Shown here in pieces: positions 1 to 64,000 of a stretch of 64,000 nucleotides of DNA (positions within the stretch are counted from its first letter, which is position 1; each line of letters opens with the position of its first letter). The DNA lies in contig WFMF01000123.1 of NCBI GenBank assembly GCA_011033025.1, forward strand, positions 9,848 through 73,847. The letters run 5' to 3'. A program made the position numbers and the translations under genes. Origin of the DNA: Beroe forskalii (Eukaryota; Ctenophora; Nuda; Beroida; Beroidae). Below the pieces are notes generated by a model that saw nothing but the letters and a program-made list of their open reading frames with translations, was not told the origin of the DNA and ran no database searches.

Positions 1-890
1 TTTTATATAAAAAAATTAAAGAAATACAAAAAAGATGGACTACAGTGTATTAGGTAAAAAAGAAATCAGAATACCATAAACAAGAGGTGATGCAAAATGA
101 AATAAAAAAGATAAGAAGTGAATAAAAAAGATAAGAAGTGAATAAAAAAGATAAGAAAGAATAAATTGATCTGAGACCGGTAACGCCCTCACAGTCACAA
201 GCAACAGCTAAAAAAAGATTAAAATTTTACTGAAAATGACTGGGTGATTCAGCACTCGGCATGAAATGAAGAAATTAGAATGCCTAAAGAGCTAAAGATC
301 TAAGAATGTCAACGCCCTCGCAAGCAACAGCTAATAAGAATCGAAAGATCAAAATCATGACTGAAAATTACTGAAAAGATTCAAAACAATCGACATGAAA
401 TGAAGAATTAGAAAAGAATAAAAATCTGAGACCGGCAACGCTCTCACAAACATCAGCTCAGAGGAAAGATAAAAATTTTGACTGAAAATGACTGAAAGAG
501 AGCGAAAGATTCAAAAGACTCGACATGAAATGAAGAAAGAATAAAGATCTGAGACCCGTGCGCCCTCACAAGCATCACCTCAGATTTCAGAAAAGATTAA
601 AATTGTGACTGAAAATGACTGAAAGAGCAAAAGATTCAAAAACACTCGACATGTAATGAAGAAAGAAAGAAAAAGACAAGAACGCCCCCACAAGCAAAAG
701 CCAAGAAAAAAGATTAAAATTATGACTGGAAATTACTGAAAGATTCAAAACTCTCGACTTGAATTAGTGAAGAAAGAAGAAGATCGACAACGCCCTCACA
801 AACAAAAGTCCAGAAGAAAGATTAAAATCGTGACTGATAATAACATAGAATTAATCAAAAGCTCATGACCGGCAACACCCACACACCGTA
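1..890. repeat. Imperfect tandem repeat, about 120-bp unit
   Basis: About seven diverged copies of a unit containing GACCGGCAACGCCCTCACAA, then AAGCAACAGC, AAAGATTAAAAT, GACTGAAAATGACTG, GATTCAAAA and CTCGACATGAAATGAAGAA. The CGCCCTCAC anchor recurs near 183, 310, 438, 551, 683 and 790, with a weaker copy near 870. No coding potential was seen. The array probably continues to the left of the window. Confidence 0.8.
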
Positions 891-1288
891 AGCAAGCATT
901 GAACATTTAGCAAACACGAGGTGAGAATGTTCTGGAACAAGAGCGCTCGATTTTTTGAGCGAGAAAAGATTCGATGTTCGCGGAGGACAGCTACAAAATT
1001 TCAGTAAAATGCCCATAACTCCCGATCCAAAGCATCTTTTTCCACGATTCTTTTTTTTAATTTATAGCTGAGAATAAGATCTTTCCAATGATGTAACATT
1101 TGACAAAAGTTTTTTCAATAAATTTCACTCAATTTGCCCAACCAGACAATTTTTTGCAATATTGGTGCGCGCGCGTCGTTTCGTAGCGCAATACGTTAGC
1201 TTATGATAATGACGTGGTACGCGCTCGACCAATCAGATTGTGCAGCACTTTCTGCTGCACACGATGTTGTATTTCCCCATACCCTCGC

Positions 1289-1359
1289 GGAAGGCGCAAA
1301 GTGACGTCCAAATGTGGAACGTTGCGCCGCGCGCGCGAGGGTAGGGTAACATCCTACGA
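1289..1359 (-). repeat. Partial copy of a short interspersed element (TCGTAGGATG family)
   Basis: The reverse complement matches about 70 bp of two other copies at 61628 and 62458, including CGCGCGCGCGGCGCAACGTT and CACATTTGGACGTCAC. It diverges after GCGCCTTCC, so the 3' third of the family is missing or replaced here. Confidence 0.8.
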
Positions 1360-1946
1360 GCGTTTTTCGAGAATTGACTAATCTTAGATTTATTCCGCAG
1401 GCAATCAAACGTTCGCGTTTAATAGTCAGAGTTGAGGTTAGTGATCATACATTGTACATCAGCGTTTTATAGCATGTATCGAATTTTATATGCATGTATG
1501 GGTTAATAGCTCACCTTGTTTCATTTAAATTATTCAAATGTTTTTTATCGTTATCTAAGCTGATGGTGATAGCATGCTATGTGTTACCCTGTAGACTATT
1601 TTTTCAATGATGACAGTTAATCGAATATAATGTTAATTCTGAGTACCATGTCAAGGTACATAATCAAATGATTAAGTGTTTTGAAGAATGATGTGCATTG
1701 AATCGTGTTGCCCAATTGGCAAAATCCTTTTATTTATTTATTTTTATTTATACATGTATTTAAAAAAAAATATTGTTGATTTTGCTCCTGGCTGACATGG
1801 CAATGCTAATTGCCCTGATTGACTTTTGATTTGCACGATGAGTCAAATAAAATGCATTTTATTGGACTCATCGCTGCATTGAGGCATTGACTGAACAAGT
1901 GTTTTCATCTTCAGACCCCTGTGGGAGGGGTCTGAATTAGTCTTTT

Positions 1947-2290
1947 ATGGATAGCCCCTATGGGGGGTGGTCACTGTCCCAAGTGTCCCCAACTCAAGAA
2001 AAGGTGGATTGGGACAGGGACAAGTGGGAAAATAGCACTTCTCTCATAAAAGAATGTACACAATATGGGGGGTGGTCACAGTCCCAATTGTCCCAAAATA
2101 AAGAAAAAGTGGATTGGGACAGGGACAAGTGTGAAAGTTGGGACAAATGGGACTTATAAAATGAATGCCAACTGGGACGAATGGGACAACTGGTACAAAT
2201 GAGACAGAGAAAAATATGACTCAATAAGTGAATTGTGAATTGGGAAGGGACTAATGGGACATTTGGGAAAAAAGTGAAAGAGGCAACTGG
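1947..2290. repeat. GGGACA foldback-type repeat cluster
   Basis: Two successive units begin GGGGGGTGGTCACTGTCCCA or GGTCACAGTCCCA and continue into A-rich spacer and TTGGGACAGGGACAA, so each unit is self-complementary. A degenerate run of GGGACAAATGGGAC follows. Related copies lie at 3249, 44127 and 46036. It looks like ends of a non-autonomous inverted-repeat element. Confidence 0.7.
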
Positions 2291-3248
2291 GGCTCAAATG
2301 ATTGTTTTTGAGCTGCAGTTTAGTGTTTTTTGTCTCAGCTTGTTACATTACACAGCGGCACTTGTTGCATTGCAACTGCCACTGTCTTTTTTTCTATCAT
2401 AGGTTTTTGTGTGGGGAAGTCAGAAGACTTGACCACTGCAAACAAACACCTAAACATAGCAAAAATATGTACTTAGTATAGTTGTATGAATATATAAATA
2501 AGCTAATTGAAGGATCTATCCACTAAGTGTTTTGCTTAATTTCTTGATGCTTGGAGTAATAATAAAGACCAAAGAGCAAGTTTCAGTTTCATTCAGGCAG
2601 GTGGTCACTGCACTTGACCGTGCTATACCCTGGTACCAGGGGGTGTCTGCTGGGGAGCCTACCTCATAAAAAGCTCTTGCAATTTTAACACCCTGAAAGC
2701 CGAGGTAGGTATTGGACTGAAGATGCATGCACACCACTCATCTTGATGTGACTCACTTTGATCCTACTGCTCTCCACATTGCATTACCTGAAAGGATCAT
2801 GTTGGTGTTCAAGTATGAAGTTGAAGTAAAGTCTTGCAGATTGATGTCTTGGAGAAAGATTTCTTTTTAATTCAAATAAATTGATTATAAAGCATGAGGA
2901 AATAGTTCTGTGTGATGTGTCATTATCAGATCAGTGATGTGCTTATGATTGTGATGAGCTTCAGAAGCAGAATGAAATATTTCCTGTGTGCTGGCAGTAT
3001 ATATGCAACTTACTTATGGAGGTGTGGAGATAACCTATGTGCCTTGCCTGACTTAATACAGTGAACATCCTTGCAGTACAGCTTGTTAAACAAGGAACTG
3101 AAACTGTAGGGCTCTGTACAGGATTTGCTCTGCACCTTCCGGTACCTAATAATGTGATATTTATATGTCTCTTGTTATAACTACTTTCAATGATAAAAGA
3201 ACTTGGATCAATGTAAAATGATTAAAAAAACTGTTTCTTTAAACTTTT
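2291..3248. other. No gene recognised
   Basis: AT-rich sequence upstream of CETN3. I see no exon with a convincing splice frame, no tRNA and no clear core promoter. Confidence 0.5.
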
Positions 3249-3352
3249 TTGTCCCAAATGTCGTAGTTGTCCCAATTGTCCCAACGACCAGCCCTAAACT
3301 CAAAAAAGAGTAAATTGGGACAGGGACAATTGGGACAGTGACACATCCTCTG
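3249..3352. repeat. GGGACA foldback element abutting the CETN3 start
   Basis: A left arm with TTGTCCCAATTGTCCCAA, an A-rich centre and a right arm with TTGGGACAGGGACAATTGGG and ACAGTGACA form an imperfect palindrome. It ends 13-20 bases before the CETN3 ATG, so it supplies either the 5' UTR or the end of a 5' UTR intron. The sequence TATTATCAG just before CATGG is a possible acceptor. Confidence 0.65.
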
Positions 3353-3364
3353 GATATTATCAGC

Positions 3365-6300
3365 ATGGCAGAGGCAGCTACAAATAAGCGGAACAAAAAG
3401 AAAAGAGAACTCACCAATGAACAGAAAGAAGAATTAAAAGAAGCTTTTGAACTTTTCGACTCTGACAAGGATGGGATTATTGATTATCATGAACTCAAGG
3501 TGGGTATAAGAGAACAAACTGTTTTTTGTATAACCCATATGAGTGCAGAATGAAAAAGGCCTCGATAAAGATGTGCCAAATTGTGTGCTTTTGACGGATT
3601 TTATATAGAAAGTTGAAGGGCACAGAGAAAATCTGCGTGTCTTCATCGAAGCCTCTGTCAATCAGGCAGTGTGCACACATATGAGTAACTGTTCTGATTA
3701 TTAAGTTAATGTCGTTACTCATGACTATAAATGATAGATTGATAGGTGATTTGGTAGTTGACTGAGTTTTTATTGTTACCTATATTTAAAGTGGTCAGGC
3801 AGGCCTCAATGCATCTCTCTGCAATGGAATGGCAGGAAATGGTTGGTAATTGGATATAGCACCAGAATTGGGCATGATTGAGGAATTAGCCTTGATCGAT
3901 ACAGAAACTTAATTTTGATCCTTTAGCTCTTTAGGTATTGATGTGAGACCTGAAAAAATGCTTGAAAGTTAATCTCATTTCGAAGTGACATGCTGCAATT
4001 TAGAAAACTACCCTGCAATAATTCATTTATTCATTTTTAGAACACCAAACAACCTCATTTTTGCAATGATTTCTCACCACTTTACTAATTTTCTACTTAT
4101 TCATATTAACAGGTTGCAATGAAGGCTCTTGGTTTTGATGCCAAGAAACCAGAGGTATTGAAACTGCTCAAGGAATACGACAGAGATGGTTCTGGTAACC
4201 TGTACTGGGATGACTTCTTTGACATCAGTATGTGAACTAGTATTTCTATATATACTATAAGTATACATTGTATAGTACCAATGTCCCCCCTTCCCTAATG
4301 TTGATTAATCTACGCAACCTCCCTGAATGCCCCCAGAACAGCCTGATGAAGTCTAAACACGCCCATGTGGACTCTTCACACATCCTATTAGGACCTGGTC
4401 CAAACAAGGCCCTGCGAACTCCCAAAAAACCCTTCAATTACCAAATCTTCGCAGGACCCAACCCCCAACACAATGCTCAAAACTCCCAATGCAATGTCAA
4501 GGATTCTAGATACTTAGATGAACCCTTTTAGACTCCCACAGGCAACGCTGTAAATTGTCAAGATACGCTTTTAACACCATCCTTTCATTATGAAAAGATA
4601 AAAAGTTTCTGCTATGAATTTATGGCATTATTGATAATCGAATTTTGGAAGTTAGCTATCAAATTGATGGATAATAAACAACTCTTGAGCAGTGAGAAGC
4701 AAAGTTTTGATAAAAAAAACACTGACTTTGCAATTTCGTTAATCATTAGCACTTTTATACTTAGTTCATAATCCCAAATTTGATAAGACTAGCTACGTAT
4801 GTATTCTAAGAATCAAACGAATATCACATACCTAATTTATTTGTGCAAATGATGTTCAACTCAATTCAGGTCTTTGTTTTTAATTCTTTGATTCCAATAC
4901 CAAACCTTGATTTTCAACATTTGGTAATCACCGATTTCAAGTTCTATGGGGGCTGGAGGATGTCACTGTCCATTTTGTCTGGAAACCAAAATAAAACAAA
5001 AAACCGAAAACAGACAAAACGCACATAAAGTGGTCAAATATTTTGTTCTTTTGTCCCTCAATGCTTTAATACCTTATTGACCCTTTATAGGGCTTACAAT
5101 ACTTAATATTTATGATTGAGTTCAGATTTTGAACTTTTGGGTCTGTCAAAATTGGTTGGGAAATATATTAAGTTACTCTGTTAGGCCAATCTCGATTTCA
5201 TTGTGTTCTAAGTGTTCATGGGACTACACGCCCCCCTAGTTTTCAAAAGGCCCCCTCTAGAAAAATCCTAGGGCTAGGGGGGGCCTTGGCCCTACCTAAG
5301 ATTTTCTCAAAAATTTGAACATAGAAAGGAAGTGAAAAATTAGTTGATTTAGACAAAAATTTTCCAGAAATTTTTTACCTTTAGAGTTAAATCAACGATT
5401 AAAAAATGATTATATATCGTTAAATTTTTATGCAAAATAGTGAAAAATAGGGCTATGGAAAATGAAAATTTGCTTATGTAAATTTTGGCCCCCGTAGTTT
5501 TCAAAAGGCTCCCCTAGAAAAAATCTAGGGGGGCCTTGGCCCCACTAGCTCGAAAAAGTGTGTAATGGCATGTAAGTGTTCTTTCATAGTTTCATTGACC
5601 ATACGATTGTTTTCTTAGATATGCATCATTGCAATGTAACTTTGGTAATTCCGACGTGACTTCCACCGCATTAAGTTGACATTTACTTTCCTGCTCTGCT
5701 AACTATTCAAGGTAGTGATAATTTAAATTTTATGATATAATTTTGAGAAGTGGTCAAAACGGAAATGATGTCCTTTTTGTCTGTTTGGTCTGATTTTCTG
5801 TTTCATACCAAGAGCCAGTCCGGAAATTAAGAAAACAGACACGGACAAAACGGACACTGACACTCCCGGCTCCCCTTTTATCAAGTCAACCGTTGATCTC
5901 TATTATTGAACCACTACTGCTATCATCGTTCGCCATGTAGGACCAATAGTATTAATCAAAGCGTATGATTATAAAATTGAAATGTCAGTGAAGGAGAAAA
6001 TGTTGAACAGAAGTCCTGAAGAAGAAGTTAGGAAAGCCTTCAAGCTATTTGATGATGAAGGGTGAGTGTGAGATCTTCCAGTGTAATTCAGTGTACCATC
6101 AAATTGAGTATTTTCGGTTTGATTCCATTTATCAGAAAATATTTTTGTGCTGTACAGCTCGTGATGATACGGTTTTCGGTTTTGATAAATCTGACATTCA
6201 ATGATTCACGTGCTCTGAGAATGAAATTTTCATCTAGATAGTCGTAAACCTACATTGGGCGAAAATTGGATTAGGATGAGTCAATGATCACGGAATTGAA

Positions 6301-9014
6301 AATTAGAAATTATTGAAGTTTTGAAGGTATCAATAAAAACCGGTTTTGACCATTTCCCTGTCTCTGTATACCATCGCATCTACCTTGGCTACTTCGGCAG
6401 TTTGAACTTGAGCTATGATCTGACATAATGCCATACTGTTCGTCTGCTATAGTGCGGTAGACGTGGTGTCGTTTACCGATTTGTGACTGCTAACTTGGCG
6501 TACTGGTTTGTGTGAATTGTGATGTATGACACACAGTGTGACGTACTGGTATGTAAAACACGTAATGGTTTTTGAGACACGTACTGGTATGTGAGACACG
6601 TACTGGTATGTGAGACACGTACTGGTATGTGAGAGACGTACTGGTATGTGAGACACGTACTGGTATGTGAGACACGTACTGGTATCTGAGACAGGTACTG
6701 GTATGTGAGACACGTACTGGTATGTGAGACAGGCACTGGTATGTGAGACACGTACTGGTATGTGAGAGACGTACTGGTTTTTGAGACACGTACTGGTTTT
6801 TGAGACACGTACTGGTATGTGAGACACTTACTGGTATGTGAGAAACGTACTGGTATGTGAGACACGTACTGGTATGTGAGACACGTACTGGTATGTGAGA
6901 CACGTACTGGTATGTGAGACACGTACTGGTATGTGAGACACGTACTGGTATGTGAGACACGTACTGGTATGTGAGACACGTACTGGTATGTGAGACAGGT
7001 ACTGGTATGTGAGACACGTACTGGTATGTGTGACACTTACTGGTATGTGAGACACGTACTGGTATGTGAGACACGTACTGGTATGTGAGACACGTACTGG
7101 TATGTGAGACACGTACTGGTATCTGAGACAGGTACTGGTATCTGTAACTTCTCTAAAGTCTGTTGTTGTAAAGTGGCTGAGTAGAATCGTGTCACAACAC
7201 TAGCCAGACATACAGCCTGGATGGCGTGTTGAGTCTTCCACAGTCCGTGACACGACTCAGCCGGGTTAAATATGTTTAAAGCGAAGTGAAAGTTCGGTGT
7301 GGTGACTGAGCTGAATCAGGCGTCCCTTGTCAGTTATAATTCAGAAGAAATTATTTCCTTGCGGTGATACCTTAAGCAGCTTAGCGAAAGCTTCGTTTAC
7401 TGCTCTCACAATCTAATGTGCACACGTTGTACCCACGTGTCTCTCATTATCACTACGTTAGCTAAGTTATGATGCCATACATGTGCTCCACAACACGGCA
7501 TATTGAACTGGCGAATGCCCAGAAAATAGTTGTTTTTCAACTTAGTCATGCTAAATAATGAATACAATTATAAAAACCGGTATCTGTCTGGGGTCTAAAC
7601 CTCCCGCTGCCTTCTTTTCCGTCTTTGGTCGAGGGAGACCTGTAATTGTCTCACCAAATTCACGATTTAAAGGATTTAGTAAAGATTTCATGATTTATTT
7701 ATTTATTTATTTATTTCTTATTTAATTTAGTATAGGTAGCCTATATATAACGCATCATTGTTTGTATACACAACTGTAATGAGCCTTTGCAGATAAAGCA
7801 GTTAAAATGTTTTGAAATCTATCAAATTTACTAACGAATATGTAAACTAAATGTATATCATGCTCACTCAAAGGTGCAGAAGTGAGTCACAACTGGCTTT
7901 GCGGCCATAGTTTGGATTTGGAGAGGTCATTGTCCAAGTTACAGACAGGGAATGTCCGTTGGCCCTTATGCAGACTATGGGTGTGGGGCTGGTTGTCTGA
8001 TTGGCTGTATAAAGTGATAATAAATTAGCCACATTACCCTCCAGTATTGTGGTATGACTGCTGAGGCCATTACAGTCCTCAGAGTATTACCAATCTTTAG
8101 ATCATCAGAGCTTATTTTAAAGAAAGGCAGCACTATTTCTCAGATATAAAATATATTTATTCTATATATTGATTGTGAAAGTGCCAAGAAATTAATAAAT
8201 AATTGTTTACCTGAATAAATAATTGTTTACCTGAACGACACTTCCCGTAGACAGAATTTGAAAGTAGTGTAACTTCTAAGCTGGATTAGGTTCGAAATTT
8301 CCAAAAGCTTTTCAGCATTTTAGGGGCGCAGTACCAGACTGTTACTTGCAATCACCCCTTGTTTATCAGGACCCACAGATAACCTCTCATTCTCCTCCCC
8401 TACTCCCGTAGGGCGGGCAAGATAAGTCTCCGTAACTTACGGAGAGTGGCTCGAGAGCTTGGCGAGACTATGAGTGATGACGAGTTGCGGGCAATGATCG
8501 ACGAATTCGACACAAGCGGTTCTGGAGAGAGTGAGTAGTTTAAGTTGTGAATTCTCGTTAGATTGTACGTGGTTTGTCAGTCGTTATTTGGCAAGCGATT
8601 TCATAATTTTAACGGGCTAATTAGAAACTGGGCGGCAAGTTGATGTAACGCGCGGCCGCCGAATATACTGAAGCTGGCGCGACATTATTTTGTTAACGCT
8701 CTGTGTCAACATGTGAGAAAATTTTGCGCGTTTTTTGAAAGTTGGAACTGGTAACTTTCCAGCGATTTTCACTTAACCGGTATCAATCATCAAATACTTA
8801 CCTCAATAGTCGATGATCGGTCATCGGTATTTGATGGATCCTTGACCAAAATTTTCATCAAACGGTATTTCAAATGGAAAATAACTCCCAATTCCAAAAC
8901 TCTGTATTATTCAGAAGTTAAAAAGTATAACGAAAGGAAACGGTGCATTGCATCATCTACTACTTTTCAGTTGATTTGAACAGATTCATGTCGATCATGC
9001 TGGGAGACGATTGA
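3365..9014 (+). CDS. CETN3: Centrin-3 (calcium-binding EF-hand protein of the centrosome/basal body)
   Basis: Five exons join in phase: 3365-3499, 4113-4227, 5989-6061, 8412-8530 and 8971-9014. They encode 161 residues; human centrin-3 has 167. Centrin-3 acts in centriole and basal-body structure and duplication. A basic N-terminus (KKKRELT) leads into EF1 (residues 32-43, all ligands present) and EF2 (68-79). EF3 (105-116) ends in Asn, as in human CETN3. The run [14 protein letters not shown] is diagnostic for CETN3 rather than CETN1/2. EF4 (141-152) ends in Arg instead of the usual Glu, so it probably binds Ca2+ poorly. All introns are GT-AG. Introns 2 and 3 are expanded by repeats. The start was chosen for family alignment and for its position after a possible acceptor at 3362-3363. 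Assignment is firm. Confidence 0.95.
4945..5875. repeat. Inverted-repeat element in CETN3 intron 2
   Basis: The left end has GGGGGCTGGAGGATGTCACT followed by GTCCATTTTGTC. The right end, reverse-complemented, has GGGGAGCCGGGAGTGTCAGT followed by GTCCGTTTTGTC. Inside, a short segment with TAGTTTTCAAAAGGC and GGGGGGCCTTGGCCC occurs twice (about 5229-5300 and 5490-5553). The ends resemble the GGGACA family. This is probably a non-autonomous DNA transposon. Confidence 0.55.
6533..7145. repeat. 19-bp minisatellite in CETN3 intron 3
   Basis: About 31 tandem copies of ACGTACTGGTATGTGAGAC with few substitutions. The 19-bp period keeps all three minus-strand frames open for long stretches. I treat those open frames as repeat artefacts, not genes. 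Confidence 0.95.
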
Positions 9015-10025
9015 CGTATTCTTCAAGAGTGTGCCGTGCTTATCCTAAAGTCTGAAGAGTATGTCGTGCTCATGTAAATTGTCAGACGCTTCCCCCCATC
9101 AAGATTTATATCAGAAAATATGTCAACACTTGGTGACATTGATCGTGGTTTTTATGACACCATAACTTTTTATCCGTTTTAACTATTGTAATCTATTGTA
9201 CCTATTTAAATCTATTGTATTTAAATATTGTTCATTGGTCTCTTTTTGCATTGAAAAACTATCGGTATACATGCCTTTCAGATAATCGTTTCCAAAATTC
9301 TTTTTATATGAAAATGATTCAGCTTTCCTGTTTTCAATGTCACAATATTAATTATTGGTGGGTGTCTCTGCATGGTTAGAGCTGGCATCTGATGTTTGTT
9401 AGCATACTGACGCATACACCAAGTGATAGTATGATCGAAATATATAACCCGTCCACGAAAAAATAGGCTGACTTCATCAATATACCATTTGAAACTATGA
9501 TAAGGACGTCATCTCCTTCGACTGTAAATATTCTGCAAGTGGCATGTTAACAATGGTTGGAACCGTCGCCCTGCTATTCAGCAAGATTAGATTTATTTGA
9601 AATACGAGCAGTGTAATGTTTCCCAAACTTCCACTTTATAGGTATCGTACCTATGCCATAAAAGCGTATTGTCATGTTAATATTCTTATTTCCCTATTCG
9701 GATGAGTGTTTTGCCGATTGCCAATATGTAAAACGATTATAAGATCGATATCTGCTCGAATAGTGCTCACGGTACATAATTTACTATTTCCTATTCAGCT
9801 CTTCATTCTCTAGTTGGGTTATGAACATCGTCTGTGCAACTTCAGGCATCATTGCGTCTACAAATTGTGAAGCACAGAAGTCAGTACCATTAAGTACCAT
9901 TCATTCGTTAAGTATTTCGGCATAACAGAATTTATTCTTAAGGTAGCCTATTATTTGATTATGGATGAATAATTGATGGGGTATTTTGTTTATGTTGTGG
10001 ATTCATTGAAACATATCTTCCTAGC
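9015..10025. other. Intergenic, no gene recognised
   Basis: AT-rich interval between CETN3 and the next EF-hand gene on the same strand. No further exon or clear promoter element was identified. Confidence 0.5.
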
Positions 10026-13000
10026 ATGGTTAAAAAGAAAGCCAAGTCAAAAGCTTCGAAAGTGAAGATTAAAACCCCGACCCCCGAGCAAGCAGAGGAG
10101 TCGATGGTGTCGGCAGTGATGGAGCTCCGGAGCCCGAGCAGGTCCCCGTCCCCCTCGCCCCCTCCCGCAGCCGTCCCTCCTATCTCCAGCCACCACGTCG
10201 TGAGTTTGTTACTTCATTAGCTTATTGTCGCTGTGAGTGTGATGCCTGGTGCCCCAACTTCCGACCCGATTGGTTGTCATGCCGCGTGCCGCATAGACTG
10301 CACGCATAAATTGGGATTAAATGCGACGACGAAGCGGTTTTGGCGACGAAATTACCTAATTATGCTGCGAGGTGCGAACCAATAGAGCAATAGGTTGGGA
10401 CTCGGGGTACCATCGTATTGTTTAACTGCTCGATGTAGAGGTATTCACCACATCTTTAACTATCTCTCCTTACTTCATCTAAGGCGGAGATTCACTTACC
10501 GACAATCTTTAGCTTCAGACAGTCAGCGGTGGGTTGCGATTCATCACCCCGGTCCTACCATCCTTCATGTAGTCTCCCGCTCTTTCTGTTGCGTTGAAGT
10601 GCATTATGCAATGGTTCGATGGAAACTTCTGGTTTTCCACCATATCTAACCGTTGCACAACGCAATTATACACCGCGATTTCAAAATGTGTTATCATATT
10701 ATCAACTTCAACTAATGATAGTATAAGCAAACTGAAACACCTTTAATATAAGCTTACTAGCAACTTGTGATATATATAGCAAAACGCTTACAGATGTTTG
10801 ATATGCATCAAAGTGTCCTCTAGTCCGCGTGGTGACTGAAGTCGAATACAGTATCTAAGTTTCCATCGAACCAATGATTACTCTGGATTGACCTCCCACG
10901 TCGGAATGCTCATTGATTACAATTTGTTGACATTCGTTCTGTCTAATGTACGGCAGTGTAGTAATGTTGTAGTTGTGCTGTCTCTCTGTGATTTGTATCT
11001 GTATATTTCAAAACAAAGATGAAGTTTAGTGTCTAGTGAGCGGGTACAAATATCTGCTGCAATTGGCTATTTATTGGAGTTGATATTTCTTATTTTTTGT
11101 TATATGTTTTTTAAATGATTAGGTTAATGAGGTTGAGATCGTTCCCTTTTGATTTTAAAGTTAATTTGAGCTTTGAATGTTTCGTAACACTCCTGAGTGC
11201 TGAACAGGTGAAAAATCTCATTTCAATACAAAAATCCTCTCGTAAGTGGACCATTGTGTCTTGTGTATTCATGGTCGCGCGCGTGCACGTGCGAAGCCAT
11301 AGTTGTCGTAAATCTCAGACACTTCATGCAACTACTGGTGCAATTGTATAAACCTCTGCTGGTCGTGGTTTAAGGTATCTGGAAAAGAGTGATATTGTTA
11401 ATTGGCTCAAAAAAAGACAACCTTTCTTCGAATATGGATTTTAGAATTGTGTGTAGTATGTACATATTTGCAAGGATTTTATAATTTCAAATGAAACGAG
11501 GCATCTTTCTTTAGCATCTTCGAATTGGTATAGGTTTAGACCCTCTCATCACGAGCTGTGGAACTAAACCGTATAAATCCTTCTGGCTGCGCCTTTGATA
11601 AGTATCGCAAATGCTCAAATGTAGCCGATGGTACGGGTCTATGTATTTCATTGTGATAAATCAAAGTGGGTAGTATGATGATCAGCGCGTGGAAATATCT
11701 GAATTTATCCGGAAATTAAACCATTCTGTGCGCTGTGTCCATGACAACATGCTTGACAAGAATCAATGATCATTCGTAATTCGTATTTAATAGTCTTGTA
11801 TGTTTCTGTTGAGTTCACGCACTATTAGGTCGCAATTGGGGTTGTCACGTTGTTCTTTTTTAGAATACTTGGATCTTGGGTTTAACATAGTACTACTAGA
11901 AGGGGGATGGGCCTGCGAGGGCCCAGGCGGCGCCCAGGAGAGGGAGCTCCACGCCGAGGCAAAGCGCTCCCCGGTGCCCACCCTGCCGTGGCAGGATGGC
12001 AATCCTGGCCCAGCGGCGGGGTCAAGCCCCTCCTTCTGTGACCGGAGCGAGCATGCCATTACACAATCTTTCGAGCTAGGGGGGGGGGGGCATGTTGTCC
12101 CATGGGAGCGAGGGCTACCAGTACCCCCGCACATGCTCTAGGAACGGCTTGGGTGTAGAACTAAGACTTAAGGCTCTTAACCCGTGAGGTTAAGTAGTCG
12201 CAGAGTCGTCGCATGCTCTTAAGTATTAGGCGACCAGTCCTATTGGCGTAGCTGAAGATCCTGTCGGTTTGATAATGTGTTATTTACAGGAGTTGGCGAA
12301 GAGGATGTATCAGTGAACGCGTTTCATCGGAGAAATCTCTACTCGTAGCCAAAGTCCAAAGATTAAGATTCTATCTTTTAACTAGGCCCAGAATGGCCTT
12401 CATATTCTCATATCTCAATTCCATTTTCAGCCATTTCGCAAAATTATGCAATTATCCATTTGCAAGAGTTCTTTGAGAAATAAGAAGGCTTGGTTTTATA
12501 ACCAAAGAAATTTTCAATGAAAATTTTCAAAGAAATTTGTTAAGCAATCTAGTGAGTACTTTGAATTCCATCTAATACTTTGAATGGTTATAGAATATAG
12601 AATATAAGTTAAGTCAAATTACATAATGTAATGTCAGACTTCCCTGAAAAAGAAAAAGATTTCGAGATTAGAGTTAGAAAGTTCAGAAGATTGGATGGAC
12701 CCTTAAAGGAAATGGAAAATCGTATCAATCAAGCCTTTAGCAATACTTCAGATTAATGAAAGGTAGCCAAAAGAGGAAACTCATTAAAGGTGGCCCAAAG
12801 TGGGAAGAAAGCTAAGGAAATTTAAATTTAAACCAAAAAATTTAGAGAAACCCCACGGTAATAGAAGAAAAAGAAAAGAATACGTCACATAGTTCGAATT
12901 AAAAAGTTTGTGTAAATTTTGATGGGGATTCATCAATATGAATTGTCTCCTCGTTTTTAGGAAATCTGACTCTGAATATTTTCCTGATGTAATTGGAAAA

Positions 13001-15228
13001 TGCTTGGTTATGAGTTTGAACAATTTACACTCTGAGAAACTGGTCACGGTACGATCTAGTGACGTATATTGACAATCAGGTTGACACTTGACAGTTGCTG
13101 TATTTGTTACAATACAATGCCATGTAACGCAATCATTTGAAATTCCCTTGATTACTTTATAATATGTGAAAATCTCAAAACATATGACTCAACAGTCAAC
13201 AAAAGATTAATTGCGGGAGGAGTGGTCGATAAGTTCATAAGTTTAGAGATTGGGAGTTCAAAGACATCCGGTTTGTCAAGACACTGAAGGTTTTAATCAA
13301 ACCGTTATTAGTTATTCAACGACTATTTTGGTTGGTAGGAAGCATTGAACCAGACCATAATCCACTCATCGCCGCTAAATCTTAATCCTCGCTCACAACT
13401 GCATTAGAACTGGTCAGAGTTTTGGCAGACTGGAAGAACACTGTCTGGAAACAGACGTGGAAGCACTATTCCTAACCACAACCATAACCAGTCTGCTAGA
13501 GTTTTTGAGAGAAACACTAGGGATATAATAGTAGTTACCAATATTTAAAATCATAAGCTTCAGTTTTAACTTTCAAATCATCAACAGATGGAAAGCATTC
13601 TGAAAGTGCTGCAAGAGCCCTCTGAGACGATGTACAAAGGTCTGAGTCAGCGAGCCCAGCACGAACTGAGCCCTCAGGAGGTGGGCCATTCTGTACTTCC
13701 CTAACTGTAGTTCAGTATTCATCATGCATCCAAATATATCCATCATATTCCCATATATTGTGTTAGAGTATTCGCTATTCTTCTTATCTTATGTTGAGAA
13801 ATTGGAGCTTTGTTCTTGGATGAATATTGATCTTGATCAATATTCATCTGAGAACAAAGCTCCAATTTCCTAACAAGAAAATACTTTCCAGAATCTTCCT
13901 TTATCGAGTGTTTGAATCTCTTTTTACAAATCTCACTCTCACTCCAGGTCAGGGAACTGAGGGAGCTGTTCTCTATATTCGACATCGGAGGTCAGGGAGT
14001 CCTAACGTACCCTGTCCTGAGGAAATCCCTCAAAACCATGGGATTCAATGCTGACGACAAGGAACTCATGGGAGCCATAGGTTTGTGTTCACACATCCTA
14101 AGGAGATCCCGTCTTACTGTTAGGGACACACATCCTAGTTGGTTAAGTTTAGCCTCATTTCATACGATAGAAGCTCGACATGCCGGTGAATTTTATAACA
14201 GGGGGCTGAAAACCATGCACGTTGACAAAGCCTTCGATTCGTTACTTAACGATTCTTTGCAGTCAGTAGATTTCTCTGTGTAGTGGATGGTTCTAGGTCA
14301 TTTGGCCTGACTGGACATTTAGCTTTACGCCTAAAACCCACAAAATTTTGAGTTTATCTGACATCTCTCCCCCCGGACCCTAACCAGTGTTAGGCCAAAT
14401 GACTGAATACCGTAGTGGATTTCCTGTCCGCATCACAGTCCCCTTCCATAATATCCTGTCTTTCAGCTGACTGTAACTGCAACACAGAGACGGGCATAAC
14501 GTTTTCCCAGTTCGTGGACATCGTCCTCATGGAACAGGGAGACAGTTTCGATGTGTACGAGGAACTCATGTCCGGCTTCTCCGCCATGGACATAGGTAAT
14601 AGTTCCTTCTACTGAAATAGATACTTCTGACTTGGACATGGGTAACACAGGTGTCGCCACTTCAAGTCAGAAGAATCAGTTTTAAATTTCATTCATTTGT
14701 GCATTCAATTCCTACTGTCCTTATCCTTCACATCATGAACTATAATACTGTGTTACTGACACCCTCTATCTTTAGATAGAACGGGAAAGATAACGGCCCA
14801 GTCCCTCAAGAAGCTCTGCAAACGGCTAGGTGAGTGATATCACTGCTGCAAGAAACTAGATACTTAGATAACTTTTAAATTCACATACTTTTGCTTCTTG
14901 GTCTAAACTCTAAAATATCTTTTTCGATAATGTGGATGGCATAGAGTGGCCCAATAGATTTTCCCTCCTCAACTGCTGAGTCTTTCTGTGACTGTCACTG
15001 CTTGCCCTAGACGAGGACTTGTCACAAGCTGAGATAGACGACATGATAGCAGCAGCAGACAAGGAGGGCACAGGAGAGGTGTCCCAGAAGGAGTTCATTG
15101 CCATCATGCTGAAAACCAACCTGTTCCGGGGCACCAACTGTGGAGGAGGAGCGGCAGGAGGAGGAGGAGGCAGGGTGGAGAGCAGGAAGGGTTCGAGGAA
15201 GAGGGACTCACTCTTCTCATTCCCGTGA
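10026..15228 (+). CDS. Divergent centrin-like EF-hand protein
   Basis: Six exons join in phase: 10026-10199, 13588-13680, 13948-14080, 14467-14595, 14776-14829 and 15011-15228 (266 residues). The N-terminus (1-58) is Lys-rich, then Ser/Pro-rich (SPSRSPSPSPPPA). Residues 90-222 form a calmodulin/centrin-type four-EF region. EF1 (101-112, DIGGQGVLTYPV), EF2 (near 135-149) and EF3 (175-186) lack key ligands. EF4 (211-222, DKEGTGEVSQKE) looks canonical. KTNLF after EF4 resembles the centrin C-terminal KKTSLY/F. A Gly-rich stretch and a basic Ser tail follow. It is centrin-like with one likely working Ca2+ site. Exon 1 is linked to exon 2 only by phase match across a 3.4-kb intron, so that join is the least certain. 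Confidence 0.85.
11885..12135. other. GC-rich, hairpin-rich block inside intron 1
   Basis: This 250-bp block is strikingly GC-rich against AT-rich flanks. It contains several short perfect stems (CTGCC/GGCAG, GGGCC/GGCCC, GGAT/ATCC) and a run of 11 G. Overlapping open frames exist on both strands, but neither resembles a family I know. It could be a structured RNA, an imported fragment or a repeat; I cannot decide. Confidence 0.4.
13798..13869. repeat. 72-bp near-perfect palindrome in intron 2 of the EF-hand gene
   Basis: Two 35-base arms starting GAAATTGGAGCTTTGTTCT and ending GATGAATATTGATC pair with two mismatches around a 2-base loop. The transcript would form a long hairpin. Confidence 0.85.
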
Positions 15229-15858
15229 AGCTGTCAGAAGTCAGATGTTATGGTGAGGAATTTCAATGTTTTGTGTTTTAAAAGTGGATGAGAGATGCAA
15301 TGGACAAGTGATACGTAAACCTTTGTGGGGTATGGCTTAGATTCTTATGACTTCCTGGAAACTAGAAAGTTTAAATAGTTGAAAACGTGTCTGACGTGCT
15401 GATTATCAAATATTCATTAGGTCTAAGATTCAAGGAATTTTTTGGACATAATTTAATATTTCATGTCTTTACTTCTTTATTTCTTAATTTTGATTTATAA
15501 TAACAGATTTGGTTATTTATATTGTACATACATAAGCATAGTAGCAGTGGCAGTTTTATAAAGTATTTTCATGTTTATGTTTGTAATTAGTTGTGATTCA
15601 TTAAATTCTACTTTATCAATGTGATGTATTTCAATGTAATTCATATAATTTGTACAGTTAAAAACAATTGTTGTCAAATGTAAGTTACCTTTTACGAAGA
15701 CTTCGCCTTAATTTCTTTCTAATTCTTTATTAATTGATTTCCTTCGTAATTCAATTAAAATTTTCATCTTTATCATACTAAAGTTCTTAATGATTCTTCC
15801 GTTTTTGTTTTTTAATAAGTTTAAGTGCCACTAATCTTATTCCTTCTAGGAAGGTGTT
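15229..15858. other. Spacer between EF-hand and coiled-coil genes
   Basis: It contains a strong donor (ATG|GTGAGG at about 15252) just after the EF-hand stop, an ATTAAA at about 15599 that could be a polyadenylation signal, and a pyrimidine-rich acceptor (CTTATTCCTTCTAG) at 15848-15849 just before the next ATG. No AATAAA was seen. Confidence 0.5.
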
Positions 15859-18800
15859 ATGAATTACTCTCCGGTCAGCAGTGACCTGTGCTCTTCATTC
15901 CAGAAGATCGGAAGTGAAATTGACGAGATCTTCAGTTCCTTGGACATCTTCAGTCAGGCGTCTGAAAGCTACCTGAAAGGAGGGTCATCTGTTGATTTCC
16001 TTGGACCAAAGGAGCCTTCACACAGCCATTCCAAGGAATCACAAGGCAGTTCAGTAATCAAGGACTCCTATGGCAGTTCAGTAATCAAGGATTCTTATGG
16101 AAGTTCAGTAATCAAGGACTCATACGGTAGTTCAGTGGTGAAGGACTCCTATGGAAGTTCGATCGTCAAGGAGTCCTATGGAAGTTCGATCATGAAGGAG
16201 GATGATGCAGTCGATTCGAAGGAGGGTTGTGACTTGAGCAACCCTTCCCTCTACCGTCCTGACCTGACTCACACTGACCACTGCCCAAGTAACCCTCCCA
16301 CTTTCAGGGCTGAACATGTCCTAGAGGAAGAGGAGGAGGATTTACACGCCATCCCTGAGGACCAGGAGCTTCCCAGGCTACATAGGAAGAGTGAGGCCCA
16401 CTCCACTCAATCTGCCTCAGTTTCAGACTTCCTGAAACTGAACGATCATTTAGCCCACTATAAGACTCCCGCAAACGACAAGCGATACTCAGTGCCGAAC
16501 AATACACCTCTCGTTAAAATACCTAAAAACGCTGCTGTTTCTCCAAACAAAACCAATCCTGGGCTCAATCTCAACAGTTTGTTCTCATCTCCCAGTAAGT
16601 GTCCGTCTGTAGATTACAACAATTACATCTCCAGTCGATCCTCTACGCCCTGCAAGATGACAGAAAGGCCACGTTTTAATTCTCAGCCTTTGAACACACC
16701 CATTCCCAACAATCAGACACATTTTACCAACCCCCTGCCTGAGAAACGGATGACGATTAACTCCTCAAATCAGCATGAGTTCAGTGATGTGAATGAAACG
16801 GTCATCAACCACACGGCTCATTACTCCTCTCCTACCGTGAAGAGAGGGGTCAGTCCTACCTTCGCTGCTCTACCCTCTTCGAAGGTGGTTGTTACAAAGA
16901 ATAAGGTCCGTTCACCTTCAGCTCACCATGGTTACCATGACCAGGTCCAGCAACCCCCGCCTGCAGGTCACCATGGTTACCATGACCAGGCCCAGCAACC
17001 CCCGCCTGCAGGTCACCATGGTTACCATGACCAGGCCAAGCAACCCCCAGTTAGTGAGGAGAGGGAGAGGTGGAGGAAGCACCAGGGGGCCATGTTAGAG
17101 TGCAGGAGTGCCATCATGGACCTCACCGATAGGGTCCAGACCACCATAGAGCACAGAAACATGCTACTGTACAAGGTGGAAGCGTCAGTCAGACTTGTAG
17201 CTGCTAAGGTACGTCTTGGATCAACCAATTAGGATGTACAATGATTGGTTTATCTAATCTCTTCTTAGAGTTAAACGTTGTTCTTCTCTATTTTTGTGAC
17301 AAGTCACAAGTCCTTGTCAGAATTTAAATAAAAATCTCATTTTGAATTGAATTATGTTGGAAATTTTTGAATAGCCGATATGATTACTTTTACTCTTATT
17401 TCAGGGATCTGATAACGAAGGCTTGTCACAGAAGATAAACGAACTGAACCAAACACTGTTAGAAGGTGACGTGGAAGTCAGCCAACTCCAATCACACGTA
17501 AGAAATTCTCGTTTTATATTTGTCTACCCCCACTCCTATACTCCTTATTAACTAGTTATTTCATGATGAAAATTAATCAAAGATTTTTGTTAAATGGATT
17601 AATTTTGAACGTCATCTGCTATAGTCATTGTAAAATCGATGTAAGATTCATCCTCTTCATTTCAGGTGAGCTTACTTAACAAGCAGATTGAAGCAGCTAA
17701 TGAAGCTCAAACCCGACTCTATGACCGTCTCCAGACTACCAGCGATCAGGTGGAAGCTTTCAAAGCCGAGAAGGAGACAATCCTACGGGAAGTGAAGCAG
17801 TCGAATGACGAGGTAAACAAAATTTTGCAAAAATACGAGCTGTTACAGCGCATTCACGATCATTGCAATTCTATGAAAGAAAGTGACAGATCTGAGCGAG
17901 AGCTGTTGTTGGAAAAGCTAGAGGGACTGAATAAAGCGGTGTCTAATGTTAATCTGGAAAAGAAGTGTTTGGTTGAGAATCTCAGCAAGGTTTACAAGTT
18001 GGTGGAGAAACTGGAACGGAAAGCAACTGAAAAGATACAAATGTTGTCCCGTGAAATGAAGGATCTTGAGAATCGAAATACTTCGCTGAGTGCTTCCCTC
18101 AAAGAAAAAGATGCCATGTTGTCGATGAACAAAGCAACCATCCGTGACTTAGAAGCGAAGCTTACTGAGTGTGAGCTGGAAATATCGGAAGTTAAGCGGG
18201 TTGTTGAAGAGCACGAGATAGCCAACAAGGAGATAATTTGTACTAAAAACAAGAAGATAAAGATGCTATCTCTTAAAGTGAAGCAGTTCCAGACACGATT
18301 CCAAAGCTTGACCAGTCAGATTGGTGTCTTGACCGAAACTCACGAGAAGATGGACGAGGAACTGAGGACGGAGAAGGCAAACAACAAGATTCTCTGCGGA
18401 GAATCTGTGGCTCGGGACATGAAGATCGTTGAGCTGGAGGATAAAGTAAGGGAGTTGGAGGAGAAGCTGGCTCAGCAATCTGTAGAGAACCAGGAGAAGG
18501 GAGAAAACGCTCAAGCTCAACTTGAAGCCAGTATATCGGAACTTGTCCAACAGAAGATCGCCATTCAGAATGCACTGGAGAAACTGGAAGAGTCCAATCA
18601 CTCACGATTGCGGGAGGTAGATGAGTTGAAAAGAGTACTGAACTCAACAACTCAAGATCATGAGAAGACTTTGGAGGAGATGCAAAAGAGACTGGATGCT
18701 AAAGAGGAAAAGGTTGGTCGGTTGAAGGAAGCGCTGAGCCAGCTGATCGACTCTAAGCAGGAATGTGAAGGTCAGCTCCAGGAGAACGTATTCACCATTG

Positions 18801-19198
18801 AGTCTTTGAAGCTGCAGCTGCAGGGCGTTCAGGAGGACGCAGACAACCGCCAAAGAGACCTTCTGGAGGACTTCAAAGAGGCCAGTATCCAGCTGGATCA
18901 GTATAAAGCTCTTGTGGACTCCTTACAATACAGTGATCCGATGTCAAAACTCCAGGAGCCCAGCTTCCGGGATGAAGAGGTTAGTATACTTCAGATGGAA
19001 AACAAGCGACTTACAACCTCTCTTCAGAAGCAACGGGACAAACTTGCCAAAATGAAGGAAGACTTTGGGAAGAAAATTAGAGAACAGAATGAAATAATTG
19101 ATAATTGTGTCGATAAAATGGCTGTTGAAAGTCAAATCGCTGAGCTTCAAGCTCATTATGAATCTCGAATTAGCGAGCTGGAACTTTTTAATTGTTGA
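15859..19198 (+). CDS. Large coiled-coil protein, 991 residues, family not recognised
   Basis: Three coding exons, all phase 0: 15859-17208, 17405-17497 and 17666-19198. The first about 410 residues look disordered (Ser, Pro, Asn, His-rich). They include six tandem copies of a 9-residue unit (GSSVIKDSY, about residues 60-113) and three copies of a 15-residue unit (HHGYHDQAQQPPPAG, from about 355). From about residue 410 to the end the protein is almost continuous coiled coil: charged heptads, Leu-rich, no prolines over long stretches. An acceptor immediately before the ATG suggests a 5' UTR intron. ATTAAA at 19295 may be the poly(A) signal. The architecture, a disordered head with a long coiled-coil tail, resembles spindle or centrosome scaffolds, and the neighbours are centrin-like, but I cannot name a homologue. 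Confidence 0.85.
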
Positions 19199-20681
19199 AA
19201 GGAGTAAGAGTTGACACTTGATTTCACATGTTGATGGGTTCTATGATGTTTATTTAGTTATTTCGTTTTGGGATGTTTTATGATTCATAATTGTATTAAA
19301 GAACTGATCAAATCTTTAAATCCCAATCTGTGACGTATGCATTAATTTTCAGATGTATATTATCATTCTTAATAATTTTTCACTTGAACGAATGAAGGGA
19401 TTAATGACATGGTATTTAGCTACCCCCTTTGTTACTCATTTATAGTTTTGATACTTATTTCATACTGATCTAAGTAAATATTTTTGCTATCACTATTTGA
19501 ATATTAATGATAATTAAAATTTATTGAAAAAATTGTATCATGCCTTTCAAAGTATCTATCAGAAATAGTTATGGCTATTTTTGGGATCCATCACCAATAC
19601 CCTACTACTTTTCCTACTTGTAATAATGTGATGCAGTTTCGAACATATTTTGCCTCATGTCATTGGTCACTTTGTAGTTTGAACAGGAGATCGCAAAATT
19701 AATGTAAAATTACAAAGTCTTGGACGATTTGAGAATCTAAGTGATTCAAGGTCTACCTAGGTATCTTATGAGACGTTGATAGATTTAGTCGCTTTGGCTG
19801 CTTAGATGTTAATACGTTGATTGAATATCTAGCTGCTCTGAACAACTGGGAATGAGATGGTCAATTTTGTAGGCGAAAAGTTACTTCTTGCTGTGACTGT
19901 TGCATATGCGATTTTCGTTCTTTCATTGGGCTTATTGAAGCATGCGGGCTCCAAGAAATAAGTTTAGGTTCGAACTATAGAGTTTGATTTTTTAGCTGAG
20001 GGGGTGAAATTCATTTTATCCTTATATTAATAAGTTACTCCAACCATTATTGGAAAGATAAGATCGTCAAACTGTGGCAGTCAACATAGGTCTCCGTCTG
20101 TGACTTTCCGTACAAAGTTACAAGCCATTGTTAATATTCAAGGATATGCCTCTCCACATTAAAATATAAATATTACTACTTGCAATAATATGCGTCACGA
20201 TTGACACCCTTGCTTAATGCGGCCTCGTTAACTACCTTGTAAATTGGTATCGCCCAGCTCATTAGCAGATTTACAGCACCCATCATATTTAACGACCAAT
20301 TCATCCCGCAACCACTGCACATATATAGTGCACGTCTGTCAATCCCATTATTGTTATTACTATAGTTCGCGTCAATTCAATATATTCCCAATTTAACCAA
20401 TCACTTATCACTTAGGGAGATATGTTTCTGAATCTGATTTCCTGGAAAAGCTTCACGGAAAGGAGAAATTATCGTGAACTTCCCAGCCCAATGGATTACA
20501 GCTCGTCAATTGGAAATATTTGACGGATCACGTGTCGAGCTAATCGAGGTGGATCCTACTATTTCACCCCACGAGCCTACTGCGCTAATCGATCATTACG
20601 ACTAGTTAAGCTGATTAACTAGACAGGTTAGCTGGGTTACGCGGGCCGTCTAATGTGCTCTAACAAGGGCTGGTGCTGCCC
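19199..20681. other. Intergenic, no gene recognised
   Basis: AT-rich spacer. No further coding exon of the coiled-coil gene and no RNA gene was seen. Confidence 0.5.
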
Positions 20682-20740
20682 GTCACGTGACCTGCCTACA
20701 CGTGACTCCTCCAGTTACCGCCCTTTCATCACAATATAAT
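20682..20740 (+). promoter_or_regulatory. Putative promoter: palindromic E-box, second E-box, TATA-like box
   Basis: GTCACGTGAC at 20682-20691 is a perfect 10-bp E-box palindrome of the type bound by bHLH-Zip factors. CACGTGAC follows at 20699-20706. TATAAT at 20735-20740 lies about 120 bp before the peptide ATG. The function is inferred from motifs and position only. Confidence 0.4.
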
Positions 20741-20859
20741 ACCCCAACATAAACAGGCCCACCACGGTAACTCCCCACTTTCACTATCTGTCAATAAGCC
20801 ATTGTTGTGTGAGCCAGAGCTGCAGAGCAAGCGAGTATTTCATCAACAGAGTTCTCAAT

Positions 20860-22212
20860 ATGAAGCTGTTTCTCACCATCGCTGCTACTCTCCTTATCCT
20901 TTCTACGGTCTCCCTCACTGCGTGAGTGCTTTATAATCTTTTCATAATCCTTGTATGTGGTTACTGAAAGGTTCTAATGGAATCTTTTTAAATATCGTTT
21001 TTCTATCAAGATACTCCCACCGGATACTGTTAAGCTGTTTGTGTACAAAGTAATTCTTCAGAATGATTGAATGCATGTTTTCATCAAAGTAAATTTATTG
21101 AAAGCACGGGATATCAGACTAGTTCATGGAATAAAATCCAATAAATTCATTTTTCATAAAATTTCAGGCATAGTTATTCCTATAAAACTCCTATGTTGTG
21201 ATGGCATAATGCAATTTCTTTTACAAGCAATCATTATAAAACTCCTATGCTGTTATGGCATAATGCAATTTCTTTTACAAGCAATCATTATAAATCTTAG
21301 AATCATCTTAGAAATTTCTTTTAGCTTGATTGAATATTGAGTAATAATCTTTATAACCTCAGGAACACTGAAGAGCTCCGATATGAAGGTATGAATCTTA
21401 TTGGGATGCTGGGATTATTTTATTCGTTGACATTCATTTCATGATTATGATCAGAGACTAGACTGTCAAGTCAAATCATGGTTGAATTCTATTTATGAAG
21501 ATTTATTAATTTTGATAACATTATAACACTATGTGGGCAGGGGAGCCAACGCCCTTTCAAACCCGAGGATATTGAATTTGAATCAGTAAAAAACCCTTAG
21601 AAAGTGTGACCTGGAAGATCCTGAAACTGCTAAAAACTTTTAAAGCTTTCATAAGAATATCAGACTTTTGTCTTAATCGTTTAAATAGGTACCATTGAAT
21701 CACTGAATTAATGTGGCTCATATTTACATTTAAAACGTTTAAATCCAATTAGTTTTGTTGTAGGGCCGCAGAGAATGATGGCGGCATGAAATGGTCTTAG
21801 AAAATGGGGCCTCGAAAAGCCCTTCACACAGTTATGTTAGATCTTAGTCCATAATTTCATCATACTATCCTTGCCTCATATACTGAACTACTTGATTTAT
21901 TGAGACCATGAAAATAGAAATTTAACTTTATGGGTGTTGGCTACTCATCTTTTAAGCAATTTTAGTGTAGGCCCCCAAAGGGTACTGAAAAACCTCAAAA
22001 AGTAGCCTAGAAGACCGCTGGCTCCCCCACAATAAGTCAATTAATCAATTAAATTTAATGGAGGAATGAGTGAAACTCTTTGCTTTAACAGAATTTAATA
22101 AGTCCTCTCTCCAGCTACAGATCTAGAGTCCGCTGAGGTGTATGAAAACTCTGAAGAGGAAAACTTCGCCTTCAGGAAAGAGGAGGGCTCTGCTTTCCTA
22201 TTTGCAGACTAG
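20860..22212 (+). CDS. Small secreted acidic peptide precursor
   Basis: Three exons join in phase: 20860-20921, 21363-21388 and 22115 (or 22121)-22212. The product has 61 or 59 residues, depending on which of two acceptors six bases apart (CAGCTACAG) is used; both keep frame. Residues 1 to about 21 are a textbook signal peptide (MKLFLTIAATLLILSTVSLT). The remaining 38-40 residues are strongly acidic (TEELRYE, ESAEVYENSEEEN) with no cysteines and one dibasic RK. A good donor (TGTG|GTAAGT) ten bases after the stop suggests a 3' UTR intron. The first exon sits downstream of E-boxes and a TATA-like box. I recognise no family. A secreted matrix, mucus or neuropeptide-like role is possible but unsupported. 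Confidence 0.65.
21182..21289. repeat. 54-bp tandem duplication in intron 1 of the peptide gene
   Basis: Two adjacent 54-bp copies containing GGCATAATGCAATTTCTTTT differ at two positions. Confidence 0.9.
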
Positions 22213-23085
22213 ACTCTCTGTGGTAAGTCAATTAACATTTGATTAGTAATTAGTCGTCAGTCAACATTTAATTGGTGATTATAGTTATCAGTCCCCGTTT
22301 TTTCTCATCGTTTAAAATACCTAAAAACACCGTAAAAACACCTTCTTATTTTAGCACACATGATACATTGAATTTCATACTTTATAGTTCAATCATAACC
22401 AGGATCGTCACTCATAGGCTATAATCATGAGCCTTTATTAAGCAAGATCAGATAATAAATAGGTGCCTGAATCAGATGTAGAATACCAGATCAAACATTG
22501 CATCGTACTTATGGGCTTATAATTTTCACTCATTGTCCACAATATTGAGGAAAGCAATTGAAGGAAACCATTGAGAGAAGATTTGATACCTATTGAAGTA
22601 CAGAACTAGTAGAAAGGTCGTAATCCTCATTCCTCAATTAATAGCATTTCTTTGGTTGGGAAGTCACAGGTACGAAATTTTTTGCATGGGGACTTACTCA
22701 ATACTTATGAACCTCATAACCCTTGCTCAACCTGCCTTTCAACTTTTAAACAAGATTTTGCTTTACGACCTCATTTTTACCCTCTAGTTCTCATCTTAGT
22801 TTTCAACGGTTCTTTTCACCATTCTCGAATTCAGTGTTCATATCTTTAGTTTCTATTTTCCATGCTTATAATTTGTTTTTCACTTCTTATTCCTTGTTGC
22901 CCATGTCAATTTTCATTTTTCGTCATTAGTCAAAGCATAATTCAAATGTCTCAACAAACATTGTGCATATAATGATGTAGAATTTCCATTTTGTCTCCAA
23001 TGTGTGTCGTATTGATAGATTTGCTTTTGATTTCGATCATGTGATCATACGTTTTGCATTGCCATTTAGTCAAACATACAAAGAA
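22213..23085. other. 3' UTR/intergenic, no further coding sequence recognised
   Basis: It begins with a probable 3' UTR donor at 22222-22223. The rest is AT-rich with no supported exon. Confidence 0.4.
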
Positions 23086-23235
23086 GTTGTGGCCGATTTA
23101 AGTTGTGGCCAATTTTAGTTGTGACCGATTTCAGTCGTGGCTGATTTCAGTTGTGGCTGATTTCAGTCGTGGCTGATTTCAGTCGGGGCTGATTTCAGTT
23201 GGGACTGATTTCGGTTGTGGCTAACTTCAGTTGAA
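23086..23235. repeat. 15-bp tandem repeat
   Basis: About nine copies of TTTCAGTYGTGGCTGA, some with GGGG or GGAC variants. Confidence 0.8.
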
Positions 23236-24735
23236 ATATCAAGAATTCCACACCATCCAAGCTTTCCACCAAATGTCCTCATAAATCATAGTGACATCTA
23301 CATCGCCATAATATCGAATTTATCTTGACCAGGATTCAACATCTCGATGCTCAAAGGACATAACGACATAAAAAGCTTTTGGTGTTTACAGCGTGTGTTA
23401 ATTCATTGGGAGTTAAGACACACACACTTTTCAAGGGAATCCAGCTGCTCTACAATTCTGCATACCATGTGCTAAAATTGTGTGTTTTTATCTGAGCCTT
23501 CTGTCACGTGACATTAATCAGTGTGTGCCCTTTTCTTAATTAACTGATTGCTGATAAGGTTTTCATTGAAGGCTTGATTAGTAGTCACTAATTAATTTCT
23601 AGGTAATCCCTTCGTGTTTGTGTATATGTTTCTGCTTTTGTGAAATTACTTATCTTTATTTGGTTTTTACCTTTTTCTTAAGACATGTGTTCATCTTTGG
23701 TCCTTACACTAAATTCAAAAAGTAAAACTAATGTCTAGACTAAAGCTAAGGAATTTTACAAATACAAATATGTAATTTACACTACAATTAGGATTATTTA
23801 TCGGTCGCCATTTTTGATGAGCACAAGAATTCATTAATTAAGAAAATAGTTAACTAGAAAAATGAAAACTTCACTCTTATTTTGAGAGTACACTCAGCAT
23901 TATGAAGCTCCTTGATAAAAATCAGCATAAAAATATTTAAATGCAAGGCATCAGCCTCAATATAAAAAGATCTGTGTTTTACTTTTCGATACATTTTGCA
24001 ATTTAATCCTGGAATTTTGAAATTGCTGTACAAATTGCAAAATATTTTTTCCAATATGGAATTCATCTCTGATAAATGTATAATATGATATATGCTAAAT
24101 CAAAATGAATTAGTTATAAATTATTGGTAAAATAAATAATACACTAAGTATATAGAATCAAATCTGTCTTCAAATATCGGTAATTCCTGATTATATATTT
24201 CTGAAATTCTGTTGGAGAGAATCATGACCATACTTTATGATTACCTATGTCAAAAGTATTCCATTAATAATATTACTATCGGCTATGCTCACTTTTCTAT
24301 GAGCATCTTGAAATCATTTACTATCAATAAATAATAGTAAACCAATGTCAAAAGTTAGTTCTTTTAAATCATCATTAATTAATCTTAATAATCATCATAA
24401 ATCATCTTCATGTAAGCATATAACTTGATTAATAAGATCCATGGTCAAGTTGGTTTTGTAAACAATTTCAAATTTTGCCACGTTTTATAGCCCTTGATTT
24501 AGATTTTAATTTTGATATTGTATCCTTGAATCAGGATAGAAACTAGGTACAACATCCATAGATAAAGAAGTGACGAAAGCACAATATTTTCATAGAACCA
24601 ACTTGTCTTGTGATCTCTAACTCTTCAAATTCCCTCACGGAATCGAAGGAGCTCCTATAAGTTCTTAATCAAACTGTTCTTGTCTCTGTTCTATATATTA
24701 AAGAGTACAGTGTCATTTCTATACTCAAATCATGC
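23236..24735. other. No gene recognised
   Basis: Very AT-rich sequence. Short open frames on both strands lack splice context or family resemblance. Confidence 0.5.
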
Positions 24736-24741
24736 TTTATT
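24736..24741 (-). terminator. AATAAA polyadenylation signal of the terpene synthase
   Basis: On the minus strand AATAAA lies about 210 bases after the terpene synthase stop. The intervening 3' UTR carries paired CACGTGC/GCACGTG motifs near 24813-24862. Confidence 0.55.
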
Positions 24742-24951
24742 CCTCCTGTGTGGTGAGTCTTCTCTTCGTCATATGTCACAGATTCTTCCTCCGATAATTG
24801 CAGTCTGTCTGGCGCGTGCACACTGCACGTGCGCTTTGTATGCGCGCACTGCACGTGCTCTAAGTGTATATACACAGACTCTGTGACTCTACCTCCGGGT
24901 GCTTGTAATCTTCTCTCCTGTTCCTCGTCCTTCCGTCCTCCTCTTCTCTCC

Positions 24952-27900
24952 TCAGTCCTCCGGAGCGAGGCTGCTGTCCATGGTGGAAGAGACATCCCGG
25001 AGGAAGGAGAAGGGAGACGTCTCACTGCTGTACCTCCCGCATCTTCTCACCCAGACAATGTGTCCCGAGAACCACCGTCGGTGGGTGTCTAGGATCTGTT
25101 GAGCTGTGTCGTCCTCCTCGTCTACTAACTTAGACAAACGCTCGTGTTCCCGCACGCACTCGTTAGCCCTGTGAGGGAAGGGAGTATTAGCTCTGTTAGG
25201 GGAGGGAGTATTAGCTCTGTGAGGAGGGAGTGTTAGCCCTGTGAGGGAGGATATTAGCTCTGTTAGGGAGGGAGTGTTAGCTCTGTGAGGGAGTGTTAGC
25301 TCTGTGAGGGGAGGGAGTGTTAGCTCTGTGAGGGAGTGTTAGCTCTGTGAGGGAGTATTAGCTCTGTTAGGGGAGGGAGTATTAGCTCTGTGAGGGAGGG
25401 AGTGTTAGCTCTGTGAGGGAGGGAGTGTTAGCTCTGTGAGGGAGTGTTTGCTCTGTGAGGGGGTGTTAGCCCTGTGAGGGGGGAGTATTAGCTCTGTGAG
25501 AGATTATTAGCCCTGTGAGGGAAGGGAGTATTAGCTCTGTTAGGGGAGGGAGTATTAGCTCTGTGAGGGAGTGTTAGCTCTGTGAGGGGGGGAGTATTAG
25601 CTCTGTGAGGGATTATTAGCCCTGTGAGGGGAGGGATTATTAGCTCAATAGCTTTGTGAGGGGGGATTAGCCCTGTGAGGGGAGGGAGTGTTAGCTCTGT
25701 GAGGGGAGGGAGTGTTAGCCCTGTGAGGGGAGGGAGTGTTAGCTCTGTGAGGGGAGGGATTATTAGCCCTGTGAGGGGAGGGAGTGTTAGCTCTGTGAGG
25801 GAAGGAGTGTTAGCTCTGTGAGGGGAGGAAGTGTTAGCTCTGTGAGGGTAGGGAGTGTTGGCCCTGTGAGGGGAGAGAGTATTAGCTCTGTGAGGGATTA
25901 TTAGCCCTGTGAGGGGAGGGATTATAAGCTCAATAGCTTTGTGAGGGGGGATTAGCCCTGTGAGGGGAGGGAGTGTTAGCTCTGTGAGGGGAGGGAGTTT
26001 TAGCCCTGTGAGGGAAGGAGTATTAGCTCTGTGAGGGATTATTAGCCCTGTGAGGGGAGGGATTATTAGCTCAATGTTTGTGAGGGGGATTAGCTCTGTG
26101 AGGGAGGGAGTGTTAGCTCTGTGAGGGGAGGGAGTGTTAGCCCTGTGAGGGGAGGGAGTGTTAGCTCTGTGAGGGGAGGGATTATTAGCCCTGTGAGGGG
26201 AGGGAGTGTTAGCTCTGTGAGGGAAGGAGTGTTAGCTCTGTGTGGGGAGGAAGTGTTAGCTCTGTGAGGGTAGGGAGTGTTGGCTCTGTGAGGGGAGGGA
26301 GTATTAGCTCTGTGAGGGATTATTAGCCCTGTGAGGGGAGGGATTATTAGCTCAATAGCTTTGTGAGGGGGGATTAGCCCTGTGAGGGGAGGGAGTGTTA
26401 GCTCTGTGAGGGGAGGGAGTTTTAGCCCTGTAAGGGAAGGAGTGTTAGCTCTGTGAGGGATTATTAGCCCTGTGAGGGGAGGGATTATTAGCTCAATAGC
26501 TTTGTGAGGGGGGATTAGCCCTGTGAGGGGAGGGAGTGTTAGCTCTGTGAGGGAAGGGAGTGTTAGCTCTGTGAGGGGAGGAAGTGTTAGCTTTGTGAGG
26601 GGAGGGAGTGTTAGCTCTGTGAGGGGAGGGATTATTAGCCCTGTGAGGGGAGGGAGTGTTAGCTCTGTGAGGGAAGGAGTGTTAGCTCTGTGAGGGGAGG
26701 GAGTGTTAGCTCTGTGAGGGGAGGGAGTGTTAGCTCTGTGAGGGGAGGGAATGCTAGCTCTGCGAGGGAGTGTTAGCTCTGTGAGGGAAGGGAGTTTTGG
26801 CTCTGTGAGGGGAGGGAGTGTTAGCTCTGAGAGGGAGGGAGTGTTAGCTCTGTGAGGGGAGGGAATGTTAGCTCTTTGAGGGAGTGTTAGCTCTGTGAGG
26901 GGAGGGAGTGTTAACTCTGTGAGGGGAGGGAGTGTTAGCTCTGGGAGCAAGATTTGTGGGAATGTGTGGGAGTGAAGACTTTAAGGGAGGTAATTTTATA
27001 AAGGGGAATGTTGTATTAGTTGAGTGAGATTATTTGTTTTATGTTTATCGGGCATTGGGAAGAATTTATCATATCAAATCCTGAACATCGGCTCAAATGT
27101 TTGTTATATTGCTAGGATATCGTTTAAGGTTAGGGTAATGGTCACTGGTCAGGTTAGCGACTAGGGTAATGGTTAGGCTGTAAATAACGTGCGGTTCCTT
27201 TGCTCTGGGTGGTCCATTATCACCCCAACGCCAAACGGTCGGCCTCTATTCCATTTATAATTATTTGAATGAACAAAGTGAGAATCAGCTTCTACTGGTA
27301 TTTTCTAGATAAACCTTCAACTGTGGGATCATTCGACATTCATTTGACTAAGTATATTACTGAGTATATAAAATTGGTCGGACTAATAATCCTTTGAATA
27401 TGATTCTCATGCCATAATATTTTATGCAGTTTTATTAAAACTCAGATTATCGGATAGTTCATTATGTTATCAGAACAAGTGACATGAACTAGTGAGCGTT
27501 GGAAATGAGGGATGTGCAAGGGGCCCTCACACCAATGTTAAATTGCAGCTAGTCATGAGCTGTTAAATAAACAAAAGTTCATTTTATTAAAAATTTCAAT
27601 GCTCCGCTGCAGAACTGATCATTGTCGTTTGTCACAGTTCCGTAAATAAAATATTCACTCAATCATTATTTACTTAATCATTGACAAAAATCATTGGTAT
27701 ACATATGCTCCAAAAGCCTGAAGCCTGCCATGATTAAACTATAGAAGTTGAACGAAGTATATCTGCAACGTGTTTTCCTACATTTTTATTCAAAGTATGA
27801 TGTTTTGGTAAACCTCGCGAAAGACCTGGAATACCGATAATAACGATTCCAGTCTCCGCTTAACGCTAACATCCTAATTGCTTCCTCCCATGGTCATTGT

Positions 27901-29213
27901 TCATCTTATTGACATTGCGGTTGAAGCTTTTATTGCTCTGAGTACTATTGGGTATATACCGACGCTTTGAACAAATAATGTTGAAACGAATTATGGTAAA
28001 ACACAAAGGATAACGCGCAACTTTTTATTACAAAGTGTAAACATATGTCTAAAAATTAGTGATAATCAAATTTGGAATGGAATTCTAGAATTTTCTAACA
28101 ATTTCTACTTTTTGACTAAAACGGAATGAGGTCTTGATTTGTTTTACTTAAACAATGTTTTCTATCACGGTATGATAAGATGATAATGGAACCGATAGTA
28201 ACTACAAAAAGTAAAATCATTATTTGCTTCAAAGTTCAAACCACAGATTGCATTCAATTAAAAGTTATCTGACAATATGAATTATGAATTATTATTAAGT
28301 TTTGCAATATTTTCAGCTAGGACCTTTTACAATTTTACGAGTGATTCCCTAGAGATATGACATCTGGACGTAATAAACTGACCTATACTGGTTAGACCAC
28401 TTAGAACATTTATTTTTTCCTAATTTAGTCATTTCAAAGATGGTGTAAGATGCAAAATTACCCCACCTTTTGAATTATAATAGTGCGTTCGGAAAAGATT
28501 GTCACTTGCAATTTTCTGAGGAACCGGCTGCCGTGAGTGACTTTTTGATATGATATTCGTTTTTTTCAGACATTTTTGGATGAAGATAATCGGGTTTTAC
28601 CGATAACTAAGTTTTCTTAGCCCATTCTACAGCAGATTCAAATTTATAATTTTTTGCTCCGCTGTACGAAACTGACCACAAATTTCGTTGTCAAAGAAAA
28701 CACGCTATCAACGGACCCAGGAAGAGCGAGATAATCAAAATAAGGCTGTTGCAGCACACGTGGATGCTTACTGGAACAAAGGAACTGTTTTTCGTCCAGT
28801 TGAAATAATCTTAAGGGGGTGCTTTGACCTCTAAAAGGATATGCTCCAGATAGGGCAATTGCAACTTTTGCTCTGACAATTGCCCAGAAATATAACGTTT
28901 AAATAACTTGAAATTAATTCAGACCCTTCCGTACACGGGACAACCATTTTTAAGATTTTGAGTTATTGTCAGACCCTTCCGTACACAAGAGACAACTGCA
29001 TTTTTACTGAACTGTTAAATTTGCCACATTTAGCTCTAACCTTCATCAATCAAACAGGGTTAAATTGTATGTTTGCCCCGAATGTCAACCAATCATCCTA
29101 TTCTTTAGTTTTTGACCTGAACGGCCTGAATATGCCCTGAATAGTGAAATCGGACCATAAAAACATGGCTTAGAAGATGTAGAATTCGCCATACAGCGGA
29201 GCACCTGAAAACA

Positions 29214-29246
<33 letters not shown>

Positions 29247-32020
29247 AGCTAGATGGCCCACTCAAAAATCTTCGTTAACACTGAAAATTTGCAATTCAGT
29301 CTGGTAGAGACCCTTGTACTCGAATATGTCGAAATTTTGACATATTTGGTCATATTTGTCATTTTATGCCTGTAGTGACAATCATAATATTTATACCCGA
29401 GACCTGGGTATGGATATGACGTCTGTTTATGTGTTTGCTTAGACATACCTCTCGACTGAAATGTGGGTAGCCTCGTCGAAGATGACATCTCTGATTTGTT
29501 GCACCGCACACACATAGTTAAATCTGTCGTTTTCTCGGAATATCTGGAATGGGGTACGAGGTCAGACTACCAGAAATGGTTTTATTATCATTCGGAGAAA
29601 TTGATTCACTGTCGATAGCAAATTAAGTCTAAGCTGGTTTTAATATCCAGTATTTTGTTGAATAATCATTATTACCTGTTTTTCGTATGAAAAGAGGTCG
29701 TTGAGCACTGCTGCGTGTAGGGTAACAAGTCCCAGGCACTTGTCTAGGATATCCTTATCAGCGCACTTGTTGTAGCTTGTAAAACCTGTGGGAGGGGAGG
29801 AAACTGATGAGTTTCTTGCCATGTTTTGGCAGAAATTTAGATCTCAGTAGGAAAGTTGAAAACGTTGAATGAAACGAGGAATTTAAGACATTCAGACTCA
29901 AAATCTTTTGAAAATCAGGAGATTATCGTCGTCAGCTGTGATATATGAGATAATGATGGCAGGGCACGTACCAGCTAGGTGGACACACATAGCCCCGGCT
30001 GAGTCCTTCATCCTCAGTTCCTCGTACTCCTCAATGGACATGGGGAAGGGGGCTCCTGCCATCATGTTGAAGACGTGGGGGATGCTGACCGTCACACCTT
30101 TCTTGAGGTGGTCGTCCAGGTGGACCACGAACTCATCATACGCTGCCAACTCCATGCACCCCAGACTGGCAGTACGCAGGTACCGGGCTAACTTCACCTG
30201 TAATAGAGGGGGTTACTTCCGGCCAATGTTAGAATATTATCTACTATGAACTGAATACGTATCTTGAAAGCCCATACGCACAGGGTACTGCGGGCCGCCG
30301 GGCCAACTAAGATAATCAGCGTATATTCCAAGTTCTTTCCAATTTCAATGTTATCCTAGATCATGTCACAGTGTCCTTGACCGTGTCCCTCCATGCCCCA
30401 GTGTCCCACCATGCCCCAGTGTCCCTCCATGCCCCAGTGTCCCACCATGCCCCAGTGTCCCTCCACGCCCCAGTGTCCCACCATGCCCCAGTGTCCCTCC
30501 ATGCCCCAGTGTCCCACCATGTCCCAGTGTCCTTGACCATGTCCAATGTCCCACATGCCCTACTCACCACAGCGTCGCTGGAGTGGAAGTGTCTGAGGAG
30601 GGGCATGTCCCAGGCGGAGCTGTTCACCAGAGCAAGGATGTCCTCGTTAGTGTCCCGAACTATCTCAATATTCCGCTGTACTTTCTGATAATGAGGTATA
30701 ATTTGAGGTATAATGTGAGAGAATGACGTCATCGTATTCCGCTGTACTTTCTGATAACGAGGTATAATTTGAGGTATAATGTGAGAGAATGACGTCATCG
30801 TATTAATTGGTGTCGTTAGAGCGGAATGCGGATGCAATGCTCAAGAAAATTTGTATATGTTATGAGATTATTTCGGTGAACTGTTTTCGGTTTTATCTCC
30901 CGCTTAATATACTGATCTAGATCCAAGAGGCACAGAAAGTCTAACATTTACATCTCCGAAACTGATGAAAATGTATCATACAGCAGGTTTTGAAATATTT
31001 CAAAATAAGGGTCTACTGAAAGGTGCTCGCTTACCTCGTAGTTGTTAATGGAGTTGCCGTTGTCGTCCAGGAAGAACTTATCCCTGATGTCGTCTATGGT
31101 CCACACCAGGACCAGCCACAAGATGTAGCATTCCAGCTGTTCGTCCGTGCAGTTGTGAGCTGTCAGACTCGTCAGCAGATCAGCCTAAAGGGGGGCAAGT
31201 CTTTCATTGAGGTGGGATTCATATAGAGGAACATGGGTGAAATTTGAATTGTAGCATGGAGTGAGATAGTAGTATTGAGCACAATTTTCTATTTAATTAT
31301 CTATCCTTGAATAATTAAAATTCCATGCAGATCGATCTAACTCAGTAGATTTAGCGGTCAGGAAGATTTAATGGTTTTAAACGCTTTCATATTAATGTGC
31401 CCTATAATAGACCTGTGTACTTGTATTTAGGTGAAGGAAAATAATTAAATATCCTAATGGAGTGTTATTTATGCCGACCAAATGTCATAATATATTAGAA
31501 TATTCATGCGATACATATTCAGTTTGTGCTGCGTTCTCTCCTGTATTTTCAACCACACCCAAAGGAATCAAAACCAGTGAAAACACGTCTGATTCGTACA
31601 GTTCGCTACCTCGATTTAAACAATCACAACACCATACTATGCATTTCTCGTCTGGAAGAATTTCTGGTAACCACAAGGATATAAAATTCAAATTTGTCCT
31701 GTCTGAAAGTCCAATTTAAATAAAAAATTTCGCACGATTCAAAACTCTAAAGCATGACTTCATGGGCGAAACTTCCCTTGATCCTGGAATTTGTAAATTT
31801 GGGTTGAGGCATACCTTGAGGCTCCTCCAGGCGATGTATTTCTTGGGGTTTGAAGGAGAGATGATCCCGGTTTGCTCCATGACTCGGAGCACGGCGTCCA
31901 TGAGACAGGGCTCGTAGTACTTCCTGTTGATCTGTCTCATGACTTCCTTCAGGGTGAGTGGTAGTTTGAAATCCGTTACTTTCACTGTCGATTCCTCAAT
32001 CCTCGGCTTTTCCGTAAATC
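24952..32020 (-). CDS. Class I terpene synthase (animal type, spliced), N-terminal exon missing
   Basis: Seven exons on the minus strand join in phase: 31815-32020, 31035-31184, 30568-30684, 29972-30197, 29676-29785, 29449-29543 and 24952-25168. They give 373 residues from the first recovered codon. Class I terpene synthases ionise prenyl diphosphates and cyclise the carbocation. Landmarks appear in order. The LVWTIDDIRD motif carries the metal-binding DDxxD (100-104). An effector Arg lies in YEELRMKDSAG (about 220). NDLFSYEKQ (262-270) is the NSE-type motif. RRWFSGHIVWVRRCGRY ends in the conserved Arg-Tyr (347-348), 85 residues after the motif's Asn. The last NSE ligand is Gln instead of Glu. 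The first recovered exon needs one 5' base, so a short upstream exon is missing; I found no candidate with the right phase. All junctions are GT-AG. The last intron (4.3 kb) holds the splice-site minisatellite. The intron-exon structure argues against bacterial contamination. Confidence 0.88.
25165..26945. repeat. 24-bp minisatellite built from the terpene synthase 3' splice site
   Basis: Roughly 75 copies of TTAGCYCTGTGAGGGGAGGG plus AGTG, with 19-25 bp variants and some higher-order blocks containing TTAGCTCAATAGCTTTGTGA. On the minus strand each unit reads as a pyrimidine tract, CTCACAG and then RGCTAA. This is the sequence of the acceptor and first six bases of the exon at 24952-25168, which sits at the array edge. 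A 286-codon open frame at 26090-26950 (-) is a product of the period. Confidence 0.95.
27600..29203. mobile_element. TIR elements of the TGCTCCGCTG family in the last terpene synthase intron
   Basis: TGCTCCGCTGTACGAAACTG at 28655 and the inverted TTCGCCATACAGCGGAGCA ending at 29203 bound a 549-bp candidate MITE. Inside, AGACCCTTCCGTACAC occurs twice (28921 and 28970). A related end with GCTCCGCTGCAGAACTGATC lies at 27601. I found no clear target-site duplication. Confidence 0.5.
29216..29244. repeat. Poly(A) tract, 29 bases
   Basis: Uninterrupted A run directly beside the TIR element. It may be a retroposed tail or simple repeat, and its length may be inaccurate. Confidence 0.9.
30367..30556. 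repeat. 18-bp minisatellite in a terpene synthase intron
   Basis: About ten copies of CATGCCCCAGTGTCCCWC, ending a few bases from the donor of the exon at 30568-30684. Confidence 0.92.
30669..30800. repeat. 66-bp tandem duplication spanning a terpene synthase acceptor
   Basis: Two copies, 30669-30734 and 30735-30800, differ at about one base. Each contains (minus strand) the acceptor ATTATCAG or GTTATCAG followed by AAAGTACAGCGGAATA, the first 16 bases of the exon at 30568-30684. The duplicated acceptor would add 22 codons without a stop. Confidence 0.92.
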
Positions 32021-33117
32021 CTGGGAGGAAGGGAAAACGGGTGAAAATCATCGCACTTAATGCAGTAAGATTCTGTCTGGGATGATATTCAATTGTGATC
32101 GATGGGATGTTAACTGTGCTTAATAGGGTAATCTATACGAGGTAATCAGTTTTAAACGCGATCTGTGTCCGCAATTTAACATTGATCAATTATGACGGTT
32201 TTTATGCTCTGATTTTGTCACTCATCACGAAAAATGCAAATCTTTGATTTCTTCACCGAAATCACATTATCCTAAGTAGTTGAATATTCCTTCCCATTAA
32301 GCCAATACATATTCCAATACCTACTACTTTTTCATATAACGAATGACTTTTTACTAGAGAAAAAATAATCCTATCTCTCAAAGACAGCCCTCTACTCAAT
32401 CATTGTTGAAGCACCAGATCCATTAAAACTATCCATTATCCATCTCTTTATGTTTTTCCATTTCATTATTTCGTGGAAAAATTAACGACAAAATCTTATA
32501 TTGTTAAACAGCAAGTCGTTTCAAAGATAACGAATGTACTGCTTCGTACCATGATAAGGATGAGAAATGACTAAAGAAGAAGCTCGTGTTGTCTTTCTCT
32601 TCCTGGTGTGATGGCATCCTGAGACAGCACGGAACTCATCATGAGTTGCGCATGCAGTAGGAGCGGCACATGCAGTAGGAGCGGCACATGCATGTTGAGC
32701 ATTGTGGAAGGTGGATGTAGAGACGGGCATAGTAAGTATCTAAGTATCTGATAAGAGGAGCAGCAGTACACTATGGTCAAGTAGGGTAGGCAGCGAACTG
32801 TAGTTGAGAATAACAAGCACTTTCCTGCGCAGACAATCCGAGAGAGAGAGAATGAGAACAGATGTGCGGTACGGGGAGATAACAAGGTTTAAATAGCTCC
32901 TGTTTATTATGTCAGGTAACAATACGTAATTATCATATATATATTATTATTGTTGACACAACTCATACTATACTCCACTACTACTGGTATACTGCAAGGC
33001 ACAGGACAATCTAATCTCATGTCTGCTGGTTTCTTCTCCCATTTATCTGATCCTTCGTCTGCCCTACTCCTTACAGCAGCAGATCTGCCTCCCTCCCTCT
33101 TTCAACGTCATGCTCCG
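32021..33117. other. Region expected to hold the terpene synthase first exon(s)
   Basis: No exon with the required phase was found. A duplicated CATGCAGTAGGAGCGGCA segment lies at about 32648-32690. Two ATG-donor combinations that I tried (33387-33464 and about 33105) give the wrong phase or a stop. Confidence 0.4.
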
Positions 33118-33260
33118 TCACTCTCACGTGATCCTGCATCACAGGTCACATGACCCTGCATCACGCGTCACATGACCTTGTCTAAATGTCACGTGATCTT
33201 GTCTAAATGTCACTTGACGTGAATTCCGAAATTCTCCGTTCGTTATCCGGACAGTCCCGG
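33118..33260 (-). promoter_or_regulatory. E-box cluster and TATA-like box, possible terpene synthase promoter
   Basis: Six E-box-like sites (CACGTGA, CACATGA, CACTTGA) occur within about 110 bp, in part through a tandem repeat of TCTAAATGTCACGTGATCTTG-type units. TATATAG on the minus strand lies near 33259. They are about 1.1 kb upstream of the first recovered exon. The promoter role is inference. Confidence 0.3.
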
Positions 33261-33529
33261 CCCACTATATAATGAGGTAATGTATTCCCGGGAAGCCCTA
33301 TTAGGAAGGGAGTAGGATAGAGGAGAGTCCTTGTTTAACACAGATTGAAGCCGTCCAACGTGAAATGACTTCTAATGACATTCCTCACTCCAAATATCTG
33401 GGAAAAGTGATTGCATGACCGCAGGAATATAGTTTGAGCGGCGCATATAACACCGTGAACTCCATTTGAAGGAGAAGTAGAGGGCCGGGAGCTTTGTATT
33501 GTAATTTGTCTCTCACTATTTACCACAGC

Positions 33530-36500
33530 CAGGGATCCTTAGTGCACGCCCCGCCTCATACTTCAGTCGGCATCACTCTCATCCCATGAACTCTAAATCA
33601 TCCCCGTTATCCAATTCCATATTCTACCCAAATATACCAATTTCATCTGATTCGGTTAGCGGGACCAATAACCAGGCTAAAACTGTGAGATTTGGGGAAC
33701 ATGGCAAGCCTGGCTGAATGCAGAAACAACAGATGATCACTGGGAATATTAGAAGATTCCATAGGGTCAATATGAGTGTCAGGTTATGGGTTCCCTTTCA
33801 GAAATAGGCGACGTGAATTGACTACATTACCATGGTTTAAAAGGTAAATCGATGACATGTAGCAGTGTATTGTCCAGTTTGTGCTGAGGAAGCCATACAC
33901 CCTCCATTGTCCTTGAGAAGGGTTATTCGGAGGCTTATTACGCCAGGGGGTCTGGCTCCGACTAACATTGTAAACACTCCTCTACGTCTACCAATGATAT
34001 TAACTCGTCGCTGGCTACTAGCTCCTAATGGGATTTACATTCCCATGAGACGGGTGGTGTGTCAAATATAGCTATACCATTATATTACACGATAAGGGCT
34101 CGTTAGCGAAATCTGGGTCAAAATGTGCATGGTACACGTAGCCCCACCAACCCTGTAGCTAAAGAATTCAAAACATTTGGGATGATTAGCGTGTTGAAGG
34201 GGAATTGCATGGCGTTCTTATATCTATCTTCATATGAAGTTAGTACAGATTGCTCTTATAATGCAACTCAAAATTGGGACTTATAGCTAGGATCTAAGTT
34301 CTCCCGAACTTAACAGCTGGAAATATTTTCATACGATACGATCAATTATTGTAGTCGAAAGCAAAAACAATTATTGTAGTCGAAAGCGGAAACAGTTATT
34401 GTAGTCGAAAGCGGAAACGAGAATGGAGTATATTTTGGTCTCTCGTTGGTGAATCCATACCATCAATTCAATTCAAGACACTCGATTCGGTGTCTCAATT
34501 GTTAATTTAAGTCAAATTATTGAAATTAATATTTTTGTTTCTAAATTTCTCAAAAACTCAGAGACATGAGATGATTGAATCACTGCAACTTTGTACTGTG
34601 TTTTTCTTCAGAATGAATAAGTACTCTTGTAAACTATTTATCAAGTAAAGAATTATAGGTATTCGTAATAGCCGGTAACCTGAATGAAATGATTTCGTGT
34701 CACGATCTCCAGTCTTTGAAATGATTAACAAGTCCTAAAAGTACTAGTACATGACAAACAGCGGAAAAAGAAGGAAATGACGATTCTACCATCGATTTTA
34801 GAGAAAAATTATCGTTACTATAGATTTACAACGTAATTGAACTACGGCTAACGATTGTCGTATATTTCTTATTTAATGTGAGCATTGAGAATAACATAAT
34901 CTAATCTTTAACGCTCAAAGTTCCTTTGCGCCTTGCATTATTTCACCAATGATGTCACACCCTCGTCTTTCAAATCATATTACAAACCATTCACGCTCAT
35001 CATACTATGCATTTTCCACTGGTTTCAGCTTCAATTGGCCCTATCAAATCTTTACTAAGTAGGTTCTGGGTAAGACAATCTCACCAGGAACAAAATGTGA
35101 TTAATTACATTTGACATAAAGTTACAGCGACATAACGGTATTTAATCTATCACCGGTCGATCAGTTTCAAATTTATCTTCAGCCCATGTGAAAACAAACG
35201 ATAACCGAAATAGGGTATTTTCATAATTCATATCTGAAAATAATACTGGGTATGAAAAAGCAACGTACCATCTGGTACTAACCTTGACTTGTAGCAATCA
35301 GTTTTAATCGATAAGACGAGTCGGAAAGGAAACAAAACGCGGCATGTCTCTGTGCAGTTGGTGCTGATCGTCAGCTGATCGTAATATACGACATGTAATT
35401 TAGCGAACAGGGGCTCGGACCAATGAGCTGGTCTATGTGTATGTGTTATACTCAGGGCATGCCAACCACAACTTTTAAGCGATGTTATCACCGAGCTGCT
35501 GCTGGCTGGTAATGTAAGTGTAGCGCGCTGAGAACGCTAGCGCAGGGGATGCGGTTACCATGGTAACACTGTAATAAGTGGCGGCCTACTGCCCACCACA
35601 GCCTGCGTTACACCTGCATGTCATGATCAGGGAGTCAATGGGGGCCGGGCTCTTCTGCTTAGTTATCATGATATACTCCATTAGCACAATATGTCTGTAG
35701 ATCAAAATATACGCGCTATTAGTGGCCAGTGTTAAACGATAGCTCGCAATTAATGTGAAAATCAGATATGTTTTGATTATTCATTTCGATTATTCGATTA
35801 TGTACCTGCTAACCTTGTTTTGGCGCTTAGGAAATAAATTGAAAACGTTTAAGTGATACGGGAAGTTCTTAAATGAGTCGCTTTCGAAAATCACGTGGTT
35901 ATCGTCGTCAGCTGTTTTGGCGGCATAAATTAGAACCCTTCACGCATTACGCACGGTGGAGCAATTATTAAAGGGGCCATTGCGGCCCGGGGTGGTTTTT
36001 CGTTGTATTGAAGTGGGCCTTTTTTCATTCATTAGGTTTTAATCACATAAAAAATAAGTTGTTCCCAGCCGAAGGTATAAATTTTTCAAAAAACCCTCGA
36101 ATTCACCTTTAATTTCAGTGCGCGCGCGAAATTTAACCTCAATTTGTCGAAAATCTATCTTTTCTTAAAAGATTGGGTATCATATCGGAAATTTGCAAAT
36201 GGTGTTCAATTTTGGTGGGCTTATGGAGGCTAAACTAATTCGAAATTCACCGTTTTATCATATTAAAACACAAGAAAGCGCACCCATCACCATGAAGAGG
36301 GGCTTGCCACCCTCTGGCAACATTGAATTATAACGGCTCTGTTACATGGTAACTAACACGTCTTATCCTGATCAAAGATTCAAATCGAGTAATCACGCAC
36401 GCACGCACCATGATCATATTTATAATAATAATAATATGATACTTGTAGCTCAACCAAATATATTTGAACTGATTTGATTTCTACGGTTTATTTTGTGGGA

Positions 36501-36560
36501 TGATCTTTCCGAAATTTGAAAAATGCTTATAACATGATGTATGTGTTTAGGTGTATTGTT
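33530..36560. other. No gene recognised
   Basis: Apart from the short repeat at 34343 I see no exon, RNA gene or repeat with clear structure. A Ser/Gly-poor GC patch at about 35520-35650 has no supported frame. Confidence 0.45.
34343..34418. repeat. 25-bp tandem repeat, three copies
   Basis: Three copies of AATTATTGTAGTCGAAAGC followed by a purine-rich linker. Confidence 0.85.
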
Positions 36561-36589
36561 TTTAATGCATAATGACGTTTGCGCGACAC

Positions 36590-36716
36590 CTTTTAAGTTT
36601 TTATACACTTTGTTTTTGATATTCTGCAATTATGGATTTACGTATATTGTAATAAAGTTTCAAAGCCCTTAGTGGTGCCCCTCCGGGGTTTTCAATCAAT
36701 CAATCAATCAGAATCT
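36590..36716 (+). mobile_element. 3' tail of a CR1/L2-type LINE
   Basis: CCCTTAGTGGTGCCCCTCCG with a GCCCC/GGGG stem is followed by (CAAT)n microsatellite. A 3' hairpin plus short tandem tail is typical of CR1/L2-clade LINE ends. No reverse transcriptase was seen upstream, so the copy is 5'-truncated. Confidence 0.55.
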
Positions 36717-37001
36717 GTAGCAAAAACTCTCCTAGACTAGGCTGTCTACTTAAAGAAGGCTATTATAATAAACCACACCAACCCCATACAGTACTTTCAC
36801 ACTAATTATCTTAAGATCTTGTGGTCTTATTTCATTTTCAAAGAGATTTTAATAGATTGATGCATGTTCCGGGAAATGGTCAAGGGTCGTGGACATTGCG
36901 AAACGTAGCGAATAAAGCTTTGTAGCTGGAATAACCAAAATCTTTTTAAAGTCACACTCAGTGAAAACCGCTGTAGAGAGCGCTGATTTAATTCATGAAT
37001 C

Positions 37002-37115
37002 GCATAATCATTGGGTTCAAAAATGTATGAGGAATCTGGATGAATCATTGGGTTCAAAAATTTATGGGGAATCTGGATGAATCATTTGGTTCTGAATATG
37101 TATGGGGAATCTGGC
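37002..37115. repeat. About 40-bp tandem repeat, three copies
   Basis: Copies of GAATCATTGGGTTCAAAAAT followed by TATGGGGAATCTGGAT. Confidence 0.8.
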
Positions 37116-38950
37116 AGAATGGTTGAGTTCTTGTTTTCTTCGATCTATTATCACATAATTATAATTTCGTAAGAGCACGTGAATAATGTTTGTGCTCCCG
37201 TACACAATTAAATTTGAGCTTGCCAAGAAAATATCAAGAGAAACGAATGCAAACAGGCGAAAAGAGGTACCGTTGCTATGGAGATTGGATATTTGCAAAA
37301 CATAAAGTAGTTCGTAAAGTAGTATTACTATTACGTTAATGATTTAAGCTGTCGAGATGTTGCTTTTAAATGTTGATGTTTTTAAATTTGTAGTTCATGA
37401 GGCATGTGGGAATATTTTGGACGACAATCATTGGAAGTTTAAGAAATTGTTACAAAAAAATCTCTTAGCTGTAGAGTTCAACCGATGAAATAAATTCGCA
37501 TCAAACGATGTCCGTACGTCTCGGCCTGTTTCAAAGTAAATGAGAGGTTCGATTCAGATTCAGAACACTTCACGTAAACGTAAGGGAAATAAAATAGTTG
37601 AAATAACGAAATGAACGAAACGCGCGCTCATTCTAATAAATAATGCGCGCTAAAACTCTGCGCGCAGCGCTGTCATTCTGCAAAGTTATTTCAGATAAAG
37701 TCTCATGCTTGCAAGAGCAAATGCGCGGCGTAAAATCATGAATTTTATTTTGCTGCACTTAGCCTGAGCGCGCGCCACGCAGGGTCGCAGGGTCTAAATA
37801 TATTTTCAAATTCAAAATCCTTAAACGTTGTTACTTTTGCTCCCTCATGAACTGTTTTTTGAGATTAGTATTTGGTTCTGTATTATCAAGCAGCTCCAAC
37901 GGGCTTGCTAGTTATCACATAAATTGGGTACTATCATTCACGCGGACATTCTTTATAACTTCACAACTATATAACTATAATAAAGATAATCGGACTTGGC
38001 ATGATCTTTTAGAACCTGCTTTAAGCAGTCCTATGATTAGAAATACTGATATCTTATGTGAATTCATAATGCTATACTTATCGATACTTTACATATTACT
38101 TCTATCTAAATATTAAGTCATAGTGAAGAACGTCAGATCATCTTTAATAAGCTTTTTGGCAAACATAATGGAGTGATGAGCTCATGAAATGACGGAGTTG
38201 GTATGACGCATGTATAGTCATAGCACGTATCATGTTTTAATGAAGTCAGCAAAAAGTTCCTGCCCATTGGATTCAATCATTGGGTTACCGTGAAAAATAA
38301 ACTGAAGGTTTATTATAGGCGCATCTCTTTATCTTAGTGATAGTCCCCAGAACATAACTGGAAAGTTTTAAAATCATTCTTGAAGATCTTTTTTGGCAAA
38401 TCGCGATTGGGGCTCACGCGCACCAGAAAATCCCATAACTCAGGTTAGTAACAAAATTTATTCATCCTATTAAGTTCATCTGGTATCTAGGTTGCTCTTT
38501 TATCATTTCTAGCCAAAAACTTCTTTTTCTCCATCGCTACCCTGAAGACCCCCTCCCTTAAAAAGGATTTGTTGAAGGATTTTTGTTTGTTTGTTTGATA
38601 ATCACAGAATTTTATCCTAATTCCTAGGTTCATTTTGGTTGAGGCCATAAGGCATCCTGAATGTTTTCGGTTTTACATCCTTGAGTTTGGACAGATAATT
38701 TGTGACAAATAAAAGAGACAAAATGTTACCTCACTGAGGATATTGGGTAATGGTTATTTGCTCGGAATTTGTTGCCAATTCTTGGAAATGCTGGACTGAT
38801 AGTATGACGAGGGAGGATCCATAAGTAATTTCAAGGATGTGAGTCAAGACCGGATGTCTCAATACACAGTGTACGTGTTGGCTATCGCCTCCCCCTCCCC
38901 TCCCACTGGTCATGTATCCGGTCACGTGACGTGTACATCACGTGATAGGC
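37116..38950. other. No gene recognised
   Basis: AT-rich, with CGCGC-rich patches at about 37620-37790. No supported exon. Confidence 0.45.
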
Positions 38951-38952
38951 CA

Positions 38953-39025
38953 TGGAGATGGTACTATGGAGACGGTTACTATGGAGATGGTACTATGGAG
39001 ACGGTACCATGGAGACAGTAACCTT
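38953..39025. repeat. Short tandem repeat, ATGGAGACGGTNAC-type
   Basis: Five or six copies of an 18/12-base unit (ATGGAGATGGTACT and ATGGAGACGGTTAC). Confidence 0.8.
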
Positions 39026-40009
39026 GGAGACAGGTACTGACCACGCTGGGACAGAGTGTCGGAGACAACTTGTCTGTAGTCCCAGGGTGGTGGCAATGAA
39101 ACAAGTGACATTGTCATCAGCCTCTAAGCCTCCTGCCAGGCTGATATTACATTCCTCAAGTGATACAGACATATATGAGGGACTTGGCCCTGGATACACA
39201 GTAGCAGACATATCAGACAATTTCATAGGTTGGGCACGCTTAATTAGGGTTTGAGAGTGACGCCATATCAGATATTGAAGTCATGATTATGATTTTAAAT
39301 GCCAAATTATTGACAAGGAACCTCCTACTTTTCCATCATGTGATGAAGTATAGCTATACATTCCAGCAGATGATAATATGGTGGTGGATCCATTCTCTGA
39401 TCCACTGTCTCTTGTAATATTGACATTCCATCCGTAAGCAGATTATATGGTCGATCTATTCTCTCTGATAATAATTCCTTTAAATAGCATCATTACCAAT
39501 ACACCAAGTGTGCCAAGTTAGTTAATTGATATTGTAGACTGTATGTGTCTTATGATTAAACTATCAGGAAGTTTTAGTTAAACGTCACGAAATAACAGGT
39601 CGACTGGATCCGTACCTTTTTGTGGGGAAGCTTTTTTAAAAACGCCAATTAGAAACACGGCTAAACGGATGAGAGTTTCGTAATTTTAACAAAGAATTAA
39701 AGCTAAGCGATACATTGCGACATGCCCTATGGCATGGCGTATTAAATGTAGAAATTATAGGGGGAGCCTTCAATGAATGATCATTCGATTATTAACTGTT
39801 TTTCATAATTGTAAAATCAGTTTTTTTTTAAATAATTCTTAACAATAACGTTCTGGCTTTTCACCAGTTTGGCTTTTCACCAGTTTGTCACCCTGACATG
39901 TATTATCTTCGACACCAGTTAAATCTGACAACAGATAACTGATTGGTTGTACAAACTGGTTGCACAATATCAAATGCTTCGCGAGTCATCATATAAATTA
40001 TAAAACCCT

Positions 40010-40690
40010 GACACCAGTTTATAGCTCTGACACCAGTATATAATTCTGACACCAGTTTATAACTCTGACACCAGTTTATAACTCTGACACCAGTTTATAA
40101 CTCTGACACCAGTTTATAACTCTGACACCAGTTTATAACTCTGACACCAGTTTATAACTCTGACACCAGTTGATAACTCTGACACCTGTTTATAACTCTG
40201 ACACCAGTTTATAACTCTGGCACCAGTTGATAACCCTGACACCAGTTTATAACTCTGACACCAGTTTATAACTCTGACACCAGTTCATAACTCTGACACC
40301 AGTTTATAACTCTGACGCCAGTTTATAACTCTGACACCAGTTCATAACTCTGACAACAGTTTATAACTCTGACACCAGTTCATAACTCTGACACCCGTTT
40401 ATAACTTTGACACCAGTTTATAACTCTGACACCAGTTTATAACTGACCTCAGTTGATAACTCTGACACCTGTTTATAACTCTGACACCTGTTTATAACTC
40501 TGACACCAGTTTATAACTCTGGCACCAGTTGATAACTCTGACACCAGTTTATAACTCTGACACCAGTTCATAACTCTGACACCAGTTTATAACTCTGACA
40601 CCAGTTCATAACTCTGACACCCGTTTATAACTTTGACACCCGTTTATAACTCTGACACCAGTTTATAACTTTGACATCTCTGACACCAGT
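40010..40690. repeat. 19-bp minisatellite
   Basis: About 36 copies of ACACCAGTTTATAACTCTG with scattered variants (GATAAC, CATAAC, ACACCTG, ACACCCG). It is unrelated in sequence to the 19-bp array at 6533. Confidence 0.95.
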
Positions 40691-41126
40691 CATCTCTGGA
40701 ACTGACTTAGGCTTGGCACCAGTGAAAACTCTGACTTTCGTTTTTTTGCTTTTGTCCAGGCTATAACAAATCACCGTACATCAGTGCAAACGATTTTACT
40801 TGGCCGTGCTGCAGTAGGTGTAGTGCATTTGTGTTTGAAAACAGTTTACTCTGAGCGGCGACATTTTCCTTTGGTAAACCAGTTCGCACTGGAAATACTT
40901 CCCTCCCATTCCAGTTGGCTGAAATTGTTCCAAAGTAGCATTGTTTCGAGGGGCCGTGTGGACTCCCTACAAATGTTTCCATTTCCTAACAAGAACCCAT
41001 GATAACTATGCCCGCCCACAATTGTGCTTAGAATTATTCTTGCCCTATATAAGTATATAGTCCGACGAAATTATGTACAATCAGGCATCCTATTGAGGTG
41101 AAAATTTTATTCAGAACGCCAGACTT

Positions 41127-41452
41127 CCCACAAACTTTTTAATGCGCAGCAACCAGAAAATTCAGCTGCTTCAATTTAATGAGGCCGACAAAATTCATCC
41201 TTGCCAATGGCATCGTGGCAAAGTTTATTCTATTTACGAACAAGGTGCCGAGTCAGCTACGTTTTATACGTACCGAAAATGTATGGTTAGATCCATGCCC
41301 GGTACAGGTAAGAATGTAAGCAGGGTGTAGAAATTTCTCATTATTTTTAAGATCCTATCCCACAAACTTTTTAATGCGCAGTAACCAGAAAATTCAGCTG
41401 CTTCAATTTAATGAGGCCGACAAAATTCCCCCTTGCCAATGGCATCGTGGCA
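41127..41452. repeat. 94-bp direct repeat, two copies 138 bp apart
   Basis: 41127-41220 and 41359-41452 share CCCACAAACTTTTTAATGCG and CTTCAATTTAATGAGGCCGA with few differences. An open frame from 41142 covers the first copy but is not conserved in the second, so I do not call a gene. Confidence 0.85.
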
Positions 41453-43826
41453 TTGTTTACAATTACTCAGACACAACTCTCCTGTGATTTTGCATGATCA
41501 GGAAAAGCCAAAACAGTTCAATATTTGTCCTTTTCGTATTTCCACATTCAAACTCAAAACCAGCGAGATAAGAAATATATGAGTTTCATCTGTAGTTCCC
41601 TGAGTAAGTGTCATATAGCGGGGGACCCTATAGCAGATTCTCGAAAATTTGGATAAGAGTTAAGTTTTTGACAACTATGATTTGGGTTACGACATCAAAA
41701 AATATGAGACAATATGTGCTATGCATGACAACAATTTCAATGTTTTAGGGCTGCATAATCAAGTTCATCGGGACATGATCTCCAGAATTAATTCAAAAGT
41801 CGAACACTCACCTTTATCAGACTGTCGGAGATGCATCTTCGGAATAGGTTCGTTTAAAATAGAAGTATAAGATCGAAACGCAGGCAAATCATATTTTGCT
41901 AAGTGAAGGCTGCGCGTTCTGCATGCAGCTCTTTAATATAAGCAATCCGGTTAAGAGATGCTCTTTGGAATAATCTTTGAGAAGTTAAGAAGATCATGAT
42001 TTAAGTTGAGATTGGTTGTGTAATATAGCATCTGATGTTGGGTGGAGCAGTTATCCAGGACGTCTGGTTAATGGGTTCTTGCGTCTTGTGTAACTTTGTT
42101 CCATTTTGTAATGCACCATAGACGTCATAATGAAAAAATAAATCCCGTTATGGAAAAATTTTTACTGGTCACGTTTAACTTGTCACGTCTTCGCCTCTCA
42201 ATACACTTATAGCTTGGAAACGTTACTCAAACTAGCTGCATTTTCTCTTTTGACAATGACGTCATATTTCTGGGAAAACTTAGAATTATTGGAAGAATTG
42301 ACAATAGCGCGGTTCGCATTGCTTGAATAACTTCTAAAGTTAATAATATCCGAAATCTTCGATATTGACCAACGGACAGAAAATTATCTTCGAAAAGGGC
42401 ACTTTGACTTATCTAAAAAAGCAAAGAAAAAGATATTTAGTTTCAGGGATATCAAGATTGGTATTCCTTTTATGGAAAACTCAAAATGATCGAATCTACA
42501 AGATATGATCCAATAGATCGTATTGACTGCTGTTCCTTTTTCTGACGAATAAATGAGGCAGTACAGTAACATGTCACTCGGAACATGATTTTGAAATTTC
42601 AACTCTCTCATATCACTCTACTCTCATAGTCATATCATGTACTGTAATACTGTAGAATGAACTTATGTAGACAAAAAAACTTATGTAGATAAAAAAGATT
42701 CAGCGTTTACTTTTTGCTCTCCTAAAAAGATGCTTGTCTGTTCACATGGTGCTTGAAGAAGGCTCGTTCAATCCGAATCTTTTGCCTAGCTAATTCCAAA
42801 CAAGCAAATGTGAATTGTGATTATCTATAAAGGTGCAATTTGTTATATGATTGTATGATTTTTACTAATGAGTTATGAGTGTGGATAATATCAAATAATT
42901 ATGTTGTCAATTAATTATGACAATATCTAGTATCATAAGATCGTAGGTAATATGTAACAAATTTACCTGGCATAATAAATGGGGTCTTTTCAAAAACGAT
43001 CGTTTCGTGACAAATAAAACACACCTCGTTGTAAAATCACCGTACGTAGCTAAACAATCTCACTATAGTGTACAACGCTGTTCGCTATAGCGATGGAGTT
43101 TCCTGATTGGCCGAGCGTCCGGATTGTCGGTCAGGAGGAACCAATCACACCGCTTCGCTGTAACACGCTGTATGTAGGGTTTCCCCCTATAAGAATAACA
43201 GAGGAAATCTAATTTACCCGCCCTATTTGATGCAGCTAGTTGGGATTTCCATTTTCCAGTGTCCCATGATCGAGCTGTTCCAGTCACGCGAGTCCCACTT
43301 CATTGTCCAGCGTGTTCTGGCGACTGTTCAAATTGATAGAGCCACTGGTAGCAGCCTGGCAAGTCATTCCGAGTGTCTGTCCCGGCAGACGGTGTCTCTT
43401 CCGGAGAGGTGATATGGCGGGGTGGATTGCTCCGAGCAGTAAACTCCTATTACATCTAACCAACACATACCAGCTACTGGTTCAGTGTGCGTAGCCCAAG
43501 ATAAGGTATAGCATCATGGTATTTTCAATATGATTTCTGTTCTCAATGGGTAGTCATTGCCGAAAAACGTATCATCTTATCATCTGTCAATAACGATAAT
43601 AAGTAATAAAATTTGAATTAATGGACCATCGAGATAAGTCATGATTAACTGAATTAAAATGATTAAGAACGATATATTCAGAACAATCAAACATTTCCAG
43701 CCCTCGTAATGCGTTATTATTAAAATGATTTAAAACTATTTTTTGGAAAAATTTAAAGAGACAAGGAATAAAAGAACTTAAGAATAAGATTCTTAAAGTA
43801 AAACGCTTAAATATTGAAAGAGGATA
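41453..43826. other. No gene recognised
   Basis: AT-rich sequence with short, unsupported open frames on both strands. No splice-consistent exon was found. Confidence 0.45.
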
Positions 43827-43928
43827 TTTTCATGGTCCGATTTTGCAGAGCTGCAAAATCGGACTATGAAAACGAAAAATATTAAACTTGAAGACTGCCA
43901 TTTAACAGTCTTCAAGTTCAATATTTTT
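43827..43928. repeat. Two adjacent near-perfect hairpins
   Basis: The first (43827-43872) has 22-base arms (CATGGTCCGATTTTGCAG and its complement) with a 2-base loop and one mismatch. The second (43875-43928) has about 23-base arms (AACTTGAAGACTG core) and an 8-base loop. Confidence 0.85.
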
Positions 43929-43968
43929 CCCTTACATTTACATTTAGATAAGTATAAGGGACATATAC

Positions 43969-46190
43969 ACACATCGGTCGATCGATCAACTTCATTCGAT
44001 CGACTGATGTGTTTTAAATAAACAAGAATTGCGCCTGCCGGAGCATTTTTTGTACGTTGTTGATTGTTTCCGTATAAAAATCATTAACCTAAAATTGAAA
44101 TAACTATACCTAATATTGCCTCATTGGACACGACTTAGTCATTTTGCCACTGTCTCAATTGTCCCTAACTCAAGAAATAGTGGATTGGGACAGGGACAAA
44201 TGGAACAATTGCGACAAATGGGACAATTGGGACATAGAAAATGGGACAAATTGGACTCAAAAAAAGAATTGCAGCTGAGAAAAATGGGACAATTGAGACA
44301 AATGGGACACATGAAACAGAAAAAAATGGGACTCGAAAAGTGAATTGGGATAGGGACGTTTGGGACAAACGTGGCATTTGGTACAAATGTGATGTTAGGG
44401 AGAGATGAATGGGACTCAAATGGTTGTGCTTTTGAGCAGTATTTTAGCATTATTTTCCTCACAGCATATGATATGAGAAAGAAAATGGCAGTTCCAATGC
44501 AACAACAGCTGCTTCAATGTTAAAATATAAGTTAAACATGCTAAATTACTTAGTAAAATAGAGTATAAGTATAGTTTAGTAGTATGGATATACATTTCGG
44601 GCAAAAATAGTCAGAAATTATTTGAATGATGAAAACAGTGATCAATTTGAAAATAGCTAAGTTTTTTCTATTTTTTAGGCTCTCCAAAACCGAGACGGTT
44701 GTCGTAGTAACCCCCTGCTGATTTGGTGACGTCAGTCCATTTCTTTCGGTTGGAACCAACGTAACTAAACCTCACGCATTCCTTAACAACGTTATTGTAA
44801 CTTGGAATTACTAGAACCGACCAATTTCCTAATTTCTACAAATCGTCCACGTGAACTCACGTGCTGAAATGTAGCACCCAGATCTAATTTCATGTGAATT
44901 AGTCGTATTTGAACTCATTTCAACGTAATCAAGTCGAAAATCGCGTGTAAATATCAATTTCTTTAAATCCCCTAAATTCTACAAAACGTCCACGTGAACT
45001 CACGTGATTCACTATTTCATCATATATTTCTCACATTTAGTCAATGCGAGACATGATCAAACCATTATTAGTTCGTCATCGTAACACAGAATAAGGCTAA
45101 ATTACAATTTTTCATCATTAACGTAATTTCAACCATTTTGCGGCTCAATTTTTAGAGGCTTCGCATGACGACATATTTCGACCGATCACCTTGAAACTCG
45201 TTTTATATCTAAATCTCGAGGTCTAAAAGCAAAATATTGAAGTAAAACATATTCCGATGAAAACTCTCTGAGTTAGAGATGTTCAAAGTAGCACAAAATA
45301 GCGTTCTATCACAAAATACGCTATTTTAGTGGTTTTACGCGATTTTGATGACGTCATCACAGCACCCAAATAGGCTCAAACCAACTTCCCATATAGCCTA
45401 TAAGACAATTCCGCCTTAGTACAACATACTTTGACCGGTCTCATCTCAAGATAAGCTGCAGTTCTTGACATATCACTCGTTTAAGATTTTCTCCTAAAAT
45501 TTTGAAATTGATTTTTCACCGTACCTTAGAAAATCGAGTATATCTCGATGAAAAATCGAGATAGCCCAATGATCCGTATAATTTTCTGAAAGCTCTTTAA
45601 ATTTCCAACCAACGATTTCTCAAAATTTTTGAGCTATCTCCACTCCTTCTTGGTGAAAAATGCGCTCTAAAACGACCTATTTTCGCTTAAAAAACAGTAA
45701 AATTTCGCTAAGTTGATGACGTCATAATGACGTCACCAGAACTTCTCTTATAGCCTATTACATTTTCCCATTTTAGATCTACAAAACGTGACCTCGATCA
45801 TGTCCCTACCATTTGTGGAACTTGAGATCTCATCGATTTAAATTGGGTCCCAAATTATCTTCATATTATTATTATTATTATTAAACTCCTGTGACAGCGT
45901 GCGATTTAAGTATACGCGTATCTATAAGAACGGTTGTTCTAGACCTAAAATTTTACGACGAATCGTTCTAGATAGGTCCCGACTCTCTATTTCTTTTTAT
46001 TTTTCTGATATGCAGGGGGTTACCGCCCTGGCCAGGGCGGGAATTTGTCCCAAATGTCTCAAATGACAGTCCCTGACTCAAAAAAAGTAAATTGGGACAG
46101 GGACATTTGGGACAGTGACATTCCCCCTACATCAGTCGATCGAATGGAGTTGATCGATCGAGCAATTCCATTCGATCGACCGATGTGTTA
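43969..46190. mobile_element. Composite inverted-repeat structure with TCGATCG palindromic ends
   Basis: The left end holds CACATCGGTCGATCG, a spacer and CGATCGACTGATGTG. The right end (about 46131-46190) is its inverted counterpart with about 15 extra bases in the middle. Inside lie GGGACA repeats at both sides (44127-44425 and 46036-46125). A central segment, 44707-46023, has perfect 12-bp inverted ends (GTAACCCCCTGC and GCAGGGGGTTAC). No transposase was found. Confidence 0.6.
44707..46023. mobile_element. Non-autonomous element with GTAACCCCCTGC inverted ends
   Basis: A 1.3-kb non-coding segment bounded by 12-bp perfect terminal inverted repeats. It contains two copies of CGTCCACGTGAACTCACGTG (near 44848 and 44989) and several TGACGTCA sites. 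A CCGCCCTGGCCAGGGCGG palindrome follows immediately at the right end. Confidence 0.5.
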
Positions 46191-47876
46191 TAATATATAA
46201 AGGCCCCTTACTTGTAAAGGTCATGGTACTTTAACTTGTAGTAAAGCATATAGATTCTTCCAGGTATTTTCATATTATTTTCTCCCAACTATTGTCGGGG
46301 AAACTCAGTTCAATGCCAATGCATGGCTGGGGGTTAAGGCTGAGCTCCAACCATGGATCGACATTGCTACATTGCTGTTATTCGAGAGTGGTGGAAGTGA
46401 GATCACCTATCTGATTGATAGGTAATTAATCGGCAAGTAGCACAATTCAGGTCTTCACTATTTGCGGGCAAAGATTCATAAGTAAACTTCGATGATAAGG
46501 CTTCACTATCTGGAATGGTTTCCAAATGGATCCTGCCCCAATATAGCAATATTAACGTCAGCGATGCGTCATCATCCATCGGTTTCAAAGTGCATTAATT
46601 GACTTTGCACCATGCTAATACAATTTGATTGGTCTACCTATGCAAATGTTAGCAGTTCCTACTTTAATAGAAATGGGATTCATCGTCCGGAGTGTGTGCA
46701 TTAATCAGTCCAATTAGCGATGAAATACTGCACGGTTTTCTTTGTAATTATCCTGGCGAATGAAATAAGATATGGACTTTGGTAGTCAATGTTTTCCTTT
46801 TTGATCCTTCCTCGAGAGATTTTTATTCTCTGATTTGGGTCTAAAATAATCTCATAAACACAAAACTTGTACCGTTGCAGTAGCCCCTCAATACATTCTG
46901 TTTCATCACCTGATTTTTATACGTTAAAATTTTAATTATCGGATAACAGCCGTTACCTAATCTTTTTAATATGCACCGTGCACACATATGCTAAATATTT
47001 TATTTCAAAAACTCAAATGCACTTCATTTTCTTAAAAAAACTTTTTAGCACTTATTATCTAATGAAAATAAAGATTTTTCTATTTTCAATGATAGAAAAC
47101 ACATTTAGCGTGATGTATTATCGCAGAAACTGGATGGAATTATGAAATCCGTCAGTTGTCACTTGAGACACTTGTACGTGTCCTTTATAATTCCTTTATT
47201 ACTGTGTGCAGTGTGCAAGCTCCACGGTAATATGAAGTCATTTTAATCATAAATCCGAGGTTTATAATTAGGTTATCTGATGCAATATACATGTATTTCT
47301 ACTTCAGGTTGTATTGTGGTTGGTATGGCTGCCCCACTCATTATCATTTCTAATGTTTTCGATATCATGTTAAGATGTTATGTAGTCTCTGACGCACGCC
47401 TCTGTATATTGGTATATTGGCTCTAGGTCGCCCAAGTTCGCTCTGCACCTTCTGGTAATAATGTCGCGTTGTATACGCCTCTTGTTGTAATAGCTTTACG
47501 TTCTGGGTTGTCCCTATTGCCCCTCTTTAATCTCCTTAACATAGCTTACCCCAACTTTGAACTTAAGTACACCCACCTATGAAACATGCAACATAAACTC
47601 AAATTCCAGAGTCACGAAAGGTCACTATTCGACTGTCTCTAATTTGTTGTACGTAACTCTTACAGTCACACAAAAACTCCTTCAGAATTCGATCTCACCT
47701 CTAACTCCACCTCTATTAGGGTATGCCAGAGTCAGTGAAGAGTGAAAACTCATCTTAGCTTCCTTTTACTGCAAATGATTTCACTTCGGAACCTTTCTTT
47801 TGAGCTGATTCTCTATTAAAACTTCTTTTCTTCTGATTAACATGAAGTGTTCTATAAAGTACATGACACGCACCTC
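46191..47876. other. No gene recognised
   Basis: AT-rich. At 47723 a short sequence (ATGCCAGAGTCAGTGAAG) nearly matches the start of the exon at 48425 and may be a decayed duplicate. Confidence 0.4.
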
Positions 47877-47877
47877 T

Positions 47878-48012
47878 TGAGGGATCGTTACATGTTATTG
47901 AATGATTACGTTACATGTTATTGGAAAAAATACAACTATTGTAAACTTAATTACGAGGGGGAGGGGTTGAAATCGGCCAAAAATTGATACGTAATATGTG
48001 AAAGATCCCTAA
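47878..48012. mobile_element. Degenerate copy of the GGGATCGTTCACATATTA MITE
   Basis: It begins GGGATCGTTACATGTTATTG, contains TACAACTATTGTAAACTTAA and GGGGGAGGGGTTGAAATCGG, and ends with ACGTAATATGTGAAAGATCC. The order is the same as in the intact copy at 61783. Confidence 0.8.
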
Positions 48013-48424
48013 GTGAATTTTCCAGACATTTGAAAACCTGAATCGTTATGATTTCAATTTACTAATTTAGTGCAGTACGACTTCAAAGTTATTGACTGAC
48101 GAACTCATTTTACCATAACACTTAAAAGTACCTCACTAAGTTGATAACAGGGAGTTCTTATCATGTGATCAGTAGTCAGTAGTATATTGTGATATGTGCC
48201 ACGTGCTTCAGATATTATGTGAAAACTACAAAGTTATTACTGAGAAGTCTGAGATTTGGATTCAAAGAACACTTATCAGAACACCGAATGCCGAGTTAGT
48301 TTTACCACCCAACTAACACCCCCTCTAAAGGTGAAACGTAGCTTAACTTGAAATGAAATTGAAATAATATTTGCTTTTTCCTTTAATTTGCTATTTCGTT
48401 CACCCCCACTTGCTTATCAAGGGC

Positions 48425-48534
48425 ATGCCAGAGCCAGTGAAGGAGACCACGCCACTGTTGGGTGGTGAGGATGGAGGGACCGACTCCTCCCAACCTGAGG
48501 CAAAAGACAAGAAACAGATACACATGGTCAGCAG
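48425..48534 (+). CDS. Probable first coding exon of an unidentified gene
   Basis: After the acceptor-like CTTATCAAG, ATG opens a 36-codon frame that ends at a good donor (AGCAG|GTATGG) in phase 2. The peptide starts MPEPVKETTPLLGGEDGG and continues with a hydrophilic, acidic stretch (DSSQPEAKDKKQIH). ETTPLL fits the acidic dileucine sorting pattern found in the cytosolic N-termini of endosomal and lysosomal transporters. No downstream exon was found; the repeats and LINEs that follow may separate it from the rest of the gene. It could also be an orphan exon or chance. Confidence 0.4.
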
Positions 48535-48849
48535 GTATGGGAGATTCTCATGTTGGATTTCTTGTTACTTGATGTACCCTGATATGATTTATTCCAACTT
48601 CTTTCATTTCTCCTACACAAGCAATGAGCATATATTATGTTGCCTTTCTAACCCTGAGATATGCACGGTCCAAACTACAGCAATTCTGTACTGTAGTTTG
48701 TAGCCCAGTGACAGAATACCTCTTGTGGGTCGTCGAGCGCAGATTTTCACTGCTCAATTTGGTCGCCACCGTTTCAAGAATTTTTTATCCGTCGAAAAAT
48801 TTCATGGTATATCCCATCTGTATTTGCTTCGAAGATCAATTTCATTATG

Positions 48850-49430
48850 TATAATTTGATCACAACAGCCCGCCGCAGGCGAAAAATTTCATAATCATGG
48901 TTTTCCCATCTGAATATGCCTCTATAAGATCAATTTGGTAATGTATAATTTGATCACCACAGCCCGCCGTAGGCGAAAAAATTTTAGGGTATATCCTATC
49001 TGAATCTGCCTCTGAGATGAATTTGGTAATGTATAATTCGATCACAACAGACTGCCGCAGCGAAAAATTTTCATGGTATTTCCATCTGAATATGCCTCTA
49101 AGATCAATTTGATACTGTATAATTTGATCACAACAGCCCGCAGCAGGCGAAAAATTTCATAATCATTGTATTTCCCACCTGAATATGCCTCTAAGATCAA
49201 TTTGGTAATGTATAATTTGATCACAACAGCCCGCCGCAGGCGAAAAATTTAGGGTATTTCCTATCTGAATCTGCCTCTGAGATGAATTTGGTAATGTTTA
49301 ATTTGATCACAACAGACCACCGCATCGAAAAATTTCATTTTCCCATCTGAATCTGCTTATAAGATCAGTTTTTGTAATGTATTATTTGATCACATCAGCC
49401 CGCCGCAGGCGCAAAAAATTTATGGTAGTT
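48850..49430. repeat. About 90-bp tandem repeat, six copies
   Basis: Each copy contains TTTGATCACAACAGCCCGCC, GCAGGCGAAAAATTTCAT and CATCTGAATATGCCTCTAAG, with small indels. Confidence 0.88.
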
Positions 49431-49439
49431 CCCATCTGA

Positions 49440-50150
49440 GCATTAGGACGTTCATCTTCCAGAGGAAAAAGAATTTGGAAGAAATATCGATTAGACGAGG
49501 TGTTAGAGCCAAAACTTACTTTTTATAAACTTAATATTTCCTTGTGTTTCAGCAGTTGGTTGGCATGACTCAATTATTTAAGCATGTTTAGAACCTTCGA
49601 AAAACATTCATCTATCAAAGGAAAAAAGAATTTTGAAAAAATATCAATCTGACGCAATGTTTCAGCCGAAAGTTAGCTTTTAGAAACTAAACATTTCCTT
49701 GTGTTTCAATCGCTTTTCATTGCTACTCAGCCTCTGAAGCGTTTCATGGATTGTTATCAACATGAGAAAAAAGAATTTAATAAATATATCGACCAGGCGC
49801 AATGTTATAGCCAAAACTAGTTTTTTTTAATAAACTGAATATTTCCTTGTGTTTCAACAACTTGTTATTAATAATCGACACATTTAAGCATGTTTAGAAT
49901 CTTCGCAAAACAAACATCTACCAGAGGGAAAGAATTTTGAAAAATATTGCTCAGACGCAATGTTATAGCTAAACATGGATTTTCTTAAACTAAATATTTA
50001 CTTGTGTTTCAACAGTTTGTTATTAATAATAAACATATTCAGCATATTTAGAATCGTCGTAAATCATTCATCTACCAGAGGAAAAAGAATTTTGAAAATA
50101 TCGATCCGTTCTCAAGTTATAGCCGAGACAGTTTACACAGTGAATATTGT
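49440..50150. repeat. About 120-bp tandem repeat, five to six copies
   Basis: Each copy contains CCAGAGGAAAAAGAATTT, AAATATCGATYAGACGCAATG, TTATAGCCAAAACT and AATATTTCCTTGTGTTTCAA. It lies directly next to the 90-bp array. Confidence 0.85.
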
Positions 50151-50344
50151 AAGTATTTATTTGCCGGCGACCACACATCGAGCGCAGCCCTGACGACCAG
50201 GAAAGCGTAGGATGAGATTTTACCTGTAATTGTATTGTGGTCGTCGAGCATGGCGACCAAACACCAGCGAGCGTAGCTTTTTCAGCTTCTTTCTGACGAC
50301 CAGCACATTTTAGAGCTGCGTGCCTTTATCATTTGGACTTACAT

Positions 50345-52053
50345 TTGAGTTGGGGGTTTATAGGTTCCACAAGGTGCTGTTCTTTCACTCCTCTTTATCA
50401 TCTACATTGCTGACTTGCTTGGCACAAAGAACCTTCCTATGGAAATAGCAGGATGTACAGAAAGCTTCAAGTATGCAGATGATGGCAGTGTTTCAGTATT
50501 GGGAAGAGTGCAGCAGAATGTGCATCAACAATGCAACAACTATGCAATTTTACATCGGCAATTGGCAAGCTCTGGAGGTTAGTCATAAATTGTGATGAAG
50601 GCAAAATCGAAATCATCATTATACGGCCTAAAAATCGATCTATTGATTTGAGCCATGCCCCTTCAATATATGTTGGTGATAAAAGGCTTTGCTATGTAAC
50701 AAAAACAAGGTTCTTGGGGTTACGATTGATGAAAGATTGAACTTTGCAAATCATGCAAATGTAACTCTTAGAAATTGTTGGCATGCTTGGTATCGAGTAA
50801 CTGGTAACACCTCAAGAAAAACAAGGACTTAATACTGCCACTCTATCATTACTATTCAAAACAATAGTACTGACCAAGCTCATGTACAGCCCCAATATGG
50901 TTACATAAACAAAGATTCATTTAAAGATCTCTTTGCCAGAGCTACACTAAAGATCCTTGGATCACAGTTTCACCGCCAAAACTGCTTGGAGTGTTCTCAC
51001 AGGTCTTCCACAATATCTGTTTCTCTTAAAGTTAACAATAAGTTTGTCCTAAAGGCTCACTCCTCAACAAGATTCATTGACAGCTATGATAATGCAGGCA
51101 AATTGAAGAGACGCCAAATCATGAATTCTTCCCCATATCTATGATACAAAATTATTCCTTTTATGGAAGTTCAAAGTCAAAGGAAATATTACTCTGCCAT
51201 CCTCTATTAGAGGTGGGTGTTCTTCACACAGTTGCAAAACAAATAATTTCATTTATGATGAGCACTTAATGAAACTACCAATGTGAAAGAATGGAACATC
51301 CTATTGAGAGAAGGAATTGATGGGCTTATCAATCAGGACCCATACAGCATTGAGCCACTACACACAGCTGAAGAACTAGAAACGTTGAGTCAATACTCAG
51401 AATATAATGAATTTCCCTCTTGTCCTAAGGTCCTTTTCTAGGTATCAAAATAGCATCTGATGGACTTTTTACATGGAAGATGTCTCCGTTTTCAAAACCG
51501 TGTACTCCATCTTGGAAATATGACAAAGCTCTCATGCTCCAATTTGTTTAGAATGTTGCAGTCTACCTGATTCAGCATATCATAAATTATTTGAATGTCT
51601 TGGAATATTGTGCAGAAGTCACAGTACTCAGGATAAGTTATATCATCTTCAAAAAGCTAGAAGTTAATTTTCATCTTGGAGTTATATTCACTGATGACAT
51701 GACTATTAGGAAACTTTTCACGACCTTGTTTGGCTGATTTGCAAGAACTCTTCATTTAAAGATGATTACCTTGTTAAAAATGGACACCCAAAATGTTTTC
51801 ATTATAAATGTTTTGTATATATGGACTGATTTTTGTATAATTAGCAAGAACATTTTTTGGGGTTTTAAAGTTGGTTGAAATCAACCATTTTACATTTTTA
51901 CTTAATTTATTTCATTAGGTTTTTTATTAACATGCAATTGCATTATAGTAGAAATTAGATAATTGTTTTGAAAATTGTTCATCGGGCTCACAAAAAGGAG
52001 CAGGTTATACCGTGGGTATAACTAAGTTAGATTAATTAATTAATTAATTAATT
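50345..52053 (+). mobile_element. Decayed non-LTR retrotransposon (LINE) reverse transcriptase fragment
   Basis: From 50364 the translation gives VPQGAVLS, LLFIIYIADLLG and then FKYADDGSVSV. These are the RT palm motifs, with an intact YADD. Frameshifts and stops interrupt the rest, for example around 50740 and after 51200. The element is 5'-truncated. Its 3' end carries a TATACCGTGGGTATA stem and an (ATTA)n tail at about 52030-52053, typical of CR1-like LINEs. Confidence 0.8.
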
Positions 52054-53920
52054 GGAGCATGGTTGTGGATTATCTTCCAAACTTGTATGATGCAGTATCT
52101 TTCCCCCTGGCGTTGAAGTGACATAAGTTTCAGCTTCTTGAGGTGGTCCCAGTAACTCAAATCTGTGAGTCCAGTTACCTTTCGGACAAAGCAGCATTGG
52201 TCGTTCTATAATTTCTGGATGTCAGCTATCTTGGAAGGGTTCCAAACAGGGCAGCAGTATTCAAGCCTGGAGCGGACCATTGACTTGTAGAGAGTGAGCA
52301 TGACGAGGGGAGATCGGTCACAGAAAGTGCTAAGAACCAAGAGGGACATTTTCTAGCCTCGCTTGAACAGTTTGTTCAATATGGGGCGACCATGATCTAT
52401 CGCTTGAGACGAGGACCCCAAATCTTTAGCAGTGTCCATAACTTTCAATAACATGTCCTTTTGGGAGTTTTGTACTCTACATTCTCCGGATAGAAAGGTA
52501 GTTGCCGTAGAAGGTAGGAACTGTTAAGAGGATAGCTCAGCAGTTGAAATTTGTCTTCATGGAGCTCCATGTTATTCATGGTTGACCATTGTATTACCCT
52601 ACACAGGCCTGTATTTTTGCAGTATATTCTAAACCAAGCACCCTTGATATCAACTTGGTGTCCTCTGCAAAGCATAGCCCCTTGCAGTTTTTGAGTGTTG
52701 GAAGAAGGTCATTTATGTATAGAAGGATCAGTCCTATATGGGTCCTAGTACTGTACCTTGTGGGACTCCACTTACTACAGGTTGGGCTGATGACAAAAAC
52801 CCTTCCACCTGGACAGTTTGGGTTCGGTTTGTGAGGAACTCTTGAATCCAGGGCAAGATTTTTCCACCGATGCCATACCACTTGAGCTTTTCCAACAGTA
52901 CTTGATGGTTCACTTTGTCAAATGCCTTCGAATAATTAAGATAAATCACATCTACTTCATCATTGCTATTTTGTTTTACTAACTAATTGTTTTACTAAGG
53001 CAGCAGTATATGAATTTGATGTGGCTAAGCAGCTGGGTCAAGCAACTGCGTTTTTTTCCTGAACCCATGCTGGTTGTTACTGATGAAATTTGATTTCTCG
53101 AGATATTCAACAAGCCTGTCTCTCATAACCCGCTCAAAGGTCTTGATGATGTGAGATGTCAGGGATACTGGCCTGGTGGCAGGATCAGTAATGCGGTCAT
53201 CCTTCTTATAGACAGGAGTTAAGAACTGACCTTAAGGACGGGAGGAATGAATCCATTGGCGAGGAATCCGACCAAATAATATAAAGGGACTGCCAACTCG
53301 TCGTTTGCATGATGTGAGAATTCTGGCTGGGACGTCGTCATCGGGGACAAGCTGAATAGGGGTCAAGTTCTTTGAGGGCTGATATGATGTCTTCTTTGGA
53401 AAAGCTGAAGTCTAGAAAGGAGGTGCTCATCCCTTGAGGAAGACCATCCGACTGGAGGCATGCACTGATGTCAGCCTTAGCAGGGTCGCTGAATACTTTT
53501 TGGTATTGCTTTTGGAGAATTTCTGCCTTACTTTTGGGGTCACTGGTCAATTCATTACATGCATTACGAAGAACGGGAATCGTAGATTTCATCTTTTGAA
53601 ACCGTTTTGCATATGAAAAGAAGTATTTAGGGTTACTTCGACTGCCTTTTCTTCCCTATGACTTAGAGTGTTCATAATTTCAGCCTGGATGTTGTAGACA
53701 AGGAGATATCAACTTCTTCAGTTCGTTTTGGGACTGTGCAGGACTGAGGGTTCTTTTCTTTCAAGGCACGTATCCGAGCATTGAGTTTTCTCCTTTTTCT
53801 TTTCATGGCTGTTACAACGTTGTTTTTTCTGGGCAAATGGTCAGATGGTGCCTTGCAGCGAGGGGAGTGGAGGAGCGAGTATTGGGACCTGGCACATAAG
53901 TGCAAAATTTAGCTTTGAAG
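52054..53920 (-). mobile_element. Decayed LINE reverse transcriptase on the opposite strand
   Basis: Read from 53905 downwards, the minus strand gives a Lys/Arg-rich linker and KEDIISALKELDP, then ITDPATRPVSLTSHIIKTFE. YSKAFDKVNHQVLLEKLKWY and SGVPQGTVLGPI follow. After a frameshift LLYINDLLP and CFAEDTKL appear; the last is the catalytic box with Asp changed to Glu. RT-like sequence continues to the junction with the plus-strand LINE. The copy is inactive. Confidence 0.88.
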
Positions 53921-54591
53921 CAATTCTAAAAATATTGAAAAATGGCTGAGATTTTGAAAAAATGTAAAGTCGATTATCGCAAAACTGCAAACCGAGAAAA
54001 TGGCAATTTTGTGGTTTTTAGAGGTTTTTTTGGACCTCAAATCACCATTTAGCAGAAATCAACCCCATATTCACAGAGAATACATAACTTAACGCTTTAT
54101 ATCAAATAAAGTTGGTTTTATTCAAAAATATTTATAGTACTCCTGGCAAGGTTACGTTCGAGATATCTCAAGAATTTGGTATAAGCATTCACTCGAAAGG
54201 GGCTGCTCCTACGTAAAATGTAACAAGGAATCATTTAAGATAGGTTCCAAAGCTCTCAGATGCTTCCTTCACTATTTTCAAATGCAAGTTTTTTGTTTTT
54301 TGTTTGTTTTTTGTTTGTTTTTTTTCTTACTGTGAGGGGTTACTGTCCTTGCCAGGACGGAAATTTTATGCCTTGATGCTCATTATATCAATTAATTATC
54401 AGTTAATTAAGTATCAATTAACTTGCTAGGTTGGTCTTCCTCACATGATGAAAATTCCTTTTTGTAGTATTTCTTCCACAATTATTCTTCTAATTTTTGA
54501 ATTTTAATCTGACAATGATTGATTGATCATGAATTTCATTCATATTTTTAAAACCTAATAAGCTGTATTCAGAAAAGCTTTGTTACCAAAC
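53921..54591. other. Spacer with a TTTTTGTTTG tract
   Basis: It contains a GGGGTTACTGTCCTTGCCAG stem similar to the palindrome at 46015. No gene was seen. Confidence 0.4.
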
Positions 54592-54914
54592 ATGGCAAAT
54601 GCATCAGATGATAAACGCCAACTTAAGATCAAGTCTGGTATTGTTAAAAGAGTAAACAAAGAGCTTTCCATGTACGAAAAAGAAGTTGAAGATGGCGAAA
54701 AGAAATTGGTAGAAATGGAAAGTTCTAATCAGGATCCATATGATATCAAAAATTTAAGGAGGTAGTTGAGGAAAGTAGGGCATGGTTCCTGATTCACGGG
54801 AATAGATTGAAAAGGCATTGGAGGATCTAGACAGGCTATTAGAGATTGCAGAATTGGAAAATACAGAGGAATTTAAACAAGCAAAAGAAATAAGAGACTC
54901 AGTCTCTCTATAAA
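54592..54914 (+). pseudogene. TBCA: Tubulin-specific chaperone A, processed (intronless) copy with frameshifts
   Basis: ATG at 54592 opens a frame matching TBCA, the cofactor that captures beta-tubulin during folding. KSGIVKRVNKELSMYEKEVE corresponds to the conserved N-terminal helix. The frame stops at 54763 after YDIKN. Beyond it the family continues in other frames: EVVEESR, then, after further single-base shifts, DRLLEIAELENTEEFKQAKE and IRDSVSL before TAA. No introns are present, and AATAAA follows near 55092. It is most simply a retrocopy. Because the shifts are single bases, an intronless gene damaged by sequencing errors is the alternative. Confidence 0.8.
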
Positions 54915-55227
54915 GTTGTGCTACTGTAGTCTATGAGGTTATGAGTATTTAATGTGAAATAATTGATACTTTTTTGTATTACATTAAACTAATATTTTTG
55001 TTTTCCACTATGGAGACAAAACATGGTATCTTTATTTGTAAGATTTATTTGTACAACTTTTGTAAAATGTTATAACAAGAAGTAGGCAATCAAATAAATG
55101 TCATATAGCACAATTTTTATTCATAAGTTTTGCAACATTTGTGGATTGATATCTATTCTGTAAGAATATTTTCTCAGCTGGTGCAGGCACTATTTTTAAT
55201 GTCTTGAAATTTGAATGGAGGAAAACC

Positions 55228-55374
55228 GTGGTGTTTCTACATAAAAGACGGCGCGCACTGAATGCGCGCCACTGAGTGCGCGCCATTCCCACCTTGGAGA
55301 TTTAATGGTGGGAATGGCGCGCACTCAGTGGCGCACACTCAGTGCGCGCCGTTTTTATCATGTGGAAACACCAC
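55228..55374 (-). mobile_element. 147-bp CGCGC foldback element, copy A
   Basis: It starts GTGGTGTTTC and ends GGAAACACCAC. Both arms contain repeats of GGCGCGCACTGAGTGCGCGC around a centre with ATTCCCACCTTGGAGATTTA. It is nearly identical to the copy at 60030, in opposite orientation. Confidence 0.9.
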
Positions 55375-55974
55375 TAAAATGATGCAGCTGTGAATATTTA
55401 GATATAATAAATGGTTATTTGACTTGATTCATAAACTCCAGAGAAAAACTTAAACAGTTTACTTACTATATTTAAGCAATAATCTTCCCTCTTGGAACAA
55501 GTTCATATTGAAGAAAGCAGCCGTGTTATTTGAACATGATTTCGATATTATATGTTAGATATAATAATCAAATCATTAAATTTTGTGATAATTGTTTTAC
55601 TCATGAGTCCACGTGGGGATTGTAGATTTAATGGTCAATGAGTCCTACTTATTCTGATAGACCAGGTGTTTCACTTTAAACATATGCTATTTGTTACCAT
55701 CCACAACTTGACATTTTGACAATGATGACTTATCATTCATAATTATCAACAATGAAAATTTCATGAAATGCAAGGGTCTTCAAAGCCTGGCAAGAAAGGT
55801 GCTCAGTAGCATATGTCCCGCTTAGTGTTTGAGCCCTTGGCTGGCACCATGGTCCTCTGTTCATGAACATGGACTGCTGCCAAGGGGCAGTCAGAGGACT
55901 GCTGCCTTGCACTGGTATTCTACCTAAATATGATTATCATTTTCTGTTGGTTCTTAACTCCTTCCTATTTGAGC

Positions 55975-59432
<3,458 letters not shown>

Positions 59433-59926
59433 ATGCACTAATTTGTAATATAAGTATCCTGTAGGGTTTTCACTTTCAGTAGGAACGCATACTGACTGAT
59501 GGTTAGATACATGTTATGTATTCACCTCATAACTTATGATTATTATATGATGGAGAACTTTGTAATTTATATGCTTTGGAGATACCTTGTTCATGTTGTT
59601 TAAAAATAATTTTCATTTTCAATGATAATGTTATTTTCAATGGTGTGCTGCAATAATGTCATTTATTGTCATCGACGATTAATATTGGCGACAAAAATCT
59701 CGATCGTTACGCTTGTGTACAGATCGCATTTACCGGAGGCCGGAGGGCTCGAAAAAGACGCGTGGATTTCCTGTTTGGAGTTCAGGATTCTGAGTCCTGA
59801 CGCATAGCTTATGATTGTGTGTAGATTGCTCGATTGGCAGAGGGCTCGATCATCGAGTCAATGAAGACGCGCAAAATTGTGCTTTCGATAGAATCTATGT
59901 AGAAAGACGAGTGGATTTCCTGTTTG

Positions 59927-60337
59927 GGGATCGTTCACATATTACGTAATCAATTTTTGGACGATTTTAACTCTCTCCCCCTCGTAATCAAGTTTACAGT
60001 AGTTGTATTTGTTACAATAACATGTAACCGTGGTGTTTCCACATGATAAAAACGGCGCGCACTGAGTGCGCGCCATTGAGTGCGCGCCATTCCCACCATT
60101 AAATCTCCAAGGTGGGAATGGCGCGCACTCAGTGGCGCGCACTGAGTGCGCGCCGTCTTTTATGTGGAAACACCACGGTTACGCAATCATTCGGAATCCC
60201 CCTCCCCTTTGCTAAACACGTATATCCCTGTCTGCGTTGCGCGGCGCGCTTCCTCAGGGAAGCGCCGCGCGCGTATACACACCTATGCGGGCTTAGGAAC
60301 CCTCCCCTAGGTGATCACGTAATATGTGAACGATCTC
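59927..60337. mobile_element. GGGATCGTTCACATATTA MITE interrupted by two insertions
   Basis: It starts GGGATCGTTCACATATTACG and ends TAATATGTGAACGATC, matching the 61783 copy in reverse orientation. At 60030-60176 it is split by the CGCGC foldback element. Around 60214-60300 it is split again by a segment holding a GGCGCGCTTCC/GGAAGCGCC hairpin. Confidence 0.82.
60030..60176 (+). mobile_element. 147-bp CGCGC foldback element, copy B
   Basis: Same length as copy A at 55228 and nearly the same sequence in inverted orientation. It is inserted next to CATGTAAC of the surrounding MITE. Confidence 0.9.
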
Positions 60338-60549
60338 TTGGAGTTCAGGAAATCTGCGCGTCTTTCTATAACATCGAAAGCACAATTTTGCGCGTCTTCA
60401 TCGACTCGATGATCGAACACTTTGCCAATCAAGTGATCTGCACACAATCATATGCTATGCGTCAGAACTCCGAATCGATTGTTGACTAAAACGAAGATGG
60501 ATCGTTGTCAAAAAGGGATCCATTCCCGTTCTTTGGCAATTCATTGCTG

Positions 60550-61765
60550 ACAAAAAGTGCAGAGTGCACATAAATGCGTGCAGTGTACGCATGCATCGTA
60601 CAGTGTGTACATTCATCGTGCATTGTGCACATACATCGTTCATTTTGCACATGCAGTGTGCACATGCATCGTGCGATGTGCACATGCATCGTGCAGTGGG
60701 CACCTGCATCGTGCAGTGGGCACCTGCATCGTGCACATGCATCGTACATTGTGCACATGCATCATGCACATGAATCGTGCAGTGTACAAATGCATCGTGC
60801 AGTGTACAAATGCATTTTGCAGTGTACACATGCATTTTGCGGTGTACACATGCATATGCATCGTGCATTGTGCACATGCATCGTGTATTGTGTACATGCA
60901 TTGTACAGATGCATCATGCACCCTTGCACATGAATCATGCAGTGTACACATGCATCGTGTAGTGTACCCATAAATTGTACTCGTGCAGTGTGCACATGTA
61001 TCGTGCAGTGTGCACATGCATCGTACATATGCATCGTGTATTGTGTACATACATCCGGGGGGGGGGTACATCGTGCAGTGCGAACATGCATCGTGCAGTG
61101 CGCACATGCATCGTGCAGTGCACACATGCATCGTGCAGTGCGCACATGCATCGTGTAGTGCGCACATGCATCGTGCAGTGCGCACATGCATTGTGCAGTT
61201 TACACATGCATCTTGCAGTGCGCACATGCATTGTGCATAGTGTGCACATGGATCGTGCATAGTGTGCACATGGATCGTGCATAGTGTGCACATGGATCGT
61301 GCATAGTGTGCACATGGATCGTGCATAGTGTGCACATGGATCGTGCAGTGTGCACATGGATCGTGCAGTGTGCACATGATTCGTGCAGTGTGTACGTGCA
61401 TTGTGCAGCGTACACATACATGCATTGTGTACGTGCATCGTGCACATGTACCATGCAGTGTACACATATATCGTGCAGTGTGCACATGCATCGTGCACAT
61501 GCATCGTGCAGTGTGGACATGCATCGTGCATTTTGCAGTGTGCACATGCATCGTGCAGTGTTAACGTGCATCTTGCAGTGTGCACATGCATCTTGCAGTG
61601 TGCACATGCATCTTGCAGTGTGCACATTCGTAGGATGATACCCTACCCTCGCGCGCGCGGCGCAACGTTCCACATTTGGACGTCACCTTTGCGCCTTGTC
61701 CAACAACAAGTCAGAAGAAAGGGACGGACATCGCCCGTCGATGTGCACATGCATTCGAATGCAGT
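60550..61765. repeat. GTGCACATGCATC minisatellite, about 20-bp unit
   Basis: More than 50 units of GTGCACATGCATCGTGCA-type sequence. It includes a run of a 22-bp variant (GTGCATAGTGTGCACATGGA) and a poly-G run at about 61050. Units are rich in GTGCAC and ATGCAT palindromes. The array resumes for 24 bases after the insertion at 61628-61741. Long open frames on both strands are artefacts. Confidence 0.93.
61628..61741 (+). mobile_element. Short interspersed element (TCGTAGGATG family), copy 2
   Basis: A 114-bp unit starting TCGTAGGATGATACCC and ending ATCGCCCGTCGA is inserted in the GTGCAC array. It is flanked by TGTGCACAT (61619-61627 and 61742-61750), consistent with a 9-bp target-site duplication, although the array makes this ambiguous. 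Confidence 0.85.
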
Positions 61766-61782
61766 GTTTTTAAATTTAGTAA

Positions 61783-61949
61783 GGGATCGTTCACATATTA
61801 TGTAATCACCTAGGGGGAGGGAGGGGGTTTCGGAATGATTACGTTACATGTTAATGTAACAAATACAACTACTGTAAACTTGATTACAAGGGGGAGGGGG
61901 GGGGTAAAATCGGTCAAAAATTGATTACGTAATATGTGAACGATCCCTA
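61783..61949. mobile_element. Intact MITE with GGGATCGTTCACATATTA inverted ends
   Basis: A 167-bp element with ends GGGATCGTTCACATATTATG and CGTAATATGTGAACGATCCC. TAA on both sides fits a PIF/Harbinger-type 3-bp target duplication. Confidence 0.85.
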
Positions 61950-61950
61950 A

Positions 61951-62050
61951 GGGATCGTTCACATATTATGCGATCATTTTTTGGTCGACCTTACGGCCCC
62001 CCCCCCCTCGTATTCATGTTTACAGTAGTTGAATTTGTTAGGTGCATCAG
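61951..62050. mobile_element. Partial second MITE copy, head to tail
   Basis: It starts GGGATCGTTCACATATTATG directly after the intact copy and follows the family up to TTTACAGTAGTTGAATTTGTTA, then breaks near the next element. Confidence 0.75.
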
Positions 62051-62053
62051 CAT

Positions 62054-62272
62054 GTAACGTTCGTCGGTCGATCGAATGGATTTGGTCGATCGATCAACTT
62101 CTTTTGATCGAACGAAGTGTTTTTAATAGAAAATCTTTAAACTAGTAGGGAAACAACTAAATATTGCTCATTTAAACACGATTCAAGTCAACAGGGACCA
62201 TTAAAACACATCATTCGTTCAAATGGAGTTGATCGATCGACCAATCCCATTCGATCGACCGACGAACGTTAC
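62054..62272. mobile_element. TCGATCG-type MITE with GTAACGTTCGTCGG inverted ends
   Basis: A 219-bp element. About 65 bp at each end are inverted copies (GTAACGTTCGTCGGTCGATC, GGTCGATCGATCAACT) around an AT-rich centre. The ends resemble the palindromes at 43969 and 46131. Confidence 0.82.
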
Positions 62273-62457
62273 GGGGTATGTCTCCCATGTAAACGGGGCT
62301 GAGTGACGTCATTTTTTGCCCTACTTTTTTTTCACGGCACCACTTATTTATTCATGAAATTTCAAACTTATTTTGTGCGCGCACAACGTAGTTTTCCCAT
62401 TTTTTTAAATAATTTTAATTTTTATAGTTATTTAAGAACAAGAACGGAACCGGAACT

Positions 62458-62565
62458 TCGTAGGATGTTACCCTACCCTCGCGCGCGCGGCGCAACGTTC
62501 CACATTTGGACGTCACTTTGCGCCTTCCAACAAGTCAGAAGAAAGGGACGGACATCGCCCGTCGA
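62458..62565 (+). mobile_element. Short interspersed element (TCGTAGGATG family), copy 3
   Basis: A 108-bp unit 90% or more like copy 2, inserted at the edge of the GGAAC array. CCGGAACT flanks it on both sides (62450-62457 and 62566-62573), a clean 8-bp target-site duplication. Confidence 0.88.
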
Positions 62566-62573
62566 CCGGAACT

Positions 62574-64000
62574 TAGATCTTAGAACAAGACCGTAGAACT
62601 GGATTTAGATCTTAGAACAAGATCGTAGAACTGGATTTAGATCTTAGAACAAGATCATGGAACCGGAACAAGATCGTGGAACAGGATTTAGATCTTAGAA
62701 CAAGATCATGGAGCCAGAACAAGATCGTGGAGCAGGATCGTAGAACTGGATTTAGATCTTGGAACAGGATCATGGAACCGGAACAAGATCGTGGAACAGG
62801 ATCGTAGAACTGGATTTAGATCTTGGAACAGGATCATGGAACCGGAACAAGATCGTGGAACAGGATCGTAGAACTGGATTTAGATCTTGGAACAGGATCT
62901 TGGAACCGGAACAAGATCGTGGAACAGGATTTAGATCTTGGAACAGGATCGTGGAACTGGATGTAGATCTTGGAACAGGATCATGGAACTGGAACAAGAT
63001 CTTGGAACAGGATCGTGGAACTGGATGTAGATCTTGGAACAGGATCACGGAACCGGAACAAGATCGTGGAACAGGATCGTGGAACTGGATTTAGATCTTG
63101 GAACAGGATCTTGGAACCGGAACAAGATCGTGGAACAGGATTTATATCTTGGAACAGGATCGTGGAACTGGATGTAGATCTTGGAACAGGATCATGGAAC
63201 TGGAACAAGATCTTGGAACAGGATCGTGGAACTGAAACAAGATCTTGGAACAGGATCGTGGAACTGGATGTAGATCTTGGAACAGGATCACGGAACCGGA
63301 ACAAGACCGTGGAACAGGATCGTAGAACTGGATTTAGATCTTGGAACAGGATCGTGGAACTGGATTTAGATCTTGGAACAGGATCATGGAACTGGAACAA
63401 GATCTTGGAACAGGATCGTGGAACTGGATGTAGATCTTGGAACAGGATCACGGAACTGGAACAAGATCTTGGAACAGGATCGTAGAACTGGATTTAGATC
63501 TTGGAACAGGATCGTGGAACTGGATTCAGATCTTGGAACAGGATCATGGAACTGGATGTAGATCTTGGAACAGGATCACGGAACCGGAACAAGATCGTGG
63601 AACAGGATCGTAGAACTGGATTTAGATCTTGGAACATGATCATGGAACCGGAACAAGATTGTGGAACAGGATCGTAGAACTGGATTTAGATCTTGGAACA
63701 GGATCTTGAACCGGAACAGATCGTGGAACAGGATTTAGATCTTGGAACAGGATCGTGGAACTGGATGTCGATCTTGGAACAGGATCATGGAACTGGAACA
63801 AGATCTTGGAACAGGATCGTGGAACTGGATGTAGATCTTGGAACAGGATCACGGAACCGGGTAGGATCGTGGAACAGGATCGTAGAACTGGATTTAGATC
63901 TTGGAACAGGATCGTGGAACTGGATTTAGATCTTGGAACAGGATCGTGAAAGGATCGTAGAACTAGTTTCGATCTTGGAACAGGATCATGGAACTGGAAC
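62574..64000. repeat. GATCTTGGAACAGGATC minisatellite running off the window
   Basis: About 64-bp higher-order units are built from 13-16-bp subunits such as GTGGAACAGGATC, ATGGAACCGGAACAAGATC and GTAGAACTGGATTTAGATC. The open frames found on both strands reflect the period, not genes. Confidence 0.95.

Follow-up and report, generated by a model that had tools for sequence, protein, structure and literature searches.

An array of about 78 acceptor-like units at the last intron-exon boundary of a terpene synthase gene in the ctenophore Beroe forskalii

Within the 64,000-nucleotide stretch of Beroe forskalii DNA analyzed here (the window), a terpene synthase gene on the minus strand carries a minisatellite that occupies the 3' end of its last coding intron and extends 7 nt into its last coding exon. 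At a probability of roughly 70%, we regard this array as a splice-boundary minisatellite of the 'mirage' kind, in which the exon-proximal acceptor would make the enzyme and the array would be mostly passive, possibly with a cost to gene output that depends on its length. Splice-boundary minisatellites are already known as a kind. What we would cautiously call new within the open-licence literature is how many copies there are, a unit that carries its own branch point, pyrimidine tract and AG, and the occurrence of comparable arrays in unrelated genes of this genome, one of which has a twin with a single unit.

Host gene and anatomy of the array

Seven minus-strand exons from 32020 to 24952, joined at GT-AG boundaries, form one open frame (Table 1). 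The host protein matches the Pfam family Terpene_syn_C_2 (PF19086) with E = 1.5e-7 and 31.8 bits at a cut-off of 23.7, the query protein differing from the exon model by a few codons at one exon start. Matches to solved terpene synthases in the PDB were weak (best E = 0.0013), and an earlier version of the protein gave no PDB match at 0.001. The last junction is crossed without a gap in two of the three PDB alignments shown, and in the best-scoring alignment a gap in the PDB chain begins two residues past this junction. Class I terpene synthases are characterized by the motifs DDxxD, NSE and RY, the NSE motif usually ending in E. The host protein possesses DDIRD and RCGRY, and its stretch NDLFSYEKQ has the N and the S, with Q at the usual place of E. 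The exon carrying the start codon was not found upstream of the most upstream exon in Table 1. A search of the genome with a 215-residue host query detected no terpene synthase gene other than the host at E <= 0.001, and the use of paralogous terpene synthases as outgroups was dropped for this reason; a Pfam profile search of the genome gave zero matches and missed the host gene too, which makes it uninformative on paralogues. Elsewhere in the gene, an 18-bp minisatellite at 30383-30560 starts 8 nt inside an intron, right after the donor, and the array intron also contains a dispersed repeat of about 0.9 kb at 28477-29385, for which at least 41 further genome matches with 82-90% identity were detected (40 of 246 candidates scored). 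A scan of positions 24400-33000 against Rfam returned zero families at the gathering score.

Table 1. Features of the terpene synthase gene and of its array (positions in the window).
Feature	Position	Strand	Remarks
Last coding exon, stop codon included	24952..25168	-	First base 25168; first 7 nt GGCTAAC are part of the repeat
Splice-acceptor minisatellite	25162..26947	-	About 78 copies of RGCTAAYACTCCCTCCCCTCACAG (sense strand); 422-bp higher-order repeat
AG of exon-proximal acceptor	25169..25170	-	Score 12.5 (array maximum 12.7)
Last coding intron	25169..29448	-	4280 nt, phase 2, about 41% array
AG of array-distal acceptor	26941..26942	-	cttgctcccag/AGCTAACAC; 1772 nt upstream of the real acceptor, out of frame
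Exon preceding the array intron	29449..29543	-	Donor GAGAG/GTATGT
Exon with NDLFSYEKQ	29676..29785	-	Metal-binding stretch
Terpene synthase exon	29972..30197	-	
Terpene synthase exon (exon 4)	30568..30684	-	Three in-phase candidate AGs; start may differ by up to 7 codons
Second tandem duplication in the gene	30669..30804	-	66 bp x 2.1 (TRF); over the likely acceptor of exon 30684-30568; 22 open codons
Terpene synthase exon with DDIRD	31035..31184	-	
Most upstream exon found	31815..32020	-	

TRF detected the array with a period of 24 bp, 77.6 copies and 79% matches, and in addition a 422-bp higher-order period present in 4.3 copies. The first-pass annotation, made from the letters of the window, had placed about 75 copies at 25140..26945, for which TRF gives 25162-26947, and had described the unit as a 3' splice site joined to the beginning of the last terpene synthase exon; apart from the slightly different limits, both statements are borne out. 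When the minus strand of the array was cut unit by unit, 81 pieces were obtained (45 of 24 bp, 18 of 19 bp, 11 of 23 bp, four of 8 bp, two of 22 bp and one of 21 bp), of which 71 keep an AG at their end and 68 contain CTAAY. The latter is the branch-point consensus, and a typical unit consists of this branch-point-like CTAAY, a pyrimidine tract and CACAG, that is, a whole 3' splice site. Its 7-nt stretch GGCTAAC is common to the unit and to the start of the last exon, the intron-exon boundary being thus spanned; the first base of the equivalent stretch is A in 61 and G in 20 of the 81 pieces. The branch-point consensus lies in the RGCTAA part of the unit, and on the branch point the first-pass annotation had been silent. 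In the 216-Mb genome there are eight exact occurrences of the 24-bp consensus and ten of a looser pattern of the 19-bp form, all of them within the terpene synthase array. On the opposite strand (25169-26940, plus strand) there are 69 donor-like GT[AG]AG sites in 1772 bases and many G runs. Four stretches of the array folded as DNA gave hairpins no better than those of their own shuffles.

This anatomy suggests a route of origin. A 24-bp segment that joined the final 17 nt of the intron to the initial 7 nt of the exon may have been tandemly duplicated, and the array may then have grown to about 78 copies via multi-unit duplications. The copied exon bases GGCTAAC, now intronic, would supply a consensus branch point, so that each typical unit would represent a complete set of branch point, pyrimidine tract and AG.

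Acceptor strength and reading frame across the array

Every unit was scored with a generic 3'-splice-site matrix and a branch-point consensus, neither of them trained on this species; a species-derived set of junctions, with candidates for 16 of 22 neighbouring match pairs and several of them doubtful, was left unused. Scoring of this type had been proposed in the first-pass annotation, and with the generic matrix it placed the units far above control AGs: a score of at least 8 was reached by 56 of the 71 unit acceptors as compared to one of 126 other AGs in the array intron, and by 55 of 3428 other AGs on the minus strand of the window. Strong sites with CTRAY 15-45 nt upstream numbered 52 in the array, eight in the rest of the minus strand and seven on the plus strand, and the best-scoring branch A was found 17-18 nt before the AG in 37 of the 71 unit acceptors. 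Since the strong upstream acceptors are transcribed earlier and many of them score near the real one, their leaky use is likely. It was also proposed that the array acts as a sink for splice factors, titrating U2AF or poly-C binding proteins. Such a role would draw on the 71 acceptor-like sites and the C-rich sense RNA; a single array at a single locus (as judged by the exact pattern) would, however, compete with all other introns of the genome, for which 71 sites in one gene appear implausible by number, and there is no known reason to expect very high expression, so that titration is hardly credible.

With regard to the reading frame, 21 of the 71 unit acceptors, the real one counted, are in frame by length alone, and only four are open into the last exon, namely the real one and those located 24, 48 and 114 nt upstream, which would add 8, 16 and 38 residues, respectively. 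The remaining 67 of the 70 upstream acceptors run into stops. The earlier statement that the array is readable in frame, from which protein length variants with added octapeptides had been proposed, thus holds for three upstream acceptors and fails for 67. As had been stated, the two nearest upstream units are 24 bp long, and splicing to them is predicted to add RANTPFPH and RANTPSPN, which are of the RANTPSPH type expected; lengths that are not a multiple of 3 start at the third upstream unit (22 nt). Two in-frame units in a row are expected about 36% of the time anyway, given that 46 of 77 units (the four 8-mers excluded) have a length divisible by 3. Further support for length variants may be seen in the 66-bp duplication of the same gene (Table 1), which is likewise open, but the units fail to preserve the frame, those in two other genes (31 and 34 bp, see below) are not multiples of 3, and each octapeptide would insert two prolines into a stretch that is probably helical. 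Functional length variants are therefore quite improbable as an explanation of the array.

Under the preferred reading of a mostly passive splice-boundary minisatellite, the working enzyme would be made from the exon-proximal acceptor 25169-25170, because this acceptor alone stands before real exon sequence and, three exceptions aside, alone is in frame. The sense strand of the array contains one GT in 1772 bases, so internal cassette exons can hardly form, and upstream acceptors, if used, would give a longer last coding exon and an enzyme cut short ahead of its C-terminal part; the array would therefore be mostly passive. In nonsense-mediated decay, stops in the last exon usually spare the mRNA. 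If the 3' untranslated region has no intron, the stops met from upstream acceptors would fall in the last exon, which makes truncated enzymes likelier than decayed mRNAs. Leaky upstream use would reduce the output of the gene, possibly according to the length of the array.

Tandem arrays elsewhere in the genome

Control introns were taken from two conserved gene families of the same genome, the CCT chaperonins (45 matches, 35 used) and the myosin heads (83 matches, 48 used). Arrays touched the acceptor edge in 10 of 90 exon matches as compared to the donor edge in 3 of 90; the 90 matches include the seven terpene synthase exons, were not all verified as exons and overlap in a few cases. The sign test for acceptor versus donor edges gave 0.046, or 0.055 without the terpene synthase gene, so that a bias of array edges toward acceptors is only suggestive. 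Of the 28,517 intron bases of the first set 4246 belong to arrays, and of the 7333 of the second set 80, which makes 12% together. Coverage alone would thus give about 10 of 90 acceptor edges, and a preference for acceptors emerges only in the comparison with donor edges. Among the ten arrays at acceptor edges, four have the acceptor AG in the unit (two in the terpene synthase gene and one each in the CCT locus L051 and the myosin locus L062), and four have a typical unit that lacks it (L049, L060, L066 and a further array in L062). The remaining two are a 19-bp two-copy repeat that ends about 30 nt upstream (L052) and a 40-bp array bordering a CCT fragment (L055). The latter was rejected as a splice-boundary case, because the coding sequence of the related L054 continues across this border, and it looks like a duplication breakpoint.

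The myosin gene at L062 (C225:1030500-1034300) contains, near 1033.1 kb, a 34-bp acceptor unit in 7.9 copies that ends at the exon FNSFEQLCIN, presumably a conserved myosin stretch. Of the first 11 bases of the unit, 10 agree with the exon start, and YTAAC lies where these bases meet the intron part. The next exon of this gene is abutted by a 16-bp array of 54.5 copies whose typical unit lacks AG. In another myosin gene, L060 (C173:210800-216400), a 16-bp array (17.2 copies) stops 18 nt short of the exon match and looks to be situated in the same intron as the acceptor array of L062, and at a further myosin exon a 22-bp two-copy duplication lies over a donor-like site (L061, 2907-2954). The CCT gene L051 on C558 has a 31-bp acceptor unit in four copies, one of them diverged (2694-2817), and its inverted duplicate L063, 36 kb away on C558, has one acceptor unit between near-identical surrounding exons; the pair is located near 177.9 kb and 214.4 kb of this contig. 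These two copies look like a before-and-after pair, in which the order of the states is our reading. Together with the 422-bp higher-order repeats of the terpene synthase array, the four-versus-one pair points to turnover of array length within one assembly. All upstream acceptors tested in the myosin gene (6 of 6; TTTCAG/TT) and in the CCT gene (3 of 3; TTTCAG/AA) meet stops, so here, too, the exon-proximal site should yield the protein.

The sequence CCCTCGTGTTTCAG is common to the CCT and the myosin arrays and has 15 exact copies in the genome, seven of them outside both genes and the CCT twin, as compared to one copy of a control pattern. A dispersed element carrying a 3' splice site was considered on this basis and rejected, as 15 copies give no sign of a large family. 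A further array, of CTTCTTCTCAG-type units with a TRF period of 54, was observed at L037 (3590-4865) and ends at what may be a short exon whose donor is GTAAGA. A search of the genome for let-7 gave two sub-threshold matches at one place, one per strand, and GAGGTAGTAG was absent there. A search for GFP gave zero matches, as did its controls, and thus carries little weight.

Arrays are frequent in this genome in general. They occupy 23% of six 10-kb regions chosen at intervals along three large contigs; the figure for the window is 14%, and that for the CCT stretches 3%. It might hence be argued that the terpene synthase array is a chance minisatellite whose likeness to splice sites is a by-product of a C-rich repeat, and the agreement between touched acceptor edges and overall coverage is what such a view would expect. 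However, in strong acceptors the array ranks first of the 133 arrays in 201,684 bp, with 56 as compared to 21 in the runner-up; the bases surveyed are those of the window, of the six regions and of 20 loci retrieved for other purposes, and do not form a random sample. In addition, the array shares exon bases, and arrays reach acceptor edges more frequently than donor edges. We consider an origin by chance very improbable. The array is extreme, yet it lies in a genome where minisatellites form readily.

Relation to known systems and meaning for splice-site choice

The mirages of amphioxus (Adh3, globin BflGb6/BflGb9, troponin C and PGBD5) are minisatellite-like tandem duplications across an intron-exon boundary, many units of which keep AG or GT, with units of 10-72 bp in Adh3, and regular splicing is reported to be undisturbed by them (PMC3087553, PMC3902484). 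The array described here resembles them in its tandem units over an intron-exon boundary and in the splice dinucleotide kept in many of these. It differs in its approximately 78 copies, as compared to 3 or 6 units of 150-160 bp reported for the BflGb6 mirage, and in a unit that consists almost wholly of splice signal, a branch-point-like CTAAY of its own included; furthermore, in amphioxus splicing itself was tested. The VNTR in intron 18 of human ABCA7, as described in PMC5954066, has a 25-bp unit in about 24 reference copies and begins exactly at the splice site. It is thus similar in unit length (24 versus 25 bp) and in its location directly at a splice site, but it copies the donor (GT) and not the acceptor, and its polymorphism and disease link are established, whereas our array comes from one assembly. 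In human CBS, the 844ins68 allele is a 68-bp duplication of the intron 7/exon 8 junction, of which one of the two sites is strongly favoured and normal mRNA results; the text calls these donor sites, whereas a title cited there calls them 3' splice sites (PMC2630376). There are two copies in CBS as opposed to about 78 here. Finally, PMC3087553 and PMC2812944 discuss intron gain via tandem duplication, in which the repeats copy or activate splice signals; there a new intron arises, whereas here none is evident and an existing acceptor was multiplied. By analogy, the amphioxus mirages and CBS 844ins68 suggest that a choice of the exon-proximal acceptor would be in line with what is seen at other duplicated boundaries.

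These systems also bear on a second reading, in which upstream acceptors would be used frequently and the length of the array would set the amount of full-length terpene synthase, most of the product being enzyme cut before its C-terminal part. Such a role would be in accordance with the 67 of 70 upstream acceptors that are unproductive, most of the upstream sites scoring strong, and with ABCA7, where VNTR length is correlated with reduced expression and with increased skipping of the following exon, retention of one unit being about 2% (PMC5954066). On the other hand, the same paper states that one-unit retention is unchanged by VNTR length, and the lack of disturbance reported for amphioxus splicing is contrary to it as well. 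Moreover, similar arrays reside in conserved CCT and myosin genes, which should tolerate little loss, and among the 21 distinct 24-mers of the array the branch-point and AG positions are not clearly less variable than others, so that the unit variants give no clear sign of constraint at splice positions. Taken together, frequent use of upstream acceptors as a setting of enzyme amount is unlikely, and the mostly passive splice-boundary minisatellite is the reading we retain.

Classic experiments with duplicated sites indicate that exon sequence adjoining a duplicated 3' splice site favours that site. A broader proposal, which we advance tentatively and consider rather unlikely, is that in this genome the 3' ends of introns are recurrent birthplaces of arrays of complete acceptors, that the spliceosome takes the last of up to 71 near-identical sites before the real exon, and that array length may act as a heritable dial of gene output. 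The choice that the spliceosome makes between identical 3' splice sites lying side by side has mostly been examined with few engineered copies. The genome of B. forskalii offers about 2, 4, 8 and 71 acceptor copies as well as a duplicated gene pair with four versus one units, and from this natural copy-number series the rules of site choice and the cost of extra acceptors would be readable with ordinary long-read cDNA.
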